Assembly: GCA_945888515.1 (NCBI GenBank)
Contig: CAMDAD010000022.1
Location: 1 to 51,355, forward strand
Length of the DNA stretch: 51,355 nucleotides
Source: Akkermansia muciniphila
Lineage (GTDB): Bacteria > Verrucomicrobiota > Verrucomicrobiia > Verrucomicrobiales > Akkermansiaceae
Direction: 5' to 3'
Shown here: positions 1-51,355 of the stretch, piece after piece
Position numbering within the stretch: the first letter of the stretch is position 1
Layout: the number at the start of each line of letters is the position of its first letter
Program-made: the position numbers and the translations under genes
The notes under the pieces: model-generated
What the model was told of the DNA's origin: nothing
The model's input: the letters and a program-made list of their open reading frames with translations, nothing else
The model's database searches: none

Positions 1-270
1 GGGCGGGAAATGGCTTCCGGGGCTACCTGCGGATGCCAGACTGATGCTGAGCGGGTAGAAAACCCCCGCCAAACTGCCCTCCGATGCCGCAACCAAACGC
101 CCCGAAATAGGCGCCCTAAAAACCACGCCCATTTTCCTTTTTAGGATAAAATATGGCTGTTCTACTTCCCTAAGATAGAATAAAGATGCACCTATTTTTT
201 TGCTTTAACAGAAAAACACGATTGATCAAAATATACGATACATCGGTTCAACTGCGTTTCTTTTTGCAGA
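1..270. other. Left-edge non-coding stretch
   Basis: No gene could be assigned here. The first ~60 bases are GC-rich and two plus-strand frames stay open from the edge to early stops, so this could be the 3' tail of a gene cut off on the left, but the frame cannot be decided. From about 120 on the DNA is AT-rich. A weak inverted repeat (CCTAAAAA at 115-122, TTTTTAGG at 138-145) could end the leftward Gfo/Idh operon that stops at 271, but its stem is too AT-rich to call a terminator. Confidence 0.4.
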
Positions 271-1701
271 TCAAATCGGCAGAGTAAATCCAGCACGGTA
301 GCTGCCTTTCAGCAGAGGATTCGCTTTGGCAGCGAGGTCACCGATAATGACTTCCTTCTGCGGATCAAAGGACAGAGCCGCGCCCATCGAAATGGGCGTT
401 TTGGCAAGATCGACTTGGTTCGCATCGAGGTGCGCAGCCATGCGCTGAGCGGCTTCACCGAGCAAGGCGTTTTTGTTAGATGAATTCCAAGCAGCAAAGT
501 TTTCCTTTTTGCCCAGAGCCAACGAAATGCCACCTAGGTGGGCCAAAGCCGCTGAGTAGTGACCACTTTCCGCACCACGAATCGGGTCGATTTTTCCTGC
601 ACGAATCGAATCGATCCAGTTCTGATGATGCATCACCGTGCCACTGAACGACTTGATGACTTTTCCCTTATGATCATAGACGCTGCAACGGTTGTTGTGA
701 CCGCCAGAGAGATAACCACCATCATATTCAATCACATTTCCAATATCCTGCCCCTTGTATTTGTCCATGCCACCGCCGTAGTTCATACCAGCTTTGGGAA
801 GTCCGCGCACCTCAAACAAAATCGGCGCTTTGCCTTTGTGCTCGAGCCACAAAAGTTGGGTGTTTGCGGTATCGCCATCGTCTTCATATCCGACTCGTCC
901 ACCTAACGAAACAATCGATTCCGGCAAGTGCGGATCGCCGAGCGCCCACCGGCAAACATCCAACTGATGAGGGCCCTGGTTGCCTAGGTCGCCATTGCCA
1001 TAGGGGCTTTGCCAATGCCAATCGTAGTGAAATTTTGTGCGCTGGACTGGCACCACATCGCGCGGACCGAACCACAGATCAGTGTGAATGGAAGATGGGA
1101 CTTGCATGGGCGCAGCGGACTTGCCGATCGATGGGCGGGGTTTGTAGCAAAAGCCGCGGGCCAATCTCAACTTGCCGATTTGACCTTCCTTAAGCCAGGC
1201 AAATGCCTCCGCCCACGATGTTTCCGATCGACGCTGGAAGCCGTGTTGAATGATGACCTTGTGTTTTTCCGCACCGAGAGCAAGCTGACGACCTTCCCAC
1301 ACATTGTGCGAAACGGGCTTCTCCACATACACATGCTTGCCATGAGCGGCCGCTGTGAGGGCGATCAGCACGTGGGTATGGTTCGGCGTAGCGATGCTGA
1401 CGGCATCGATTTCCTTCGATTCACAGAGCTTGCGATAGTCGGTAAAAGTCTGCACCTGCACGCCCTTTTTCGCCAAGCGCTCTTTGCCTTTGGCCAAAAC
1501 GGATTCATCGCAGTCACAAAGCGCCACGAGACGACATCCCTTGGCCTTGAGCAGGTCATCGATGTGATTGTTGCCGCGGCCATGAAAGCCGATCACCGCA
1601 ACGCGGATGTCTTCGTTCGCACCGATCGCGCGGGCAAGAGGTGACAGAAGGGACCAGGTTCCTGCAAATACGGAAGTTTGAATGAGTTGACGACGTTTCA
1701 T
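271..1701 (-). CDS. Gfo/Idh/MocA family oxidoreductase, Tat-type signal
   Basis: This is an NAD(P)-dependent sugar or cyclitol dehydrogenase of the Gfo/Idh/MocA family, about 476 aa. The N-terminus has a twin-arginine motif (K-R-R-Q-L-I) and a hydrophobic stretch, so export by Tat is likely. The Rossmann motif VAVIGFHGRG lies at residues 34-43, and the family EKP motif (E-K-P-V-S-H) supplies the usual catalytic lysine. The C-terminal part is the alpha/beta dehydrogenase domain. I chose the ATG at 1701 rather than an in-frame start 22 codons upstream, because the longer form would overlap the upstream gene and bury the signal peptide. It starts 22 nt after the stop of the PmoA-like gene and is the last gene of a leftward operon with DUF3500 and PmoA-like genes. 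Exported members with such neighbours are common in Planctomycetes and Verrucomicrobia; the exact substrate cannot be read from sequence. Confidence 0.9.
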   Translation of the reverse strand: MKRRQLIQTSVFAGTWSLLSPLARAIGANEDIRVAVIGFHGRGNNHIDDLLKAKGCRLVALCDCDESVLAKGKERLAKKGVQVQTFTDYRKLCESKEIDAVSIATPNHTHVLIALTAAAHGKHVYVEKPVSHNVWEGRQLALGAEKHKVIIQHGFQRRSETSWAEAFAWLKEGQIGKLRLARGFCYKPRPSIGKSAAPMQVPSSIHTDLWFGPRDVVPVQRTKFHYDWHWQSPYGNGDLGNQGPHQLDVCRWALGDPHLPESIVSLGGRVGYEDDGDTANTQLLWLEHKGKAPILFEVRGLPKAGMNYGGGMDKYKGQDIGNVIEYDGGYLSGGHNNRCSVYDHKGKVIKSFSGTVMHHQNWIDSIRAGKIDPIRGAESGHYSAALAHLGGISLALGKKENFAAWNSSNKNALLGEAAQRMAAHLDANQVDLAKTPISMGAALSFDPQKEVIIGDLAAKANPLLKGSYRAGFTLPI

Positions 1702-1723
1702 AAATGTATGGATTTTGTTAGAA

Positions 1724-2650
1724 TTAAGGAGCAAAAGCTTTCCACCAACCCTCGATGCGCTTTTCATTCAGGGCACCACGATGCAGCACGAGACGATAGC
1801 GGAAAGTCATCGACTGCTGGTCTTTGAGTGTATGGTTGCCGAGGGTTTTGTCTTTTTTCGCCTCGAAGTCATGAATGCCAAAGGGGTTCGCGGCGAGTAG
1901 TCCGTAGTCGCGCGCGTGCCACCACGTCTCATGGCGCAGGTTTTGCGGGTGATCCATCATCGTGATGACCGCAGGCTTGCCTTGATCGTCTGGTCCGTAA
2001 AAAACGACATAAGCGGATTTCTTACCCCAACAATCGGCATTTTTTCGCCCATGATTGTCAAGAATGGCCCCTTGCGCGGTTGGACCTTTCAAGCGCAATG
2101 TGCGATCCACACGAAACGCGCAAAATCCCTCCTTGGTATCGCCGAACACCACATCACCCGCTACAGCCTTGAGCGTAGATGTCAGATCGATCACACGTGT
2201 CGATTCATCGAGATCCTCAATGGCATAGTGGCGCGATTCCTCTAAAATAGTTTTTTTATCCCCCTGCCAAGCTAACTTTACCGAAAACGATGCCTTGTTG
2301 CCCTCTGCTTTTACAGTTCCAGTGGATTGATGCACGATACGGGCATCCTTAGTCCCCGTCCACGCCCAGAAGTCATAGCCATTGACCGCGCCATGCGATA
2401 ACCAAAAAGACCGGTGATGCGGGTGATCGGTCTCTTCCCCTTTTGCGTCATCCTCCATCGGCCAGTGACGACTGAGATTTGTCCCGGCCGGGGAAGAAAT
2501 CGGATAAAGATACGGCACCTTTGAATCCGTGCGATACTGCGTCACCAATTCGCCTTTGCTGCGAATGGTCACGGATGCGTCATCGGACTGGATGGAAAAC
2601 TGCGCCGAAGCGACGGCGAGAGAGCATGTGAAAAGAAGAAGCGTGCGCAT
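1724..2650 (-). CDS. PmoA-like (DUF6807) secreted protein
   Basis: A 308-aa protein with a cleavable signal peptide (hydrophobic residues 3-15 ending in A-S-A-Q). The family is annotated PmoA-like/DUF6807 although it is unrelated in function to methane monooxygenase. Its hallmark motifs are visible: P-Y-L-Y-P-I, R-H-W-P-M, D-H-P-H-H-R-S-F-W and H-G-x-V-N-G near the N-terminus, and M-D-H-P-Q-N plus H-A-R-D-Y-G-L in the C-terminal half. The biochemical role is not established; these proteins recur next to Gfo/Idh oxidoreductases and sugar-acting genes, as here. It lies between a DUF3500 gene (51 nt upstream) and the Gfo/Idh gene (22 nt downstream), so a shared role in periplasmic carbohydrate breakdown is an inference from context. 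Confidence 0.85.
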   Translation of the reverse strand: MRTLLLFTCSLAVASAQFSIQSDDASVTIRSKGELVTQYRTDSKVPYLYPISSPAGTNLSRHWPMEDDAKGEETDHPHHRSFWLSHGAVNGYDFWAWTGTKDARIVHQSTGTVKAEGNKASFSVKLAWQGDKKTILEESRHYAIEDLDESTRVIDLTSTLKAVAGDVVFGDTKEGFCAFRVDRTLRLKGPTAQGAILDNHGRKNADCWGKKSAYVVFYGPDDQGKPAVITMMDHPQNLRHETWWHARDYGLLAANPFGIHDFEAKKDKTLGNHTLKDQQSMTFRYRLVLHRGALNEKRIEGWWKAFAP

Positions 2651-2701
2651 GGGATGATCAGTGAGATAACTACGATACGAAAACCGGATTCCGACGCCAG
2701 T

Positions 2702-3715
2702 TCAATGATTGTCATTCTTGTAATGCTCGCCCAGCGAGTCACGACCGAAATCATCCTTGTGATCGCGCCACACGGTATGAATGTGATTGGCATTGTTCTG
2801 GCTGTTGGCCGCTTCGATGAGAACTTCCGGAGTTTGCACGCGGAAGTAGTATGCCTTGCCGACTTCAAGCGAACCAGCCCATCCAAAGCGGATATCCTTA
2901 GCTGCCACTGCTTTGATCGATTTGATTTCCTTTTCGGCGATTTCCGCGCGATGGCGATTCGCAAACTCCGCGATCAGGGATTGGAGTAATTTCTGTTGCT
3001 CCTCGGTGAAGCCTTCCGCCGTTACGCCGACCGGTGACAACTGCTCCGCCACGCGTTTTTCTCCGGTTAATATATCGCCGGGCGCCTGATCGGAGTAGAG
3101 AACGGCTTTGCCGGCTTGCTGCAGAGAAACAGCCAGTGCGCGTGCGAGATCCTCTTCTTTGCCCAGTATGTGTGTTCCCTTCAGTCTTCCCTCGCCCACC
3201 TTGGCCGGGCTGGCTCCCATGAAGGTAGGGGTGGCGATGACGTGAGCACCATCGATGATCGTCACATTGACCGCGAGGTGGTGGCCTTCGTAGCGATAGC
3301 CCCACGTGGCTTTGTCCGCCGGCTTGCCGAAGATGGATGTAAAATAGGCTTTATGGTTTCTCCGGATCGGATTGTTCTCCATCTCGCCTAACAATTTTTC
3401 GAGATCCTCGATGGTGTTCGCCTTCAGCATCCCTTGCTCGCTGAGGACCGTGGCGAGGAGTTTTTTGGCAAGCTTCTGCTGCGCGGCATCGAGCATTTCC
3501 AAGGGAACTCCTCTGCGCGCCTGCGGGGTGAATTTCCAATTTTCGCGCTCCTGATCGGCAAAAGCAAACTCCGCCTTGCCTTTCAATTCCGGCGATAAGC
3601 TGCCTAGAAACGCCTGCGCCGCTGTGGTGATATCAGCTATGGCTTTCTGTTGTGATTCATCGGCACTCACCAATGAGCCGACACAGCATAACGATAAGAG
3701 GAGTTTTTTCATCAC
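2702..3715 (-). CDS. DUF3500 domain secreted protein
   Basis: A 337-aa protein with a signal peptide (M-M-K-K then a hydrophobic core, cleavage near V-S-A-D). It matches DUF3500 through A-F-A-D-Q-E-R-x-N-W near the N-terminus, W-G-Y-R-Y-E-G-H-H-L in the middle and a C-terminal N-H-I-H-T-V-W-R-D followed by D-D-F-G. The family has no assigned reaction; the His- and Asp-rich conserved motifs would suit a metal site, which is inference. It starts 26 nt after tmk and precedes the PmoA-like and Gfo/Idh genes on the same strand, so it is probably co-transcribed. The first two codons are both Met; either may be the start. Confidence 0.85.
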   Translation of the reverse strand: MMKKLLLSLCCVGSLVSADESQQKAIADITTAAQAFLGSLSPELKGKAEFAFADQERENWKFTPQARRGVPLEMLDAAQQKLAKKLLATVLSEQGMLKANTIEDLEKLLGEMENNPIRRNHKAYFTSIFGKPADKATWGYRYEGHHLAVNVTIIDGAHVIATPTFMGASPAKVGEGRLKGTHILGKEEDLARALAVSLQQAGKAVLYSDQAPGDILTGEKRVAEQLSPVGVTAEGFTEEQQKLLQSLIAEFANRHRAEIAEKEIKSIKAVAAKDIRFGWAGSLEVGKAYYFRVQTPEVLIEAANSQNNANHIHTVWRDHKDDFGRDSLGEHYKNDNH

Positions 3716-3741
3716 CGCCTGATACGCGATGCGTTGGCAGA

Positions 3742-4350
3742 TTATTTCGATTCTTCCAAAAAATCGACGATTTGATGTGCGATCTCATCCATACTTCCCT
3801 CCGCAGAGATCACACGGGCAAAAGGCTCATCGCGCAAACTCAGAAAAATTTCACGACAGCGTTGCAGGGCATCGCGGCGCTCGAAATGATTCGCTGTATC
3901 CCCACGGTGACCAATGCGTTGCAAGGCCGTATCAATCTTCACATCTAGAATGAACAGCCAATCCGGCACGGGGGCGAATTCCTCGTTGCGACGACGAATT
4001 TCCTGCGGATCAAAACCGCGCGCACCTTGATAGGCCATCGTAGAAAAATAATAGCGATCGAGGATAACGACCTTCCCCTCAGCGAGTGAGGGCTTGATCA
4101 ACTGCTCGACATGCTCGCGGCGGTCGAGCAAGAAATACTCCAATTCTTCTTGCGGCTCCAGCCGCCCAGTCGATGCCGAATCACGCAATTTTTTCCCCCA
4201 TGGACCATCGGTAGGCTCGCGACTGAGCACCACCTCACGTCCCAAGGAAGAAAAATAACTGGCGAGGCGTTTCGCATGGCTCGATTTCCCCGTGCCATCG
4301 ATTCCTTCCAGCACAATGAACAAACCTTGCGTTTCTAATTGAATGGCCAT
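3742..4350 (-). CDS. tmk: Thymidylate kinase
   Basis: dTMP kinase, converting dTMP to dTDP with ATP for DNA precursor synthesis in the cytoplasm. The P-loop G-I-D-G-T-G-K-S-S lies near the N-terminus, followed by the family pattern S-R-E-P-T-D-G-P (the DR[E/x]P motif region), D-R-Y-Y-F-S-T-M-A-Y-Q-G and a lid segment rich in Arg (F-E-R-R). At about 202 aa from the ATG at 4350 it has normal family length; the frame stays open to 4398, giving up to 16 extra residues, but those do not resemble the family. Its 3' end is only 26 nt from the DUF3500 gene, so an essential nucleotide kinase heads what otherwise looks like a sugar-related operon. Confidence 0.92.
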   Translation of the reverse strand: MAIQLETQGLFIVLEGIDGTGKSSHAKRLASYFSSLGREVVLSREPTDGPWGKKLRDSASTGRLEPQEELEYFLLDRREHVEQLIKPSLAEGKVVILDRYYFSTMAYQGARGFDPQEIRRRNEEFAPVPDWLFILDVKIDTALQRIGHRGDTANHFERRDALQRCREIFLSLRDEPFARVISAEGSMDEIAHQIVDFLEESK

Positions 4351-4594
4351 AGCGATACGATGCATGTCTGCTTGTGTGAAAAGCGACAAAAACCTCACAG
4401 CTGAGGTGTTTTTCTTTCATGCAGCAGCAGACCCAGCCTGCGTTGCCAGCACAAAAAATTCAAGAAAGGAATGCTTCCGTCAGTAAAATCGTAACTCAAC
4501 CCACAAATCTAACTGAAACCAAATAAAAGCAATTACCTCAATGAGACACCTTTCACCATGTTGCAGAAAAATATTTTCTCAGTCCCACATTTTT

Positions 4595-5155
4595 TCAATG
4601 ATTCGATTTATTATCGTAATGTAATTCTGAGTATGTATTAAATTTCTCTCTCTGCATGAGAACGGAAATTGCATTGGCGCGCGCGCTTCGTTGACGAGAA
4701 AGATTACCATTCTTCCTTTTTACATCATCCAGATCTGGCAGCTTCTCTCTGATCGCTCTCAAATACGGCTCATACTTTGTTTCCTCCAATGCAGAAAACA
4801 CACTGTCATGATCAAGATCATCCCAAACGAGCCCTATGACTACTTGATTCTTGCGAAAAATCAGCCAGTCCATGGCGTCTTGAAACTCAATGTCAGCAGC
4901 CATATCATCGATCACACCGCGACGCACGACCTCAAGCATTACTGGCTCCACCGCAGGGTCATCCCATTCTGCTAGTGTTCCAAGAATATCTTGCGCATCA
5001 TATTGGAAGCCATCGGTGAAAAGTTGATCCGCTTGGGCCAAGCTCATGGAATCCATTAGAAATGAAAATATCATCAGAAGCATTTTATCCAGCCTCAATT
5101 TTATCAGAGGTTTCGGCGCAAACGAAAAATCATTGAGCAGATCAATCACCAGCAT
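4595..5155 (-). CDS. Hypothetical exported protein
   Basis: I do not recognise this 186-aa protein. A second Met about 24 codons in begins a hydrophobic segment ending in S-L-A-Q-A-D, which reads like a signal peptide, so the true start may be near 5083 with export from the cell. The rest is acidic (many D and E) and predicted helical, with a basic stretch near the C-terminus (K-R-K-N-G-N-L-S-R-Q-R-S). The gene is more AT-rich than its neighbours. About 245 nt separate it from tmk and about 90 nt from the divergent ptsI. It could be a lineage-specific protein; no function is suggested. Confidence 0.55.
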   Translation of the reverse strand: MLVIDLLNDFSFAPKPLIKLRLDKMLLMIFSFLMDSMSLAQADQLFTDGFQYDAQDILGTLAEWDDPAVEPVMLEVVRRGVIDDMAADIEFQDAMDWLIFRKNQVVIGLVWDDLDHDSVFSALEETKYEPYLRAIREKLPDLDDVKRKNGNLSRQRSARANAISVLMQREKFNTYSELHYDNKSNH

Positions 5156-5241
5156 GTCTCAGCGAAAAAGAAGCGCCACCAGGCTGTGACGGGAATCTCA
5201 CTTGACAGTCAAAGCCTCGTGCGGACAGACTGCTCTACACA

Positions 5242-7011
5242 ATGCCTAGCGCTACACCCGTCGAGACGATCATCCAAGGGATTCCTGTTTCCCCGGGGAT
5301 CGCCATCGCTCCGATCCATGTGACCGCGCGCGGGTTTTCTGCTCCGGAGGTCTATGAAGTCGCGGAGGCCAATCTAGCGAATGAGCACAAGCGCTTCGAG
5401 GATGCCATCCACCGCGCCAAGGAGGAACTGGCGGAAATTCAGCAGCGCCTCGCCGAACTTTCGTCGGAGGAAGAGTCGCGCATTTTCGAAGCTCACATTA
5501 TGGTGCTGGAAGACCAGGCCTTGCTGAAACGCGTGCATCATGCCATCGACGAGCGCCAGCAAAATGCCGAATACGCCTTTTATGCGGTGATGCAGAATTT
5601 TCTCGAGGCCATGCGCCGCATTCCTGATCCGTATCTGCGCGAACGCACGGCAGACATCGAGGATGTCTGCGAGCGGGTCTTGAATTCGTTCGACTCGGTG
5701 CACGCCCGCAAAAACATCCGGCCCGATGATCGCCACATCCTCATCGCCTACGACCTGAACCCCTCCGATACCGCGACCATGGATCGCAGTCTGGTGCTCG
5801 GGTTCGCCACGGAAATGGGCAGCGTGAATTCGCACACCGCCATCATCGCCCGCTCGCTAGGCATTCCCGCAGTCGTCGGCCTAGAAGAAGCGGTGATCGA
5901 TATCACCGCGCTCACCCACGCGATTCTCGATGGCTACACCGGCAAGCTCATCCTCCACCCCACCGAGGCCACGCTGAATACGTATCGGATGATCGAGCAG
6001 AAAAAGATGAAGGCGCGCACGGCGCTTGATTCCCTGCGCGATGCTGAGTCCGTCACTCGCGATGGCCGCGCCATCACACTCTCGGCAAACATCGGCCTGT
6101 TAGAGGAACTGCCTGCTGTCAAAAACTCCGGTGCCACCGGCATCGGACTCTACCGCACCGAGTTCCTCTTGCTCAATGAAGAGCAGGACGCCATGCCCGG
6201 AGAAACTGAGCAAACCGAGGCATATAGTCACATCGCCAAAGCCGTATCGCCGAACTTGGTGATCATCCGCACCCTCGATGCCGGCGGTGACAAACTCCCC
6301 GCTGAGCCCCTCAGCGAACCCGAGCCCAATCCCTTCCTCGGCTGGCGCGGCATCCGCGTTTCGTTAGATCGCCCGGAAATTTTCAAACCTCAACTCCGCG
6401 CCGCCCTGCGCGCCTCCGCTCATGGAAAAGTCGCCTTGATGTTTCCACTGGTCTCTGGTCTATCAGAAGTCATCACCGCGAAAAAAATTCTGCGCGAGTG
6501 CATGGACGAGCTTGATCGGGAAAACATTCCGTTTGATGCCAATATCCAGACGGGTGCCATGATCGAGATCCCCTCCGCCGCCATCATTGCGGATGTTCTC
6601 GCGAAAGAAGTGGATTTTTTCTCCATCGGCACCAATGACCTGATCCAGTATACGCTCGCTGTTGACCGCGTGAACCCCTACGTTGCAGATCTCTATCGCC
6701 CCACCCATCCCGCAGTGATCCGCCTGATCCATCGCACCATCCAGGCCGGAGCGAAGGAAGGCATCTGGACCGGCATCTGTGGTGAAATGGCAGGCGACAT
6801 CAGCCTCACGCCCTTGCTAATCGGGCTCGGCGTCGAGGAGCTTTCCGTGGGCCCGCATCAGGTCCCCAGCATACGCAAGGCCATCCGCTCGCTATCGCAT
6901 GCGCAGTGCTCAGTCATGGCAGACGATGCCCTCAAGGCGACTTACAGCGCCGACATCCTACGCCTCACCAAGGATATGGCGAAACATCACTACGCTGATC
7001 TTTTCGAATAA
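5242..7011 (+). CDS. ptsI: PEP-protein phosphotransferase (enzyme I)
   Basis: Enzyme I of the phosphotransferase system: it takes phosphate from phosphoenolpyruvate and passes it to HPr in the cytoplasm. At 589 aa it is full length. The swivelling domain holds the phospho-histidine in G-S-V-N-S-H-T-A (His198). The PEP-binding barrel shows G-I-G-L-Y-R-T-E-F-L, G-A-M-I-E-I-P-S-A-A, F-F-S-I-G-T-N-D-L-I-Q-Y and G-I-C-G-E-M-A-G-D. No HPr or sugar-specific EII gene is in the window, so this may serve a regulatory or incomplete PTS, as in many bacteria of this group (inference). It is divergent from the hypothetical at 4595-5155; a TTGACA hexamer lies at 5202-5207 but no good -10 is correctly spaced. 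The following protease gene begins 22 nt downstream. Confidence 0.95.
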   Translation: MPSATPVETIIQGIPVSPGIAIAPIHVTARGFSAPEVYEVAEANLANEHKRFEDAIHRAKEELAEIQQRLAELSSEEESRIFEAHIMVLEDQALLKRVHHAIDERQQNAEYAFYAVMQNFLEAMRRIPDPYLRERTADIEDVCERVLNSFDSVHARKNIRPDDRHILIAYDLNPSDTATMDRSLVLGFATEMGSVNSHTAIIARSLGIPAVVGLEEAVIDITALTHAILDGYTGKLILHPTEATLNTYRMIEQKKMKARTALDSLRDAESVTRDGRAITLSANIGLLEELPAVKNSGATGIGLYRTEFLLLNEEQDAMPGETEQTEAYSHIAKAVSPNLVIIRTLDAGGDKLPAEPLSEPEPNPFLGWRGIRVSLDRPEIFKPQLRAALRASAHGKVALMFPLVSGLSEVITAKKILRECMDELDRENIPFDANIQTGAMIEIPSAAIIADVLAKEVDFFSIGTNDLIQYTLAVDRVNPYVADLYRPTHPAVIRLIHRTIQAGAKEGIWTGICGEMAGDISLTPLLIGLGVEELSVGPHQVPSIRKAIRSLSHAQCSVMADDALKATYSADILRLTKDMAKHHYADLFE

Positions 7012-7033
7012 AGCCCAACCCACTCCCCGCACT

Positions 7034-8257
7034 ATGAAATGGCTGATTCCCTTCGTCTTGCCTTGCCTCTTAATCGCGCAGGAGCCAACCGCTGCCAAAC
7101 CACCTGACTCAGAAGAAGCGGCCTACCCTGCGATCGAACGACTGATTCAAGTCATGGAAAGCATCCGGGCGCGTCATCCAGACGTGGACAAACTCACCTA
7201 CGATCGACTCGTCAATCACGCGCTGGAAGGCATGCTTTCTTCGATCGATCCCCACTCCTCCTACATCCATCCGGAAATGGCGGCAGCGATGAAAAGCCTC
7301 GGCGAGGTCGATCCCTTCATCGCCTCGCTCGGTCTAACCGTCGGCCTGCGCGACGGTGGCCCTTACATTTCCGCCCTCACCGCCCACGGCCCCGCTGCGA
7401 ACGGCAAAGCAGAAATCAACGCACAAATCCAGCAAATCGACGGTAAGGATGCCTCGCAACTCACCCTGCCCGATCTGGTAAAAAACCTACAAAAAGCGGC
7501 TGGCGAAATGACCAAACTGCTGATCAAATCACCCTCGGAGCCCAAGCCCTTCGAGGTAGTCCTGACCCACATCCGTGTGGAAGAAAAGGCCCTCACCCAT
7601 GCCGAACCACTCGCAGGAAACCCCACCATCGCCTACCTGCGGCTCGCGCAGTTTTCCAGCACTTGCCATAAGGAAATCGAGACTGCGCTCGATGATTTGG
7701 AAGACCAAGGAGCGAAATCTCTCATCCTCGACCTGCGCGGCAATGGCGGTGGCGACCTACAATCGACCGTAGAACTACTTGGCTTATTTGTCCCGCCGAA
7801 GTCCACGGTAGTCACCATTCACACCCGCGATCCCAAAGACTGGGAAACTCTCACCACTCCCGAGCCAAAACGCAGCGAGCGAGACTACCCCATCGTAGTG
7901 CTCATCGATCGCATGTCGGCCTCCGCCTCCGAGCTCACCGCCGGCTGCCTGCAAGACCTCAAACGCGCGACCATCATCGGCGAGACCTCCTACGGTAAAG
8001 GTTCCGTGCAAAATATCATCCCGATGAACAACGGCACCGCGCTGCGTCTCACCATCGCGACCTATCACACACCATCTGGCCGCACGCCCCACGGAGTCGG
8101 AATCACGCCCGATATCGCCCTCAACTTCAGCGAGGCCGACCGCAACAATTTTCCTCTCAGCCTAGTCAAAAAAACTTTATCCCCGGAGCAACAAAAACAG
8201 CTCGAGTCCTGGTCGGACCCTTGCCTGAAAGAAGCGGTGAAGGTGTTGGCAAAATGA
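7034..8257 (+). CDS. S41 family C-terminal processing peptidase
   Basis: A 407-aa tail-specific protease of the CtpA/Prc family acting in the periplasm. The start at 7034 gives a signal peptide (M-K-W-L-I-P then a hydrophobic core ending in I-A-Q-E). An N-terminal helical part contains S-S-I-D-P-H-S-S-Y, typical of the family. A degenerate PDZ domain follows around residues 95-190, and then the S41 catalytic core, with the Ser-Lys dyad at Ser297 (in S-A-S-A-S-E) and Lys322 (in S-Y-G-K-G-S-V-Q), 25 residues apart as in Prc. The frame is open further upstream into ptsI, but that start would lack the signal peptide. It follows ptsI by 22 nt and may be co-transcribed. Confidence 0.9.
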   Translation: MKWLIPFVLPCLLIAQEPTAAKPPDSEEAAYPAIERLIQVMESIRARHPDVDKLTYDRLVNHALEGMLSSIDPHSSYIHPEMAAAMKSLGEVDPFIASLGLTVGLRDGGPYISALTAHGPAANGKAEINAQIQQIDGKDASQLTLPDLVKNLQKAAGEMTKLLIKSPSEPKPFEVVLTHIRVEEKALTHAEPLAGNPTIAYLRLAQFSSTCHKEIETALDDLEDQGAKSLILDLRGNGGGDLQSTVELLGLFVPPKSTVVTIHTRDPKDWETLTTPEPKRSERDYPIVVLIDRMSASASELTAGCLQDLKRATIIGETSYGKGSVQNIIPMNNGTALRLTIATYHTPSGRTPHGVGITPDIALNFSEADRNNFPLSLVKKTLSPEQQKQLESWSDPCLKEAVKVLAK

Positions 8258-8588
8258 GGAGCGTCTCGTGATACGCATTGGGGAGCATATGCGCCATCGC
8301 CTGATGTCCCCAGCTCTCCCGCCTAAAACTGGGCTGGATGATCTCTCACGCTCATGGCTCTATCCTTTGCGATCAAAAAAAGCCAGCGACGTTCGCAACG
8401 TTGTTCCTGGAATTCGCAGCGGTAAAATAGCCACACGAGCTGTTTCTAACTGAATGGTTTACAGTTTGGCAGTTGATTTCATCTCTAGCGACCAAACGGA
8501 GAACTAGGGCATGGTATTCCGATAGATGCGCCGATAAAAAAATGACAGTGCCTCACAGCACTGCCATAGAAAAATATTTTCCGTTAGA
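8258..8588. other. Intergenic region between convergent genes
   Basis: This 331-nt gap lies between the rightward S41 protease and the leftward FKBP gene. The only clear element is a leftward terminator hairpin at 8536-8565. A plus-strand frame of 61 codons at 8268-8453 has no recognisable motif and biased-free codon use, so I do not call it. Confidence 0.5.
8536..8565 (-). terminator. Rho-independent terminator of the FKBP-DUF1080 operon
   Basis: Read leftward, an 8-bp stem (GGCAGTGC with GCACTGTC, one G-T wobble) encloses a 6-nt loop and is followed by A and a run of seven T. It lies 23 nt beyond the stop of the FKBP gene, so it should end that operon. Confidence 0.75.
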
Positions 8589-9440
8589 TCACTTCACGAT
8601 CTTCAGCAACTCCACATCAAACACCAAAGTCCCCGCAGGAGCGCCTGGTGGTGGGTTTTTGCCGTAGGCCAGATCGGCTGGGATCCAGAATCGACGTTTT
8701 TCGCCTTCCACCATCAGCTGCACACCTTCGCTCCAGCCGGGAATCACGCGATTGAGTGGGAAAGTCGCGGCTTCTCCACGCATGACCGAGCTATCGAACA
8801 TTTGTCCGTCGGTAGTCCAACCGGTGTAATGAACGCTGACGTTGTCGGTCGCTTTCGGACGAGCTTCGCCTTTGCCCTTTGCAATCACTTTCGAGGCAAG
8901 GCCAGACGCTGTCTTTTCGGCATCGGCAGGTGCTTCTTTAACATCAGCAGGCACAGGGGGTGGCTTAGGAGCGGCTTTGATCGAAATCAGTTCGACGTCG
9001 AACACCAGCGTGCCACCGGGGCGACCACCGCCGGGATTTTCGCCATAGGCCAGATCGGCGGGAATCCAGAAACGACGGATCTCACCGACCGTCATGAGCT
9101 GCAAGCCCTCGGTCCAGCCTTTGATCACGCCGTTCAGCGGAAAGCTGGTAGGCTGTCCGCGATCGAGCGAGCTATCGAACTTAGTACCATCGGTAGTCCA
9201 GCCGGCATAGTGCACGGTCACCGTATCGGCAGCAGCGGGTTTTTCCGTTCCAGTTCCGGGTTTTAAAACCTTCGAGGCCAGGCCCGATTTGGTTTTTTCA
9301 GCGTCTTCAGGTGCTGCTTTGACGTCAGCGGGTGTGTCAGTAGTCATGGTAAATTCAGCTTTTTTATCCTCGGCCAAAGCCAAGGTCAGAGGCAGGCAAG
9401 AGAGCCCGATGAGTGTGAGAGGAAGGATGGATGCTTTCAT
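8589..9440 (-). CDS. Exported peptidyl-prolyl isomerase with two FKBP domains
   Basis: A 283-aa FKBP-type cis-trans prolyl isomerase helping protein folding outside the cytoplasm. From the ATG at 9440 it has a signal peptide ending in L-A-L-A-E. Two FKBP domains of about 105 aa follow, each preceded by a near-identical linker (A-D-A-E-K-T-x-S-G-L-A-S-K-V). Both keep V-H-Y-x-G-W-T-T-D-G, F-D-S-S, F-P-L-N-x-V-I-x-G-W-x-E-G-x-Q-L-M and R-R-F-W-I-P-A-D-L-A-Y-G. Most FKBPs of this type have one domain, so this is an internal duplication. Sequence upstream of 9440 stays open but overlaps the DUF1080 gene and looks non-coding. It follows that gene by 20 nt. Confidence 0.92.
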   Translation of the reverse strand: MKASILPLTLIGLSCLPLTLALAEDKKAEFTMTTDTPADVKAAPEDAEKTKSGLASKVLKPGTGTEKPAAADTVTVHYAGWTTDGTKFDSSLDRGQPTSFPLNGVIKGWTEGLQLMTVGEIRRFWIPADLAYGENPGGGRPGGTLVFDVELISIKAAPKPPPVPADVKEAPADAEKTASGLASKVIAKGKGEARPKATDNVSVHYTGWTTDGQMFDSSVMRGEAATFPLNRVIPGWSEGVQLMVEGEKRRFWIPADLAYGKNPPPGAPAGTLVFDVELLKIVK

Positions 9441-9460
9441 AATGGTAGAGAAAAAATTTG

Positions 9461-10066
9461 TTACGGCAGCACCTTGACGCGGATGTTTTTGTAAAGCGTC
9501 GTGCTGCCTTTGTCGTGTGCCTGGATGGCGAAGGTGCCACCTTCGGGAAGGAGTTTGGTGGTGGCAGCTTCGGTTTTGTAATTGACCAGTTCCTTCTCGT
9601 TTACGGTAACGGTTACGTGACCATCTTTGACGATGATGACATATTTCATCCAAGTATCGTCCTCGAAAGGCACGAGATTTTTCACGGTATTGTAGAGGCC
9701 ACCCGATTTTTGCGGATCTTTCTGCGTGTTGTTCACTTGGATCTCATAGCCGCTGGGCCAGCCTTTGTCTTGGAACACCGTATGAATGAATACACCACCG
9801 TTCGAGTTCTTGCGGGTCATCACATCCATGCATAACTCGAAGTTCTTGAACTTCGCACCATTGACTTTGCCCTCGTAAAAGATGTGGCTGCAATCACCAT
9901 TGGCGCGGATAGCACCATCCTCGATCGCAAACGATTCCGGGGCACGATTGATTTTCCAACCGTCGAAAGTTTTTCCATCAAACAGCGACACGAAACCTTC
10001 CTCTGCCCCAGCAGCCCACAGGCAGGAGACGAGGCAGGCTGTAACAAGCGAAAAGAATGTTTTCAT
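9461..10066 (-). CDS. DUF1080 (3-keto-disaccharide hydrolase-like) secreted protein
   Basis: A 201-aa protein with a signal peptide (M-K-T-F-F-S-L-V then a hydrophobic core to A-A-G-A). DUF1080 members have a concanavalin-like jelly-roll fold and some hydrolyse 3-keto-disaccharides. Signature pieces are F-V-S-L-F-D-G-K-T-F-D-G-W-K near the start, N-S-N-G-G-V-F-I-H-T, Y-E-I-Q-V-N-N-T and G-G-x-F-A-I-Q-A-H-D-K-G-S at the end. It is the first gene of a leftward two-gene operon with the double FKBP. A link to the exported Gfo/Idh oxidoreductase at 271-1701, which could make 3-keto sugars, is inference only. Confidence 0.9.
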   Translation of the reverse strand: MKTFFSLVTACLVSCLWAAGAEEGFVSLFDGKTFDGWKINRAPESFAIEDGAIRANGDCSHIFYEGKVNGAKFKNFELCMDVMTRKNSNGGVFIHTVFQDKGWPSGYEIQVNNTQKDPQKSGGLYNTVKNLVPFEDDTWMKYVIIVKDGHVTVTVNEKELVNYKTEAATTKLLPEGGTFAIQAHDKGSTTLYKNIRVKVLP

Positions 10067-10309
10067 GCGAGAGAGTATTACGAAGATTCCGCGGCACCGA
10101 CAAGGGAAAACTCCCCATCACCCCAAAAAATCGGTCCGCTACGAAAAAACAAGTGCGCGCTATGTGAGAGGAAGTAACTCTTCCCGTGGCCCTTGAGACA
10201 GCTCTCTATGCAACAGAAGACGACGAGGGTGCCTCCTGGTTTTCCTCTCTCGGTCAGAAGTGGTATTTCGATCAACGTTTGATTTGCTGCTCGGTAAACT
10301 ATGGCTTAT

Positions 10310-12325
10310 CTAACGCAAATCCAAAAACACTTCCTCCACTGGCGCGTCTGGCAGGGCTTGGAGGAAATTTTTGCCGTAGCGCTTCGTGAGAATGCGATTA
10401 TCGAGGATGTGTACGAATCCATGATCCTTCGCCGTTCGGATAAGGCGGCCCACACCTTGGCGCATTTTCAGGATGGCCTCGGGCACGCTGTATTCCATGA
10501 AGGCATTGCCTCCTGCGGCCTCGATCGCCTCCACGCGTGACTGCGTCAGCGGATGATCCGGCACCGAAAAAGGCAAACGCGTCACTACCACATTCGAGAG
10601 AGACTCGCCCGGAACATCCACGCCCGTCCAGAAACTATCGGTGCCAAAAAGAACGCTGTGAATGTCATTGCGGAATTCCTCGATCATGCGGTGCCGCGTC
10701 ATGCCCGCGCCCTGCACGATGAGTTGCCAGCCCTTTTTGCGGAAAAAGGCCTCCAACTGTGTCGCCGCATCGCGCATCGCCCGGTAGCTGGTGAATAACA
10801 CAAACGCGCGTCCCTCGCTGGCCTCGACTGATACCTGAATCGCCTGCGCCAGTGCCTTATGATACGTCGGATGCGATGGCTCGGGCATGTCGCGGAAAAT
10901 TTTCACCCTCATCTGCCTCTTGTAATCAAAAGGACTGCCTATGCTCAAACTGCGCACCTGCTCAGCACCGACGCGACCCTTAAACCACTGCAAAGAAGGA
11001 TCGCCCACGCCCAGCGTCGCACTCGTCATGATGCAGGTTTTTTCTGGTGCAAAGAGCAACCTGCGCAAGCTCTCCGCTACCTCCACCGGCGCAGCATGCA
11101 AGGAAAAATGCACCTCTTCGCGACCACCGCGCTCCACCCAATAGACATTGCCCTCTTGCTGCTGATCGAGAAATACCTGCACCGTACCGTGCACCTCGCG
11201 CAGCTTGCGTGATACTTCCGCCAACTCCGCCTTGCTGGTATCGCCCTCCACATCAGCAGCGAGGTCATCGATCTCCGACCACAGCGCACGCAGTGGCGCG
11301 GCCAGGGTATTGTCCACCAATCCCGGCCGTCGCACGCGGAACTCACGCGAGTATTCGCCGAAGCGCACGCACTCGCCCACTTGATAGAAAAAATTCTCCG
11401 CTTCGTCTAACAGAGCTTCCACCGCCTTCATGGCTGAGGCCTTGCGGTAGCTCTTCAAGAGGCCTTTTTTCGTGCGCGGATGATAGAGCCGCATCAGCTC
11501 GTATTTCAGGCCCGCCTGGCTCAGTCGCAGCCCGAGCTGTGCCGCGGCTACATGCTCCACAGTGTGAGCCTCATCCAGCACGACGAAGTCGTTCGGAAAA
11601 AGAAACCCATTCATCGCCCCCGAATCCGGCTCCATGCCATCATCCGCCGCGCCTAACAACGCAAAAAACAAGGTGTGATTCACCACCACCATCTTCGCCT
11701 CCGCCGCCGCCTTACGCGCTTCTTGAAAAAAACAATTGCCGCGCGGACCGCACAGCCGCGCCGTGCAGATGTGCGGGTCACTGCAAACCTGCGCCCAGAT
11801 TTTCGGCGAGGGTGTAAAGGAAAGATCGCTCAGTGTGCCATCGTGCGTCGCCTCCGCCCAGCGCGCGATCGAGCGCAGCTCCTCGTCCTCGGAACTCGTA
11901 AAAAGATCAGCTGTTTGTTCGATCGCCCGACGCAGTCGCACCGGACACAGGTAATTCCCCCGCCCTTTCAACAGCACGGCGGGAAAGTCATCGCGAAGGA
12001 TCTTGCGCACAATGGGAATGTCCTTACGGATCAGCTGCTCCTGCAAATTGATCGTATGCGTGGAGATCACCGCCTTGCGCCCTGTTTCCAGCGCAAACCG
12101 CGCGGCTGGCAAGAGATACGCTAGGGATTTCCCCACCCCCGTGCCCGCTTCCGCAATCACACAACTCCGCTGCACCAAGGCCTCCGCTACCGCCACCGCC
12201 AACTGCTGTTGTTGCGGGCGGTATTCAAAATCCTTCGATCGTCCTAAAACTCCCTCGTGCGAAAATGCCAACTGCATTTCCTCCACCAATCCCGGCACCG
12301 CGAGGCCTTCTGTGACCGAAATCAT
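10310..12325 (-). CDS. dinG: DinG/YoaA-family ATP-dependent DNA helicase
   Basis: A 671-aa superfamily 2, XPD-like 5'-3' helicase used in DNA repair. The Walker A motif E-A-G-T-G-V-G-K-S is at residues 59-67. Cysteines for the iron-sulfur cluster are visible in Y-L-C-P-V-R and in C-S-D-P-H-I-C-T-A-R-L-C-G-P. The DEAH box (L-D-E-A-H) is near residue 250, and the C-terminal domain holds F-G-T-D-S-F-W-T-G-V-D-V-P-G-E and Q-G-V-G-R-L-I-R. Length is normal. The start at 12325 lies 18 nt after the stop of the EF-hand gene, so the two are probably transcribed together. A gap of 243 nt downstream precedes the DUF1080 operon. Confidence 0.92.
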   Translation of the reverse strand: MISVTEGLAVPGLVEEMQLAFSHEGVLGRSKDFEYRPQQQQLAVAVAEALVQRSCVIAEAGTGVGKSLAYLLPAARFALETGRKAVISTHTINLQEQLIRKDIPIVRKILRDDFPAVLLKGRGNYLCPVRLRRAIEQTADLFTSSEDEELRSIARWAEATHDGTLSDLSFTPSPKIWAQVCSDPHICTARLCGPRGNCFFQEARKAAAEAKMVVVNHTLFFALLGAADDGMEPDSGAMNGFLFPNDFVVLDEAHTVEHVAAAQLGLRLSQAGLKYELMRLYHPRTKKGLLKSYRKASAMKAVEALLDEAENFFYQVGECVRFGEYSREFRVRRPGLVDNTLAAPLRALWSEIDDLAADVEGDTSKAELAEVSRKLREVHGTVQVFLDQQQEGNVYWVERGGREEVHFSLHAAPVEVAESLRRLLFAPEKTCIMTSATLGVGDPSLQWFKGRVGAEQVRSLSIGSPFDYKRQMRVKIFRDMPEPSHPTYHKALAQAIQVSVEASEGRAFVLFTSYRAMRDAATQLEAFFRKKGWQLIVQGAGMTRHRMIEEFRNDIHSVLFGTDSFWTGVDVPGESLSNVVVTRLPFSVPDHPLTQSRVEAIEAAGGNAFMEYSVPEAILKMRQGVGRLIRTAKDHGFVHILDNRILTKRYGKNFLQALPDAPVEEVFLDLR

Positions 12326-12343
12326 GCAAACGGATCCCAGAGC

Positions 12344-12784
12344 TTACATTTCCCCACCCGCATAGGCTTGCAAAAAGCGCACCCGCGCATCAGCTTCCTT
12401 GAGCGTCACGAATCCATCGCCATCGGCATCCGCCGCCTCAAAGCGCTGCTTCACATAGCCTTTGGCGGTTTGTTCCTTGACGTATTCGGCATAGGTCACC
12501 TTGCCATCGCGATTTCGGTCATAGGCATCAAATTTCGCGCGTGTGAATTCCGGAGCGATGTCCTTGGCCTCTTGCAGAGAAATGACGCCATTTTGATCGT
12601 AATCGACCAGCTTGAACACACGCGAGTGCTCGAAGTTTCGGGCCTCTTCCAGGCTCATCTTGCCATCGCGATTGGCATCGGCGGCATGAAATTGCGCACG
12701 ATCCGCCTGCCGCTCCACACTCTGACACTGGCAAAACAAGACTACCATCCCTCCCATCAACGCATGCTTATGTGTGTATTTCAT
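12344..12784 (-). CDS. Four-EF-hand calcium-binding protein, putative lipoprotein
   Basis: A 146-aa protein with four canonical 12-residue EF-hand loops: residues 36-47, 61-72, 89-100 and 119-130. Each starts with Asp, has D or N at positions 3 and 5 and Gly at 6, and ends in Glu, so all four should bind Ca2+. The N-terminus has a short hydrophobic stretch followed by L-F-C-Q-C-Q-S, which may be a lipobox with Cys18 or Cys20; the match is imperfect. It is the first gene before dinG. Whether it is a sensor, a buffer or a structural surface protein cannot be told. Confidence 0.85.
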   Translation of the reverse strand: MKYTHKHALMGGMVVLFCQCQSVERQADRAQFHAADANRDGKMSLEEARNFEHSRVFKLVDYDQNGVISLQEAKDIAPEFTRAKFDAYDRNRDGKVTYAEYVKEQTAKGYVKQRFEAADADGDGFVTLKEADARVRFLQAYAGGEM

Positions 12785-13062
12785 TTTTGTGCCACCATTC
12801 TATCCATGCACCCAACGTTCACAAGAACAAATCGAGCGCAGGCGTCAATTCCACGATTCAAGGATGATTCATATACTGCGAATCTTTTCATCACTGCTCT
12901 CATTCTTTCTCAGCAAGACGATTTAGCTACGAGCGTAGTCTACTTTAGGTTGCATGATCTGAGGAATTCTAGGTTCAGGTGGAAGAGGTAAAAGGTAAGT
13001 GATTGATGCGCTGAACTTTTCAAAGATCATCGGCGCAGATGCAAACCGATAAAGGTAAATGG

Positions 13063-13497
13063 CTACTGATGTTCTTGAGCATGTGTATTCGCGTATTCCA
13101 ATGCGGCATTCATCAACAGGCCAGAGCGCGTTTCTCCCGTACGCGAGGCAGAGGAATCAATCTGTGTCAGAACCCGCTCCGGCAAGGTGATGTTCACTCG
13201 CCGCGACTTACCGCAGAGGTTGGATACATCCACATCCACCAAGGCCCAAAATCCCGCGCGATAGTCGGGATGCTCACGATGCTGCTCTAACGGCTTCGCC
13301 TTGGGCACGCTTTCTCCGTTTACGAGCAAGCCTTCGATATGGCATTCGATGGCGTCAATGGCATTGCGGAGAGCATCCTGCCCAGTGTCCCCTGCGGAGA
13401 AGCACACGGACAAATCGGGCAAAGTTACCCCATAATCCGAATCACAATCTTTGTGAATGACTAATCGCCCAGCTTGTCGATCCACGAATCTACTCAC
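13063..13497 (-). CDS. hicB: HicB-family antitoxin, apparently without HicA
   Basis: A 144-aa HicB antitoxin. The N-terminal partly degraded RNase H fold shows V-I-H-K-D-C-D-S-D-Y-G-V-T-L-P-D-L, then C-F-S-A-G-D-T-G-Q-D-A-L and the I-E-x-H-I-E-G-L-L segment. The C-terminus is a ribbon-helix-helix DNA-binding domain (R-V-N-I-T-L-P-E-R-V-L-T-Q-I-D). HicB normally neutralises the mRNA interferase HicA, whose ~60-80-aa gene lies next to it. Here only ~150 nt separate it from ftsK upstream, too short for hicA, and nothing HicA-like follows. The start is a GTG at 13497; a second GTG at 13485 is possible. Two small palindromes overlap or precede the start. Confidence 0.88.
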   Translation of the reverse strand: MSRFVDRQAGRLVIHKDCDSDYGVTLPDLSVCFSAGDTGQDALRNAIDAIECHIEGLLVNGESVPKAKPLEQHREHPDYRAGFWALVDVDVSNLCGKSRRVNITLPERVLTQIDSSASRTGETRSGLLMNAALEYANTHAQEHQ

Positions 13498-13527
13498 CGT
13501 GAGTATTCAATCACCCGATTTTCGGGT
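13492..13527. promoter_or_regulatory. Two dyads at the hicB start, candidate autoregulatory operator
   Basis: ACTCAC-C-GTGAGT (13492-13504) and ACCCGA-TTT-TCGGGT (13513-13527) are perfect inverted repeats 8 nt apart. The first overlaps the GTG start at 13497. Ribbon-helix-helix antitoxins usually repress their own promoters by binding such dyads, so this is a reasonable operator, but no promoter elements were clear. Confidence 0.4.
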
Positions 13528-13645
13528 CAACACGACCCATCAGGCCCACACTCCCTCGTATCCCCCAAAAGCTTAAAGTTTCTTGAAAATCAGGCTTGCC
13601 GCAGCACTGAAAGCAGTTCATGCTGCTGCTGCTGCCTCTGAATTT

Positions 13646-16138
13646 ATGGCAAAAAAAGAAAACAACAAGCGTGGCGAGCCTCCCACGGAGCCAGACAAGC
13701 GTAACAGCGAGATTGTGGGCATCATTTTGCTCATCGTCGGCTTGATCTGTTTGCTCTCGATGATTTCTTACACGCAACACGATTCCCCTGTGGCCAATCT
13801 TTACGGCCATCCAGAAAACGTTGATCGTAAAAACCTCATCGGACCTGTCGGTGCTTTGCTCGGTGCTGCGCAAATGCTGCTCCTGGGAGCTGCTGGCTAT
13901 TTGATTCCGATTGCCCTGCTTTGGTTCGGCCTCGCGAAAATGTTGTTCAATGCCCGTCTTTGGGGTCGCACGATACTTGGTTTTACCATTCTCAGCCTCA
14001 GCGCCGCCTCGCTACTGCACGTTTCCGGCGTATTTTTTGCGGACTGGGAAAAAAACTACGTCATCCCCAGCCCGGGCGGTATCCTCGGCAAAGGGATAGG
14101 CGAATACGTTTTTGCGATGTTCCTCGGCAAAATCGGCAGTATCATTCTGCTCTCTGGATTCTACATTGTCGCACTAATCATGATCACCGGCGTGCCGCCG
14201 CTGCAATTTTTCCGCGCCTGCTGCGCTGTTAGCAAACAAAAATGGCTGGCCAAACGGCAAAAACAACAGGAAGCCCAAGTCACCAAAGATCGCGAACTCG
14301 CTCGTCTTCAGGAACGGGAGGCGGAAAAAGAACGCCGTCGGCGCGAACGCGGCACCGCTTCGACTAGCACCGAAGATGAAAACGGTCATTTTAAACCATT
14401 GTTTAACCCCGCGCCGGAGGATAACCAGCAGTTCCTCCCGCTGGTCAGCACCCCGACACCGAAGATCATCGATGCCTCCGCGCGCCGTCCTGCCGCGCCG
14501 AACCCGGGCGATAAGCCCTTCGAACGCAAGATTGATCCGGACCTCTCGCTCTCCACGACGGGCTTTGAAAATTACGAACTCCCCGGCTTTGACCTGCTGG
14601 ATATCGATGAAAACCCCGATGCCCCCGAGGCTGATAAGGACGAATTGCTTTCGATCCAGCGCAACATCATCGAGACGCTCAAGTCCTTTAACATCGACGT
14701 CACCCCTGGCGACATCACCCGCGGTCCTACCATCACGCGTTACGAGATCTACCCACCGCCGGGCATGCGCGTCTCACGCATTTCCCAACTGGAAGCCGAC
14801 CTCGCCCGCTCCACCTGCGCCGAGCGCATCAACATCCTCGCCCCCATCCCCGGCAAGGATACGGTAGGCATTGAGATCGCCAATTCTAACAAAGTCGCCG
14901 TGCCGCTGCGCGAGCTGCTACAAGATCCAGAATTCCGCTCTGCCAAGAAAAAAATCCCGCTCGCTCTCGGCAAAGATGTGTATGGAAAAACCGTCATCGG
15001 CGACCTCGCTGCCATGCCGCACCTTCTCGTCGCCGGTGCCACAGGCTCGGGGAAATCAGTATGCATCAATTCGATCATCGCCTCGATTTTGTTCAAGTTC
15101 GGTCCGGATGAGCTGCGTTTCATCATGGTGGACCCGAAGGTCGTGGAGATGCAGATTTACAACAAACTGCCGCACCTCGTGGTCCCTGTCGTCACGGACC
15201 CGAAAAAAACCGTGGCCGCTCTCAAGTGGGTAGTGAACGAGATGGAAAAACGCTATCGTATCTTTGCTAAGGTCGGTGTGCGGAATTTCGATGGCTACAA
15301 CAACCGCCCACGCCCGGAAAAAACCATCATGGGCGATCTGCCCTACGAGGAAAAAGAGCCGGAACCCGAGCCAGAACCAGACATGGAGGCCATCGAGTCC
15401 ATCGCCGCCGCGCTGGAGTCCGGCGAACTCGGTCCCGAGGAAGACGAGGAGGACATCATTCCCGATGACGATAAACTCCCCGATCGCTTCCCTTATATCG
15501 TCGTCTTGATCGACGAGCTCGCCGACCTAATGCAGACCGCCCCCGCTGATGTCGAGGGCTGCATCGCCCGCATCGCCCAGAAAGCCCGCGCCGCCGGCAT
15601 CCACCTCATCATCGCCACACAAACGCCCCGTGCCGATGTGGTGACAGGCATCATCAAGGCAAACATCCCTTGCCGCATCGCTTTCCAAGTGTCATCCCAA
15701 CTCGATTCCCGCGTGATTCTCGATACCAAGGGCGCGGATAAGCTCGTCGGCAAGGGTGACATGCTCTACCTCCCACCCGGCTCGGCAAAACTCGAGCGCT
15801 CGCAGGGTGCTTTCGTATCCGATGCGGAAGTGGAGCGCCTCGTCGACCACTGCGCCGCCTTCGGTAAACCGAACTTCGAGAGCGACATCCACAAAGCCAT
15901 CGAGACTGGCAATTTCGGTGACGGCGATGACAACGACGAATCCGATGTGGACGAGGACCTAGTGATCAAATGCATCGAGGTGGTGCGCCAGGAACAAAAA
16001 GCCAGTACTTCCCTACTCCAGCGTCGCCTGCGTCTCGGCTACACTCGCGCCGCCCGCATGATGGACATCCTCGAAAGCCGCGGCCTCATCGGACCCGGTG
16101 AGGGCGCGAAACCACGCGAAGTTTTCCTAACAGATTGA
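13646..16138 (+). CDS. ftsK: DNA translocase FtsK/SpoIIIE
   Basis: An 830-aa septal DNA pump that clears chromosome ends during division. Four or five membrane segments lie in the first ~200 residues, then a charged linker, then the RecA-like motor with Walker A G-A-T-G-S-G-K-S, Walker B V-V-L-I-D-E-L-A-D-L-M and A-T-Q-T-P-R-A-D-V-V-T-G-I-I-K-A-N-I-P. The C-terminal winged-helix gamma domain is present (L-Q-R-R-L-R-L-G-Y-T-R-A-A-R-M-M-D). Between Walker A and Walker B there is an acidic insert of about 60 residues containing a Glu-Pro repeat, much longer than in E. coli. I chose the ATG at 13646 (M-A-K-K-E-N-N-K); an in-frame TTG at 13583 would add 21 alanine-rich residues. No Shine-Dalgarno precedes either. 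Confidence 0.93.
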   Translation: MAKKENNKRGEPPTEPDKRNSEIVGIILLIVGLICLLSMISYTQHDSPVANLYGHPENVDRKNLIGPVGALLGAAQMLLLGAAGYLIPIALLWFGLAKMLFNARLWGRTILGFTILSLSAASLLHVSGVFFADWEKNYVIPSPGGILGKGIGEYVFAMFLGKIGSIILLSGFYIVALIMITGVPPLQFFRACCAVSKQKWLAKRQKQQEAQVTKDRELARLQEREAEKERRRRERGTASTSTEDENGHFKPLFNPAPEDNQQFLPLVSTPTPKIIDASARRPAAPNPGDKPFERKIDPDLSLSTTGFENYELPGFDLLDIDENPDAPEADKDELLSIQRNIIETLKSFNIDVTPGDITRGPTITRYEIYPPPGMRVSRISQLEADLARSTCAERINILAPIPGKDTVGIEIANSNKVAVPLRELLQDPEFRSAKKKIPLALGKDVYGKTVIGDLAAMPHLLVAGATGSGKSVCINSIIASILFKFGPDELRFIMVDPKVVEMQIYNKLPHLVVPVVTDPKKTVAALKWVVNEMEKRYRIFAKVGVRNFDGYNNRPRPEKTIMGDLPYEEKEPEPEPEPDMEAIESIAAALESGELGPEEDEEDIIPDDDKLPDRFPYIVVLIDELADLMQTAPADVEGCIARIAQKARAAGIHLIIATQTPRADVVTGIIKANIPCRIAFQVSSQLDSRVILDTKGADKLVGKGDMLYLPPGSAKLERSQGAFVSDAEVERLVDHCAAFGKPNFESDIHKAIETGNFGDGDDNDESDVDEDLVIKCIEVVRQEQKASTSLLQRRLRLGYTRAARMMDILESRGLIGPGEGAKPREVFLTD

Positions 16139-16540
16139 AGTTTCTCACCTGTCATCAGGAGCTGCTGACCCTCGACGTCCATCCCCTGTTCGATTCGCCC
16201 ATCACAGCCTAGCGAGCTCAAAAGCGATGGCTTTTTCGGTGAACCAACGCACCATTCGATGCCTACAAGACTCCAGCGACTTGAAAATTTCAAAATTTTC
16301 TCATTCAGGAAAATCCATTCGTAAAATTTTTACACGACCAAAATACCAAGCCAAACAGATGATTTACTGAGATATCAAGCCGACTATCGACCTTTAAAAG
16401 GTATCATCAAACACGAGTTAATAAGATTATTTTAAAATTTAGTCTTGATTACTATCCAGCTTTTCGTTTCTCTGCTCGCGTCCCGATAAATTCGCCTACG
16501 TCCCAATTCGGCGGGTTTGTCTCTCAACTCCATATCAGCC
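16139..16540. other. AT-rich intergenic region before the MarR gene
   Basis: This 402-nt gap between ftsK and the MarR-type gene becomes strongly AT-rich after about 16280. It holds a small dyad, ACCTTT-A-AAAGGT, at 16390-16402, which could be a MarR operator but lies about 140 nt before the start codon. No open frame, RNA gene or terminator with a T-tract was recognised. Confidence 0.4.
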
Positions 16541-17002
16541 ATGAAAAATGTTCACTCGATGAATACGGGCCCTGCTGTTCAGGCAGAGGCCGATCGCCTC
16601 GCAGACTTTGTGTTGTTTACACAACGCAGCTGCATCCTCAACCTCTCCGGAGAGCTGAGCAAAGGAAATGTTTCGTTTCCGCAGTTCTTCCTGATGGCCT
16701 ACCTGTCCAGTGAGGAATACCTGACGATGTCCGACATCGCCAAGAAAATGGGTCACTCGACCGCCGCCGCCACCGGCTTGGTGGATCGCTTGGAGAAACT
16801 CGCCTACGTCGAGCGCATCCACGCCGCAGAAGATCGCCGCAAGATCATGGTGCGCATCACGCAAAAAGGCGTGGAGCTCGTCTCGCGCATGCGCCGTGAA
16901 ATCGCTGCCGATCTCGCCGACATGCTCTCGAACATGGACCAGGAAGAGGCCGACACCGTCGATGCCACCCGTCGCGCCATGTCGGTTCTCCCTCAAGCTT
17001 GA
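16541..17002 (+). CDS. MarR-family transcriptional regulator
   Basis: A 153-aa winged-helix regulator. The DNA-binding region reads L-T-M-S-D-I-A-K-K-M-G-H-S-T-A-A-A-T followed by V-D-R-L-E-K-L and the wing E-D-R-R-K-I-M-V-R-I-T-Q-K-G, all diagnostic of MarR. Members are dimeric repressors that often respond to phenolic ligands; nothing here identifies the ligand or the targets. The start at 16541 gives a normal length; an in-frame ATG eight codons earlier is possible. It is a single-gene unit ending in its own terminator. Confidence 0.9.
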   Translation: MKNVHSMNTGPAVQAEADRLADFVLFTQRSCILNLSGELSKGNVSFPQFFLMAYLSSEEYLTMSDIAKKMGHSTAAATGLVDRLEKLAYVERIHAAEDRRKIMVRITQKGVELVSRMRREIAADLADMLSNMDQEEADTVDATRRAMSVLPQA

Positions 17003-17074
17003 TCGCACGTCCCCGCCCTTACTTTCGCTTGCGATTGATCAGCTTGCGTTTGACAGTGGGCGGAAAAACGACAC

Positions 17075-17115
17075 AAGATCCTCCGCAGCGCTCTAGTCGC
17101 CGCGGGGGATTTTTT
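17075..17115 (+). terminator. Rho-independent terminator after the MarR gene
   Basis: A 9-bp stem (ATCCTCCGC with GCGGGGGAT, one G-T wobble) encloses a 15-nt loop and runs into six T. It lies about 75 nt past the MarR stop and 19 nt before the pgeF start, so it separates the two transcription units. Confidence 0.7.
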
Positions 17116-17133
17116 GCCTTACTCTATCTCATC

Positions 17134-17808
17134 ATGACCGGAGATTTTCTCAGCCCCCTGCGTGCGATTCCCCAGTTGCGGGTGGATTTCATCGAGCGCG
17201 TTCCAGATCTGCCCATCGAGACGGATCGGGATGAGGCAATGCGTCGTCTGCGCGACCACCACACGAGCGCCATCGAGCAACATGGTTTCTCCACCTCCGA
17301 ATGGTGGCGGGCGGAGCAGGTGCACGGCGCGGAGGTAGCGCTTGCAGGGGAAAGCTCCACCATTCTCGCCGCCGATGGACTTCCCGTGATCCCTGGAGTG
17401 GATGGCTTGATCGCTCCCCAATCGGCACTGGCCTTAGCGATTTACGTCGCCGATTGCGGCGCGATCTGGCTCGCCGATCGTGTCAATGGAGCCATCGCCC
17501 TGCTCCACTCAGGAAAAAAAGGCACGGAGGGAAACATCCTCGGTCGCGCGGTCGTGAGGATGCAAGAGGAATTCGGCACTACTCCAGAGAATCTCATCGG
17601 CGTGCTCGGTCCCTGCATCCGCCCACCGCACTATGAGGTAGATTTTGCCGCGGAAATCGTCCGCCAGGCGGCCGAATCCGGCATTGGCAGCTTTCACGAT
17701 TGCAAAACTTGTACCGCATCGGACTTGCACCGCTTCTACAGTTACCGTAAAGAACTCGGGCGCACAGGCCGCATGATGGCCATCATCGGATACCCCACAC
17801 ACTCATGA
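17134..17808 (+). CDS. pgeF: PgeF/YfiH family peptidoglycan-editing (laccase-domain) protein
   Basis: A 224-aa protein of the multicopper polyphenol oxidase/YfiH family. E. coli PgeF removes wrong residues from cell-wall precursors; family members also act as purine nucleoside phosphorylases. The metal-site trio is visible: His64 in E-Q-V-H-G, Cys108 in A-D-C-G and His125 in L-L-H-S-G. The usual H-A-G-W-R-G-T loop is altered to H-S-G-K-K-G-T-E-G. The ATG at 17134 gives normal family length; upstream codons run through the terminator and were excluded. Its stop overlaps the ispE start by 4 nt (ATGA), implying coupled translation. Confidence 0.85.
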   Translation: MTGDFLSPLRAIPQLRVDFIERVPDLPIETDRDEAMRRLRDHHTSAIEQHGFSTSEWWRAEQVHGAEVALAGESSTILAADGLPVIPGVDGLIAPQSALALAIYVADCGAIWLADRVNGAIALLHSGKKGTEGNILGRAVVRMQEEFGTTPENLIGVLGPCIRPPHYEVDFAAEIVRQAAESGIGSFHDCKTCTASDLHRFYSYRKELGRTGRMMAIIGYPTHS

Positions 17809-18650
17809 GCGAAAAAAGCATCACCGTCATAGCCCCCGCCAAAATCAATCTCTCCCTGCGCGTGATCGGCAAACGCAGCGATGGCTTTCACGAGGTGGAT
17901 ACCCTCATGACTCCCGTGCCCGGACTGTTCGATACCTTGACGTTCACGGCAGCAGATGACTATTCGCTGACCTGCGATGTCGCGGACATCCCCGTGGACG
18001 AAAGCAATCTCATTACCAAGGCGACGCTGCTCTTTGAAAAGCTTAGCAAAAAGTCCTGCGTCGCCCACATTCATTTGGAAAAACGCATCCCCCACGGTGC
18101 CGGACTGGGCGGTGGCAGCAGCGACGCCGCCACCACACTGCGCGCCTGGAATGAATGGCACGGCGGACCGCTCGATGACGCCACCCTTCACAAAGCCGCC
18201 GCCACTCTCGGCAGCGATGTGCCGTTTTTCCTCAATGGATATACAGCGCGCGCCACCGGCCGTGGCGAGATCCTAACACCTGCCGATGCCCCACCGCGCC
18301 AGACCATCGTGATTTTCAAGCCAGCCTTCGCCGTTTCCACACCCGATGCCTATGCCCGCTGGAAAGGCGCCGTCGCCCTCCCCGGAGTCGTCTATGAGGC
18401 CGTCGATACAACCTGGGTAACACTCGTGAACGACTTAGAAAAACCCGTGTTTGGCAAGTTTCTTTTCCTCGCCGAGCTAAAAAACTGGCTCAACTCCCGC
18501 CCTGAAGTGCGCACCGCGCTGATGAGCGGGTCCGGTTCCGCCATGTTCGCCCTGCTCTCTGATCCGAGTCAAGCCGAGCCATTGATCCAGACCGTGCGCG
18601 ATCGACTCGATCCCGTCATCTGGGCATGGCATGGGGAAATCGGCGAGTAA
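17805..18650 (+). CDS. ispE: 4-diphosphocytidyl-2-C-methyl-D-erythritol kinase
   Basis: IspE phosphorylates the 2-hydroxyl of CDP-methylerythritol with ATP in the non-mevalonate isoprenoid pathway. At 281 aa it is full length. The GHMP kinase signature P-H-G-A-G-L-G-G-G-S-S-D-A-A lies near residues 95-108, the N-terminus has A-P-A-K-I-N-L-S-L-R-V, and the C-terminal M-S-G-S-G-S-A-M-F glycine motif is present. The start overlaps pgeF by 4 nt. Only 10 nt separate its stop from the stop of the convergent BlaI gene, so the transcripts must overlap or end inside each other. Confidence 0.95.
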   Translation: MSEKSITVIAPAKINLSLRVIGKRSDGFHEVDTLMTPVPGLFDTLTFTAADDYSLTCDVADIPVDESNLITKATLLFEKLSKKSCVAHIHLEKRIPHGAGLGGGSSDAATTLRAWNEWHGGPLDDATLHKAAATLGSDVPFFLNGYTARATGRGEILTPADAPPRQTIVIFKPAFAVSTPDAYARWKGAVALPGVVYEAVDTTWVTLVNDLEKPVFGKFLFLAELKNWLNSRPEVRTALMSGSGSAMFALLSDPSQAEPLIQTVRDRLDPVIWAWHGEIGE

Positions 18651-18660
18651 GCTCTGAAAC

Positions 18661-19140
18661 TTACTTTTTGGCCGTTTTCTTGGCGACTTTTTTCGCCACG
18701 CTTTTTTTCGCAGCAGAAATCTTTTTCGCAGGCTCAGCCGATTTTTTTACCGACTTCTTGCTCGCCAGCGTCTTGCTCAGCTTCAGATGCTTGGTGATCT
18801 CCGCCTTCTCCTCCATCGTAAGCGCGCCCGATGCCAACAAGGCCATCACAGCTTCGCACAGTCGGCCGCCGAACGTGTTGGTAATAAACTCCTCCACCGC
18901 GTCAGACACGACTGATTTCTGTGGATGAGCTGCTTGATAGACGTGGGCGCGGCCCATTTTCACACGCCGCACGTGGCCTTTTTTCTCCAGATTTTGCATC
19001 ACCGTCAGCACCGTGGTATAGGCGCGCTCCTTGCCATCTGGTAACTCTTCCAGCACCGTGGCAACAGTCGATGGCCCCAGATGCCACAACACCGTAAGGG
19101 CCTGTAATTCCAAATTCGAAGGTTGAGAGATCCGTATCAT
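18661..19140 (-). CDS. BlaI/MecI-type repressor with a Lys/Ala-rich tail
   Basis: A 159-aa winged-helix repressor of the BlaI/MecI/CopY (penicillinase repressor) family. The core has L-E-L-Q-A-L-T-V-L-W-H-L-G-P-S-T-V, Y-T-T-V-L-T-V-M-Q-N-L-E-K-K-G and an R-A-H-V-Y-Q-A wing. The last ~30 residues are almost only K, A, S, T and V with repeated A-K-K units, like a histone H1-type tail, which the family normally lacks. No BlaR1-type sensor protease gene is nearby. A dyad resembling the family operator lies ~65 nt upstream, pointing to autoregulation. It is divergent from ppdK. Confidence 0.88.
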   Translation of the reverse strand: MIRISQPSNLELQALTVLWHLGPSTVATVLEELPDGKERAYTTVLTVMQNLEKKGHVRRVKMGRAHVYQAAHPQKSVVSDAVEEFITNTFGGRLCEAVMALLASGALTMEEKAEITKHLKLSKTLASKKSVKKSAEPAKKISAAKKSVAKKVAKKTAKK

Positions 19141-19205
19141 GGCGTTAGATTGGCTGCGGTTGACTGTTAGGATTTACGAAATGGTTTGCCAGATGTCAAC
19201 CGCGA

Positions 19206-19225
19206 ATTACTACGAATGTAGAAAT
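19206..19225. promoter_or_regulatory. BlaI-like operator dyad between blaI-type gene and ppdK
   Basis: A 20-nt inverted repeat with 8-bp arms and one mismatch: ATTaCTAC, a 4-nt centre GAAT, then GTAGaAAT. TAC/GTA dyads of this kind are typical operators of the BlaI/MecI/CopY family. It is 66 nt upstream of the repressor start in the divergent region. A weaker dyad, TACGA-N6-TCGTA, lies at 19273-19288. Binding is inferred. Confidence 0.5.
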
Positions 19226-19350
19226 ACTGAACAAACAATTTTTTGAAAAATTCGCTAGTGGGGGTGAGATCATACGATAAACGTCGTAGCAAAGCGGCAA
19301 CTGGTCAAGCTACCGCACCGAAAAAAGCAGAAAAATGCACAACTGACTGA

Positions 19351-19378
19351 TTGACACTGAAAAAAAGCCAGTTATTCT
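19351..19378 (+). promoter_or_regulatory. ppdK: Sigma70-like promoter of ppdK
   Basis: A perfect -35 hexamer TTGACA (19351-19356), a 16-nt spacer and TATTCT (19373-19378) as a 4/6 -10. It predicts a start about 65-70 nt upstream of the ppdK ATG at 19454. Confidence 0.5.
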
Positions 19379-19453
19379 CCGCGCGCGACAGAGAAGTTTG
19401 GCACAGTGCCTCACTCCTTTGCCTCCTACCCAACACTATCATTTAGTAGAATT

Positions 19454-22273
19454 ATGGCAGCAGCAAAAAAGGCCACCAAGGCCGCTAAAAAGTCAGCCCC
19501 CGCCACGGGAGCCAAGTCCGTCAAGTATGTTTACACCTGGGGTGCCGGTAAGGCCGATGGTGATGGCAGCCAAAAAGCCCTTCTCGGCGGAAAAGGTGCC
19601 AACCTCGCAGAAATGACCCGCATCGGTCTCCCTGTGCCTCCAGGATTCACCATCAGCACGGAAGTTTGCACCTATTTCTACGCAAACAAAAAAACCTACC
19701 CTGTCTCGCTTCAAGCGCAAATGGAAGCCGGCGTGACCAACATGGAAAAAATCATGGGCGCCAAGTTCGGCGGCACCACCGGTATGCCTCTTCTCGTCGC
19801 TGTGCGCTCCGGTGCGCGTGACTCCATGCCCGGCATGATGGACACCGTTCTCAACCTCGGCCTCAACGACCAAACCGTGGAGGCCCTCGTCGCCGCCACC
19901 AAAAACGAGCGTTTCGCCTGGGACTGCTACCGCCGTTTCATCCAGATGTATGGCGACGTCGTTCTCGGTGTGCAGAAGCTCGAAGGCGAAGACCATGAGC
20001 CATTCGAAGTCGTGATCGAAGGCTTCAAACACGAAAAATACGGCAAAGACATCATCGACTCCGATCTCACTGCCGATGACCAAAAAGAACTGGTCAAGCG
20101 CTTCAAAGCTCTCGTCAAGCAGCGCACAGGCAAAGGTTTCCCGAACGACGTCTGGGACCAACTCCGCGGTGCCGCAGGTGCTGTGTTCAGCTCCTGGATG
20201 AACGACCGCGCCATCGTTTATCGCCGCAAATACAACATCCCTGCTGAGTGGGGCACAGCCGTCAACGTGCAGGCCATGGTCTACGGTAACACTGGCAAAG
20301 AGTCCGGTTCCGGAGTGGCCTTCACTCGTAACCCAGCTAACGGCGTCAACGAGTTCTACGGCGAGTTCCTCATCAACGCCCAAGGCGAAGACGTGGTCGC
20401 CGGTGTTCGCACCCCAGAGCCAGTTTCCAAGCTCAAGAAAGCGATGCCAAAAGCCTTCGCTGAACTCATGAAAGTCCGCTCCATCTTGGAGAAACACTTC
20501 AAGGACGTGCAAGACGTAGAGTTCACCATCCAAAACGGTGTATTGTTCATGCTTCAAACCCGCAACGGCAAGCGCACCGCCGCCGCCGCGCTGAAATTCG
20601 CTGCCGACATGGTGAAGGAAAAACTCATCGACTGGGAAACCGCTGTGCTACGCAACCCCGCTGATCAGCTCGACCAATTGCTCGCGCCGATCTTCGACCT
20701 CGCCGAAGTGAAGAAAGCCAAAGCCATCGCCTCCGGCCTTCCCGCTGGTCCTGGCGCCGCCTCCGGCAAAATCTACTTCAACGCCGACCGCGCCGTGCTC
20801 GCCGAACAAGCTGGTGAAAAAGTCTTGCTCGTTCGCAACGAAACGTCTCCCGAAGACCTTCGCGGCATGATCGCAGCCGAGGGCATCCTCACCGCCAAAG
20901 GTGGTGTGTCTTCTCACGCCGCTCTCGTCGCACGTCAAATGGGCAAAGTCTGCATCTGCGGTGCGGGCGCTCTCGACATCGACTACGATAAGAAAACCGT
21001 CAAGGTGTCCGGTCTCACCTTCAAGGAAGGCGATTTCCTCTCCATCGACGGCACCTCCGGTATCGTCTACGCAGGCGAGCTGAAAACCGCTCCTTCCGAG
21101 ATCATCACTGGCATCGTCAGCGGCGATAAAAAAGCCCAGAAGACCGAGAAGTTCCAAAACTTCCTGCTGCTCATGCAGTGGTGCGAAAAAGCCACTCGCA
21201 TGGATGTCCGCACCAATGCTGATACACCGGAGCAAACCAATATCGCCGTGGCCTTCGGCGCCAAAGGCATTGGTCTGACCCGCACAGAGCACATGTTCTT
21301 CGAAGGCGACCGCATCGACGCCATGCGCGAGATGATCCTCGCGAATAACGAGGAAGATCGCCGCAAAGCGCTCGCAAAGTTGCTGCCATACCAGCGCGCT
21401 GACTTTGCAGGTATCTTCAAGACTCTCAAAGGTCTGCCTGCCACCATTCGTCTGCTGGATCCCCCACTCCACGAGTTCCTTCCTCACAGCAAGGAGCAAC
21501 AAGTCGACCTTGCCAAAAAACTCGGCATCAAGGTGGAATACATTCAACAGCGCGTGGCCCAACTCCACGAGTTCAACCCGATGCTCGGTCACCGCGGCTG
21601 CCGTCTCGGCATCGCTTACCCCGAAATCACCGAGATGCAGGCTCGTGCGATCTTCGAAGCTGCTGCCGATGTCGCCAAGAAAGGCATCAAAGTGAAGCCC
21701 GAAGTGATGATCCCACTCGTCGGCTTTGCCAAAGAACTGCAACTCCAAGTAGAAGTGGTTCACGCCACCGCCAAGGCCGTCATGTCCGAGAAGAAAATCA
21801 AATTTGATTACCTCGTCGGCACCATGATCGAAGTTCCCCGCGGCGCGCTCACCGCTGATGACATCGCTGGCACCGCCCAGTTCTTCAGCTTCGGCACCAA
21901 CGACCTCACTCAGACCGCTCTCGGCATCAGCCGCGACGACATGGGTAACTTCCTGCTGCCCTACACCGAAAACGAAATCTTCAAGAAGAACCCCTTCGCC
22001 ACACTCGATGTGACTGGTGTGGGACAACTCATGGAGATCGCCGTGGCCAAAGGTCGCAGCGTTCGCCCCGACATCAAACTCGGCATCTGCGGCGAACACG
22101 GTGGCGACCCGGACAGTGTCAAGTTCTGCCACAAGCTCGGCCTCGCCTACGTCAGCTGCTCGCCTTACCGCGTGCCCGTAGCCCGCCTCGCCGCCGCACA
22201 AGCAGCCATCGAGGAAAAACGCGCAACCGGCGGAGCAAAAGCCCCCGCTAAGAAAGCTGCGAAGAAGAAGTAA
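19454..22273 (+). CDS. ppdK: Pyruvate, phosphate dikinase with Lys/Ala-rich ends
   Basis: PPDK interconverts pyruvate + ATP + Pi and PEP + AMP + PPi in the cytoplasm. From the ATG at 19454 it is 939 aa, slightly longer than the usual ~880. The nucleotide-binding domain starts with [12 protein letters not shown]. The phospho-His is in G-G-V-S-S-H-A-A, and the PEP barrel has [11 protein letters not shown] and G-I-C-G-E-H-G-G-D. The extra length comes from low-complexity ends: an N-terminal [12 protein letters not shown] run and a C-terminal [12 protein letters not shown]. Neither is part of the normal enzyme. A sigma70-like promoter and strong terminator bracket it as a single-gene unit. Confidence 0.95.
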
Positions 22274-22311
22274 TAGGAATGCGGGCTTCCGTCCGCAACC
22301 AACCTAACGAC

Positions 22312-22347
22312 AAACCGCCCATCAGCATTCTGATGGGCGGTTTTTTT
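22312..22347 (+). terminator. Strong rho-independent terminator of ppdK
   Basis: A perfect 14-bp stem (AAACCGCCCATCAG with CTGATGGGCGGTTT), a 4-nt loop CATT and a run of seven T. It lies about 40 nt after the ppdK stop; a smaller GC hairpin precedes it at about 22281-22296. Confidence 0.92.
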
Positions 22348-22517
22348 ACATGGAGCAGTCGTCCCGACTCCTAGCCAAATCAAAGCTCACACGTTTTCCC
22401 AAAACAGCGAACCATCATTCCGCAAACTCAACATCGAACGTGAAATTCGGGCACCTAAACAGTTTCGTTAGAAAACATGTCCTCACCCTAATCAGCGTGT
22501 ATCATTCTACCAAAAAG

Positions 22518-22601
22518 TGCCACCGGCCGGACTCGAACCGGCACGCCCTCACGGGCAACGGATTTTAAGTCCGCGACGTCTACCGATTCCGCCACGGTGG
22601 C
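22518..22601 (-). tRNA. tRNA-Leu (UAA)
   Basis: An 84-nt class II tRNA on the minus strand. The acceptor stem GCCACCG pairs with CGGTGGC and is followed by discriminator A. The anticodon loop CUUAAAA gives anticodon UAA, and a long variable arm (GCCCGTGAGGGC) identifies leucine. The T arm contains GGTTCGAGTCC. The CCA end is not encoded. It stands alone, 170 nt beyond the ppdK terminator on the opposite strand. Confidence 0.95.
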
Positions 22602-23115
22602 AAGGTGTTGATAATCAATGATTTGCAACTCTCACAAAAACGCTGATTTTGACCTAATGACCACTTAAATTGACCAACTGTGATTGACGGTGGACTCCAG
22701 AAACGCATCATGCGCTCATGAGTAACTGACAACAGACTGGTAAAAACTTGGTGCGACATTCGGGCGGAGGAATCTATCTCCAGACCAAGGTAGGTGGCAA
22801 GATAAAACGTGTCTCAAAGAACACAAAAGATTGGGTTAACGTCTACTCCCACGTTCAGAATCAATGCCTACCGACTCGCCGAACCACGAGGTGATCGACG
22901 TCATCATCGAAACATCCCCTTGCAAAAAATAACGCTCTAACGAATCCACGGGCTTCTTTGTCTTTATTGGCTGAAGCGTTTGATGGGTTACCGCCAGACT
23001 GCACAAAACATAAAGATGAATCGAGAAACTCACCAGTTTTCGAAATGATCAAGGATGACAGTGATGTGCCGACATCTCAGACAAGCAGTCCCGATCGGAG
23101 CAAGGCGTGATTTGA
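22602..23115. other. Gap between tRNA-Leu and the respiratory operon
   Basis: This 514-nt stretch has no intact gene. It contains a putative decayed integrase N-terminus on the plus strand (22718-22836). The rest, 22860-23115, is moderately AT-rich with minus-strand frames of about 60 codons that show no known motif. No terminator with a T-tract was found downstream of the last cytochrome gene. Confidence 0.5.
22718..22836 (+). pseudogene. Putative decayed tyrosine-recombinase N-terminus
   Basis: Reading from an ATG at 22718 gives M-S-N, a stop, and then in the same frame N-L-V-R-H-S-G-G-G-I-Y-L-Q-T-K-V-G-G-K-I and K-R-V-S-K-N-T-K before homology is lost. That pattern resembles the opening of tyrosine integrases (an R-x-x-S-G-x-Y segment, then V-G-G-K-x-I-R/K-x-S-L-K-T). 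No catalytic part is present. It lies about 115 nt from a tRNA-Leu gene, a classic integration target. The resemblance is by eye and short, so an unrelated frame is possible. Confidence 0.4.
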
Positions 23116-23901
23116 TCACTTCTTCGCCTCGACAGGCTTCAGAGTGATCGGATCGACGAGAGTGGTGGGATCCATTTTTGCTCCGGCGAGATCTTTTTCG
23201 TAGGACTTCAGTTCATCGGCATTCACTGGCGCTGATGGATCTGGGCGCTTCGCCGCTAAATCAATGGCCGCTTGGGCCATTTCCGCCGTCACCACATCCC
23301 CTACCGTGTTACCGAAGCTGTTGCGAACGAAGGTCATAATATAGGCAAGGTCCTGCGCACTCATGCCACCACCTTGGGCCGGCATCACACCAGCACCATA
23401 AACTTTGCCAGTGCTGGTAGGACCTTGCAGACCGTTCAAGATGATTTGAGAAAAGCGCTCCGAGTGACCGGTGGACCAGGCTGATCCGACAAGAGAAGGA
23501 TAGTTGACACCATCTCCTTTTCCATCAGCACCATGACAGCCATTGCACTTCGCACTGTAAAGCGATTGACCTTTTTTCACGTAGAGATCGAGGATGGGCT
23601 TGGGTGGCAGAGCGATATCGTCGGCCACGCCGGGTGCTTTGCCGCGAACGTAATTGGGTTTCACCGAGGCGCCGTAATCAAACAAAGAGCCGGACGTTTT
23701 TCCGATAACCGTGCCACCGATGACAAGCATGACAGCGCAGAGCGCAAAGGCAGCGATAGACAAAGGTTCCTTGTCGGCACCAGGGTTGCGATGTTCTCGC
23801 GCCGCGGCAGCCGTGGCATCGCCACTATGCGCGGTAGTAACGTTAATCAAATCGTCCAGATCGGGGCGACCGGTAGGTTGAGGAAAGGAGTCTTGTGACA
23901 T
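23116..23901 (-). CDS. Membrane-anchored monoheme cytochrome c (CcoP-like position)
   Basis: A 261-aa protein with a cytoplasmic N-terminal stretch, one membrane segment around residues 48-70 and a periplasmic class I cytochrome c domain carrying one heme site (C-N-G-C-H). Likely axial Met is in G-V-M-P-A-Q. The heme domain ends with F-V-R-N-S-F-G-N, matching the paralog at 26215-27006. It is the last gene of the Act/CcoNO-like operon, in the place a CcoP subunit would hold, but has one heme rather than the usual two. It probably carries electrons from the complex; the acceptor is unknown. Confidence 0.85.
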   Translation of the reverse strand: MSQDSFPQPTGRPDLDDLINVTTAHSGDATAAAAREHRNPGADKEPLSIAAFALCAVMLVIGGTVIGKTSGSLFDYGASVKPNYVRGKAPGVADDIALPPKPILDLYVKKGQSLYSAKCNGCHGADGKGDGVNYPSLVGSAWSTGHSERFSQIILNGLQGPTSTGKVYGAGVMPAQGGGMSAQDLAYIMTFVRNSFGNTVGDVVTAEMAQAAIDLAAKRPDPSAPVNADELKSYEKDLAGAKMDPTTLVDPITLKPVEAKK

Positions 23902-23939
23902 GGCAGAATGATAAAAGAGGTTAGAGCAACCAGAGGAAA

Positions 23940-24653
23940 TTATTTCTCAGCAGGCTTCGGTGGTGAATAGTTCATTGAGGCAGGCACAGCGTCGTCTTTT
24001 TTCATCGACATCAAATACCCCACCAGTGCGCGCGCTTCAGGTTTCGGTGACGGAATCACCTCATCGGCTTTGGGTTTTTCAAACAAAAACGGGACGGCGG
24101 GGCATGTTGACCAACGCATGTCCACATGCAGGCGAGGATTGTAAAGATGTTCGAACAACATCTCCTCTGGTGAAATTTTCATCGAATCATTCCAAGCATC
24201 GCCTCGCTTCTCTTTGAGCTCGGCGTTTTTCGCAATCGCCGCGTTGGCATAACGCGCTCCGACATTGGAGAGGTCGGGCCCGATGCGCATCAGACCAATT
24301 TGCGCAAATTCCTCGCCTTGGTAGTCGAACACGTTCGACTCACGACGTGTATCACCACGATCCGGGTGCGCCTTAAACCCCGCCCATCCATCGCGATGGA
24401 AGTCATTGCCCGCATAAGTAGGCCGCACCACCTGGGTGTGACAGACATAGCATCCATTCTGCGCGTAAACCATAGCGCCGTTGGTGATTTGGCCGGTGCG
24501 CTTCGGAAAATACACACCTGTCTTCTCGTCGATCGCCTCGACGTATGGCACAGGTTTAAGTTCGCGCGTTTTGAAAAATGGCAGCACCACGGCAAACAGC
24601 CATGCCGCGCCAAAAGTGGCTGTCATACCCAAGGTGAAAAAACGAAGTGTCAT
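23940..24653 (-). CDS. CcoO-like membrane-anchored cytochrome c
   Basis: A 237-aa homolog of the cbb3 oxidase monoheme subunit CcoO. It has an N-terminal membrane anchor, then G-A-M-V-Y-A-Q-N-G-C-Y-V-C-H-T-Q with the heme site at Cys68/Cys71/His72, and I-G-P-D-L-S-N-V-G-A-R-Y. The family segment H-L-Y-N-P-R is kept, but where CcoO has S-x-M-P with the axial Met, this protein has S-T-C-P, putting Cys184 at the ligand position. A nearby Met179 might substitute. It follows the CcoN-like gene by 31 nt and should form a complex with it. Confidence 0.85.
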   Translation of the reverse strand: MTLRFFTLGMTATFGAAWLFAVVLPFFKTRELKPVPYVEAIDEKTGVYFPKRTGQITNGAMVYAQNGCYVCHTQVVRPTYAGNDFHRDGWAGFKAHPDRGDTRRESNVFDYQGEEFAQIGLMRIGPDLSNVGARYANAAIAKNAELKEKRGDAWNDSMKISPEEMLFEHLYNPRLHVDMRWSTCPAVPFLFEKPKADEVIPSPKPEARALVGYLMSMKKDDAVPASMNYSPPKPAEK

Positions 24654-24684
24654 AGCGATGTAGTGCGAGGGTTGCAGAAAAAAG

Positions 24685-26184
24685 TTAGTGGACGATCACA
24701 GATCCGGGACCAGCGTTATCGATATCCCCTTCGGGACCGTGAGGATTTCCCAGATGCGCATGACCGAGCAAGGTCGGATGCAAAGAACGGCGACCGAGAC
24801 GCATCCACATGAAGAACAAATGCAGGCAGAAAAACAGGTTTGAGACTAGCACAAAGCACCAAGCGATCAGGGTGGCGATCAGGTAAGGATAAGCACTAGC
24901 GACGGCACTGTCCCAAGAAAATTTGAAATCCTCCTGCCCTTGACCGTGCAGCAGGCCACCAAGCACAGAGAGAACCGCCACGGTGATCACTCCATACATG
25001 GAAAATAGAAAATGCCACTTGATCAGGCGCTTCGACAACCACTCGCGGCGAGTCACGCGTGGAACAATGAAATACATCGCCCCAAACATCACAAAACTGA
25101 AGCAGCCATAGATGGCAAGAATGTCCATGCCATAGCTGGTGATACTGAACTGAGAGATGGGCAATGTTGAATCAGGTAGGTTCGTCAAAACACTCGCCAC
25201 ACCAAGTAGCAGCATGCAGATCACACCAGCGGAAGCAAAGCGCAAAGACGGGCTGGCAGAGAACTTTTCCGGTGCGGAGAGCATGGTGCGCAGGGTGCTG
25301 ATCGCGATGGCTGCAGTGGGAACGCCAATAAAAACAGCTGCGGCAGCACCGAGATAAGGAAGGAAAAAGGGAATCGGAGCCCCCGCCATCTTCTGCATGC
25401 CAGCCCATGGTCCAACGATGGCAAGTGTCCAGAATCCAATCAGCGAGAGCGAGTAGCTGTGAACCGGACGACCCGTAATTTTTGGAGCGAGATAATAAGC
25501 AACCGCAGCCGCACTGGGAACAAAGAACAGATACGTCAAACCCGAGCGAAACCATGTGGCCACAGCGGCCGACATGAGCGGATTGCCTCCGACGAGAAAA
25601 ATCAGCACATACGCTGTGGCGACAATCCAAGGAAACCAAATCAAAGCGGCGACAGCAAACCACTGCGAGACATAGACCTCACCTGCCGCACGAACCCGGA
25701 ACTGGATCATCGTCCAAATCGCAATCAGCGCATACGTAGTCAAGAGCGCAGGCCACACCATGTCGGGAAATTCCATCCACGGCACACCAGTACCGTAACC
25801 AGCAAGGATCGCGATGGTCCCAACCGAAACGATCAAATTCCACGCGTGCCCAGCAGCAAGAATGATGCCCGACGCGCGATTCTCCTGCCGTGTCAGACGC
25901 GCCACCAGCCAGATCAACACACCGAAGGCCGCTTGGCAGCCCCATCCGTAAACCAGAGTCGAAATATGAGCCGCAAACACACGACCTTGGGTCAGCGCAG
26001 CGCAGCCGTCCAACAGTTCAGGCGACACCATTTTGGCCACAGCGATGATTCCCAAAATCAGGGACAACGCCAACCAAAGAGCGCCACTGGTGAAAAAGAA
26101 CATGACCGGATGACGCATCGAACGGTCAATCGCCGTGCGTAGAATCGCGTCTTGTTCTGCGGATGATGGAGATTCAGTTGACAT
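24685..26184 (-). CDS. CcoN-like heme-copper oxidase homolog lacking CuB and heme ligands
   Basis: A 499-aa protein with about 12 membrane segments, aligning along its whole length with cbb3 oxidase subunit I. Shared landmarks include Y-V-S-Q-W-F, Y-Y-L-A-P-K-I-T-G-R-P-V-H-S-Y and G-A-M-Y-F-I-V-P. Of the invariant ligands only His73 (low-spin heme, TM2) remains. The CuB His in W-Y-G-H is Ser214, the His pair in G-P-H-H is Gln264-Lys265, the cross-linked Tyr position is Gly258, and the G-H-V-H heme motif is G352-M-D-I. It therefore cannot reduce O2 by the known mechanism. It lies between a cytochrome c gene and the CcoO-like gene, downstream of actF. It may be a structural or electron-relay subunit; this is inference from alignment by eye. 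Confidence 0.88.
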   Translation of the reverse strand: MSTESPSSAEQDAILRTAIDRSMRHPVMFFFTSGALWLALSLILGIIAVAKMVSPELLDGCAALTQGRVFAAHISTLVYGWGCQAAFGVLIWLVARLTRQENRASGIILAAGHAWNLIVSVGTIAILAGYGTGVPWMEFPDMVWPALLTTYALIAIWTMIQFRVRAAGEVYVSQWFAVAALIWFPWIVATAYVLIFLVGGNPLMSAAVATWFRSGLTYLFFVPSAAAVAYYLAPKITGRPVHSYSLSLIGFWTLAIVGPWAGMQKMAGAPIPFFLPYLGAAAAVFIGVPTAAIAISTLRTMLSAPEKFSASPSLRFASAGVICMLLLGVASVLTNLPDSTLPISQFSITSYGMDILAIYGCFSFVMFGAMYFIVPRVTRREWLSKRLIKWHFLFSMYGVITVAVLSVLGGLLHGQGQEDFKFSWDSAVASAYPYLIATLIAWCFVLVSNLFFCLHLFFMWMRLGRRSLHPTLLGHAHLGNPHGPEGDIDNAGPGSVIVH

Positions 26185-26214
26185 GAGATCGTAAAAAGTG
26201 CGGGTTGAATGAAA

Positions 26215-27006
26215 CTATTTCGGCGTTTTGAGCTCGCTTGCCTGAAGAGCGGGCAGTCCTACTTCACCGCGGAATGCTTTGACTTGGTCTGCTGTCACGG
26301 CAGAAGCACTGTTTCCAAAAGAATTACGCACATAGGTTAGGACAGCGGCGATTTGTTGATCGGAAAGATGCGCCACGGCCATCATCGGCGCTGGCAAATT
26401 GTAATCAACACCCTTGACTTGGATCGGACCGCCGAGCCCGCGCAACGTGATACGGATCGGATTTTCCACGGGACCCACGACCCACTCAGAACCTGCAAGC
26501 GGAGGAGCCAATCCGGGAACACCCGCGCCATCGGCACCGTGGCAGGCTTGACACAGCGCGTATTCGATTTTTCCTGCATCCATGACGGCTGGGTCGATGG
26601 GAGCGCTAGGATCAGTTTCCACGACCGTGACGGGAGCCGCATTTTTCGCGGCTTCCTCGATCGCCTTGGCCGCAGCCGAGCCGGGGATCACCTGCTCCGG
26701 TTTCTCTACGGCAGACGGTTTCGTGGCCGCCAATTGCTGACCTAAGTGAGCGAACACATCCTGCGGTTTCACCTGCACGGTTTTGCCGGCTTCCAATTCC
26801 TTGTAGGAAAAATTCGCCCTCTGCGCCGATTCGATCTTCTCACGGTTCTGATAGCGAGTTGTAGCCGCCAAGTCTTCGAGAGTCTCGGGTTGTTTGCTCT
26901 GCGATAAAGCGACGATGCCGAGCACGACACCGAAGAAGCCAAACACAGCCAATGCCCAGAAAAAAGCTTTGAAGCGAACGATAGGGTTGTCTTGAGACGG
27001 GTCCAT
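26215..27006 (-). CDS. Membrane-anchored monoheme cytochrome c
   Basis: A 263-aa protein: one membrane segment (residues ~12-34), a ~90-residue Ala/Glu-rich linker, then a class I cytochrome c domain with one heme site (C-Q-A-C-H) and a likely Met ligand in A-P-M-M-A. The end of the domain, Y-V-R-N-S-F-G-N, matches the cytochrome at 23116-23901, so the two are paralogs. I chose the ATG at 27006 (M-D-P-S-Q-D-N), which gives the membrane anchor; the longer frame overlaps actF. It starts 20 nt after actF and 31 nt precede the CcoN-like gene. It could pass electrons between the two modules. Confidence 0.87.
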   Translation of the reverse strand: MDPSQDNPIVRFKAFFWALAVFGFFGVVLGIVALSQSKQPETLEDLAATTRYQNREKIESAQRANFSYKELEAGKTVQVKPQDVFAHLGQQLAATKPSAVEKPEQVIPGSAAAKAIEEAAKNAAPVTVVETDPSAPIDPAVMDAGKIEYALCQACHGADGAGVPGLAPPLAGSEWVVGPVENPIRITLRGLGGPIQVKGVDYNLPAPMMAVAHLSDQQIAAVLTYVRNSFGNSASAVTADQVKAFRGEVGLPALQASELKTPK

Positions 27007-27025
27007 GGTGAAAAGAGTGAAAAAA

Positions 27026-28441
27026 TCAGTTAGAGAGATTCGCGGACTCCAAGATGCGGGGATCGCGGTGAGGATAGAGCGCGTGCTGACCGAGCGCGCG
27101 CAGGAAGAAAAACACAAAACCGGCGCCGATGGTGACGAAGGCAAGAACGTCTCCAAGCCATGCGCCCTTTATCGTCACGGCGATGTCGCCGAAAGTTGCG
27201 TGGTCGATATTGCCCAGCGAAATGCCGCGCTCAGGGATGACGATCAGATAGATGTCGAGAATGTGCACCAGCAGCATGTAAATGGCCACGGCGCTGAGTA
27301 GATGCGGCTTTTTCTTCAACCACTGTTGCAACAAGACCACAAAAGGAAGCACGAAGTGCATGATCACCAGCGCGATGCTCGCGATGTTCCAGCCCTCGGT
27401 GTTACGGATGAGGAAATACTTGGTTTCCTCCGTGATGTTCGCATACCAGATCAGGAAGAACTGCGAGAATGTGACGTAAGCCCAGAACACCGTGAAGGCA
27501 AAGAGCAGCTTGCCCATGATGTGGAAATGCTCCTGGCTCACCACGTGTTTCAGGTAACCCGAACGACGCAACAAATAGACCGTGATGATGATGACGGCCA
27601 TCGAGTTGATCGCGCAACCGGCAAAAATATAAACGCCATACATCGTCGAGAACCAAGTGTAGTCCATGCCTTTGAGCCAATCGAATGCCGCGAAGGTCAC
27701 CGTCAGGGCGAGGATGGGCAGAAAAGCAGCGGCACGACGACGAGCTTTGAACAGATGCACAGTGCCGGGATTCGGGTCATTGTCCTGCACGGTCGAAAGC
27801 TTGCGTAAGCGATAGATCGCATAGCCCAGTGCCAAGAAGAACATGACGGTACGGAAATACCAAAACGGCAGGTTCATGAACCAGTGCTTGTTGAACATCA
27901 GGTGGTCGGCGTGATGGAGACGATCGGCCATGGTCGATGCCATCGGCACCGTTTCGCCTGTCGTGAGATAGCGGAAGCCATTCAGCACCCAGTTCCAAGA
28001 ACCAGCCAGCCACTCGGTGATAAGCGTCATCGTCGGGATATCTCCCCCCACCTTGCGGTGCATGTTCATCCACTCGTAGAGATAATACTGCACGTTCGGG
28101 CAAAGCAGTGGAATCGCAAAAATGCTCAGCCAGGGAAACACCGAGCCGAGGTTTTCCATCACACGGCGGACGCTCGTGCCCCAACCGCTGTTCGAAACAT
28201 TGTGCAAGAGAGTCCAAAAGCAACCGCCGAGAGCCAACGTGAAGAAATAGAACAGCGCAAAGACCCAGGAATACGCGAAGCTCCCCTGCTGCGATTTGGG
28301 CGCGAAAAACAGGAGATACGCGCTGAGCAGTCCGCCGAGAACCATGACGGCGAAAGCGATCATTTTGACTTTGCCAATCTTGGATCCATCCAAGTGCTCG
28401 CCGTTTGCAGGAATGTCGTGAGATGTGACGTGGTGTGCCAT
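27026..28441 (-). CDS. actF: Alternative complex III subunit ActF
   Basis: A 471-aa polytopic protein of about 10 membrane segments, the second NrfD/PsrC-like subunit of alternative complex III, which oxidises quinol and reduces cytochrome c or an oxidase. ActF marks include F-W-T-L-L-H-N-V-S-N-S-G-W near TM3, N-M-H-R-K and, in the middle, F-D-W-L-K-G-M-D-Y-T-W-F-S-T-M-Y-G-V-Y. Family knowledge places it beside ActC in the membrane. It lies 26 nt after actE in an unbroken act gene order. Confidence 0.93.
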   Translation of the reverse strand: MAHHVTSHDIPANGEHLDGSKIGKVKMIAFAVMVLGGLLSAYLLFFAPKSQQGSFAYSWVFALFYFFTLALGGCFWTLLHNVSNSGWGTSVRRVMENLGSVFPWLSIFAIPLLCPNVQYYLYEWMNMHRKVGGDIPTMTLITEWLAGSWNWVLNGFRYLTTGETVPMASTMADRLHHADHLMFNKHWFMNLPFWYFRTVMFFLALGYAIYRLRKLSTVQDNDPNPGTVHLFKARRRAAAFLPILALTVTFAAFDWLKGMDYTWFSTMYGVYIFAGCAINSMAVIIITVYLLRRSGYLKHVVSQEHFHIMGKLLFAFTVFWAYVTFSQFFLIWYANITEETKYFLIRNTEGWNIASIALVIMHFVLPFVVLLQQWLKKKPHLLSAVAIYMLLVHILDIYLIVIPERGISLGNIDHATFGDIAVTIKGAWLGDVLAFVTIGAGFVFFFLRALGQHALYPHRDPRILESANLSN

Positions 28442-28467
28442 CGTGCTATAGGGAAAATGTTAGAAAA

Positions 28468-29172
28468 TTAGGGAGCGGAAGTCGCTTCGTCTTGTTGTTT
28501 TTTGCCAGCCTCATAGGCGTCCTTGACGACATCATAAGGAGCACTGCGGGCGACCTGCATCGCACGGATGTAGGCGATGATCGCCCAACGGTCACGCACC
28601 GGAATGTTGTAGCCATAGCCAGACATATTGCCTTTGCCTTTGGTAATGACTTCATACAAACGGCCATCAGGATAGGTAGCGGAGGAATAGGGAGAAGACA
28701 CTAAATTCGCAATACCAGGCACGCCATAGAGGCTGGTGACACCCGCGCCATCACCCGATTTGCCATGGCACACGGAGCAATACACTTGATAGCGTTCTTC
28801 ACCTCGTTTGAGAAGCTCTTGAGAACTCTCGACACTCAATGCTAGCTCTTCAGGCATTCCAGTGCCGAAATAATCACCGATGTGACCAGTGAAATAATAA
28901 CCAGTGCCACCCGAGAATTCATATTCAGGAATGCCACCCAATTGGGTTGCGCCATCAGCCTGGAACCCGCGCGGTGCCGTCTCAGCCACTGGCTTGCGCG
29001 CGCCTTGACCATCAGCAAAGAAAGCATCCTGCTTCTGCGCTTTGAGAACATCCTGGTTGTCCATATCAGGCAACAACACGATTGGTGGCTCACTGAAGCT
29101 GTGGCCGCGGTATTTGAAAATACCAACCACGGAAATGGCTACGATCGCATAGATGAGAAAGAAATATTTCAT
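28468..29172 (-). CDS. actE: Alternative complex III subunit ActE, monoheme cytochrome c
   Basis: A 234-aa membrane-anchored or exported cytochrome c with one heme site (Y-C-S-V-C-H-G) and a typical D-G-A-G-V loop; a hydrophobic N-terminal segment serves as anchor or signal. Near the C-terminus, M-S-G-Y-G-Y-N-I and D-R-W-A-I-I-A-Y-I-R-A-M-Q are characteristic of ActE. The ATG at 29172 is preferred; an in-frame TTG two codons upstream is possible. It lies 19 nt after actD. Confidence 0.9.
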   Translation of the reverse strand: MKYFFLIYAIVAISVVGIFKYRGHSFSEPPIVLLPDMDNQDVLKAQKQDAFFADGQGARKPVAETAPRGFQADGATQLGGIPEYEFSGGTGYYFTGHIGDYFGTGMPEELALSVESSQELLKRGEERYQVYCSVCHGKSGDGAGVTSLYGVPGIANLVSSPYSSATYPDGRLYEVITKGKGNMSGYGYNIPVRDRWAIIAYIRAMQVARSAPYDVVKDAYEAGKKQQDEATSAP

Positions 29173-29191
29173 GGGCAAAAATTGTCAGGGA

Positions 29192-29749
29192 TTACGCAGG
29201 TTCCTCCTCGATGAGTTCAATGCTGTTGCCTCCGATTTCCCCAAGAAAGTCCTTGGTGGCGGTGGCAGAGAATTTCGGGTCGCGCGCTTCGAGGGCGATG
29301 AAAAATCCATCGTCAGTCGAGCGCTCGAACTGCTTGCTGGCAAAAAGCGGGTGATTGAAGCGTGGCAGTTTCATCAGGGCGAGCAGACCAAACAAAGTAG
29401 TGAAACCGGAGAACAGAATCGTAAGCTCGAACATGATCGGGAAAAACGCCGGCAAGGTAAAAAAGTTGGTTGGCTTACCCTGCACTACGGTTGGGTAAAT
29501 CACCACCTGCGTGGTGTAGGCCAAGAGGAACGCGGTGATCGTGCCCGTCATGCCACCAAAAAACACCATGTAGGGAAGAATGGAGCGCTTCAGGCCCATC
29601 GCTGCATCCAGTCCGTGAATGGGATACGGCGAGTAACAATCCCACTTGGTAAATCCGGCATCGCGCACTTTTTCCGCAGCCTTATAGAGAGCCGAGGCGC
29701 TCTTGAACTCTGCCAGGTATCCGTAAACTTTTTTCCGTGTCGTACTCAT
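29192..29749 (-). CDS. actD: Alternative complex III subunit ActD (DUF3341)
   Basis: A 185-aa protein with a cytoplasmic N-terminal domain (Y-G-Y-L-A-E-F, then D-A-G-F-T-K-W-D-C-Y-S-P-Y-P-I-H-G) and two membrane helices, exactly the DUF3341/ActD plan. ActD has no cofactor; it supports complex assembly. It is 36 nt downstream of actC. Confidence 0.92.
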   Translation of the reverse strand: MSTTRKKVYGYLAEFKSASALYKAAEKVRDAGFTKWDCYSPYPIHGLDAAMGLKRSILPYMVFFGGMTGTITAFLLAYTTQVVIYPTVVQGKPTNFFTLPAFFPIMFELTILFSGFTTLFGLLALMKLPRFNHPLFASKQFERSTDDGFFIALEARDPKFSATATKDFLGEIGGNSIELIEEEPA

Positions 29750-29785
29750 GTTTTCAGCTTTTCAGCGTTTCAAAATTTCAGATGT

Positions 29786-31279
29786 TCAAACCGTAGTCCC
29801 TTTGTCCGTGGTTTCGGGCAGCTCATGCTGATAGGCGGGAATCTTCACCGTACCGTCATCGGGGTGGTCGTTGAGGTCATCGAAGTGCGGATCGGATTCG
29901 CGAAGGGTCCACTTGACCTCGGCAATGTTGATGCAGGGGAGGAATCTCAGGAATAAGAGGAAGAGCATCAGGAACATGCCGATGGTGCCAACGAAAAGAA
30001 TGATCTCAAAGGGGCTGGCGGAATAGTATTTCCAATCGCCTGGCAGCCACATACGGGCCAGCGTAGTGACAATGATGACGAAGCGCTCGAACCACATGCC
30101 TACGTTCACTGCCATCGAAACCGCCATGATGACCCAGAGGTTTTCGCGACATTTTTTGAACCAGAAAACCTGTGGGGAAATGACGTTGCAGGACATCATC
30201 GCTAGATAGGCCCACCAGTAAGGACCGGTCATACGATACTTGAACGCTTCCATTTCATAAATGGCACCTGAATAAAACGCGACGAACAACTCCATGAGGT
30301 AGGCGTAACCAACGATCGTGCCAGTGAGCAAAATAATCTTCGCCATGTTCTCGATGTGCTTCATCGTGATCATGTCGTGAAGACCGTATATCGCGCGAGC
30401 AGGAATCATGATTGTCAACACCATGGCGAAACCACCGAACACCGCACCTGCCACAAAGTATGGGGGGAAAATGGTGGTGTGCCAACCGGGAACCACGGAG
30501 GTAGCGAAGTCGAACGAAACGACCGAGTGCACGGAGAGAACGAGTGGGGTCGAGAGAGCCGCCAGCAACAGGTAGGCCATCTCATAGTGGCTCCACTGAC
30601 GGTTGCCACCGCGCCAGCCGAGGGCAAAAATGCCGTAGAGCATCTTGCGCAGGCCGGGCTTCGCACGGTCGCGGATGGTGGCGAGGTCGGGCACCATGCC
30701 GAGGAACCAGAAAATCAACGAGACAGTGAAATACGTCGATACCGCAAATACGTCCCAGAGCAGTGGCGACTTGAAGTTTTGCCAAATCGCATTCGCGTTC
30801 GGAATGGGCGCGAGGAACCAAGCCATCCAAACACGACCTACGTGGAAGGCGGGAAAAATGCCTGCGCACATCACCGCGAAAATCGTCATCGCCTCCGCCG
30901 CGCGGTTGATGGACGTTCGCCAGTTTTGTCGGGTGAGAAACAGAATCGCCGAAATCAGCGTGCCCGCGTGACCGATACCGATCCAGAACACGAAGTTGGT
31001 GATGTCCCAGCCCCAGAACACCGTATTGGTCATGCCCCAGACGCCGACTCCGGTAGAAACCAGCAAAGTCAAACCACCACCGACTCCGAGCATGGCAATC
31101 AAGGCGCTGGGCAAAAAGAGAAGCCACCACAGCAGTGGTTGCTTGTTCTCTACGATGCCGCAGATGCGCTCCGTGATCCAATGATACGAGCGGTTGTTCA
31201 AAATGAGGTGCTCGCGTTCCAAAACGGGCAGTTTCGGACCGTTTCTCGGTTCGTGAGCGTTGGTGCTAGCGTTTGCCAT
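29786..31279 (-). CDS. actC: Alternative complex III subunit ActC (NrfD-like)
   Basis: A 497-aa NrfD/PsrC-family membrane protein with about 10 helices that binds quinol and may move protons. Identified by [37 protein letters not shown], and [15 protein letters not shown]. It is 40 nt downstream of actB and precedes actD, the standard order. Confidence 0.94.
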
Positions 31280-31319
31280 AATGCAGGGTCAAAGGTGAGG
31301 ATTGGAGAAAAAAGTAGGG

Positions 31320-34300
31320 TTAAGCCATGTGGATCGTGGCGGTTCCGACAAACGCGGCGTCCGGCATTTTTTCGTTAGGATTCTTCACACGCGCCATGTA
31401 AAGCGTGCGGGGAATGGTGCCGATGTAGTGCAGGAGCTCATAGCTGCGGGCGAGTTCGCGACCGCGAACGACGGTAGCAGCTTGTTCATCGAGCAAATTG
31501 CCAAAGCTGATCGCGTCCGCCGGGCAAGCCTCTTGGCAGGCGACCTTGACGCTATCGACCGGAATCCGCAGCGTCTTCGTGGTGACGGCAACATCGGGCG
31601 ATGTTTTACCAGACGCGAGGACATCTTGTTTCTGACCGCGCTTCTGACGGATTTTTGCATCCTTGAGGCGCTGGACGCAATACGTGCACTTTTCCATGAC
31701 ACCGCGCATCCGCACAGTGACGTTGGGATTGCGCTGAAGGTGTGGAGCTTCGCCCACTTGCGTGACGCCAGCAGGTCCCTTATACAAGTTGTGAGCAATC
31801 AACGGATTGCGCTTGTTGTAATCGAAGTAATTGAAACGACGTGCCTTGTAGGGACAGTTGTTCGCGCAATAGCGGGTGCCGATGCAGCGATTGTAGGCCA
31901 TGGCGTTGAGGCCATCCTCGGTGTGAACCGTGGCATTGACCGGGCAAACCGTTTCGCAAGGTGCGCTTTCGCACTGCACGCAGGCGACTGGTTGCGGCAC
32001 CATGGCTGGGCTTTCAGTATCGAACGTATTCTCTTTGTTCTGTGCAAAGTAACGATCCATGCGGATCCAATGCATGGCACGACCTTTCGCGACTTGCTCC
32101 TTGCCAACGACGGGAATGTTGTTTTCCGCCTGACAAGCCACCAAACAAGCATTGCAACCCATGCAGGAGGAGAGATCGATATTCATCGCCCACTGGTGCA
32201 GATCATCGCTCAGGTTCGGCTTGGCATTGCCGTTTTGATCGGGATCCCATGTCTTTGATCCTTCTTGTTTGTAGAGGGAAATATTTTTGGGCGCATGGGC
32301 GTCGTTTCCTTGTTTGGCCACGGCCTCGTATTGCTTCTCGAAGCTCCCTTTCTCGCCATCTAACGTGGAAATTTCCCGAGCCAGCGCGCGACCATACATC
32401 GCGTGGTGCTCTTGGGTGAGTGCCACGGAATAGCGCTTGTCCGTTAGAGAAACCGTAGCGCCTTGGGCCATGTAAGTCGTGGCAGAATCGCGCAAGGGAT
32501 AGACATTCACACCGCGGTTGACGCCAACCAAGCCCACATGCTTGTCATTGACCGGACCGCGGCTGAGTTCATCCTCGGCATCGTAGCCCTGGCCGTAGCC
32601 GACAGGCAGCACGATCGTGTTTTCGGAAAGTCCGAAAGCGATCAACACGGGAATCTCGATGTCCTTGTTTGCGAGAGAAATTTTGATCACGGGAGCGCGG
32701 CGATTTCCAGCCTCGCCATCCACAGGGCTGGCCGCGCGCGGGCTTTCCAGCTCAATCACTTGATCGTAAATCCCCAACTCTTTTGCCGTTTTCGGTGAGA
32801 CCAGAGCGGCGTTGTCCCAGGTCAATTTCGAGATGGGATCTGGTGACTCCTGCAGCCACGCGTTGTCGATCCAGCGACCATCGAAAATCGAGCCATCAGT
32901 GGAGAAAATCACGTCCAGGCTTTGCTTGCTGACCGCCTTGTAGCTCGGTGCTTGAGCGGCGATGGGAGTGAGGGTAGCCGTCGCCGATGCCTCGCCCGTG
33001 AATCCTTCGCGTAGGGCTTTTTTCCACGCGGCATCATTTCCTGCAAAGGTCTTGCGCACGGCAACAAAGGCCGCGGACTCCTCGCCAGTGACAAGTTTTC
33101 CTTCGAGCAGGGCCGAGAGCAATTCCAGTTCCGAAACGCATTCTGCGTAAAGCGGCAAAATCATCGGCTGGATGAGAGTGTGCAGGCCGTTCGCCGAGCG
33201 GGCGTCCGACCAGCTCTCAAGGTAATGCGCGGCAGGAATGTGCCAAGTCGCCGCATGAGCGGTGGCATCCGTGCGCAATCCGAGATGAAAGCTCGCTTTG
33301 GCTTTTTGCAGCGTCGTCACAAAGTCGAGATCCGCAGGCGCATCAAAGGCGGGATTGGCGGGAGTCAGCAGGAAAACATATTCCACGGCACCGCTTTCCA
33401 CGTCTTTTTTCAGCCCAGCGATGTCGCCAAAGCCAGCATTGTCCGATGCAAGCCCTTTGAGAGTATTCCCGGGAGCTCCGAGAGTCTCATTGATTGCTTG
33501 AACGATGGAACGCAGTGCGGGAGCCGTGCGGGAGCCGGCGAGCGCGAGAGCTCTGCCTTTGGAGGCGAGCAAGTCGTCCGCAGCCGCATCCACCCATTGG
33601 CTGATTTTTTCATCCGAAACAGTTGCCACCGAACTCAGCAAAGGATGAGAAACGTTTAGCTTGCGAGCGATGGCCGCGGCGATGCTGATAACTTTGCTCG
33701 GCTCGATGCGGAGACGGTGATCAGCCATGCCGCCGGTCAGGCTAAAAATACTTTCCACCGCATAAAGACGATTCATCGTCTTTACATTACGCTTATTTTT
33801 GTAGGCTTTGCCCTCGGGCTTGCGGCGATCGAAAAATGGGGTGACAGGACCTTGGGGGTCGAGCGAGGCAAAATCGCAATCGAAGGAAATGATGCGATCC
33901 GCTTTGGCGAAATCAGCAACAGCATGCGCAGCGCTAGCAGCAGGTGCCAGTGGCTCATAGGCGTAAAATTTAGCACCGGAGAACTTGGCCGCGAGCTCCT
34001 TGCTGACACGAGTGCGGGTCGGCGACTCATCAGCACCAAAAAGGAAACCAATCTTGCCTGAGGCCGTGGCTTCAGACAGCGCTTTTTCGAGATCGGCACG
34101 GGTGGAGGCCTTCGCGTGATGAAGAATTTTCTGCGAACGCGAGGGCGAATACATGTCCAGCACCGAGGCCTGCACGAAGGCATCCGTGCCATCGGAATCA
34201 GGATGCAGCGTGTTCGGACCGAGCTTTGTCGGGCGTCCTTCGAAGGTAGTCACCACCACAGGAGTCGCTCCCGTGGAGCGCGGCATGGCGGATGCGTAAT

Positions 34301-34604
34301 ACAGTGCCTTGCCCGGAATCACCCACTCCGGAGCCTGCGTGTAGGGAACGGTGTATTTTTCGGCACGACGGCATGCCACCATGCTGAGACCCGCCAAGGC
34401 GGACGAGGCGCCCATCAGCTTGAGGAAGGAACGACGCGAAGTCTCGGCATCCGCTTCGTCCGCCATCGCGGCGGCGCTGGCGGGAAATTCTCGATCCATG
34501 AATTCGCGAAATGCAGGGCTGCCTTCAAGCTGCCCCACGCTACGCCAGGATACGGTGGTTTCGTCCGCTGGGATTTCTGGATGTTGCCAAATGCGTTTGC
34601 TCAT
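31320..34604 (-). CDS. actB: Alternative complex III subunit ActB (Mo-oxidoreductase-like/Fe-S fusion)
   Basis: A 1094-aa periplasmic subunit. The N-terminus has W-R-S-V-x-Q-L-E and a Tat motif S-R-R-S-F-L-K at residues 56-62, followed by a hydrophobic stretch ending in Cys78. The large middle part is related to molybdopterin oxidoreductases, which in ActB lacks the cofactor. The C-terminal ~300 residues form a ferredoxin-like part with four cysteine groups: C-M-G-C-N-A-C-L-V-A-C, C-V-Q-C-x4-C-x3-C-P, C-I-G-x2-Y-C-x3-C-P and C-T-Y-C ... A-C-Q-E-A-C-P. These bind the iron-sulfur clusters that carry electrons from quinol. The start lies 27 nt past the actA stop. Confidence 0.95.
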   Translation of the reverse strand: MSKRIWQHPEIPADETTVSWRSVGQLEGSPAFREFMDREFPASAAAMADEADAETSRRSFLKLMGASSALAGLSMVACRRAEKYTVPYTQAPEWVIPGKALYYASAMPRSTGATPVVVTTFEGRPTKLGPNTLHPDSDGTDAFVQASVLDMYSPSRSQKILHHAKASTRADLEKALSEATASGKIGFLFGADESPTRTRVSKELAAKFSGAKFYAYEPLAPAASAAHAVADFAKADRIISFDCDFASLDPQGPVTPFFDRRKPEGKAYKNKRNVKTMNRLYAVESIFSLTGGMADHRLRIEPSKVISIAAAIARKLNVSHPLLSSVATVSDEKISQWVDAAADDLLASKGRALALAGSRTAPALRSIVQAINETLGAPGNTLKGLASDNAGFGDIAGLKKDVESGAVEYVFLLTPANPAFDAPADLDFVTTLQKAKASFHLGLRTDATAHAATWHIPAAHYLESWSDARSANGLHTLIQPMILPLYAECVSELELLSALLEGKLVTGEESAAFVAVRKTFAGNDAAWKKALREGFTGEASATATLTPIAAQAPSYKAVSKQSLDVIFSTDGSIFDGRWIDNAWLQESPDPISKLTWDNAALVSPKTAKELGIYDQVIELESPRAASPVDGEAGNRRAPVIKISLANKDIEIPVLIAFGLSENTIVLPVGYGQGYDAEDELSRGPVNDKHVGLVGVNRGVNVYPLRDSATTYMAQGATVSLTDKRYSVALTQEHHAMYGRALAREISTLDGEKGSFEKQYEAVAKQGNDAHAPKNISLYKQEGSKTWDPDQNGNAKPNLSDDLHQWAMNIDLSSCMGCNACLVACQAENNIPVVGKEQVAKGRAMHWIRMDRYFAQNKENTFDTESPAMVPQPVACVQCESAPCETVCPVNATVHTEDGLNAMAYNRCIGTRYCANNCPYKARRFNYFDYNKRNPLIAHNLYKGPAGVTQVGEAPHLQRNPNVTVRMRGVMEKCTYCVQRLKDAKIRQKRGQKQDVLASGKTSPDVAVTTKTLRIPVDSVKVACQEACPADAISFGNLLDEQAATVVRGRELARSYELLHYIGTIPRTLYMARVKNPNEKMPDAAFVGTATIHMA

Positions 34605-34631
34605 GGTCGTGGGAAAAATCGGTTAGAAAAA

Positions 34632-35345
34632 TTAATGGTGACAGGTGGCGCAGCTTTCACGCGGTTGCAGCTTGAACACATCGGTCAATTTCTTGCCGAA
34701 CTCTTTCGGATCGCTGATGCGCTCGCCCTTGTCGTTTTCAACAACATTCTGTTTCAAATACTCGGCCGCGTCGTATTTCAGATTGAACACTTCTTCCAAC
34801 GGACGCACCTCATTTTCCGGATTGCGATGGCACTCGAGACAGAAGCCCATGGAGTGCGCTTTGGCGTGATATACGACCTCCATCTGATCGACTTGACCGT
34901 GGCAACTCACGCAGGAAACTCCGCGGTTGACGTGGGCGCTGTGGCTAAATTTGACGTAATCAGGAGCCTTGTGCACTTTGACCCACTGGATCGGTTTGCC
35001 ATCATACAGTGGATGGGTTTGATCCATCGCACGGTGCAGCGGCTCCAGCTTGGGACTCTGACGTTGCACATGCTGGTGGCAATTCCAGCAGGTGTTCGCC
35101 GAGGGCAGGTTCGAGTGATCCGAATTGTCCACAAATGAATGGCAATAGCGACAGTCCAAACCAAGTTGATCGACGTGGATTTTGTGAGAAAAAGGAATGG
35201 GCTGCGAAGGTTGATAGCCGACCACGGTCGCCTTCGGAGTCGCATAAACCGTGAAAGCAGCCACCACACCCACGGCGGCGGTTCCAGCACAAAATGCGAT
35301 TTTCAACGGTAGTAAATTGGTCCAGCGAGGAAAAATATTGGCCAT
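34632..35345 (-). CDS. actA: Alternative complex III subunit ActA, pentaheme cytochrome c
   Basis: A 237-aa periplasmic cytochrome c anchored by one N-terminal membrane segment (residues ~14-35). Five C-x-x-C-H sites are visible: C-R-Y-C-H, C-W-N-C-H, C-V-S-C-H, C-L-E-C-H and C-A-T-C-H, as in Rhodothermus ActA. ActA takes electrons from ActB and passes them to a cytochrome or oxidase. I chose the ATG at 35345 (M-A-N-I-F-P-R-W); a longer frame to 35417 would run through the upstream dyad. It is the first gene of the ten-gene respiratory operon. Confidence 0.94.
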   Translation of the reverse strand: MANIFPRWTNLLPLKIAFCAGTAAVGVVAAFTVYATPKATVVGYQPSQPIPFSHKIHVDQLGLDCRYCHSFVDNSDHSNLPSANTCWNCHQHVQRQSPKLEPLHRAMDQTHPLYDGKPIQWVKVHKAPDYVKFSHSAHVNRGVSCVSCHGQVDQMEVVYHAKAHSMGFCLECHRNPENEVRPLEEVFNLKYDAAEYLKQNVVENDKGERISDPKEFGKKLTDVFKLQPRESCATCHH

Positions 35346-35372
35346 GGCGAGTTGCGGTGGCGGAATCTGCCT

Positions 35373-35394
35373 GCTTGTGAAAAATTTCACAAGC
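35373..35394. promoter_or_regulatory. CRP/FNR-type dyad upstream of actA
   Basis: A perfect 10-bp inverted repeat (GCTTGTGAAA, AA, TTTCACAAGC) whose core is TGTGA-N6-TCACA, the consensus architecture of CRP. It is centred about 40 nt upstream of the actA start. Further half-sites follow: TGTGAGCACA at 35407-35416 and TGTGA at 35421-35425. A Crp/Fnr-family protein controlling the respiratory operon is the obvious reading, but no such regulator is in the window. It has no T-tract, so a terminator is unlikely. Confidence 0.55.
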
Positions 35395-35458
35395 AAAATC
35401 TTATGCTGTGAGCACATTTTTGTGAGTGCGATGACGAAAGCGCTCGCAGCCCGATATT

Positions 35459-36814
35459 CTATGGCTTTTTGATCAGATACAACCGCAGCATCGATGGCTC
35501 CGGCCAGGGTTTCGGACGAGGCTGATCACGGTTCGCCGATAGGGTCTCCCAGCGAATCAGATAGCGCGACGATGGAATCGGCGATGCGCCATCATCGCCT
35601 TTGGTTCGCATCGCTAGTTCAGGAAAAACGCCCTCGATTTTGCCGAGGCCCGAGGGCGTATCGCGGCGACTGATTTTTCCCACCGCCTTCAAGCTCTCCG
35701 GATCCAAACGCCAGGTGCCACCACCAAACTCTGCATGCCGAAAACTTTGCGTTAGGGTGCCATCGGCCTCGGCTTGCACAGGACCTAGCTGAATGCCAAA
35801 TTGCAAGCTACCGCCTCCGCTGAATTCCCAACGCCATGGCCAATCCGTGATTTGAAAAAAACGCCACTCGCCTTTATCCCATCGGGCATTCCACGGCTGT
35901 GTATTGCCTTTGTTATCGTGTTTGTGATAACTCAAAATCACCCGGCCTTGCGCATCGAAACCGATGCGATGATTGCCATTGATCATCCCACCCTCCACCG
36001 GCACGGCATCCACCAGCGCGCCATCGTTCAAGCGGATCGGTAAGCTCAGGGCTTTCCCTGCCGCTGTCTCCCAACGCCGCAGGTCTTTGCTGCGCGCGTA
36101 GCTCAGATCATGGTTCGTCGAAGCATCGGGCGATTCGCGCCAAACCCATGACAAATGAAAGTAGCCATCAGGTCCCATGACAGGTCCGGAAAAATACGCA
36201 TTGCGCAGGCCTTCTCCGTCGGTGAGCGGGCGATCCAACAAACGCATCCACGTTTGACTCGCGAGATCATAGCGATTGAATATCTGATTGCCGTCGCCAC
36301 TGCTGCCATCGCGATACATGAAGATCAAGTCACCCTGCGGACCGCGGAAAAATTTCGGATAGGTGGTGCGACTTTCCTGTTCTCCGACCATGCGATCAAT
36401 GCGTCGTAGCGAACGCGCATCATACGGTTTTTCGCTGCGATAATAATAGAGCGGCACGCAATGCATATCGCCAGTCAAGTGGAGGTATCCCTCATCATCC
36501 AATGCCATGGTTAGGTAGTTGTGACTGTCCCAGCCCGTGGTGATGGGCAGTCGGGTAAAAGTCCACGACTTTTCCTCTAAGCGACGCTGCGCCACTGTCC
36601 ACTGGCGATGTTCATCATAAAAGGCAACAAATTGGTGGGGAGCTTTCGTCAGCAAGCAAAAATCCACCGGATGCCCCGACCAGACGGGCGCGATGTCTAG
36701 TGTCTCTACTACCTCAGGTTGCGAGGCTTCGAGAGGCACGGCAAACAGCATCATCACCACACCGAACAATCTCGCACAAAATCTTTTCCCCATGTGGGAA
36801 AATACGGTCTGCAT
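35459..36814 (-). CDS. BNR_4 repeat secreted protein
   Basis: A 451-aa protein with an N-terminal signal sequence (L-F-G-V-V-M-M-L-F-A-V-P). It matches the BNR_4 beta-propeller family through T-T-G-W-D-S-H-N-Y-L-T-M-A-L-D-D-E-G-Y-L, H-L-T-G-D-M-H-C-V-P-L-Y-Y-Y and the R-x-x-Y-P-x-F segment. Related propellers include polysaccharide lyases of the ulvan-lyase type and sialidase-like proteins, so a role on sulfated or uronic polysaccharides is possible but unproven. The first Met may be at 36814 or 7 codons later (M-G-K-R-F). It is upstream of actA on the same strand, 113 nt away, and divergent from the Ste24 gene. Confidence 0.85.
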   Translation of the reverse strand: MQTVFSHMGKRFCARLFGVVMMLFAVPLEASQPEVVETLDIAPVWSGHPVDFCLLTKAPHQFVAFYDEHRQWTVAQRRLEEKSWTFTRLPITTGWDSHNYLTMALDDEGYLHLTGDMHCVPLYYYRSEKPYDARSLRRIDRMVGEQESRTTYPKFFRGPQGDLIFMYRDGSSGDGNQIFNRYDLASQTWMRLLDRPLTDGEGLRNAYFSGPVMGPDGYFHLSWVWRESPDASTNHDLSYARSKDLRRWETAAGKALSLPIRLNDGALVDAVPVEGGMINGNHRIGFDAQGRVILSYHKHDNKGNTQPWNARWDKGEWRFFQITDWPWRWEFSGGGSLQFGIQLGPVQAEADGTLTQSFRHAEFGGGTWRLDPESLKAVGKISRRDTPSGLGKIEGVFPELAMRTKGDDGASPIPSSRYLIRWETLSANRDQPRPKPWPEPSMLRLYLIKKP

Positions 36815-36985
36815 CGAACAGAACTTTCAATCCTAGGGAACGCAACTCCCTTCTCATTGGCTGTCACGGCGCACCCTGCCCTCATTGATTCATTGGCGTC
36901 AGTGATGGCTACGAGAGCCATTTTCACAATCAATCTCGCACAGTTTGACAAACATCGCGCAATCGCGATGATGGCTCCCACACGT

Positions 36986-38275
36986 ATGCATCTCACGGAA
37001 TTTACATGGTTGGCGATGATGGATGGTAAGCTGATGGCCTTGTCACTTTTCCTCCTGCTTTTTTTGTTTTGGAAAATGGAGTTGCTCGCCACGTTGCTGA
37101 ATCTGAAATCATTTTCCCCGGAAATCCCCGCCGCGCTGCGCGACTTGTGGACGCAGGAATCGTATGAGAAGGCGCGCTCTTATTCGATCACGTCGGCGCG
37201 CTTTTCGATCGTCGAGTCCGCCTTCGGCCTCAGCCTGCTGCTGGCCTTCTGGGGCCTGAGCGGCTTTGGTTGGCTGGATGAGCTCACGCGGCAATGGTTC
37301 CCCGACTCCCCCATCCGAACCGGCCTCGCCTTTCTAGGAATTCTGTTTTTCAGCCAATACCTGCTCAGCCTGCCGCTGGCGATTTATGATACCTTTGTCA
37401 TCGAGGAAAAATTCGGCTTCAACAAAACGACGCCGAAACTCTATGCCATCGACCAAATCAAGAGCATTCTGTTAGGCATCGTCATCGGCCTACCGCTGGC
37501 GGCAGCGATCCTGTGGATTTTTGCCAACGTCGCGCACGCTTGGGTCTGGGCCTGGCTCTGCCTTTCGGCCTTCCAACTGCTGATGATGTGGCTCGCTCCG
37601 GCGGTGATTCTGCCGCTATTCAATAAGTTCGAACCCATGCCCGAGGGCGAACTGCGCGATGCGATCGAGGCGATGGCAAAACGCTGTGATTTCCCCATCG
37701 TGGGGCTTTATGTCATGGATGGCTCGAAGCGATCGACCAAGGCCAACGCGTTTTTTACCGGCTTTGGCAAAACGAAAAAAATCGCCTTGTTCGATACGCT
37801 CATCGCCAAGCACAGCACCGAGGAACTTGTGGCGATTCTCGCCCACGAAATCGGCCACTTCCGCTGCAAACACATCCCGCAGCGCTTGGTGGCATCCATC
37901 GTGCAAAGCGCCGCATTGTTTTTTCTCATCGGTCTCGCCACCGATCCGCAGGGGGCCTTCGCACGACTGCTCTTCGATGCCTTCGGCGTCGCCACCATCA
38001 GCCCGCATGTAGGACTGGTGCTTTTCGGCATCCTCTTCTCCCCCGCCTCACGCTTGTTAGGGGTTTTCAGCAACCGTTGGTCGCGTAAGCATGAATTCGA
38101 AGCCGATGCCTACGCCGCAGAACACACCGGCTCGCCCGAGACCCTCATCACCGCGCTGAAAAAACTCACGACGGATAATCTATCGCACCCCACGCCTCAC
38201 GCCCTACGCATCTGGCTCGACTACTCCCATCCTCCCCTCGCCCAAAGACTCGCCGCGTTGGAGAAATTGCGGTGA
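36986..38275 (+). CDS. Ste24-type M48 metalloprotease
   Basis: A 429-aa integral membrane zinc protease of family M48 (CAAX protease Ste24 type). Several membrane helices cover the first ~200 residues. The zinc site is H-E-I-G-H (His287, Glu288, His291) with the third ligand Glu372 in E-F-E-A-D-A-Y-A-A-E. Conserved Y-D-T-F-V-I-E-E-K-F-G-F-N and F-F-T-G-F-G-K-T-K-K-I are also Ste24 marks. Bacterial members are thought to handle membrane-protein quality control. The ATG at 36986 gives standard length; the frame remains open to 36719 but those residues lie in the divergent promoter region. Confidence 0.9.
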   Translation: MHLTEFTWLAMMDGKLMALSLFLLLFLFWKMELLATLLNLKSFSPEIPAALRDLWTQESYEKARSYSITSARFSIVESAFGLSLLLAFWGLSGFGWLDELTRQWFPDSPIRTGLAFLGILFFSQYLLSLPLAIYDTFVIEEKFGFNKTTPKLYAIDQIKSILLGIVIGLPLAAAILWIFANVAHAWVWAWLCLSAFQLLMMWLAPAVILPLFNKFEPMPEGELRDAIEAMAKRCDFPIVGLYVMDGSKRSTKANAFFTGFGKTKKIALFDTLIAKHSTEELVAILAHEIGHFRCKHIPQRLVASIVQSAALFFLIGLATDPQGAFARLLFDAFGVATISPHVGLVLFGILFSPASRLLGVFSNRWSRKHEFEADAYAAEHTGSPETLITALKKLTTDNLSHPTPHALRIWLDYSHPPLAQRLAALEKLR

Positions 38276-38299
38276 CGTGGCGGCGCTTTCCAAGCGCCA
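38276..38299 (+). repeat. 24-nt palindromic repeat, copy 1
   Basis: Starts at the base after the Ste24 stop codon. Its core is a hairpin GGCGCTT-TCC-AAGCGCC preceded by CGTGGC. An identical 24-nt copy in opposite orientation is at 42264-42287, directly after the rnr stop. A GC hairpin (CGGGCG-TCTC-CGCCCG) follows at 38315-38330. There is no T-tract. Confidence 0.85.
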
Positions 38300-38359
38300 A
38301 GCCAAATCGTGGCACGGGCGTCTCCGCCCGCAGGCCAAAATACAATAGTAATAGCTAGG

Positions 38360-39742
38360 TCACGGGTCCTCAATCCTCTGCAAGGCCTGCCTCCTCGCCT
38401 CCGACTCCGGTTGCGCATCCAGCCATTGCTTCGCGGCAGCGTAGTCCCTCATCGCCCAGCCATAGACGGCAGCGGGGAGATGCATTTCGCGCTCTTCTGG
38501 AGTCGCCTGCGTCATCAGTGCTGCGGCGGCTTCCTTGGCGCTGTTCGCGACCCGGCGCTCCCAGGCCACATCGCGCATGTCATGTCGCAAGGATTCCGTA
38601 GCGAGCTTTTCCGCCCAAGCGAAGGACTCTTCCGGAGGTTGAAATCGGACCACACTTTCCGCCCACACGCGTTGCAACGCCGGTGATTGCTGCGGCAACC
38701 AGCCGGCTAACACCTCCCGATAGGGTTGAAGTTCACTCCAATGAAACTCAAGCGCCGAGAGCGGAACATCTCCCGCATTCCGCAAGACTTCGGAGATCCT
38801 CGCCAACCAAGCTTGAGGATTTTCAGCAATGAAACCATTCGGGTTTTTACGAGGTTTCGCCACCCAGTCCAACATCTCACGCCGCTCTTTCTGACTCGGC
38901 AGGGAACGAATGGCGTTCACGATGACAGCCGGATCTGGCCACTCTTTTTTCCACGCTTCTTTCCATTCGTCGGTTTGTGAGAGTTCCCGTGGCTCAGTTT
39001 CTTTTTGCCAAACAGTATCCACTTCATCCAACATCTTTTTTCTCGCTTCCACTTCCTCACGCTCCCTATCCATGAGTCTCTCTTTTACTTTGCCGACCAG
39101 CGCTGGTTCTTTGATCACAGCCAAAACGGCTTCCTGAAATTTCTCATCCATGTGCGTCTTCTCGATCAATTCGCGCTGCAATTCCGCGCTGAAACCAGCA
39201 AACACATCCACGCACTCCTGAGGATGAGACTTGAAACTTTGGTCTGCCAATCGATCCCATTGCTCGCAAAAATTCCTGTTGAATAGCGCAGGTTTGCTCC
39301 TGAGATAAGCCATGCAAGCCTTGAAATCAAAGTCTGCCCACTTCACCAGAATGGCTTCATGCATTTCTCTATTCTGCAGTCCATCGGTGGGACAAACTTC
39401 ATAGTAATCCAATGATTGCGCCGGAAACAAGCGAGCCATCTTTTCGATGAGCAATCGCAATGACGCGTCATCACCGGCTTGCACCCTATATTTCTTTTCT
39501 GCCAATCCCACCAAGTCCACGAGGCGATTCGCCTGCTCCAGCGCGAGTTGGAATTTCTCCTCATCATCGAGCATCATGTCTTGATACTCTGTGATCGCAT
39601 CATCTTCCCGCGCGCTGGTTTTCTTGCTGGTGAAAACTTCTTCCCCAGCACTTGCTTCGGTCTTATCGAAATCTCGCTGATTGGCTAGGCAAAGATAGCC
39701 CAGCACCGCAGCCGTCAACGTAACCAGCACTTCGGCTTTCAT
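38360..39742 (-). CDS. Helical-repeat exported protein, downstream paralog
   Basis: A 460-aa protein with an N-terminal hydrophobic segment (L-V-T-L-T-A-A-V-L-G-Y-L-C-L-A) serving as signal or anchor. The rest is helical and charged, with degenerate repeats of the type W-A-x-x-D-x-x-A-x-x-x-W-L. One copy is at the C-terminus (W-A-M-R-D-Y-A-A-A-K-Q-W-L). No catalytic motif is seen and no function is known. Its start overlaps the upstream gene's stop by 4 nt, so the two are translationally coupled and may bind each other. Confidence 0.75.
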   Translation of the reverse strand: MKAEVLVTLTAAVLGYLCLANQRDFDKTEASAGEEVFTSKKTSAREDDAITEYQDMMLDDEEKFQLALEQANRLVDLVGLAEKKYRVQAGDDASLRLLIEKMARLFPAQSLDYYEVCPTDGLQNREMHEAILVKWADFDFKACMAYLRSKPALFNRNFCEQWDRLADQSFKSHPQECVDVFAGFSAELQRELIEKTHMDEKFQEAVLAVIKEPALVGKVKERLMDREREEVEARKKMLDEVDTVWQKETEPRELSQTDEWKEAWKKEWPDPAVIVNAIRSLPSQKERREMLDWVAKPRKNPNGFIAENPQAWLARISEVLRNAGDVPLSALEFHWSELQPYREVLAGWLPQQSPALQRVWAESVVRFQPPEESFAWAEKLATESLRHDMRDVAWERRVANSAKEAAAALMTQATPEEREMHLPAAVYGWAMRDYAAAKQWLDAQPESEARRQALQRIEDP

Positions 39743-41730
39743 CGCGACACCTCACTTTCCAAACGATTCAGCCAACGTCTCTTCTCTGAGGCATCGAGGT
39801 GAGAATTTTCAATATTCTGGCGCACGCCATCAATGACCTTGGGATCTTGCGAAGTCTTTTCCTGGCCCTGCCATTCCGCCCACAATCTCTGCATCAGCCT
39901 GTTGCGATCCTGTCGATTTTTCACCTCGGTGGCCCAGTAGATCGAAGTCACCACGTCGGCTTTCTTATCCATCGCAGCGTAAGAAATCGCATCGACAGCG
40001 CTATCACGCAATTCCCCCTGCGGCATTTGCTCCACGGCCTGTTCTAGCACCTCAGAGTGAGTGGTGTAAGAACGGTGAATCACCTCATGCCATTCGCTCT
40101 CTCTCGCTTGAGGTTTGCTCATCAAATGCCGCAAAGCATCCTCTGGAGCTTCTTCCAACCACACTCGATAAATCTCCGACCAATCCACATCACCGCCCCA
40201 TTCCTTTGCTTTTTCAACCACGGCAGCCACTGGCTGATCTTCGTCTAACATCTGGGAAAGAGCGCGCTCCACCATGGCATCGCGCAGCGCACCGGCAGGC
40301 AGAGCCTTCATATCAGCCACGATTTCTGCCGATGACGGATGCTCCAGGTAGGACACAAAAGAATCAAGATCACCGCGTGGAATCCCATCCGCAATACCCA
40401 CGAGCCATTCCGGATTGCGTCCGAACATTTTCAACAACTCATTCATGCTAGAGTCCATCATCCAGGATCGATGCTGGGGATGGATTTCTTTGAGCCACGC
40501 AAGCACAGCATCCTTGGTGGCGCCTCCATTTTCGCCCAGTAACAGATACTCCTCGAAAAAATCTGCAGATTGGCCGTAGGCCGGGCCTCGATCGTAGTCA
40601 TGGCCGGGTGCAGTTTTCTGCGGCAACGGTGGTCCGATGTTGATGGGCAATGGCTCGCGCAGGGACGGCATGATGAAATCCATGGCTTTGCGCGGGTCCT
40701 TCGAGAGAGTCGCCTTTGCGATTTGCTCACGCAGAACGATGCGTTCCATGGGATTGGAAAACAATTCGCCGATCAATCGTTGAGCGAGTGAGGCATCGCG
40801 GCGCGCGATCGCCGACAAGCCTGGTTCGAATAAGTCACATTCATCCGCGCTATCTCGCATCGCGACAAAGCGGCTCACGGTCTCAACACTCACATCCGGC
40901 TGGTCGGCGAGCAATTGATAGATCGATCTTTGTTCTTCGTGAGGTAGATCGTTGATCCACGCGTAGCATGCAGAAGCATCGAGCTTCATCCATCCCACAC
41001 AAACATCACGCACATTCTTTGGCGCATGGCTTTGACACCACTCTAGTGCCAGTTCAGGCGATGTTTCCGCCAAGCGTTGCAATAGAGAGCCTAAAATCTC
41101 TTGTGTTGCGGATAGATCATCATCATCCATAACGCCATCACGCACTGAATCAATCAGTTTCCATTGCTGCAGCAGATGCAACCCCATCAGAGGACCGCTT
41201 TCGATGCAGGAGTGCAGGATAAGTTTCTTTTCCAACTTGGAAATCTCCTGACCTGCCGCCTGCACAGCGGCCAGTGCATCGATCAAAGCCCATTGTCGCA
41301 GTGCCGCCGCGCGAAGAGGCAGCTCTTCGCTGTGGTGCTTTTCCACAAAGGCCCAGGCAGCCTGCGGAGCCACTTGCATCCAGCGCTTGAAGAGACCTTC
41401 CCAGACGTGGACCGGAAGGTATTGCTCCTCGTATTGTTTCGCCTTTTCATCGAACGGATCTTCCATCACCAAGACCCTGACCCGCTTTGCCAACATCTCC
41501 TGTGCCAGTGCAGCGCATTTTTCTGCATCGGCTAAAGGCAAATGACGCGCCAAAAGCAGTGCGGCATCCGCTCCCTGCGCATGCGCGAACTGCGTTTTTT
41601 CCAGAGCGGCAGACGATGCCATGACCGTCTCCTTCTGCGGCCCCCGTCGATTTTTCCAAGCCCCCGCCCCGGCACCCAGCAGAAATCCCACCAGCGCCAG
41701 CACGATCCACCGCTGAGACTGAAAACGCAT
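39739..41730 (-). CDS. Helical-repeat exported protein, upstream paralog
   Basis: A 663-aa protein: hydrophobic N-terminus (V-L-A-L-V-G-F-L-L-G-A-G-A-G) and then tandem helical repeats. Several repeat units show a Trp, then D-x-x-A and a second Trp, e.g. V-G-W-M-K-L-D-A-S-A-C-Y-A-W-I-N-D-L-P, plus A-L-I-D-A-L-A-A-V-Q. Such proteins occur as lineage-specific families in Verrucomicrobia (recollection, not a search). They likely form alpha-solenoids for protein-protein contact outside the membrane. Coupled by a 4-nt overlap to the next gene. Confidence 0.75.
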   Translation of the reverse strand: MRFQSQRWIVLALVGFLLGAGAGAWKNRRGPQKETVMASSAALEKTQFAHAQGADAALLLARHLPLADAEKCAALAQEMLAKRVRVLVMEDPFDEKAKQYEEQYLPVHVWEGLFKRWMQVAPQAAWAFVEKHHSEELPLRAAALRQWALIDALAAVQAAGQEISKLEKKLILHSCIESGPLMGLHLLQQWKLIDSVRDGVMDDDDLSATQEILGSLLQRLAETSPELALEWCQSHAPKNVRDVCVGWMKLDASACYAWINDLPHEEQRSIYQLLADQPDVSVETVSRFVAMRDSADECDLFEPGLSAIARRDASLAQRLIGELFSNPMERIVLREQIAKATLSKDPRKAMDFIMPSLREPLPINIGPPLPQKTAPGHDYDRGPAYGQSADFFEEYLLLGENGGATKDAVLAWLKEIHPQHRSWMMDSSMNELLKMFGRNPEWLVGIADGIPRGDLDSFVSYLEHPSSAEIVADMKALPAGALRDAMVERALSQMLDEDQPVAAVVEKAKEWGGDVDWSEIYRVWLEEAPEDALRHLMSKPQARESEWHEVIHRSYTTHSEVLEQAVEQMPQGELRDSAVDAISYAAMDKKADVVTSIYWATEVKNRQDRNRLMQRLWAEWQGQEKTSQDPKVIDGVRQNIENSHLDASEKRRWLNRLESEVSR

Positions 41731-41844
41731 AAGATGAACCTAGCGAAAAAGCGACATAGGACAAGGAATTTTCCGTGGCGGCGCTTCAAGACCTTCGTAG
41801 TCCCGCTCAGCGGGACGAAGCAGGTTCCAAGAGTCATGCCAAAT
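41731..41844. repeat. Partial copy of the 24-nt repeat plus second palindrome
   Basis: This short gap holds 13 nt identical to the start of the 24-nt repeat (41774-41786) and, from about 41797, a palindrome GTCCCGCT-C-AGCGGGAC flanked by CTTCG and GAAG. The second type resembles the GTCC...GGAC dyads at 44878-44962. Confidence 0.6.
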
Positions 41845-42246
41845 TCATCGATCTGGCAAATTCTCGCGACGGATCAGATACCATCTCCAGCATAAATACA
41901 ACGCACAGAGGCCGGAGACCATGATCATAGGGGACAAATAGGAAATGTCGGGAGGGCTCCATCGTTCGAGAACTGTTTTATGAAGAATGGGATGCGCGTA
42001 TTTCGACTGACGATTCACCTGAAAGCCACTGGTAAATGTAGGGTTATTGAAATCCCACCCCACCGAAAAGCCACCATCATAGGTGGAAAAAGCGCCACCT
42101 GTGCGGGCAACCGGTGACCATGAGATATCAGTCTTATACACTTTAGAATCCCACCAAGCCCACGACAAAAACACCAGCGTGAACACCGTCAGCCACAAGG
42201 CGCGGCTGCGGAGGAGGAAGGACTGGAGGGTGGGTTTTTGTAGCAT
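41845..42246 (-). CDS. Hypothetical membrane protein with two helices
   Basis: A 133-aa protein that I do not recognise. One membrane helix lies near the N-terminus (A-L-W-L-T-V-F-T-L-V-F-L-S-W-A) and one near the C-terminus (M-I-M-V-S-G-L-C-A-L-Y-L-C-W), followed by a basic tail. Between them is a ~60-residue, probably extracytoplasmic loop rich in Gly, Phe and Trp. The ATG at 42246 is preferred over one 6 codons upstream, which lies closer to the repeat. It sits 42 nt after rnr on the same strand, with the palindromic repeat between. Confidence 0.6.
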   Translation of the reverse strand: MLQKPTLQSFLLRSRALWLTVFTLVFLSWAWWDSKVYKTDISWSPVARTGGAFSTYDGGFSVGWDFNNPTFTSGFQVNRQSKYAHPILHKTVLERWSPPDISYLSPMIMVSGLCALYLCWRWYLIRRENLPDR

Positions 42247-42263
42247 AAAAAGGCATTTGGCCA

Positions 42264-42287
42264 TGGCGCTTGGAAAGCGCCGCCACG
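42264..42287 (-). repeat. 24-nt palindromic repeat, copy 2
   Basis: Reverse complement of the copy at 38276-38299, identical over 24 nt. In rnr sense it begins one base after the rnr stop codon, so both copies have the same orientation relative to the gene they follow. A hairpin with 7-bp GC-rich arms could stabilise or process the mRNA end. Confidence 0.85.
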
Positions 42288-42288
42288 G

Positions 42289-44652
42289 TTACCTCCTGCG
42301 TCTGCTTTTGGGCTTCTCTGTTTGGGGTTCCTCGCGCTTGCGGGCTTGTTTGGTGGGAGGACGTGCCGACTCTTTCGCACCCTGCGGTTTTTTGCCGCGA
42401 TTCCCCTGCTTGCGCGCGCCTTGTTTGTTGGATCGCTCTTGTTTGCCACGCGGTTCGCGGGCTTCTCCGGCGATGCTGAAATCCACGAATTTTCTTACGA
42501 AATCGACTTTGCCCACTCGCAGTGGCACGGCTTGCCCGGCGCGGAATTCGCCTCCGTCCCGACTCGTGAATCGCAGTCGCGCGGCATCGAAGTACCAATC
42601 CCCCGGCGGCAGGTCCTCGCGCTTGACCACGCCTTTCATCCCGATGGCAATCGCTTCAACAAACAATCCCATCGGCCGCACCTCGGTGATCATGCCTTCA
42701 AAGGTAGGAGCGTCTTTCATCTCGCCCGCCTTCGCCAGCCACTCCATGAGTTTGAGCAATTTCGTTTCGCTTTCCGCTCCGGCGGAGGTGCGCTCGGTGG
42801 TGGAAATGTGCTGGGCGATCTCGATCAATTCGCGCTGCGCCGGCGTGCGATCGCAGACCTTCGGTGCATTGCGCAGCAAGGGTTGCAGGGCGCGGTGGAC
42901 GATGAGATCGGCATACCGGCGAATCGGGCTGGTGAAGTGGCAGTAGTCCGGTTTCGCCAAACCATAGTGACCTAACGGATCGACATCATACTGGGCGCGC
43001 TTGAGGCTCTTGAGCAGTCCCAGTTTGATCACATGCTCATCGGGATTGCCTTTGGCGGAATCTAACAACTGCTGCACATGCACGCGGTTACTGAGATCGC
43101 CGACCTTGTAGCCGAAGCCGCGCGCGGTCTCGGCGAAGGCGTTGAGTTTGTCAAAATCCGGATCTTCATGCACGCGGTGCACCACGGGTTTTTGCCGGCG
43201 TTTCAGCGCCAGCGCCACCGCGTCATTGGCGGCGAGCATGCATTCTTCGATGAGCTGGTGACTGCTGGTATGAATCACCTCTCGCACTTCACAGGCCTGG
43301 CCTTTGTCGTCGAGGATTACGCGGAATTCCGGAAACTCCAGATCGAGCGAGCCCATCTTGAAACGCAGTTCGCGCATGCGCGATGCCATTTTCCACGCCT
43401 CGCGCACCATCGCCGTGGCTTCAGGATCGCCGCTGTCATCGCCATCGAGCATGGCCTGGGCTTCTTCATACGAGAGCTTGGCACGACTGTGAATTACCGC
43501 ATCAAAAAACTCCGCCTTGGCGATGCGACCACTGTGATCGATCTCCATCAGGGCACATTTCGTGAGGCGATCGACATCCGGCTTGAGAGAACAAATGCCA
43601 TTGCTCAATTCCGGCGGCAACATCGGTAGGACGCGATCGACGAGATAGGTCGAGTTCCCCCGTTTTTGCGCCTCCACATCCATCGCCGAGACTGGCTTCA
43701 CGTAGTAGGAAACATCGGCAATGTGCACGGCGAGACGCCAGCCCGAGGAAATGCGCTCGACCCAGATGGCGTCATCGTGGTCCTTGGCATCGGCGGGGTC
43801 GATGGTCATCACCAGACGATCGCGCCAATCCTCGCGCCGTTTCATTTCCTCTAACGGAATCGTTTCCGGCGTGGCATGCGCTTCCGCCATCACCGCATCG
43901 GAAAACGAAGTGCGCAGTCCATTGCGATGGATCACCGCCAGGATATCCACGCCCGGATCCCCCGGCCAGCCGAGCACCTCGACCACGCGGCCTTTCGGCG
44001 CTTTTTGCGGCTCATCCCATCGATCGATTTCCAACACCACCATCTGCCCCGGTTGCGCGGTAGTATCAACCGTGAGATCGACCGCACCTTTTAACGCCAC
44101 ATCATCCACATCCACCCAACTGAACTTCGCCTTGCGCCGGAAAATCCCCACCACCTTGCCACTGCGGCGCGAGATCACTTGCTCCACCCGCACCTTTGGC
44201 GCCACCTCTTCCAGTTCGGATTCCGAGAAACGACCTCGTTGGCGGGAAAACTTCGGCTGTGTCAGCACATTCACCAACACGCGATCTCCATCCAGAGCGG
44301 TGCCGCAATCGCGTTGCTCAGCGCGAAAGCGATCGAACTGCGTAAAGTCCCAGTCCTTGTTCTCCGGAGCCGCCGCATCCGCATAGACCCAGGCGAAGCC
44401 TTTGGGCGCAAAACGGATCGTGCCGACAAGTTGTTTCGGCGTGCGCGTCCTCGACGTTTCCTTGATCAATTCATAGCGCGACGCCTTGCCTTGCACGATT
44501 TTCCCGGCCGCCGCGAGCTTGCTGAGGATGTTGCGCAGCGCGGCGCGATCGTTCGAGTGAATTTCCATGGCCCGCGCCATCTGGGATTGATCCATCGGCT
44601 TATAAGCCGCATCGCTCATGAATCGCAGTATCGCCTGCTCGTTTAATTTCAT
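42289..44652 (-). CDS. rnr: Ribonuclease R
   Basis: A 787-aa 3'-5' exoribonuclease of the RNase II/R family that degrades structured RNA. An N-terminal winged-helix part is followed by cold-shock domains, the RNB catalytic domain with M-T-I-D-P-A-D-A-K-D-H-D-D-A-I-W (active-site aspartates), and an S1 domain (T-F-E-G-M-I-T-E-V-R-P-M-G-L-F-V). The last ~55 residues are a Lys/Arg-rich tail (ends K-S-R-R-R-R), common in RNase R. The ATG at 44652 (M-K-L-N-E-Q) is chosen; a weak AGGA lies upstream. Residues before it in the open frame do not look coding. Confidence 0.93.
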   Translation of the reverse strand: MKLNEQAILRFMSDAAYKPMDQSQMARAMEIHSNDRAALRNILSKLAAAGKIVQGKASRYELIKETSRTRTPKQLVGTIRFAPKGFAWVYADAAAPENKDWDFTQFDRFRAEQRDCGTALDGDRVLVNVLTQPKFSRQRGRFSESELEEVAPKVRVEQVISRRSGKVVGIFRRKAKFSWVDVDDVALKGAVDLTVDTTAQPGQMVVLEIDRWDEPQKAPKGRVVEVLGWPGDPGVDILAVIHRNGLRTSFSDAVMAEAHATPETIPLEEMKRREDWRDRLVMTIDPADAKDHDDAIWVERISSGWRLAVHIADVSYYVKPVSAMDVEAQKRGNSTYLVDRVLPMLPPELSNGICSLKPDVDRLTKCALMEIDHSGRIAKAEFFDAVIHSRAKLSYEEAQAMLDGDDSGDPEATAMVREAWKMASRMRELRFKMGSLDLEFPEFRVILDDKGQACEVREVIHTSSHQLIEECMLAANDAVALALKRRQKPVVHRVHEDPDFDKLNAFAETARGFGYKVGDLSNRVHVQQLLDSAKGNPDEHVIKLGLLKSLKRAQYDVDPLGHYGLAKPDYCHFTSPIRRYADLIVHRALQPLLRNAPKVCDRTPAQRELIEIAQHISTTERTSAGAESETKLLKLMEWLAKAGEMKDAPTFEGMITEVRPMGLFVEAIAIGMKGVVKREDLPPGDWYFDAARLRFTSRDGGEFRAGQAVPLRVGKVDFVRKFVDFSIAGEAREPRGKQERSNKQGARKQGNRGKKPQGAKESARPPTKQARKREEPQTEKPKSRRRR

Positions 44653-45069
44653 AGTGTCATCCTGCATGAACCGAGCGCTGACGGCAATGCCAAACTCTAA
44701 GGGGAGCAACACCACCCTCAACAACTCGCAGTTCAGCAATGTCAGCGTGACGCCTTGAGGCGGTATCGAGTCATCGTAGAAAAGCCTCCCCCCGCACCAA
44801 CGGTGCCTGCGGTGATAGCGAAGGGTAAAACCTTGGAAAGGCAACGCCCTGGGGAAAGATTCCCCCCACCATTCAACCGTCCTAACGGGACGATTCATAC
44901 CAGCCCATGATTTTAATCATGGGACACGCCGCCCACCACACCTCTTGCGTCCTAACGGGACGCCTCATCGCCTTCGGAATGGGAGGGATTGTTTCTCACA
45001 TCCGACAATCCACGACTTTCGCCATTGACGCACCAATGAGCCATCCCTAGTTTTTTTCCACGAATCACC
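44653..45069. other. Intergenic repeat-rich region before the defence locus
   Basis: This 417-nt gap between rnr and the PD-(D/E)XK nuclease holds several inverted repeats, listed separately. The part next to rnr (44653-44740) would carry the rnr leader and promoter; none was clear. The last ~100 nt before the nuclease start contain no obvious promoter. Confidence 0.5.
44790..44962. repeat. REP-like palindromic repeat cluster
   Basis: CGTCCTAACGGGACG, a dyad with arms CGTCC/GGACG, occurs identically at 44878-44892 and 44948-44962, 70 nt apart. Between them is an almost perfect palindrome, CCCATGATT-TT-AATCATGGG (44904-44923). To the left are smaller dyads GCACC-AAC-GGTGC and GGGGAAAGATTCCCC. 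Such mixed palindromes look like REP/BIME or non-autonomous element remnants. No transposase is near. Confidence 0.6.
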
Positions 45070-46161
45070 ATGAGCCTGTACCGCATCACGACCGACAAAC
45101 TGGAACTCATCGAACGCACCACTTTTGCGGCGGCGAGCGTGTTCGAGCGCAAGGATTTACAACGCTTATTGCGACGCGACATCAACGTCATCGCGGAAGA
45201 CCTGATGGTCATCGCCGAAGAATACGGTGAATGGGAAGACAGCAACCGCCGCATCGATCTGCTCTGCCTCGGCAAGGATGCCAGCTTGGTGGTGGTGGAG
45301 ATCAAACGCACCGAAGTCGGCGGCCACATGGAACTGCAAGCCATTCGCTACGCAGCGATGGTTTCGAGCATGACGCTCGAACAAGTCGTGAAGGCCTACG
45401 CCCGCAGTAACGGCAGCGATGTCGATGCCGCGCGCAGTGAAATCCATGAATTCCTCCAATGGGAAGGCGAAGAACCCGCAGAACTCACCGGCGAAGTGCG
45501 CATCATCCTCGCCTCGGCCGACTTCTCCACGGAATTGACCACGGCCGTTCTTTGGCTCAACCGCCACGATCTCAACATCACCTGCATCCGCCTGCGTCCC
45601 TACCTCATGGACAATCAAGTCCTCATCGAATCCACCCAAATCATTCCCCTGCCGGAATCAGCGGATTATGAGGTGAAAATTCGGGAGCAGGAGAAAGAAA
45701 AGAAAAAGGTTCTTGGGCGGCAACAAGAAGATTTGTGGAAATTTTGGAGTCAAACACTCGAACGTTGCAAAAACAAGACAGGCCGATTTGCTTCAAGAAA
45801 AGCCACTATTGCAAACTGGATCAATCTTGGCATTGGAAGAAGCGGATTCATGCTCAATATGGTTCTTCGGCAAGAATTCTCTGTTGTTGAATGTTACATC
45901 CGAATCGATAGTGACGGCGATAAAAGTTTAGGTGCATTCCAAGCACTATTCGCACAGAAAGATTCCATTGAAGCAAACTTTGGCTCGAGTTTGGATTGGC
46001 AAGAGTTACCCAATCGAATTGGTTGCCGGATCTGCGCCAAGTTTCCCGGTGGTTGGAAAGCCCCCGAGTCCGAATGGCCCGAATTGCAAGACCGCATGAT
46101 CGATGCCCTCATCCGCCTCGACAACGCCCTGCGCCAGCCGATTCAGGATTTGAAGATTTGA
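45070..46161 (+). CDS. PD-(D/E)XK nuclease with DUF4268 domain
   Basis: A 363-aa protein. The N-terminal ~130 residues have a PD-(D/E)XK nuclease core: Asp63 in R-R-I-D-L-L, Glu77 and Lys79 in V-V-V-E-I-K, and a downstream Q-A-I-R-Y-A helix. The C-terminal ~130 residues match DUF4268 (S-G-F-M-L-N, then I-E-A-N-F-G-x-x-L-D-W-Q-E-L-P, a terminal L-I-R-L-D-N-A-L). Such proteins often sit in restriction or defence loci. Base composition is mosaic: the first ~200 codons and the last ~35 are GC-rich like the host, while codons ~203-325 are clearly AT-richer. It converges on hsdR with a 114-nt gap. Confidence 0.8.
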   Translation: MSLYRITTDKLELIERTTFAAASVFERKDLQRLLRRDINVIAEDLMVIAEEYGEWEDSNRRIDLLCLGKDASLVVVEIKRTEVGGHMELQAIRYAAMVSSMTLEQVVKAYARSNGSDVDAARSEIHEFLQWEGEEPAELTGEVRIILASADFSTELTTAVLWLNRHDLNITCIRLRPYLMDNQVLIESTQIIPLPESADYEVKIREQEKEKKKVLGRQQEDLWKFWSQTLERCKNKTGRFASRKATIANWINLGIGRSGFMLNMVLRQEFSVVECYIRIDSDGDKSLGAFQALFAQKDSIEANFGSSLDWQELPNRIGCRICAKFPGGWKAPESEWPELQDRMIDALIRLDNALRQPIQDLKI

Positions 46162-46275
46162 AAAAGCGCGCAATGATTTGTCACTAGGCCGAAGTATCCT
46201 CATATTCTTTCTCGTTTTGCACTCTATCACAGTTCAAATATTACCGTGCGATGACCCCAGAGATGATTCATGATG

Positions 46276-48738
46276 TTACGACGCGAACATATACAGAAAC
46301 TTCTGAAAGCCGATGAAAGCCTCTTGGATCTGTTGGGGTGCTCCGAGATCGGCCACGGCATCGGGGATCGAGTCGTGGTACTTTAGTTTCAGCAGGGGCG
46401 TGAGCTTCTCTGCACTCAGCTCCTCCACGCCGACGGTGACGTAGTGGGAGAGAACGAAGTTGAGGAAGGCTTGCTGTTTTTCGGAGAATTCTTCATTCAC
46501 CCGTAACCGCGCGTGAGCCGCACGCTCGCAGCGTTCGATGGGCGGACGTGCATACGCCACATTCGCGAGGACATCAAAGAGATCACTGTTTTCGGCATCG
46601 ATGATTCGTTGCATTTCCACGAGTTGTTCCTTGCCGAAACCCTGATCCTCCAGTCCTTGCAGCAATTTCGCGCGTGTCGTTGGATCACTCCACAGTTGGC
46701 GCAATTCGTCCTCGTTGCTGAAAAATGCGGGCAGCTTGCCAAAGAGCATTTCCATGAATTGCTGGGAGGACATTGGTGTGCCATCGGGATGCCAGAAGGT
46801 GGTCATCATCATGTGCTGAATGCTGCGCTCTTTGCCATCGGCGAGTTTTACCGTGACTTTGTTGCGGCGTTTGCACTCGCAGGGTTCTTTGCCGCAATCG
46901 AGACATTTCTCCTTAGGACATTTACAGGGAGATTGCCCACACTTGGCGCAAGGGCGAGGTGGTTTGACTTCACAGGTGCAAGGGCTGCTTCCGCACTTGT
47001 CACAGGTTTCGGGTGCAATTGGTTCACCATCCCATTCAGGATCTTGAAAGTGATGGTGCGCTTTGACGAAATCATAGATCGTGAAGTAGTCCTTGCCATC
47101 GTAGAGTCGGGTGCCACGACCAATGATTTGCTTGAACTCGATCATCGAATTCACCGGGCGCAGCAGTACGATGTTGCGCACATTGCGGGCATCGACACCC
47201 GTGGAGAGTTTCTGCGATGTCGTTAGGATGGTGGGGATGCTTTTTTCGTTATCTTGGAAATGTTTCAAATACTGCTCGCCGAGTGCACCATCGTTCGCCG
47301 TGACGCGCTGGCAATACTGCGGATCTTTGCTGGTCTTGATTTGATTGATGTAATCCCGCACCGCTAAGGCGTGTTCTTGTGTCGCGCAAAACACTAACGT
47401 TTTTTCGTTCTGGTTGATTTGCTCCATGAAAAGATCCACACGCTTTTTCTCTCTTGCGGGAATGCGGATGATGCGGTTGAAGTCTTTTTCTACGTAGCGT
47501 TTGCCAATTTCGATTTCACCTTCGATGACAAAATCATCTTTCGTGTAAACATACTCGTCCAATGTGGTAGAGATTTGTTTGATCTTGAAGGGCGTGAGAA
47601 AGCCGTCGTTGATGCCATCTTTTAACGAATAGATAAAAACCGGCTCACCGAAGTAGCGGTAGGTATCGACGTTGTCTTTGCGTTTCGGTGTTGCTGTGAG
47701 GCCGATTTGCACGGCCGGGGAAAAATAGTCCAGGATGGCGCGCCAGTTGCCTTCATCATTCGCGCCACCGCGATGACATTCATCGATGATGATCAGATCG
47801 AAAAAGTCTTTCGGGTAATCGCCGAAGTTGCATTGCGCAGCGAGATTGCTTTTTGAGGCTGGGGCAAAAACGATTTCATCTTCTGCGACTCTCAGTGCCT
47901 CTTGTTCTGTCTCGTCTATTTCCTCGTTCTTTTGCCCGACCATGAAGGTCTGGAAAATCGTGAAAAAGATGCTGCCATTGGTAGGCACTCGCCCTTTTTT
48001 ACGAATGATTTCGGGATCGATGCGCACGAGAGCGTCATCGGGAAATGCGGAGAACGAGATGTACGCCTGATCCGCCAAGATATTGCGGTCGGCGAGGAAA
48101 AGGATGCGCGGCCGGCGTGTGGGTTGGCCGCTCAAGTTCCAGCGAGAATGGAAGATTTTCCACGCGATCTGAAAGGCGATGAAGGTTTTTCCCGTGCCTG
48201 TGGCCAAGGTCAAAAGGATGCGTGGCTGTCCCTGCGCAATCGCCTCCAACACCCGATCCACCGCGATGTCTTGGTAGTAGCGGCTCGGGTGCGAACCACT
48301 TTTGTCTTCAAAAGGAATCGCCGCGAAACGATCACGCCACGCATTTTCCTCAGCAAAGGTCTTGGCCCAAAGTTCATCGGGCGTCGGATAGGTGGCGATT
48401 TCCTTCTCCTCGCCAGTCTCGATATCGATGGCATAGAGCCTTTGGCCATTAGTCGAGTAGCCAAAGCGGATGTCCATTTTCGCGGCATACTCCTTCGCCT
48501 GGGTAACGCCTTCGGTCAGTGGTTTATCCCATGCTTTCGCCTCTACCACAGCAAGCTTGTGATTCCGATAGACCAGCACGTAGTCGGCTTTCATCTGCTG
48601 ACCTCTGCGCCCCGTGCCCTCGATACGACCTTGCGTGATCGTATGCTCGCGCAGGATTTTACTACCCTCCACCACGCCCCACCCCGCCGCTTTCAACGCG
48701 GGATCGATGTGTTCGGCTCTGGTTTCGGATTCGTTCAT
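46276..48738 (-). CDS. hsdR: Type I restriction enzyme R subunit (EcoEI type)
   Basis: An 820-aa restriction and translocation subunit. The N-terminal nuclease has Asp52 and V-E-A-K (Glu66, Lys68). The helicase has Walker A A-T-G-T-G-K-T (179-185), I-D-E-C-H near residue 318, G-L-T-A-T-P and Q-I-I-G-R-G-T-R-L. The C-terminus is EcoEI_R_C-like. Residues ~577-625 form an unusual insert of three C-x2-C-G-x2-P-C-x-C units, likely a zinc-binding module. The start is directly after the DUF4276 gene, whose TAA stop lies 9 nt upstream. The operon order hsdS-ATPase-DUF4276-hsdR splits the restriction genes. Confidence 0.92.
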   Translation of the reverse strand: MNESETRAEHIDPALKAAGWGVVEGSKILREHTITQGRIEGTGRRGQQMKADYVLVYRNHKLAVVEAKAWDKPLTEGVTQAKEYAAKMDIRFGYSTNGQRLYAIDIETGEEKEIATYPTPDELWAKTFAEENAWRDRFAAIPFEDKSGSHPSRYYQDIAVDRVLEAIAQGQPRILLTLATGTGKTFIAFQIAWKIFHSRWNLSGQPTRRPRILFLADRNILADQAYISFSAFPDDALVRIDPEIIRKKGRVPTNGSIFFTIFQTFMVGQKNEEIDETEQEALRVAEDEIVFAPASKSNLAAQCNFGDYPKDFFDLIIIDECHRGGANDEGNWRAILDYFSPAVQIGLTATPKRKDNVDTYRYFGEPVFIYSLKDGINDGFLTPFKIKQISTTLDEYVYTKDDFVIEGEIEIGKRYVEKDFNRIIRIPAREKKRVDLFMEQINQNEKTLVFCATQEHALAVRDYINQIKTSKDPQYCQRVTANDGALGEQYLKHFQDNEKSIPTILTTSQKLSTGVDARNVRNIVLLRPVNSMIEFKQIIGRGTRLYDGKDYFTIYDFVKAHHHFQDPEWDGEPIAPETCDKCGSSPCTCEVKPPRPCAKCGQSPCKCPKEKCLDCGKEPCECKRRNKVTVKLADGKERSIQHMMMTTFWHPDGTPMSSQQFMEMLFGKLPAFFSNEDELRQLWSDPTTRAKLLQGLEDQGFGKEQLVEMQRIIDAENSDLFDVLANVAYARPPIERCERAAHARLRVNEEFSEKQQAFLNFVLSHYVTVGVEELSAEKLTPLLKLKYHDSIPDAVADLGAPQQIQEAFIGFQKFLYMFAS

Positions 48739-48747
48739 GATGGTTGG

Positions 48748-49350
48748 TTAGAGAGACTTCAAACCATTGATAAAATAGTTAAAACTGCGCGACTCATTAT
48801 TATCTGGATTCAGATGCAAAGCCATGGTACGCGCCAGTTCAATTTTTCTGAGACCACTTGAAAAATGACCAGCACGCTGTAATACTCGCTCCAATGCTTC
48901 CCAAGTTCCTCCAGCGACCGCATCTGGATCACGAAACTGGGCTCGACTCGCTAAACTTGCGGGAATCCCGCGGTAGGCAGACCGCAGCACTTCTATATCG
49001 CCAAGAAACCACGCCTCCAATTCTTCAACCGCAATTCTATTGAGAACGGTGAATGCACCATCACCCGCAGCACTCTTCGTTACCAAATTCGCAGCTATCG
49101 CGGCAGCCTCCATTTTGGCCTTCAGTTGCTGACAGTTCTCGCGATCTTCATCGACTAAAACGACGATGCGAAAATCTTCGGGTATCCATGCGGCATACCC
49201 TTTGAGTCGATCTTCTAGTTTGGAAAGTAGATCCGATTTACCCTGAAAAGGAATCAATCTCCAGCTTGTCGTATCAGGCAGAATTCTCGGAAGAAATCCA
49301 TGCAAGAACGCCTCTGTTGAAGGCTCTTCGAGGAGCATTTCAATGTGCAT
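48748..49350 (-). CDS. DUF4276 (TOPRIM-like) protein
   Basis: A 200-aa protein of the DUF4276 family, with a TOPRIM-like fold. An N-terminal acidic motif L-L-E-E-P-S-T-E (Glu8) and V-V-L-V-D-E-D (Asp67, Asp69) give the metal-binding pattern, and E-A-W-F-L-G-D (112-118) is the family signature. TOPRIM parts in OLD-like and RloB/AbiLii-type systems cut nucleic acid when triggered by a partner ATPase. Here the partner AAA ATPase ends 3 nt upstream, so the two are tightly coupled. Its function in this setting is inference. Confidence 0.8.
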   Translation of the reverse strand: MHIEMLLEEPSTEAFLHGFLPRILPDTTSWRLIPFQGKSDLLSKLEDRLKGYAAWIPEDFRIVVLVDEDRENCQQLKAKMEAAAIAANLVTKSAAGDGAFTVLNRIAVEELEAWFLGDIEVLRSAYRGIPASLASRAQFRDPDAVAGGTWEALERVLQRAGHFSSGLRKIELARTMALHLNPDNNESRSFNYFINGLKSL

Positions 49351-49353
49351 AGT

Positions 49354-50601
49354 TCAGCGTTTATTAGATTTTCGTTTGGGGTTCAGTTCCGCACCACTAT
49401 TGGTTAGCGGATCACCGACTTCGAAGTGACCCTCCATCCAGAGTTGCCCAAGTAGTGCGCCATGCTCCATGAATTCGTTGATGCCCTTCATTTCTGAGGA
49501 TCGTCGTGCTTGGGTGTATCCATCTTCCGTTCGATACAAAACCCACACCTCGTTTGGCTTTAGAGCATTGACAAAAAATGGCGAGTGTGTCGTGACCATC
49601 AACTGAGAGTTTGCGGAGGCAGCACGGCATTCTTCGGCTAATTCAGGCAGCAGGCGCGGATGAAGTTGGTTTTCTGGTTCTTCGATTCCGATGAGTTGCG
49701 GAGGCTCTGGATCATAAAGTAGCGTGAGATAAGCGAGCATTTTTAGTGTGCCATCCGAAGCAAATTTGGCCATCACTGGCTTCTCGAAAGGGGCATCTTT
49801 CACTTCCAATAACAATCTACCATCTGGCATCAGCGATGCATCTACCTTTTCAAGTCGGGGCACTCGCTGCGCCAACTTTTGCAGAATCATATCGAGTTGA
49901 TCTGAATGACCCTCTTTTAAATACTGAATCACATTCGGAAGGTTATCTCCCGTGGTGCTAAGGCGCTCCTGCGGTCCAGCTTCTGGAACACCTCTTGTGC
50001 TGTCTGCGCTGAGATAGGATAGATACCAACCTGTTATGAAACGGCGCAATGCACCCACACGCGGGTGCTTGGCTAACTGTCCCAGTGTGTTCACGGCTAA
50101 CAACTCCCGTGAATCAAGTTTTTCTTCCGTTCTTGTATCGTTCGCATCAGGCTCATCGCCCGTTACCACAATACCAGTGCCAGGAACATCTCTGCCGAAA
50201 TCCAAAAAATAAAATGGAGCCGCTGGGTGCTTGCGCTTCCAGCGCAAAAACTCACGTACCACATATGGGCCTTTGGTATCTTCGCCAATCTCTAGTTGGT
50301 AGGTGATCAACGGCGAGGACTTTTTTTCGCGATATTTCACCTCGAATGTGATATTGCCTTCGGTTCCTCGTGTCCGTAGTTCTTTGAAGCGCCCGCGTTT
50401 GTCCCAAGCTTTGCGCAGACCACCTTGAAAACTCTCCGCAAGGAATGCGAAAGCATCAAATATCGTTGACTTGCCACTGCCATTGGGGCCTAAAAATACC
50501 GTTAATGGCGTCAAATCATTGAGCACGATATCTTTCAGCGCGCGATAATTGCGTACACGTAGGTATTCAATGCGCGGTGTATCAATTTTAATTGGTTTCA
50601 T
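49354..50601 (-). CDS. AAA_21/RecF-like ATPase
   Basis: A 415-aa ABC/SMC-like ATPase. Walker [10 protein letters not shown] at 38-46, signature-like F-A-S-D-G-T-L-K near 279, Walker [14 protein letters not shown] near 302 and a switch T-T-H-S-P-F-F-V. No coiled coil is obvious. Such ATPases pair with TOPRIM partners (OLD family, RloA/AbiLi). It lies 38 nt after hsdS and 3 nt before DUF4276, inside a type I restriction operon. Its role as a phage sensor is inferred. Confidence 0.87.
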
Positions 50602-50639
50602 AGTGCGATTGTAATGAATGAATCTAAAAAGTAAATTAG

Positions 50640-51355
50640 CTAAAGTTCTCCGCTAAAGGCTTGGTGCAGCAGCGACTTCTTCAACGCCTCCAGCGCGGCG
50701 TGCTTCCGCTCGTAGAGGCGGGCGAGGCGTTGGGTTTCTTCGCGGAGGGAGGAGAGTTGCGCGACGACTGGCTTCTGAACTGGTAGCGGCGGCAAGACCA
50801 CGCTCACGCTGTTGAATTTCGACTTGTTGACGATTGGGACTGTCGTTCCCGAGGCCAAGGACTCCAACTGCGATTTGAAGACAGGTGAGAGCGACTGAAA
50901 GAACATGAACTCTGGAATCGCTTGGCTTTCGTCTGGCAGGATGGCGTTGATTTGTTGGTTGAACGCAACGGGCACAGTGTTCAGGCCAATTTTCCCCAAA
51001 TTGCCGATGCACGAAACCAAGATTGATTTCGCGGGAAGCGTGCGGGCGACTGCCGCCCCCGCCTCCGAAAGGCCATCGGGCGCGGAATCGAAAGCCTCGT
51101 CGCAGAGTTCCGGCGGCTTAACGAGAGGCATGAAATCGCCGTAGAAATCTGCGTTGTTCTTTGGCGGAGTTGTCCCGGTGGCGGTCGTGAATATATCTCC
51201 CAATGTCTTCTCCACCCACCCCGGGCCGCGCTGGGTGAAGACGGATTGGAGGTGGCTTTCGAAGAGGGCGCGGGCGTTTTGGAGGTTCTTTTCGGCGTTG
51301 GCTTTGGCGGTGGCGAGGCCCTCAAACGCTTCGTCCAGCAGGCCGACGATCCGCT
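50640..51355 (-). CDS. hsdS: Type I restriction specificity subunit, 5' part beyond the edge
   Basis: The C-terminal 237 residues of HsdS, open at the right edge. At its beginning is the central conserved coiled coil ([13 protein letters not shown], then [14 protein letters not shown]), then a second target-recognition domain starting with W-V-E-K-T-L-G-D-I, and a C-terminal conserved helix ([17 protein letters not shown]). A GTG near 51215 could be mistaken for a start, but the coding pattern continues to the edge. HsdS chooses the DNA target; hsdM is expected upstream, outside the window. Confidence 0.9.

Follow-up and report, generated by a model that had tools for sequence, protein, structure and literature searches.

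The gene located at positions 24685..26184, on the minus strand of the window (the whole stretch of 51,355 nucleotides of Akkermansia muciniphila DNA analysed here), encodes a homolog of CcoN, the subunit I of cbb3 oxidases, devoid of the heme-copper site. The protein is best seen as a pseudo-oxidase, from which the catalytic centre has been removed, and in which fold and partners are kept. The gene is found in an operon encoding the quinol-oxidising alternative complex III (ACIII; Act genes), and homologs similarly disarmed are spread in many lineages of the Verrucomicrobiae, where the site has been lost repeatedly.

Homology and predicted fold

The ORF is uninterrupted, and encodes a protein of 499 aa having COX1 as sole Pfam match (135 bits, cut-off 34.8). 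The protein is aligned by phmmer with solved CcoN chains (PDB) over about 415-430 residues. CcoN chains are also, ahead of nitric oxide reductase, the solved structures nearest to an AlphaFold2 model built from a 46-row alignment (pLDDT 85.9, pTM 0.88); the comparison with 3mk7 gave Z 45.6 over 448 residues at 2.4 A, tied with 8smr. The protein has both the homology and, as predicted, the 12-helix CcoN fold of C-type (cbb3) oxidases, and the alignment with cbb3 subunit I along its length, reported in a sequence-only reading of this DNA, is upheld. Homologs L163, L165, L180 and L200, the latter carrying a stop inside the given range, were left out of the structure alignment. The curated threshold of the NCBIfam ccoN model is not reached (78.3 bits, cut-off 583). 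Four intact homologs belonging to the ACIII-linked HCO family also fall short (217-254 bits), and the cut-off is therefore not specific to the loss of the site.

Loss of the heme-copper site

Residues were mapped in a 119-row alignment including the window protein, 3mk7 and 117 other homologs, and are numbered for CcoN according to the 3mk7 sequence. The four key helices are free of gaps. We take H207, H257 and H258 of CcoN to be the CuB ligands, Y251 the cross-linked tyrosine, H345 the ligand of the high-spin heme b3, and H60 and H347 the ligands of the low-spin heme b. In the window protein, H207 is replaced by S214 (codon at 25543..25545, minus strand as all those following), H257 and H258 by Q264 and K265 (25390..25395), Y251 by G258 (25411..25413). 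The tract H345-V346-H347 is replaced by M353-D354-I355 (25120..25128), and the heme b3 histidine and one of the two heme b histidines are missing accordingly. The only ligand kept is H73 (25966..25968), corresponding to H60. CcoN residues R57, E122, W203 and R437 are likewise replaced. The roles of the CcoN ligands are in part given in the available text of PMC3578206. The absence of gaps, each of the substitutions, and the survival of His73 only had all been noted from the sequence alone, and are confirmed; no other histidine is placed at the CuB or heme sites by the sequence alignments.

Judged from these residues, the window protein is not a cbb3 oxidase as an enzyme, because the defining features tested are missing, and oxygen reduction should no longer be possible. 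That the gene still encodes a working oxidase using other ligands is very improbable. The CcoN fold, as predicted, and the adjoining cytochromes are kept, as a working enzyme would have them. Against this, the protein has 12 histidines, and a comparison of 33 sequences of family f1 shows only six of them to be fixed: H73, H113, H391, H455, H469 and H482. Intact members carry H391 at about the same frequency, the last three are situated within or close to the C-terminal end, and H113 (3mk7 position 100) lies apart from the ligand columns. Hidden alternative ligands are rejected on this inventory.

Organization of the operon

All the genes of the operon are transcribed in one direction, on the minus strand, in the order ActA to ActF, mono-heme cytochrome c, HCO gene, CcoO-like gene, CcoP-like gene. 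ActA (34632..35417) is a penta-heme cytochrome c matching Cytochrome_C7. ActB (31320..34604), the molybdopterin-like and iron-sulfur subunit, features Fer4 domains and TIGR04519 and QrcB/QrcC-like matches. ActC (29786..31279), the quinol-binding subunit, is NrfD-like (Pfam NrfD, 80.5 bits). ActE (28468..29178), a mono-heme cytochrome c, was assigned by Pfam, gene order, homology and CXXCH count; ActD (29192..29749) and ActF (27026..28441), which has no Pfam match, by gene order and homology between loci only. The quinol-oxidising complex supposed to neighbour the gene is hence found upstream, as the complete ActA-ActF set.

Three additional mono-heme cytochromes are encoded close to the HCO gene. 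Upstream, the product of 26215..27006 matches Pfam Cytochrom_C; the ORF opens at 27156, and the likely start is the Met of MDPSQDN. Downstream are located a CcoO/FixO-like membrane cytochrome c (23940..24653), having one CXXCH motif kept in relatives, and a CcoP-like cytochrome c (23116..23901), also with one CXXCH, matching Pfam Cytochrom_C and Cytochrome_CBB3. Pfam support for the CcoO-like gene is modest, though above the cut-off (FixO 32.9 bits vs 29.6); the NCBIfam ccoO and ccoP models score far below theirs. In the first round of loci collected, both downstream cytochromes carry CXXCH in 69/70 disarmed and 19/21 intact loci, and in the remaining three only one downstream cytochrome gene was recognised. 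ActA with five CXXCH and ActE with one were found in 60/70 disarmed and 19/21 intact loci. An ORF best matching the window 26215-27006 cytochrome lies upstream of the HCO gene in 15 of the 70 disarmed and in none of the 21 intact loci.

Distribution of intact and disarmed homologs

Among 57 close relatives, counting the window genome itself, 54 had a match at E 1e-70 or better in searches with the protein. In the phylum, matches at E 1e-20 were found in 110/387 genomes, some true CcoN among them. In the class, ActC was found in 323/384 genomes (E 1e-60, some being distant ActC-like genes) and an HCO match in 300/384 (E 1e-10, some being true CcoN). A contig scan of named relatives yielded at least 566 confirmed loci. 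The best 80 of them, 39-93% identical, include Haloferula luteola, H. rosea, Persicirhabdus sediminis, Rubritalea marina and R. profundi; no intact copy occurs among these 80, one of which (L195) has a gap at one position.

A set of 150 HCOs from the class, collected in three sampling rounds (91, 39 and 20 genes, the last 20 as gene only), was classified; sampling followed search matches, and the set is not an unbiased census. Many of the genomes are drafts, and family and genus codes (f, g) are those assigned by the sampling tool. All seven residues of the centre are found in 46 HCOs, while 104 lack at least one. The latter keep none (39 sequences), one (47), two (13), three (3), five (1) or six (1) of the seven. 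No complete metal site is found in 93; six have only the low-spin heme b pair, three only the b3 ligand, and two both heme sites; the full set of CuB histidines occurs in none of the 104. Conservation of the residues singled out in the sequence-only reading is partial: Q264 is found in at least 90% of the 46-row alignment of the order, but H60, the counterpart of H73, is kept in only 40 of the 104 non-intact sequences. H347 is kept in 16. The loss is not peculiar to the window copy, being common to its order and to many other lineages, and is beyond chance, as all seven residues are retained by homologs elsewhere in the class.

Flanking DNA was available for 130 loci. At least one Act gene was found upstream, on the same strand, in 126, and all six in 113, in agreement with the claim that the surrounding genes are preserved and with the same gene order being present in other genomes. 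Of the four loci lacking Act genes, two are at a contig edge, and two are intact. The latter, L228 (f21/g71) and L261 (f85/g219), have CcoO- and CcoP-like genes, and the upstream DNA covered (6.1 and 8.5 kb, respectively) is free of Act genes; the link of HCO to ACIII is therefore not universal. In three loci (L038-L040, f4/g23) only ActE and ActF were found upstream of the disarmed HCO in about 11.7 kb, and the operon looks split, because ActC is on another contig. The most eroded HCOs (L247-L250 and L265, f106/g253) score only 252-288 bits with the profile of the family itself; their Act proteins are close to those of the window (ActC about 70% identical) and gene order is kept.

Intact and non-intact genes are found together in five family codes (f7, f9, f10, f15, f99) and in one genus code, f15/g53, in which L282 and L283 are intact, and L096 and L284-L287 disarmed. 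In f15/g257 two genes show differing early lesions, at H207 only (L262) and at Y251 and H257 (L281), the heme ligands being intact in both; these are draft genomes of many contigs, and sequence errors are possible. In f10, five of eight genes lack the CuB and b3 ligands and keep the heme b pair. One genome (G665) hosts both a heme-b-only and an intact copy (L298 and L299, on contigs 47 and 78). A single ActC match was found in this genome, and the intact copy may therefore stand outside an Act operon. Copies with early lesions and intact heme ligands, copies left with heme b only, and the numbers of H60 and H347 retained point to an order of loss in which CuB would go first and heme b last.

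Number of separate losses

Losses were counted on trees taking loss as irreversible, unless stated. A tree of concatenated Act proteins from 119 operons, 35 of which intact, requires 17 losses, or 16 changes if irreversibility is not imposed; 11 of the 130 loci with flanks had too few Act columns and were left out. An earlier set of 83 operons gave 11 losses, or 8 changes without irreversibility. The CcoO+CcoP tree (116 rows) gave 11 losses. Only three are counted on the HCO tree, from which active columns and their neighbours were removed, also when 150 rows are used, because disarmed, fast-evolving sequences group together. In the 150-row HCO gene tree, 101 of the 104 non-intact sequences fall in one clade. 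Taken by itself, this tree would imply few losses. A single ancient loss was nevertheless considered and rejected: the HCO tree is prone to long-branch error and is distrusted in view of the placement of f15 and f9 in a reduced tree, and losses are also scattered in the Act tree and in the CcoO+CcoP tree.

In a reduced HCO tree of 63 rows, most disarmed families were left out to lessen long-branch pull. In this tree the f15 members (2 intact, 8 not) are monophyletic with support 100, and constraining those of f9 (8 intact, 17 not) to be monophyletic gives a slightly better fit than no constraint; both results favour separate losses within families. In f7, a disarmed member, L083, is surrounded by intact relatives, both in the HCO trees and in the Act tree. 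The high count of losses is weakened by the four intact f9 operons: a tree constrained to group them withstands the AU test (p 0.171), and f9 is poorly resolved internally. At least three separate losses in the class can be safely assumed from these trees, and more than ten probably occurred.

Selection after loss

Values of dN/dS were obtained by a simple counting method, and some pairs are saturated. In the genus of the window, dN/dS of the disarmed gene ranges from 0.047 to 0.122, as measured in 14 pairs, those with dS below 2 among 45. In the closest pair with a full operon, HCO (0.047) is comprised between ActF (0.016) and ActC (0.021) on one side and ActB (0.065) and the CcoO-like gene (0.076) on the other. 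The gene is under purifying selection, and these values and the kept gene order bear out the view that it is not a pseudogene. A pseudogene, an assembly error or a single mutated copy would be consistent with the few rows which have a stop inside the matched range, as L200, where the stop is at codon 480 of 490, near the end. This has next to no likelihood: dN/dS is far below 1 and none of the best 80 of 566 loci of named relatives is intact, which rules it out.

Within families, the divergence of HCO relative to Act proteins has a median of 2.03 in disarmed (281 pairs) vs 0.78 in intact members (19 pairs). Since disarmed sequences diverge about 2.6 times faster than intact ones, constraint on the disarmed HCO is, by this measure, relaxed but not gone. 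In two pairs of methanotrophs HCO dN/dS is 0.19 and 0.15, about twice that of ActB. Both observations suggest that retention may be in part passive. According to a fully passive explanation, the subunit would have no positive role, ACIII or the cytochromes having come to depend on it for assembly (constructive neutral evolution). The faster evolution following loss, the methanotroph pairs, and pockets eroding differently between lineages would all be accounted for. However, HCO dN/dS is no higher than that of ActB in the pairs L053/L054, L052/L066, L042/L045 and L076/L077, and 12 residues fixed in the order of the window suggest some new constraint. We regard this explanation as unlikely.

Of 113 columns invariant in the 21 intact members, the seven ligand and tyrosine columns are kept at 13% in the 70 disarmed, and the other 106 at 61% (Mann-Whitney p 1.4e-4). 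In the aligned columns, residue loss is targeted at the metal centre. Columns G67, N103, G116, P127, W204, P263 and P265 (3mk7 positions) are kept at 99-100% in disarmed sequences, and the motifs YY..PK and G..Y...PR at 83-93%. The 12 residues newly fixed in the order of the window (56 sequences) are rare in intact forms, and include Y397, N449 and W442. R16, G45, Y397, W442, L456 and R465 are each found in at least 96% of the 56 sequences and in at most 10% of the 21 intact, all of which have glycine at the W442 position. The 12 residues may reflect repacking of the emptied pocket.

The emptied centre could alternatively provide new chemistry, as a proton or ion path or a cofactor site, formed for example by Q264, K265 and D354. 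The conservation of Q264 in the order would fit, as would a set of 88 distinct disarmed sequences, in which K/R at 258 is associated with D/E at 346 (Fisher p 1.5e-9). However, this pairing is not significant if relatedness is considered (median sign test p 0.0625), and unrelated residues are found at the Q264, K265 and D354 places in other disarmed lineages. A role of this type seems quite improbable. A new 258-346 salt bridge, strong by plain count, was similarly discarded once relatedness was counted.

Other oxidases and genomes lacking the module

The window genome has two PF00115 genes, the HCO gene and a second one on contig 3 (11597-13096). The latter is adjoined by COX3, COX4 and COX2 genes, and includes HPEVY, HH and GHFH, which we take to be A-type oxidase motifs. 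No match to bd oxidase subunit I or to bc1 cytochrome b was found in this genome, the completeness of which is 97.5%. From the presence of only two PF00115 genes, and from these missing matches, it is probable that no enzyme other than ACIII passes electrons from quinol to cytochrome c, and that the A-type oxidase is the sole terminal oxidase. As the latter is on another contig, its pairing with the module is inferred in the window genome. In several other members of the order, of other genera (for example G018, G024, G030, G047), the CcoO- and CcoP-like genes are directly followed by a strong PF00115 gene, the start of which is within about 2 kb of the HCO gene; at the G018 locus (L218) COX3 and COX4 genes come next. 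COX3 of the A-type operon is unusually long (529 residues in L221:4695-6281, 576 in L218:5591-7318), the COX3 stretch being at the C-terminal end.

PF00115, which does not separate oxidases from NO reductases, was searched for in 80 genomes. At least two matches were found in 60/60 genomes hosting disarmed copies, the best having E 7.3e-122 or lower, far stronger than a disarmed copy would give. At least two matches were also found in 18/20 genomes with intact copies; redundancy alone does not therefore predict loss. The two genomes with a single match (G057 and G200, same genus) have an intact copy and no COX2 match.

A subset of 14 ActC-positive genomes lacking an HCO match was inspected. 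Four stop at a contig end near the gene (L268, L269, L271, L274), L269 featuring an 80-residue fragment, and L267 contains a strongly diverged disarmed HCO. Eight have more distant Act or Act-like clusters without HCO (L272, L273, L275-L280), two of which, L278 and L279, include a cytochrome matching the CcoP-like protein (63 and 30 bits). In the last one, L270 (genome G063), the Act cluster is normal, and HCO, CcoO and CcoP are all absent; the HCO module is therefore not indispensable everywhere. No normal Act operon having both cytochromes and lacking HCO was found among the 14, and HCO and the two cytochromes would accordingly fit a unit of three proteins. The listed genomes of g3 (family f1; G076 for example) lack an HCO match, and their ActC-like gene, if present, is a distant one; in L278, also from g3, this gene is accompanied by a few Act-like genes and by the CcoP-like cytochrome.

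Proposed role

The explanation we favour, with moderate confidence, is that an oxidase has been turned into a non-catalytic scaffold, holding cytochromes c between ACIII and another oxidase. An ACIII operon would have encoded the ancestor, subunit I of a functional oxidase of the C-type (cbb3-like). In many lineages of the Verrucomicrobiae, including that of the window, the sites of CuB, heme b3 and usually heme b were lost, and with them, as expected, oxygen reduction. The subunit would have been kept as a membrane scaffold free, or nearly free, of heme, by which the two mono-heme cytochromes c, CcoO-like and CcoP-like, would be held at ACIII or close to it. Electrons may move from quinol to ActC/ActB, to ActA/ActE, to the CcoO- and CcoP-like cytochromes, and finally to a different terminal oxidase, which in the window genome would be the only A-type oxidase, located on the other contig. 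Assembly with ACIII, scaffold function and electron route are all suggested by genes and their order. We infer that the simplest role is that of an adaptor-like membrane platform, on which the two cytochromes c would relay electrons from ACIII onward.

A new role, either structural or in electron or proton transfer, had been proposed for the protein from its sequence. The structural half of the proposal fits best. It is unlikely that electrons pass through the disarmed subunit itself, since H73 has lost its partner and H60 is kept in a minority of the non-intact sequences; the neighbouring cytochromes retain their motifs instead. It is possible, and we propose it more tentatively, that the oxidase module was converted independently many times into a non-catalytic electron-relay and docking module on ACIII. 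The stages seen among lineages (an intact centre, damage to CuB, heme b alone remaining, no site left) would let this conversion be followed. Since intact, half-dismantled and disarmed versions share the same gene position, even in one genus, the structural role looks separable from catalysis. This bears on why organisms keep the subunit without its chemistry, and on how ACIII passes electrons on.

Relation to known systems

The window protein is similar to CcoN (PDB 3mk7, 9g6b, 6xkw) for full-length homology, predicted fold and CcoO- and CcoP-like neighbours. It differs in lacking CuB, b3, a complete set of heme b ligands and the catalytic tyrosine, in being encoded in an ACIII operon, and in the ccoN score (78 bits vs 583). 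According to the available parts of PMC5928083, PMC8552683 and PMC8361435, ACIII passes electrons to A-type oxidases in supercomplexes. The ACIII-oxidase supercomplexes of Rhodothermus marinus and Flavobacterium johnsoniae (PMC5928083, PMC8552683), as described in the same parts, share with the window the Act cluster, the quinol-to-oxidase path and oxidase genes adjoining Act. In contrast, the partner there is a live A-type oxidase, and here ACIII is adjoined by a disarmed C-type subunit with its cytochromes.

A metal-less oxidase subunit is already known as a kind. In the accessible text of PMC10715153, which cites earlier work, a 'deranged' COX1-like protein of Acetobacter is noted, a homolog of HCO subunit I without metal-binding residues for which a structural role is proposed. 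This protein differs in being clustered with CtaB and not tied to ACIII, and repeated loss is not mentioned in that text. The open-access literature searched, as far as its available text goes and leaving aside the primary papers on ACIII gene clusters (Refojo et al.), gave no report of C-type oxidases that are linked to ACIII and lack these ligands; the association with ACIII, the wide distribution and the loss by repeated stages were not found there either. The accessible part of PMC3084760 describes a classifier for which sequences without these histidines were discarded when the data set was built; such proteins would therefore not appear in it.

A cbb3 oxidase is listed in verrucomicrobial methanotrophs in the available parts of PMC8498564, PMC10205796 and PMC11102522, along with aa3 and ba3 oxidases, and in that of PMC6688271 a cbb3 oxidase beside ACIII is linked to high oxygen affinity. 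In these texts it is regarded as a terminal oxidase. The f8 orthologs are located in the same position beside ACIII but have no complete metal site, and the 'cbb3 oxidase' of methanotrophs appears to be such a disarmed protein, without heme-copper site. The physiological inference should be corrected accordingly for Methylacidiphilum, the cbb3 oxidase of which appears unable, from its residues, to bind oxygen at a heme-copper site; microaerobic capacity would be overestimated by annotation treating genes of this type as high-affinity oxidases. The aa3 and ba3 oxidases are unaffected by this statement. No complete metal site is present in any of the five f8 sequences examined, and the ccoN model found nothing above 34 bits in the five genomes. 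All five carry pmoA/amoA-type genes (PF02461, 5/5 vs 0/9 others). One of them, G206, has four, and its ACIII-linked gene (L123) features S, E, S, S, H, F and V at the seven centre positions.
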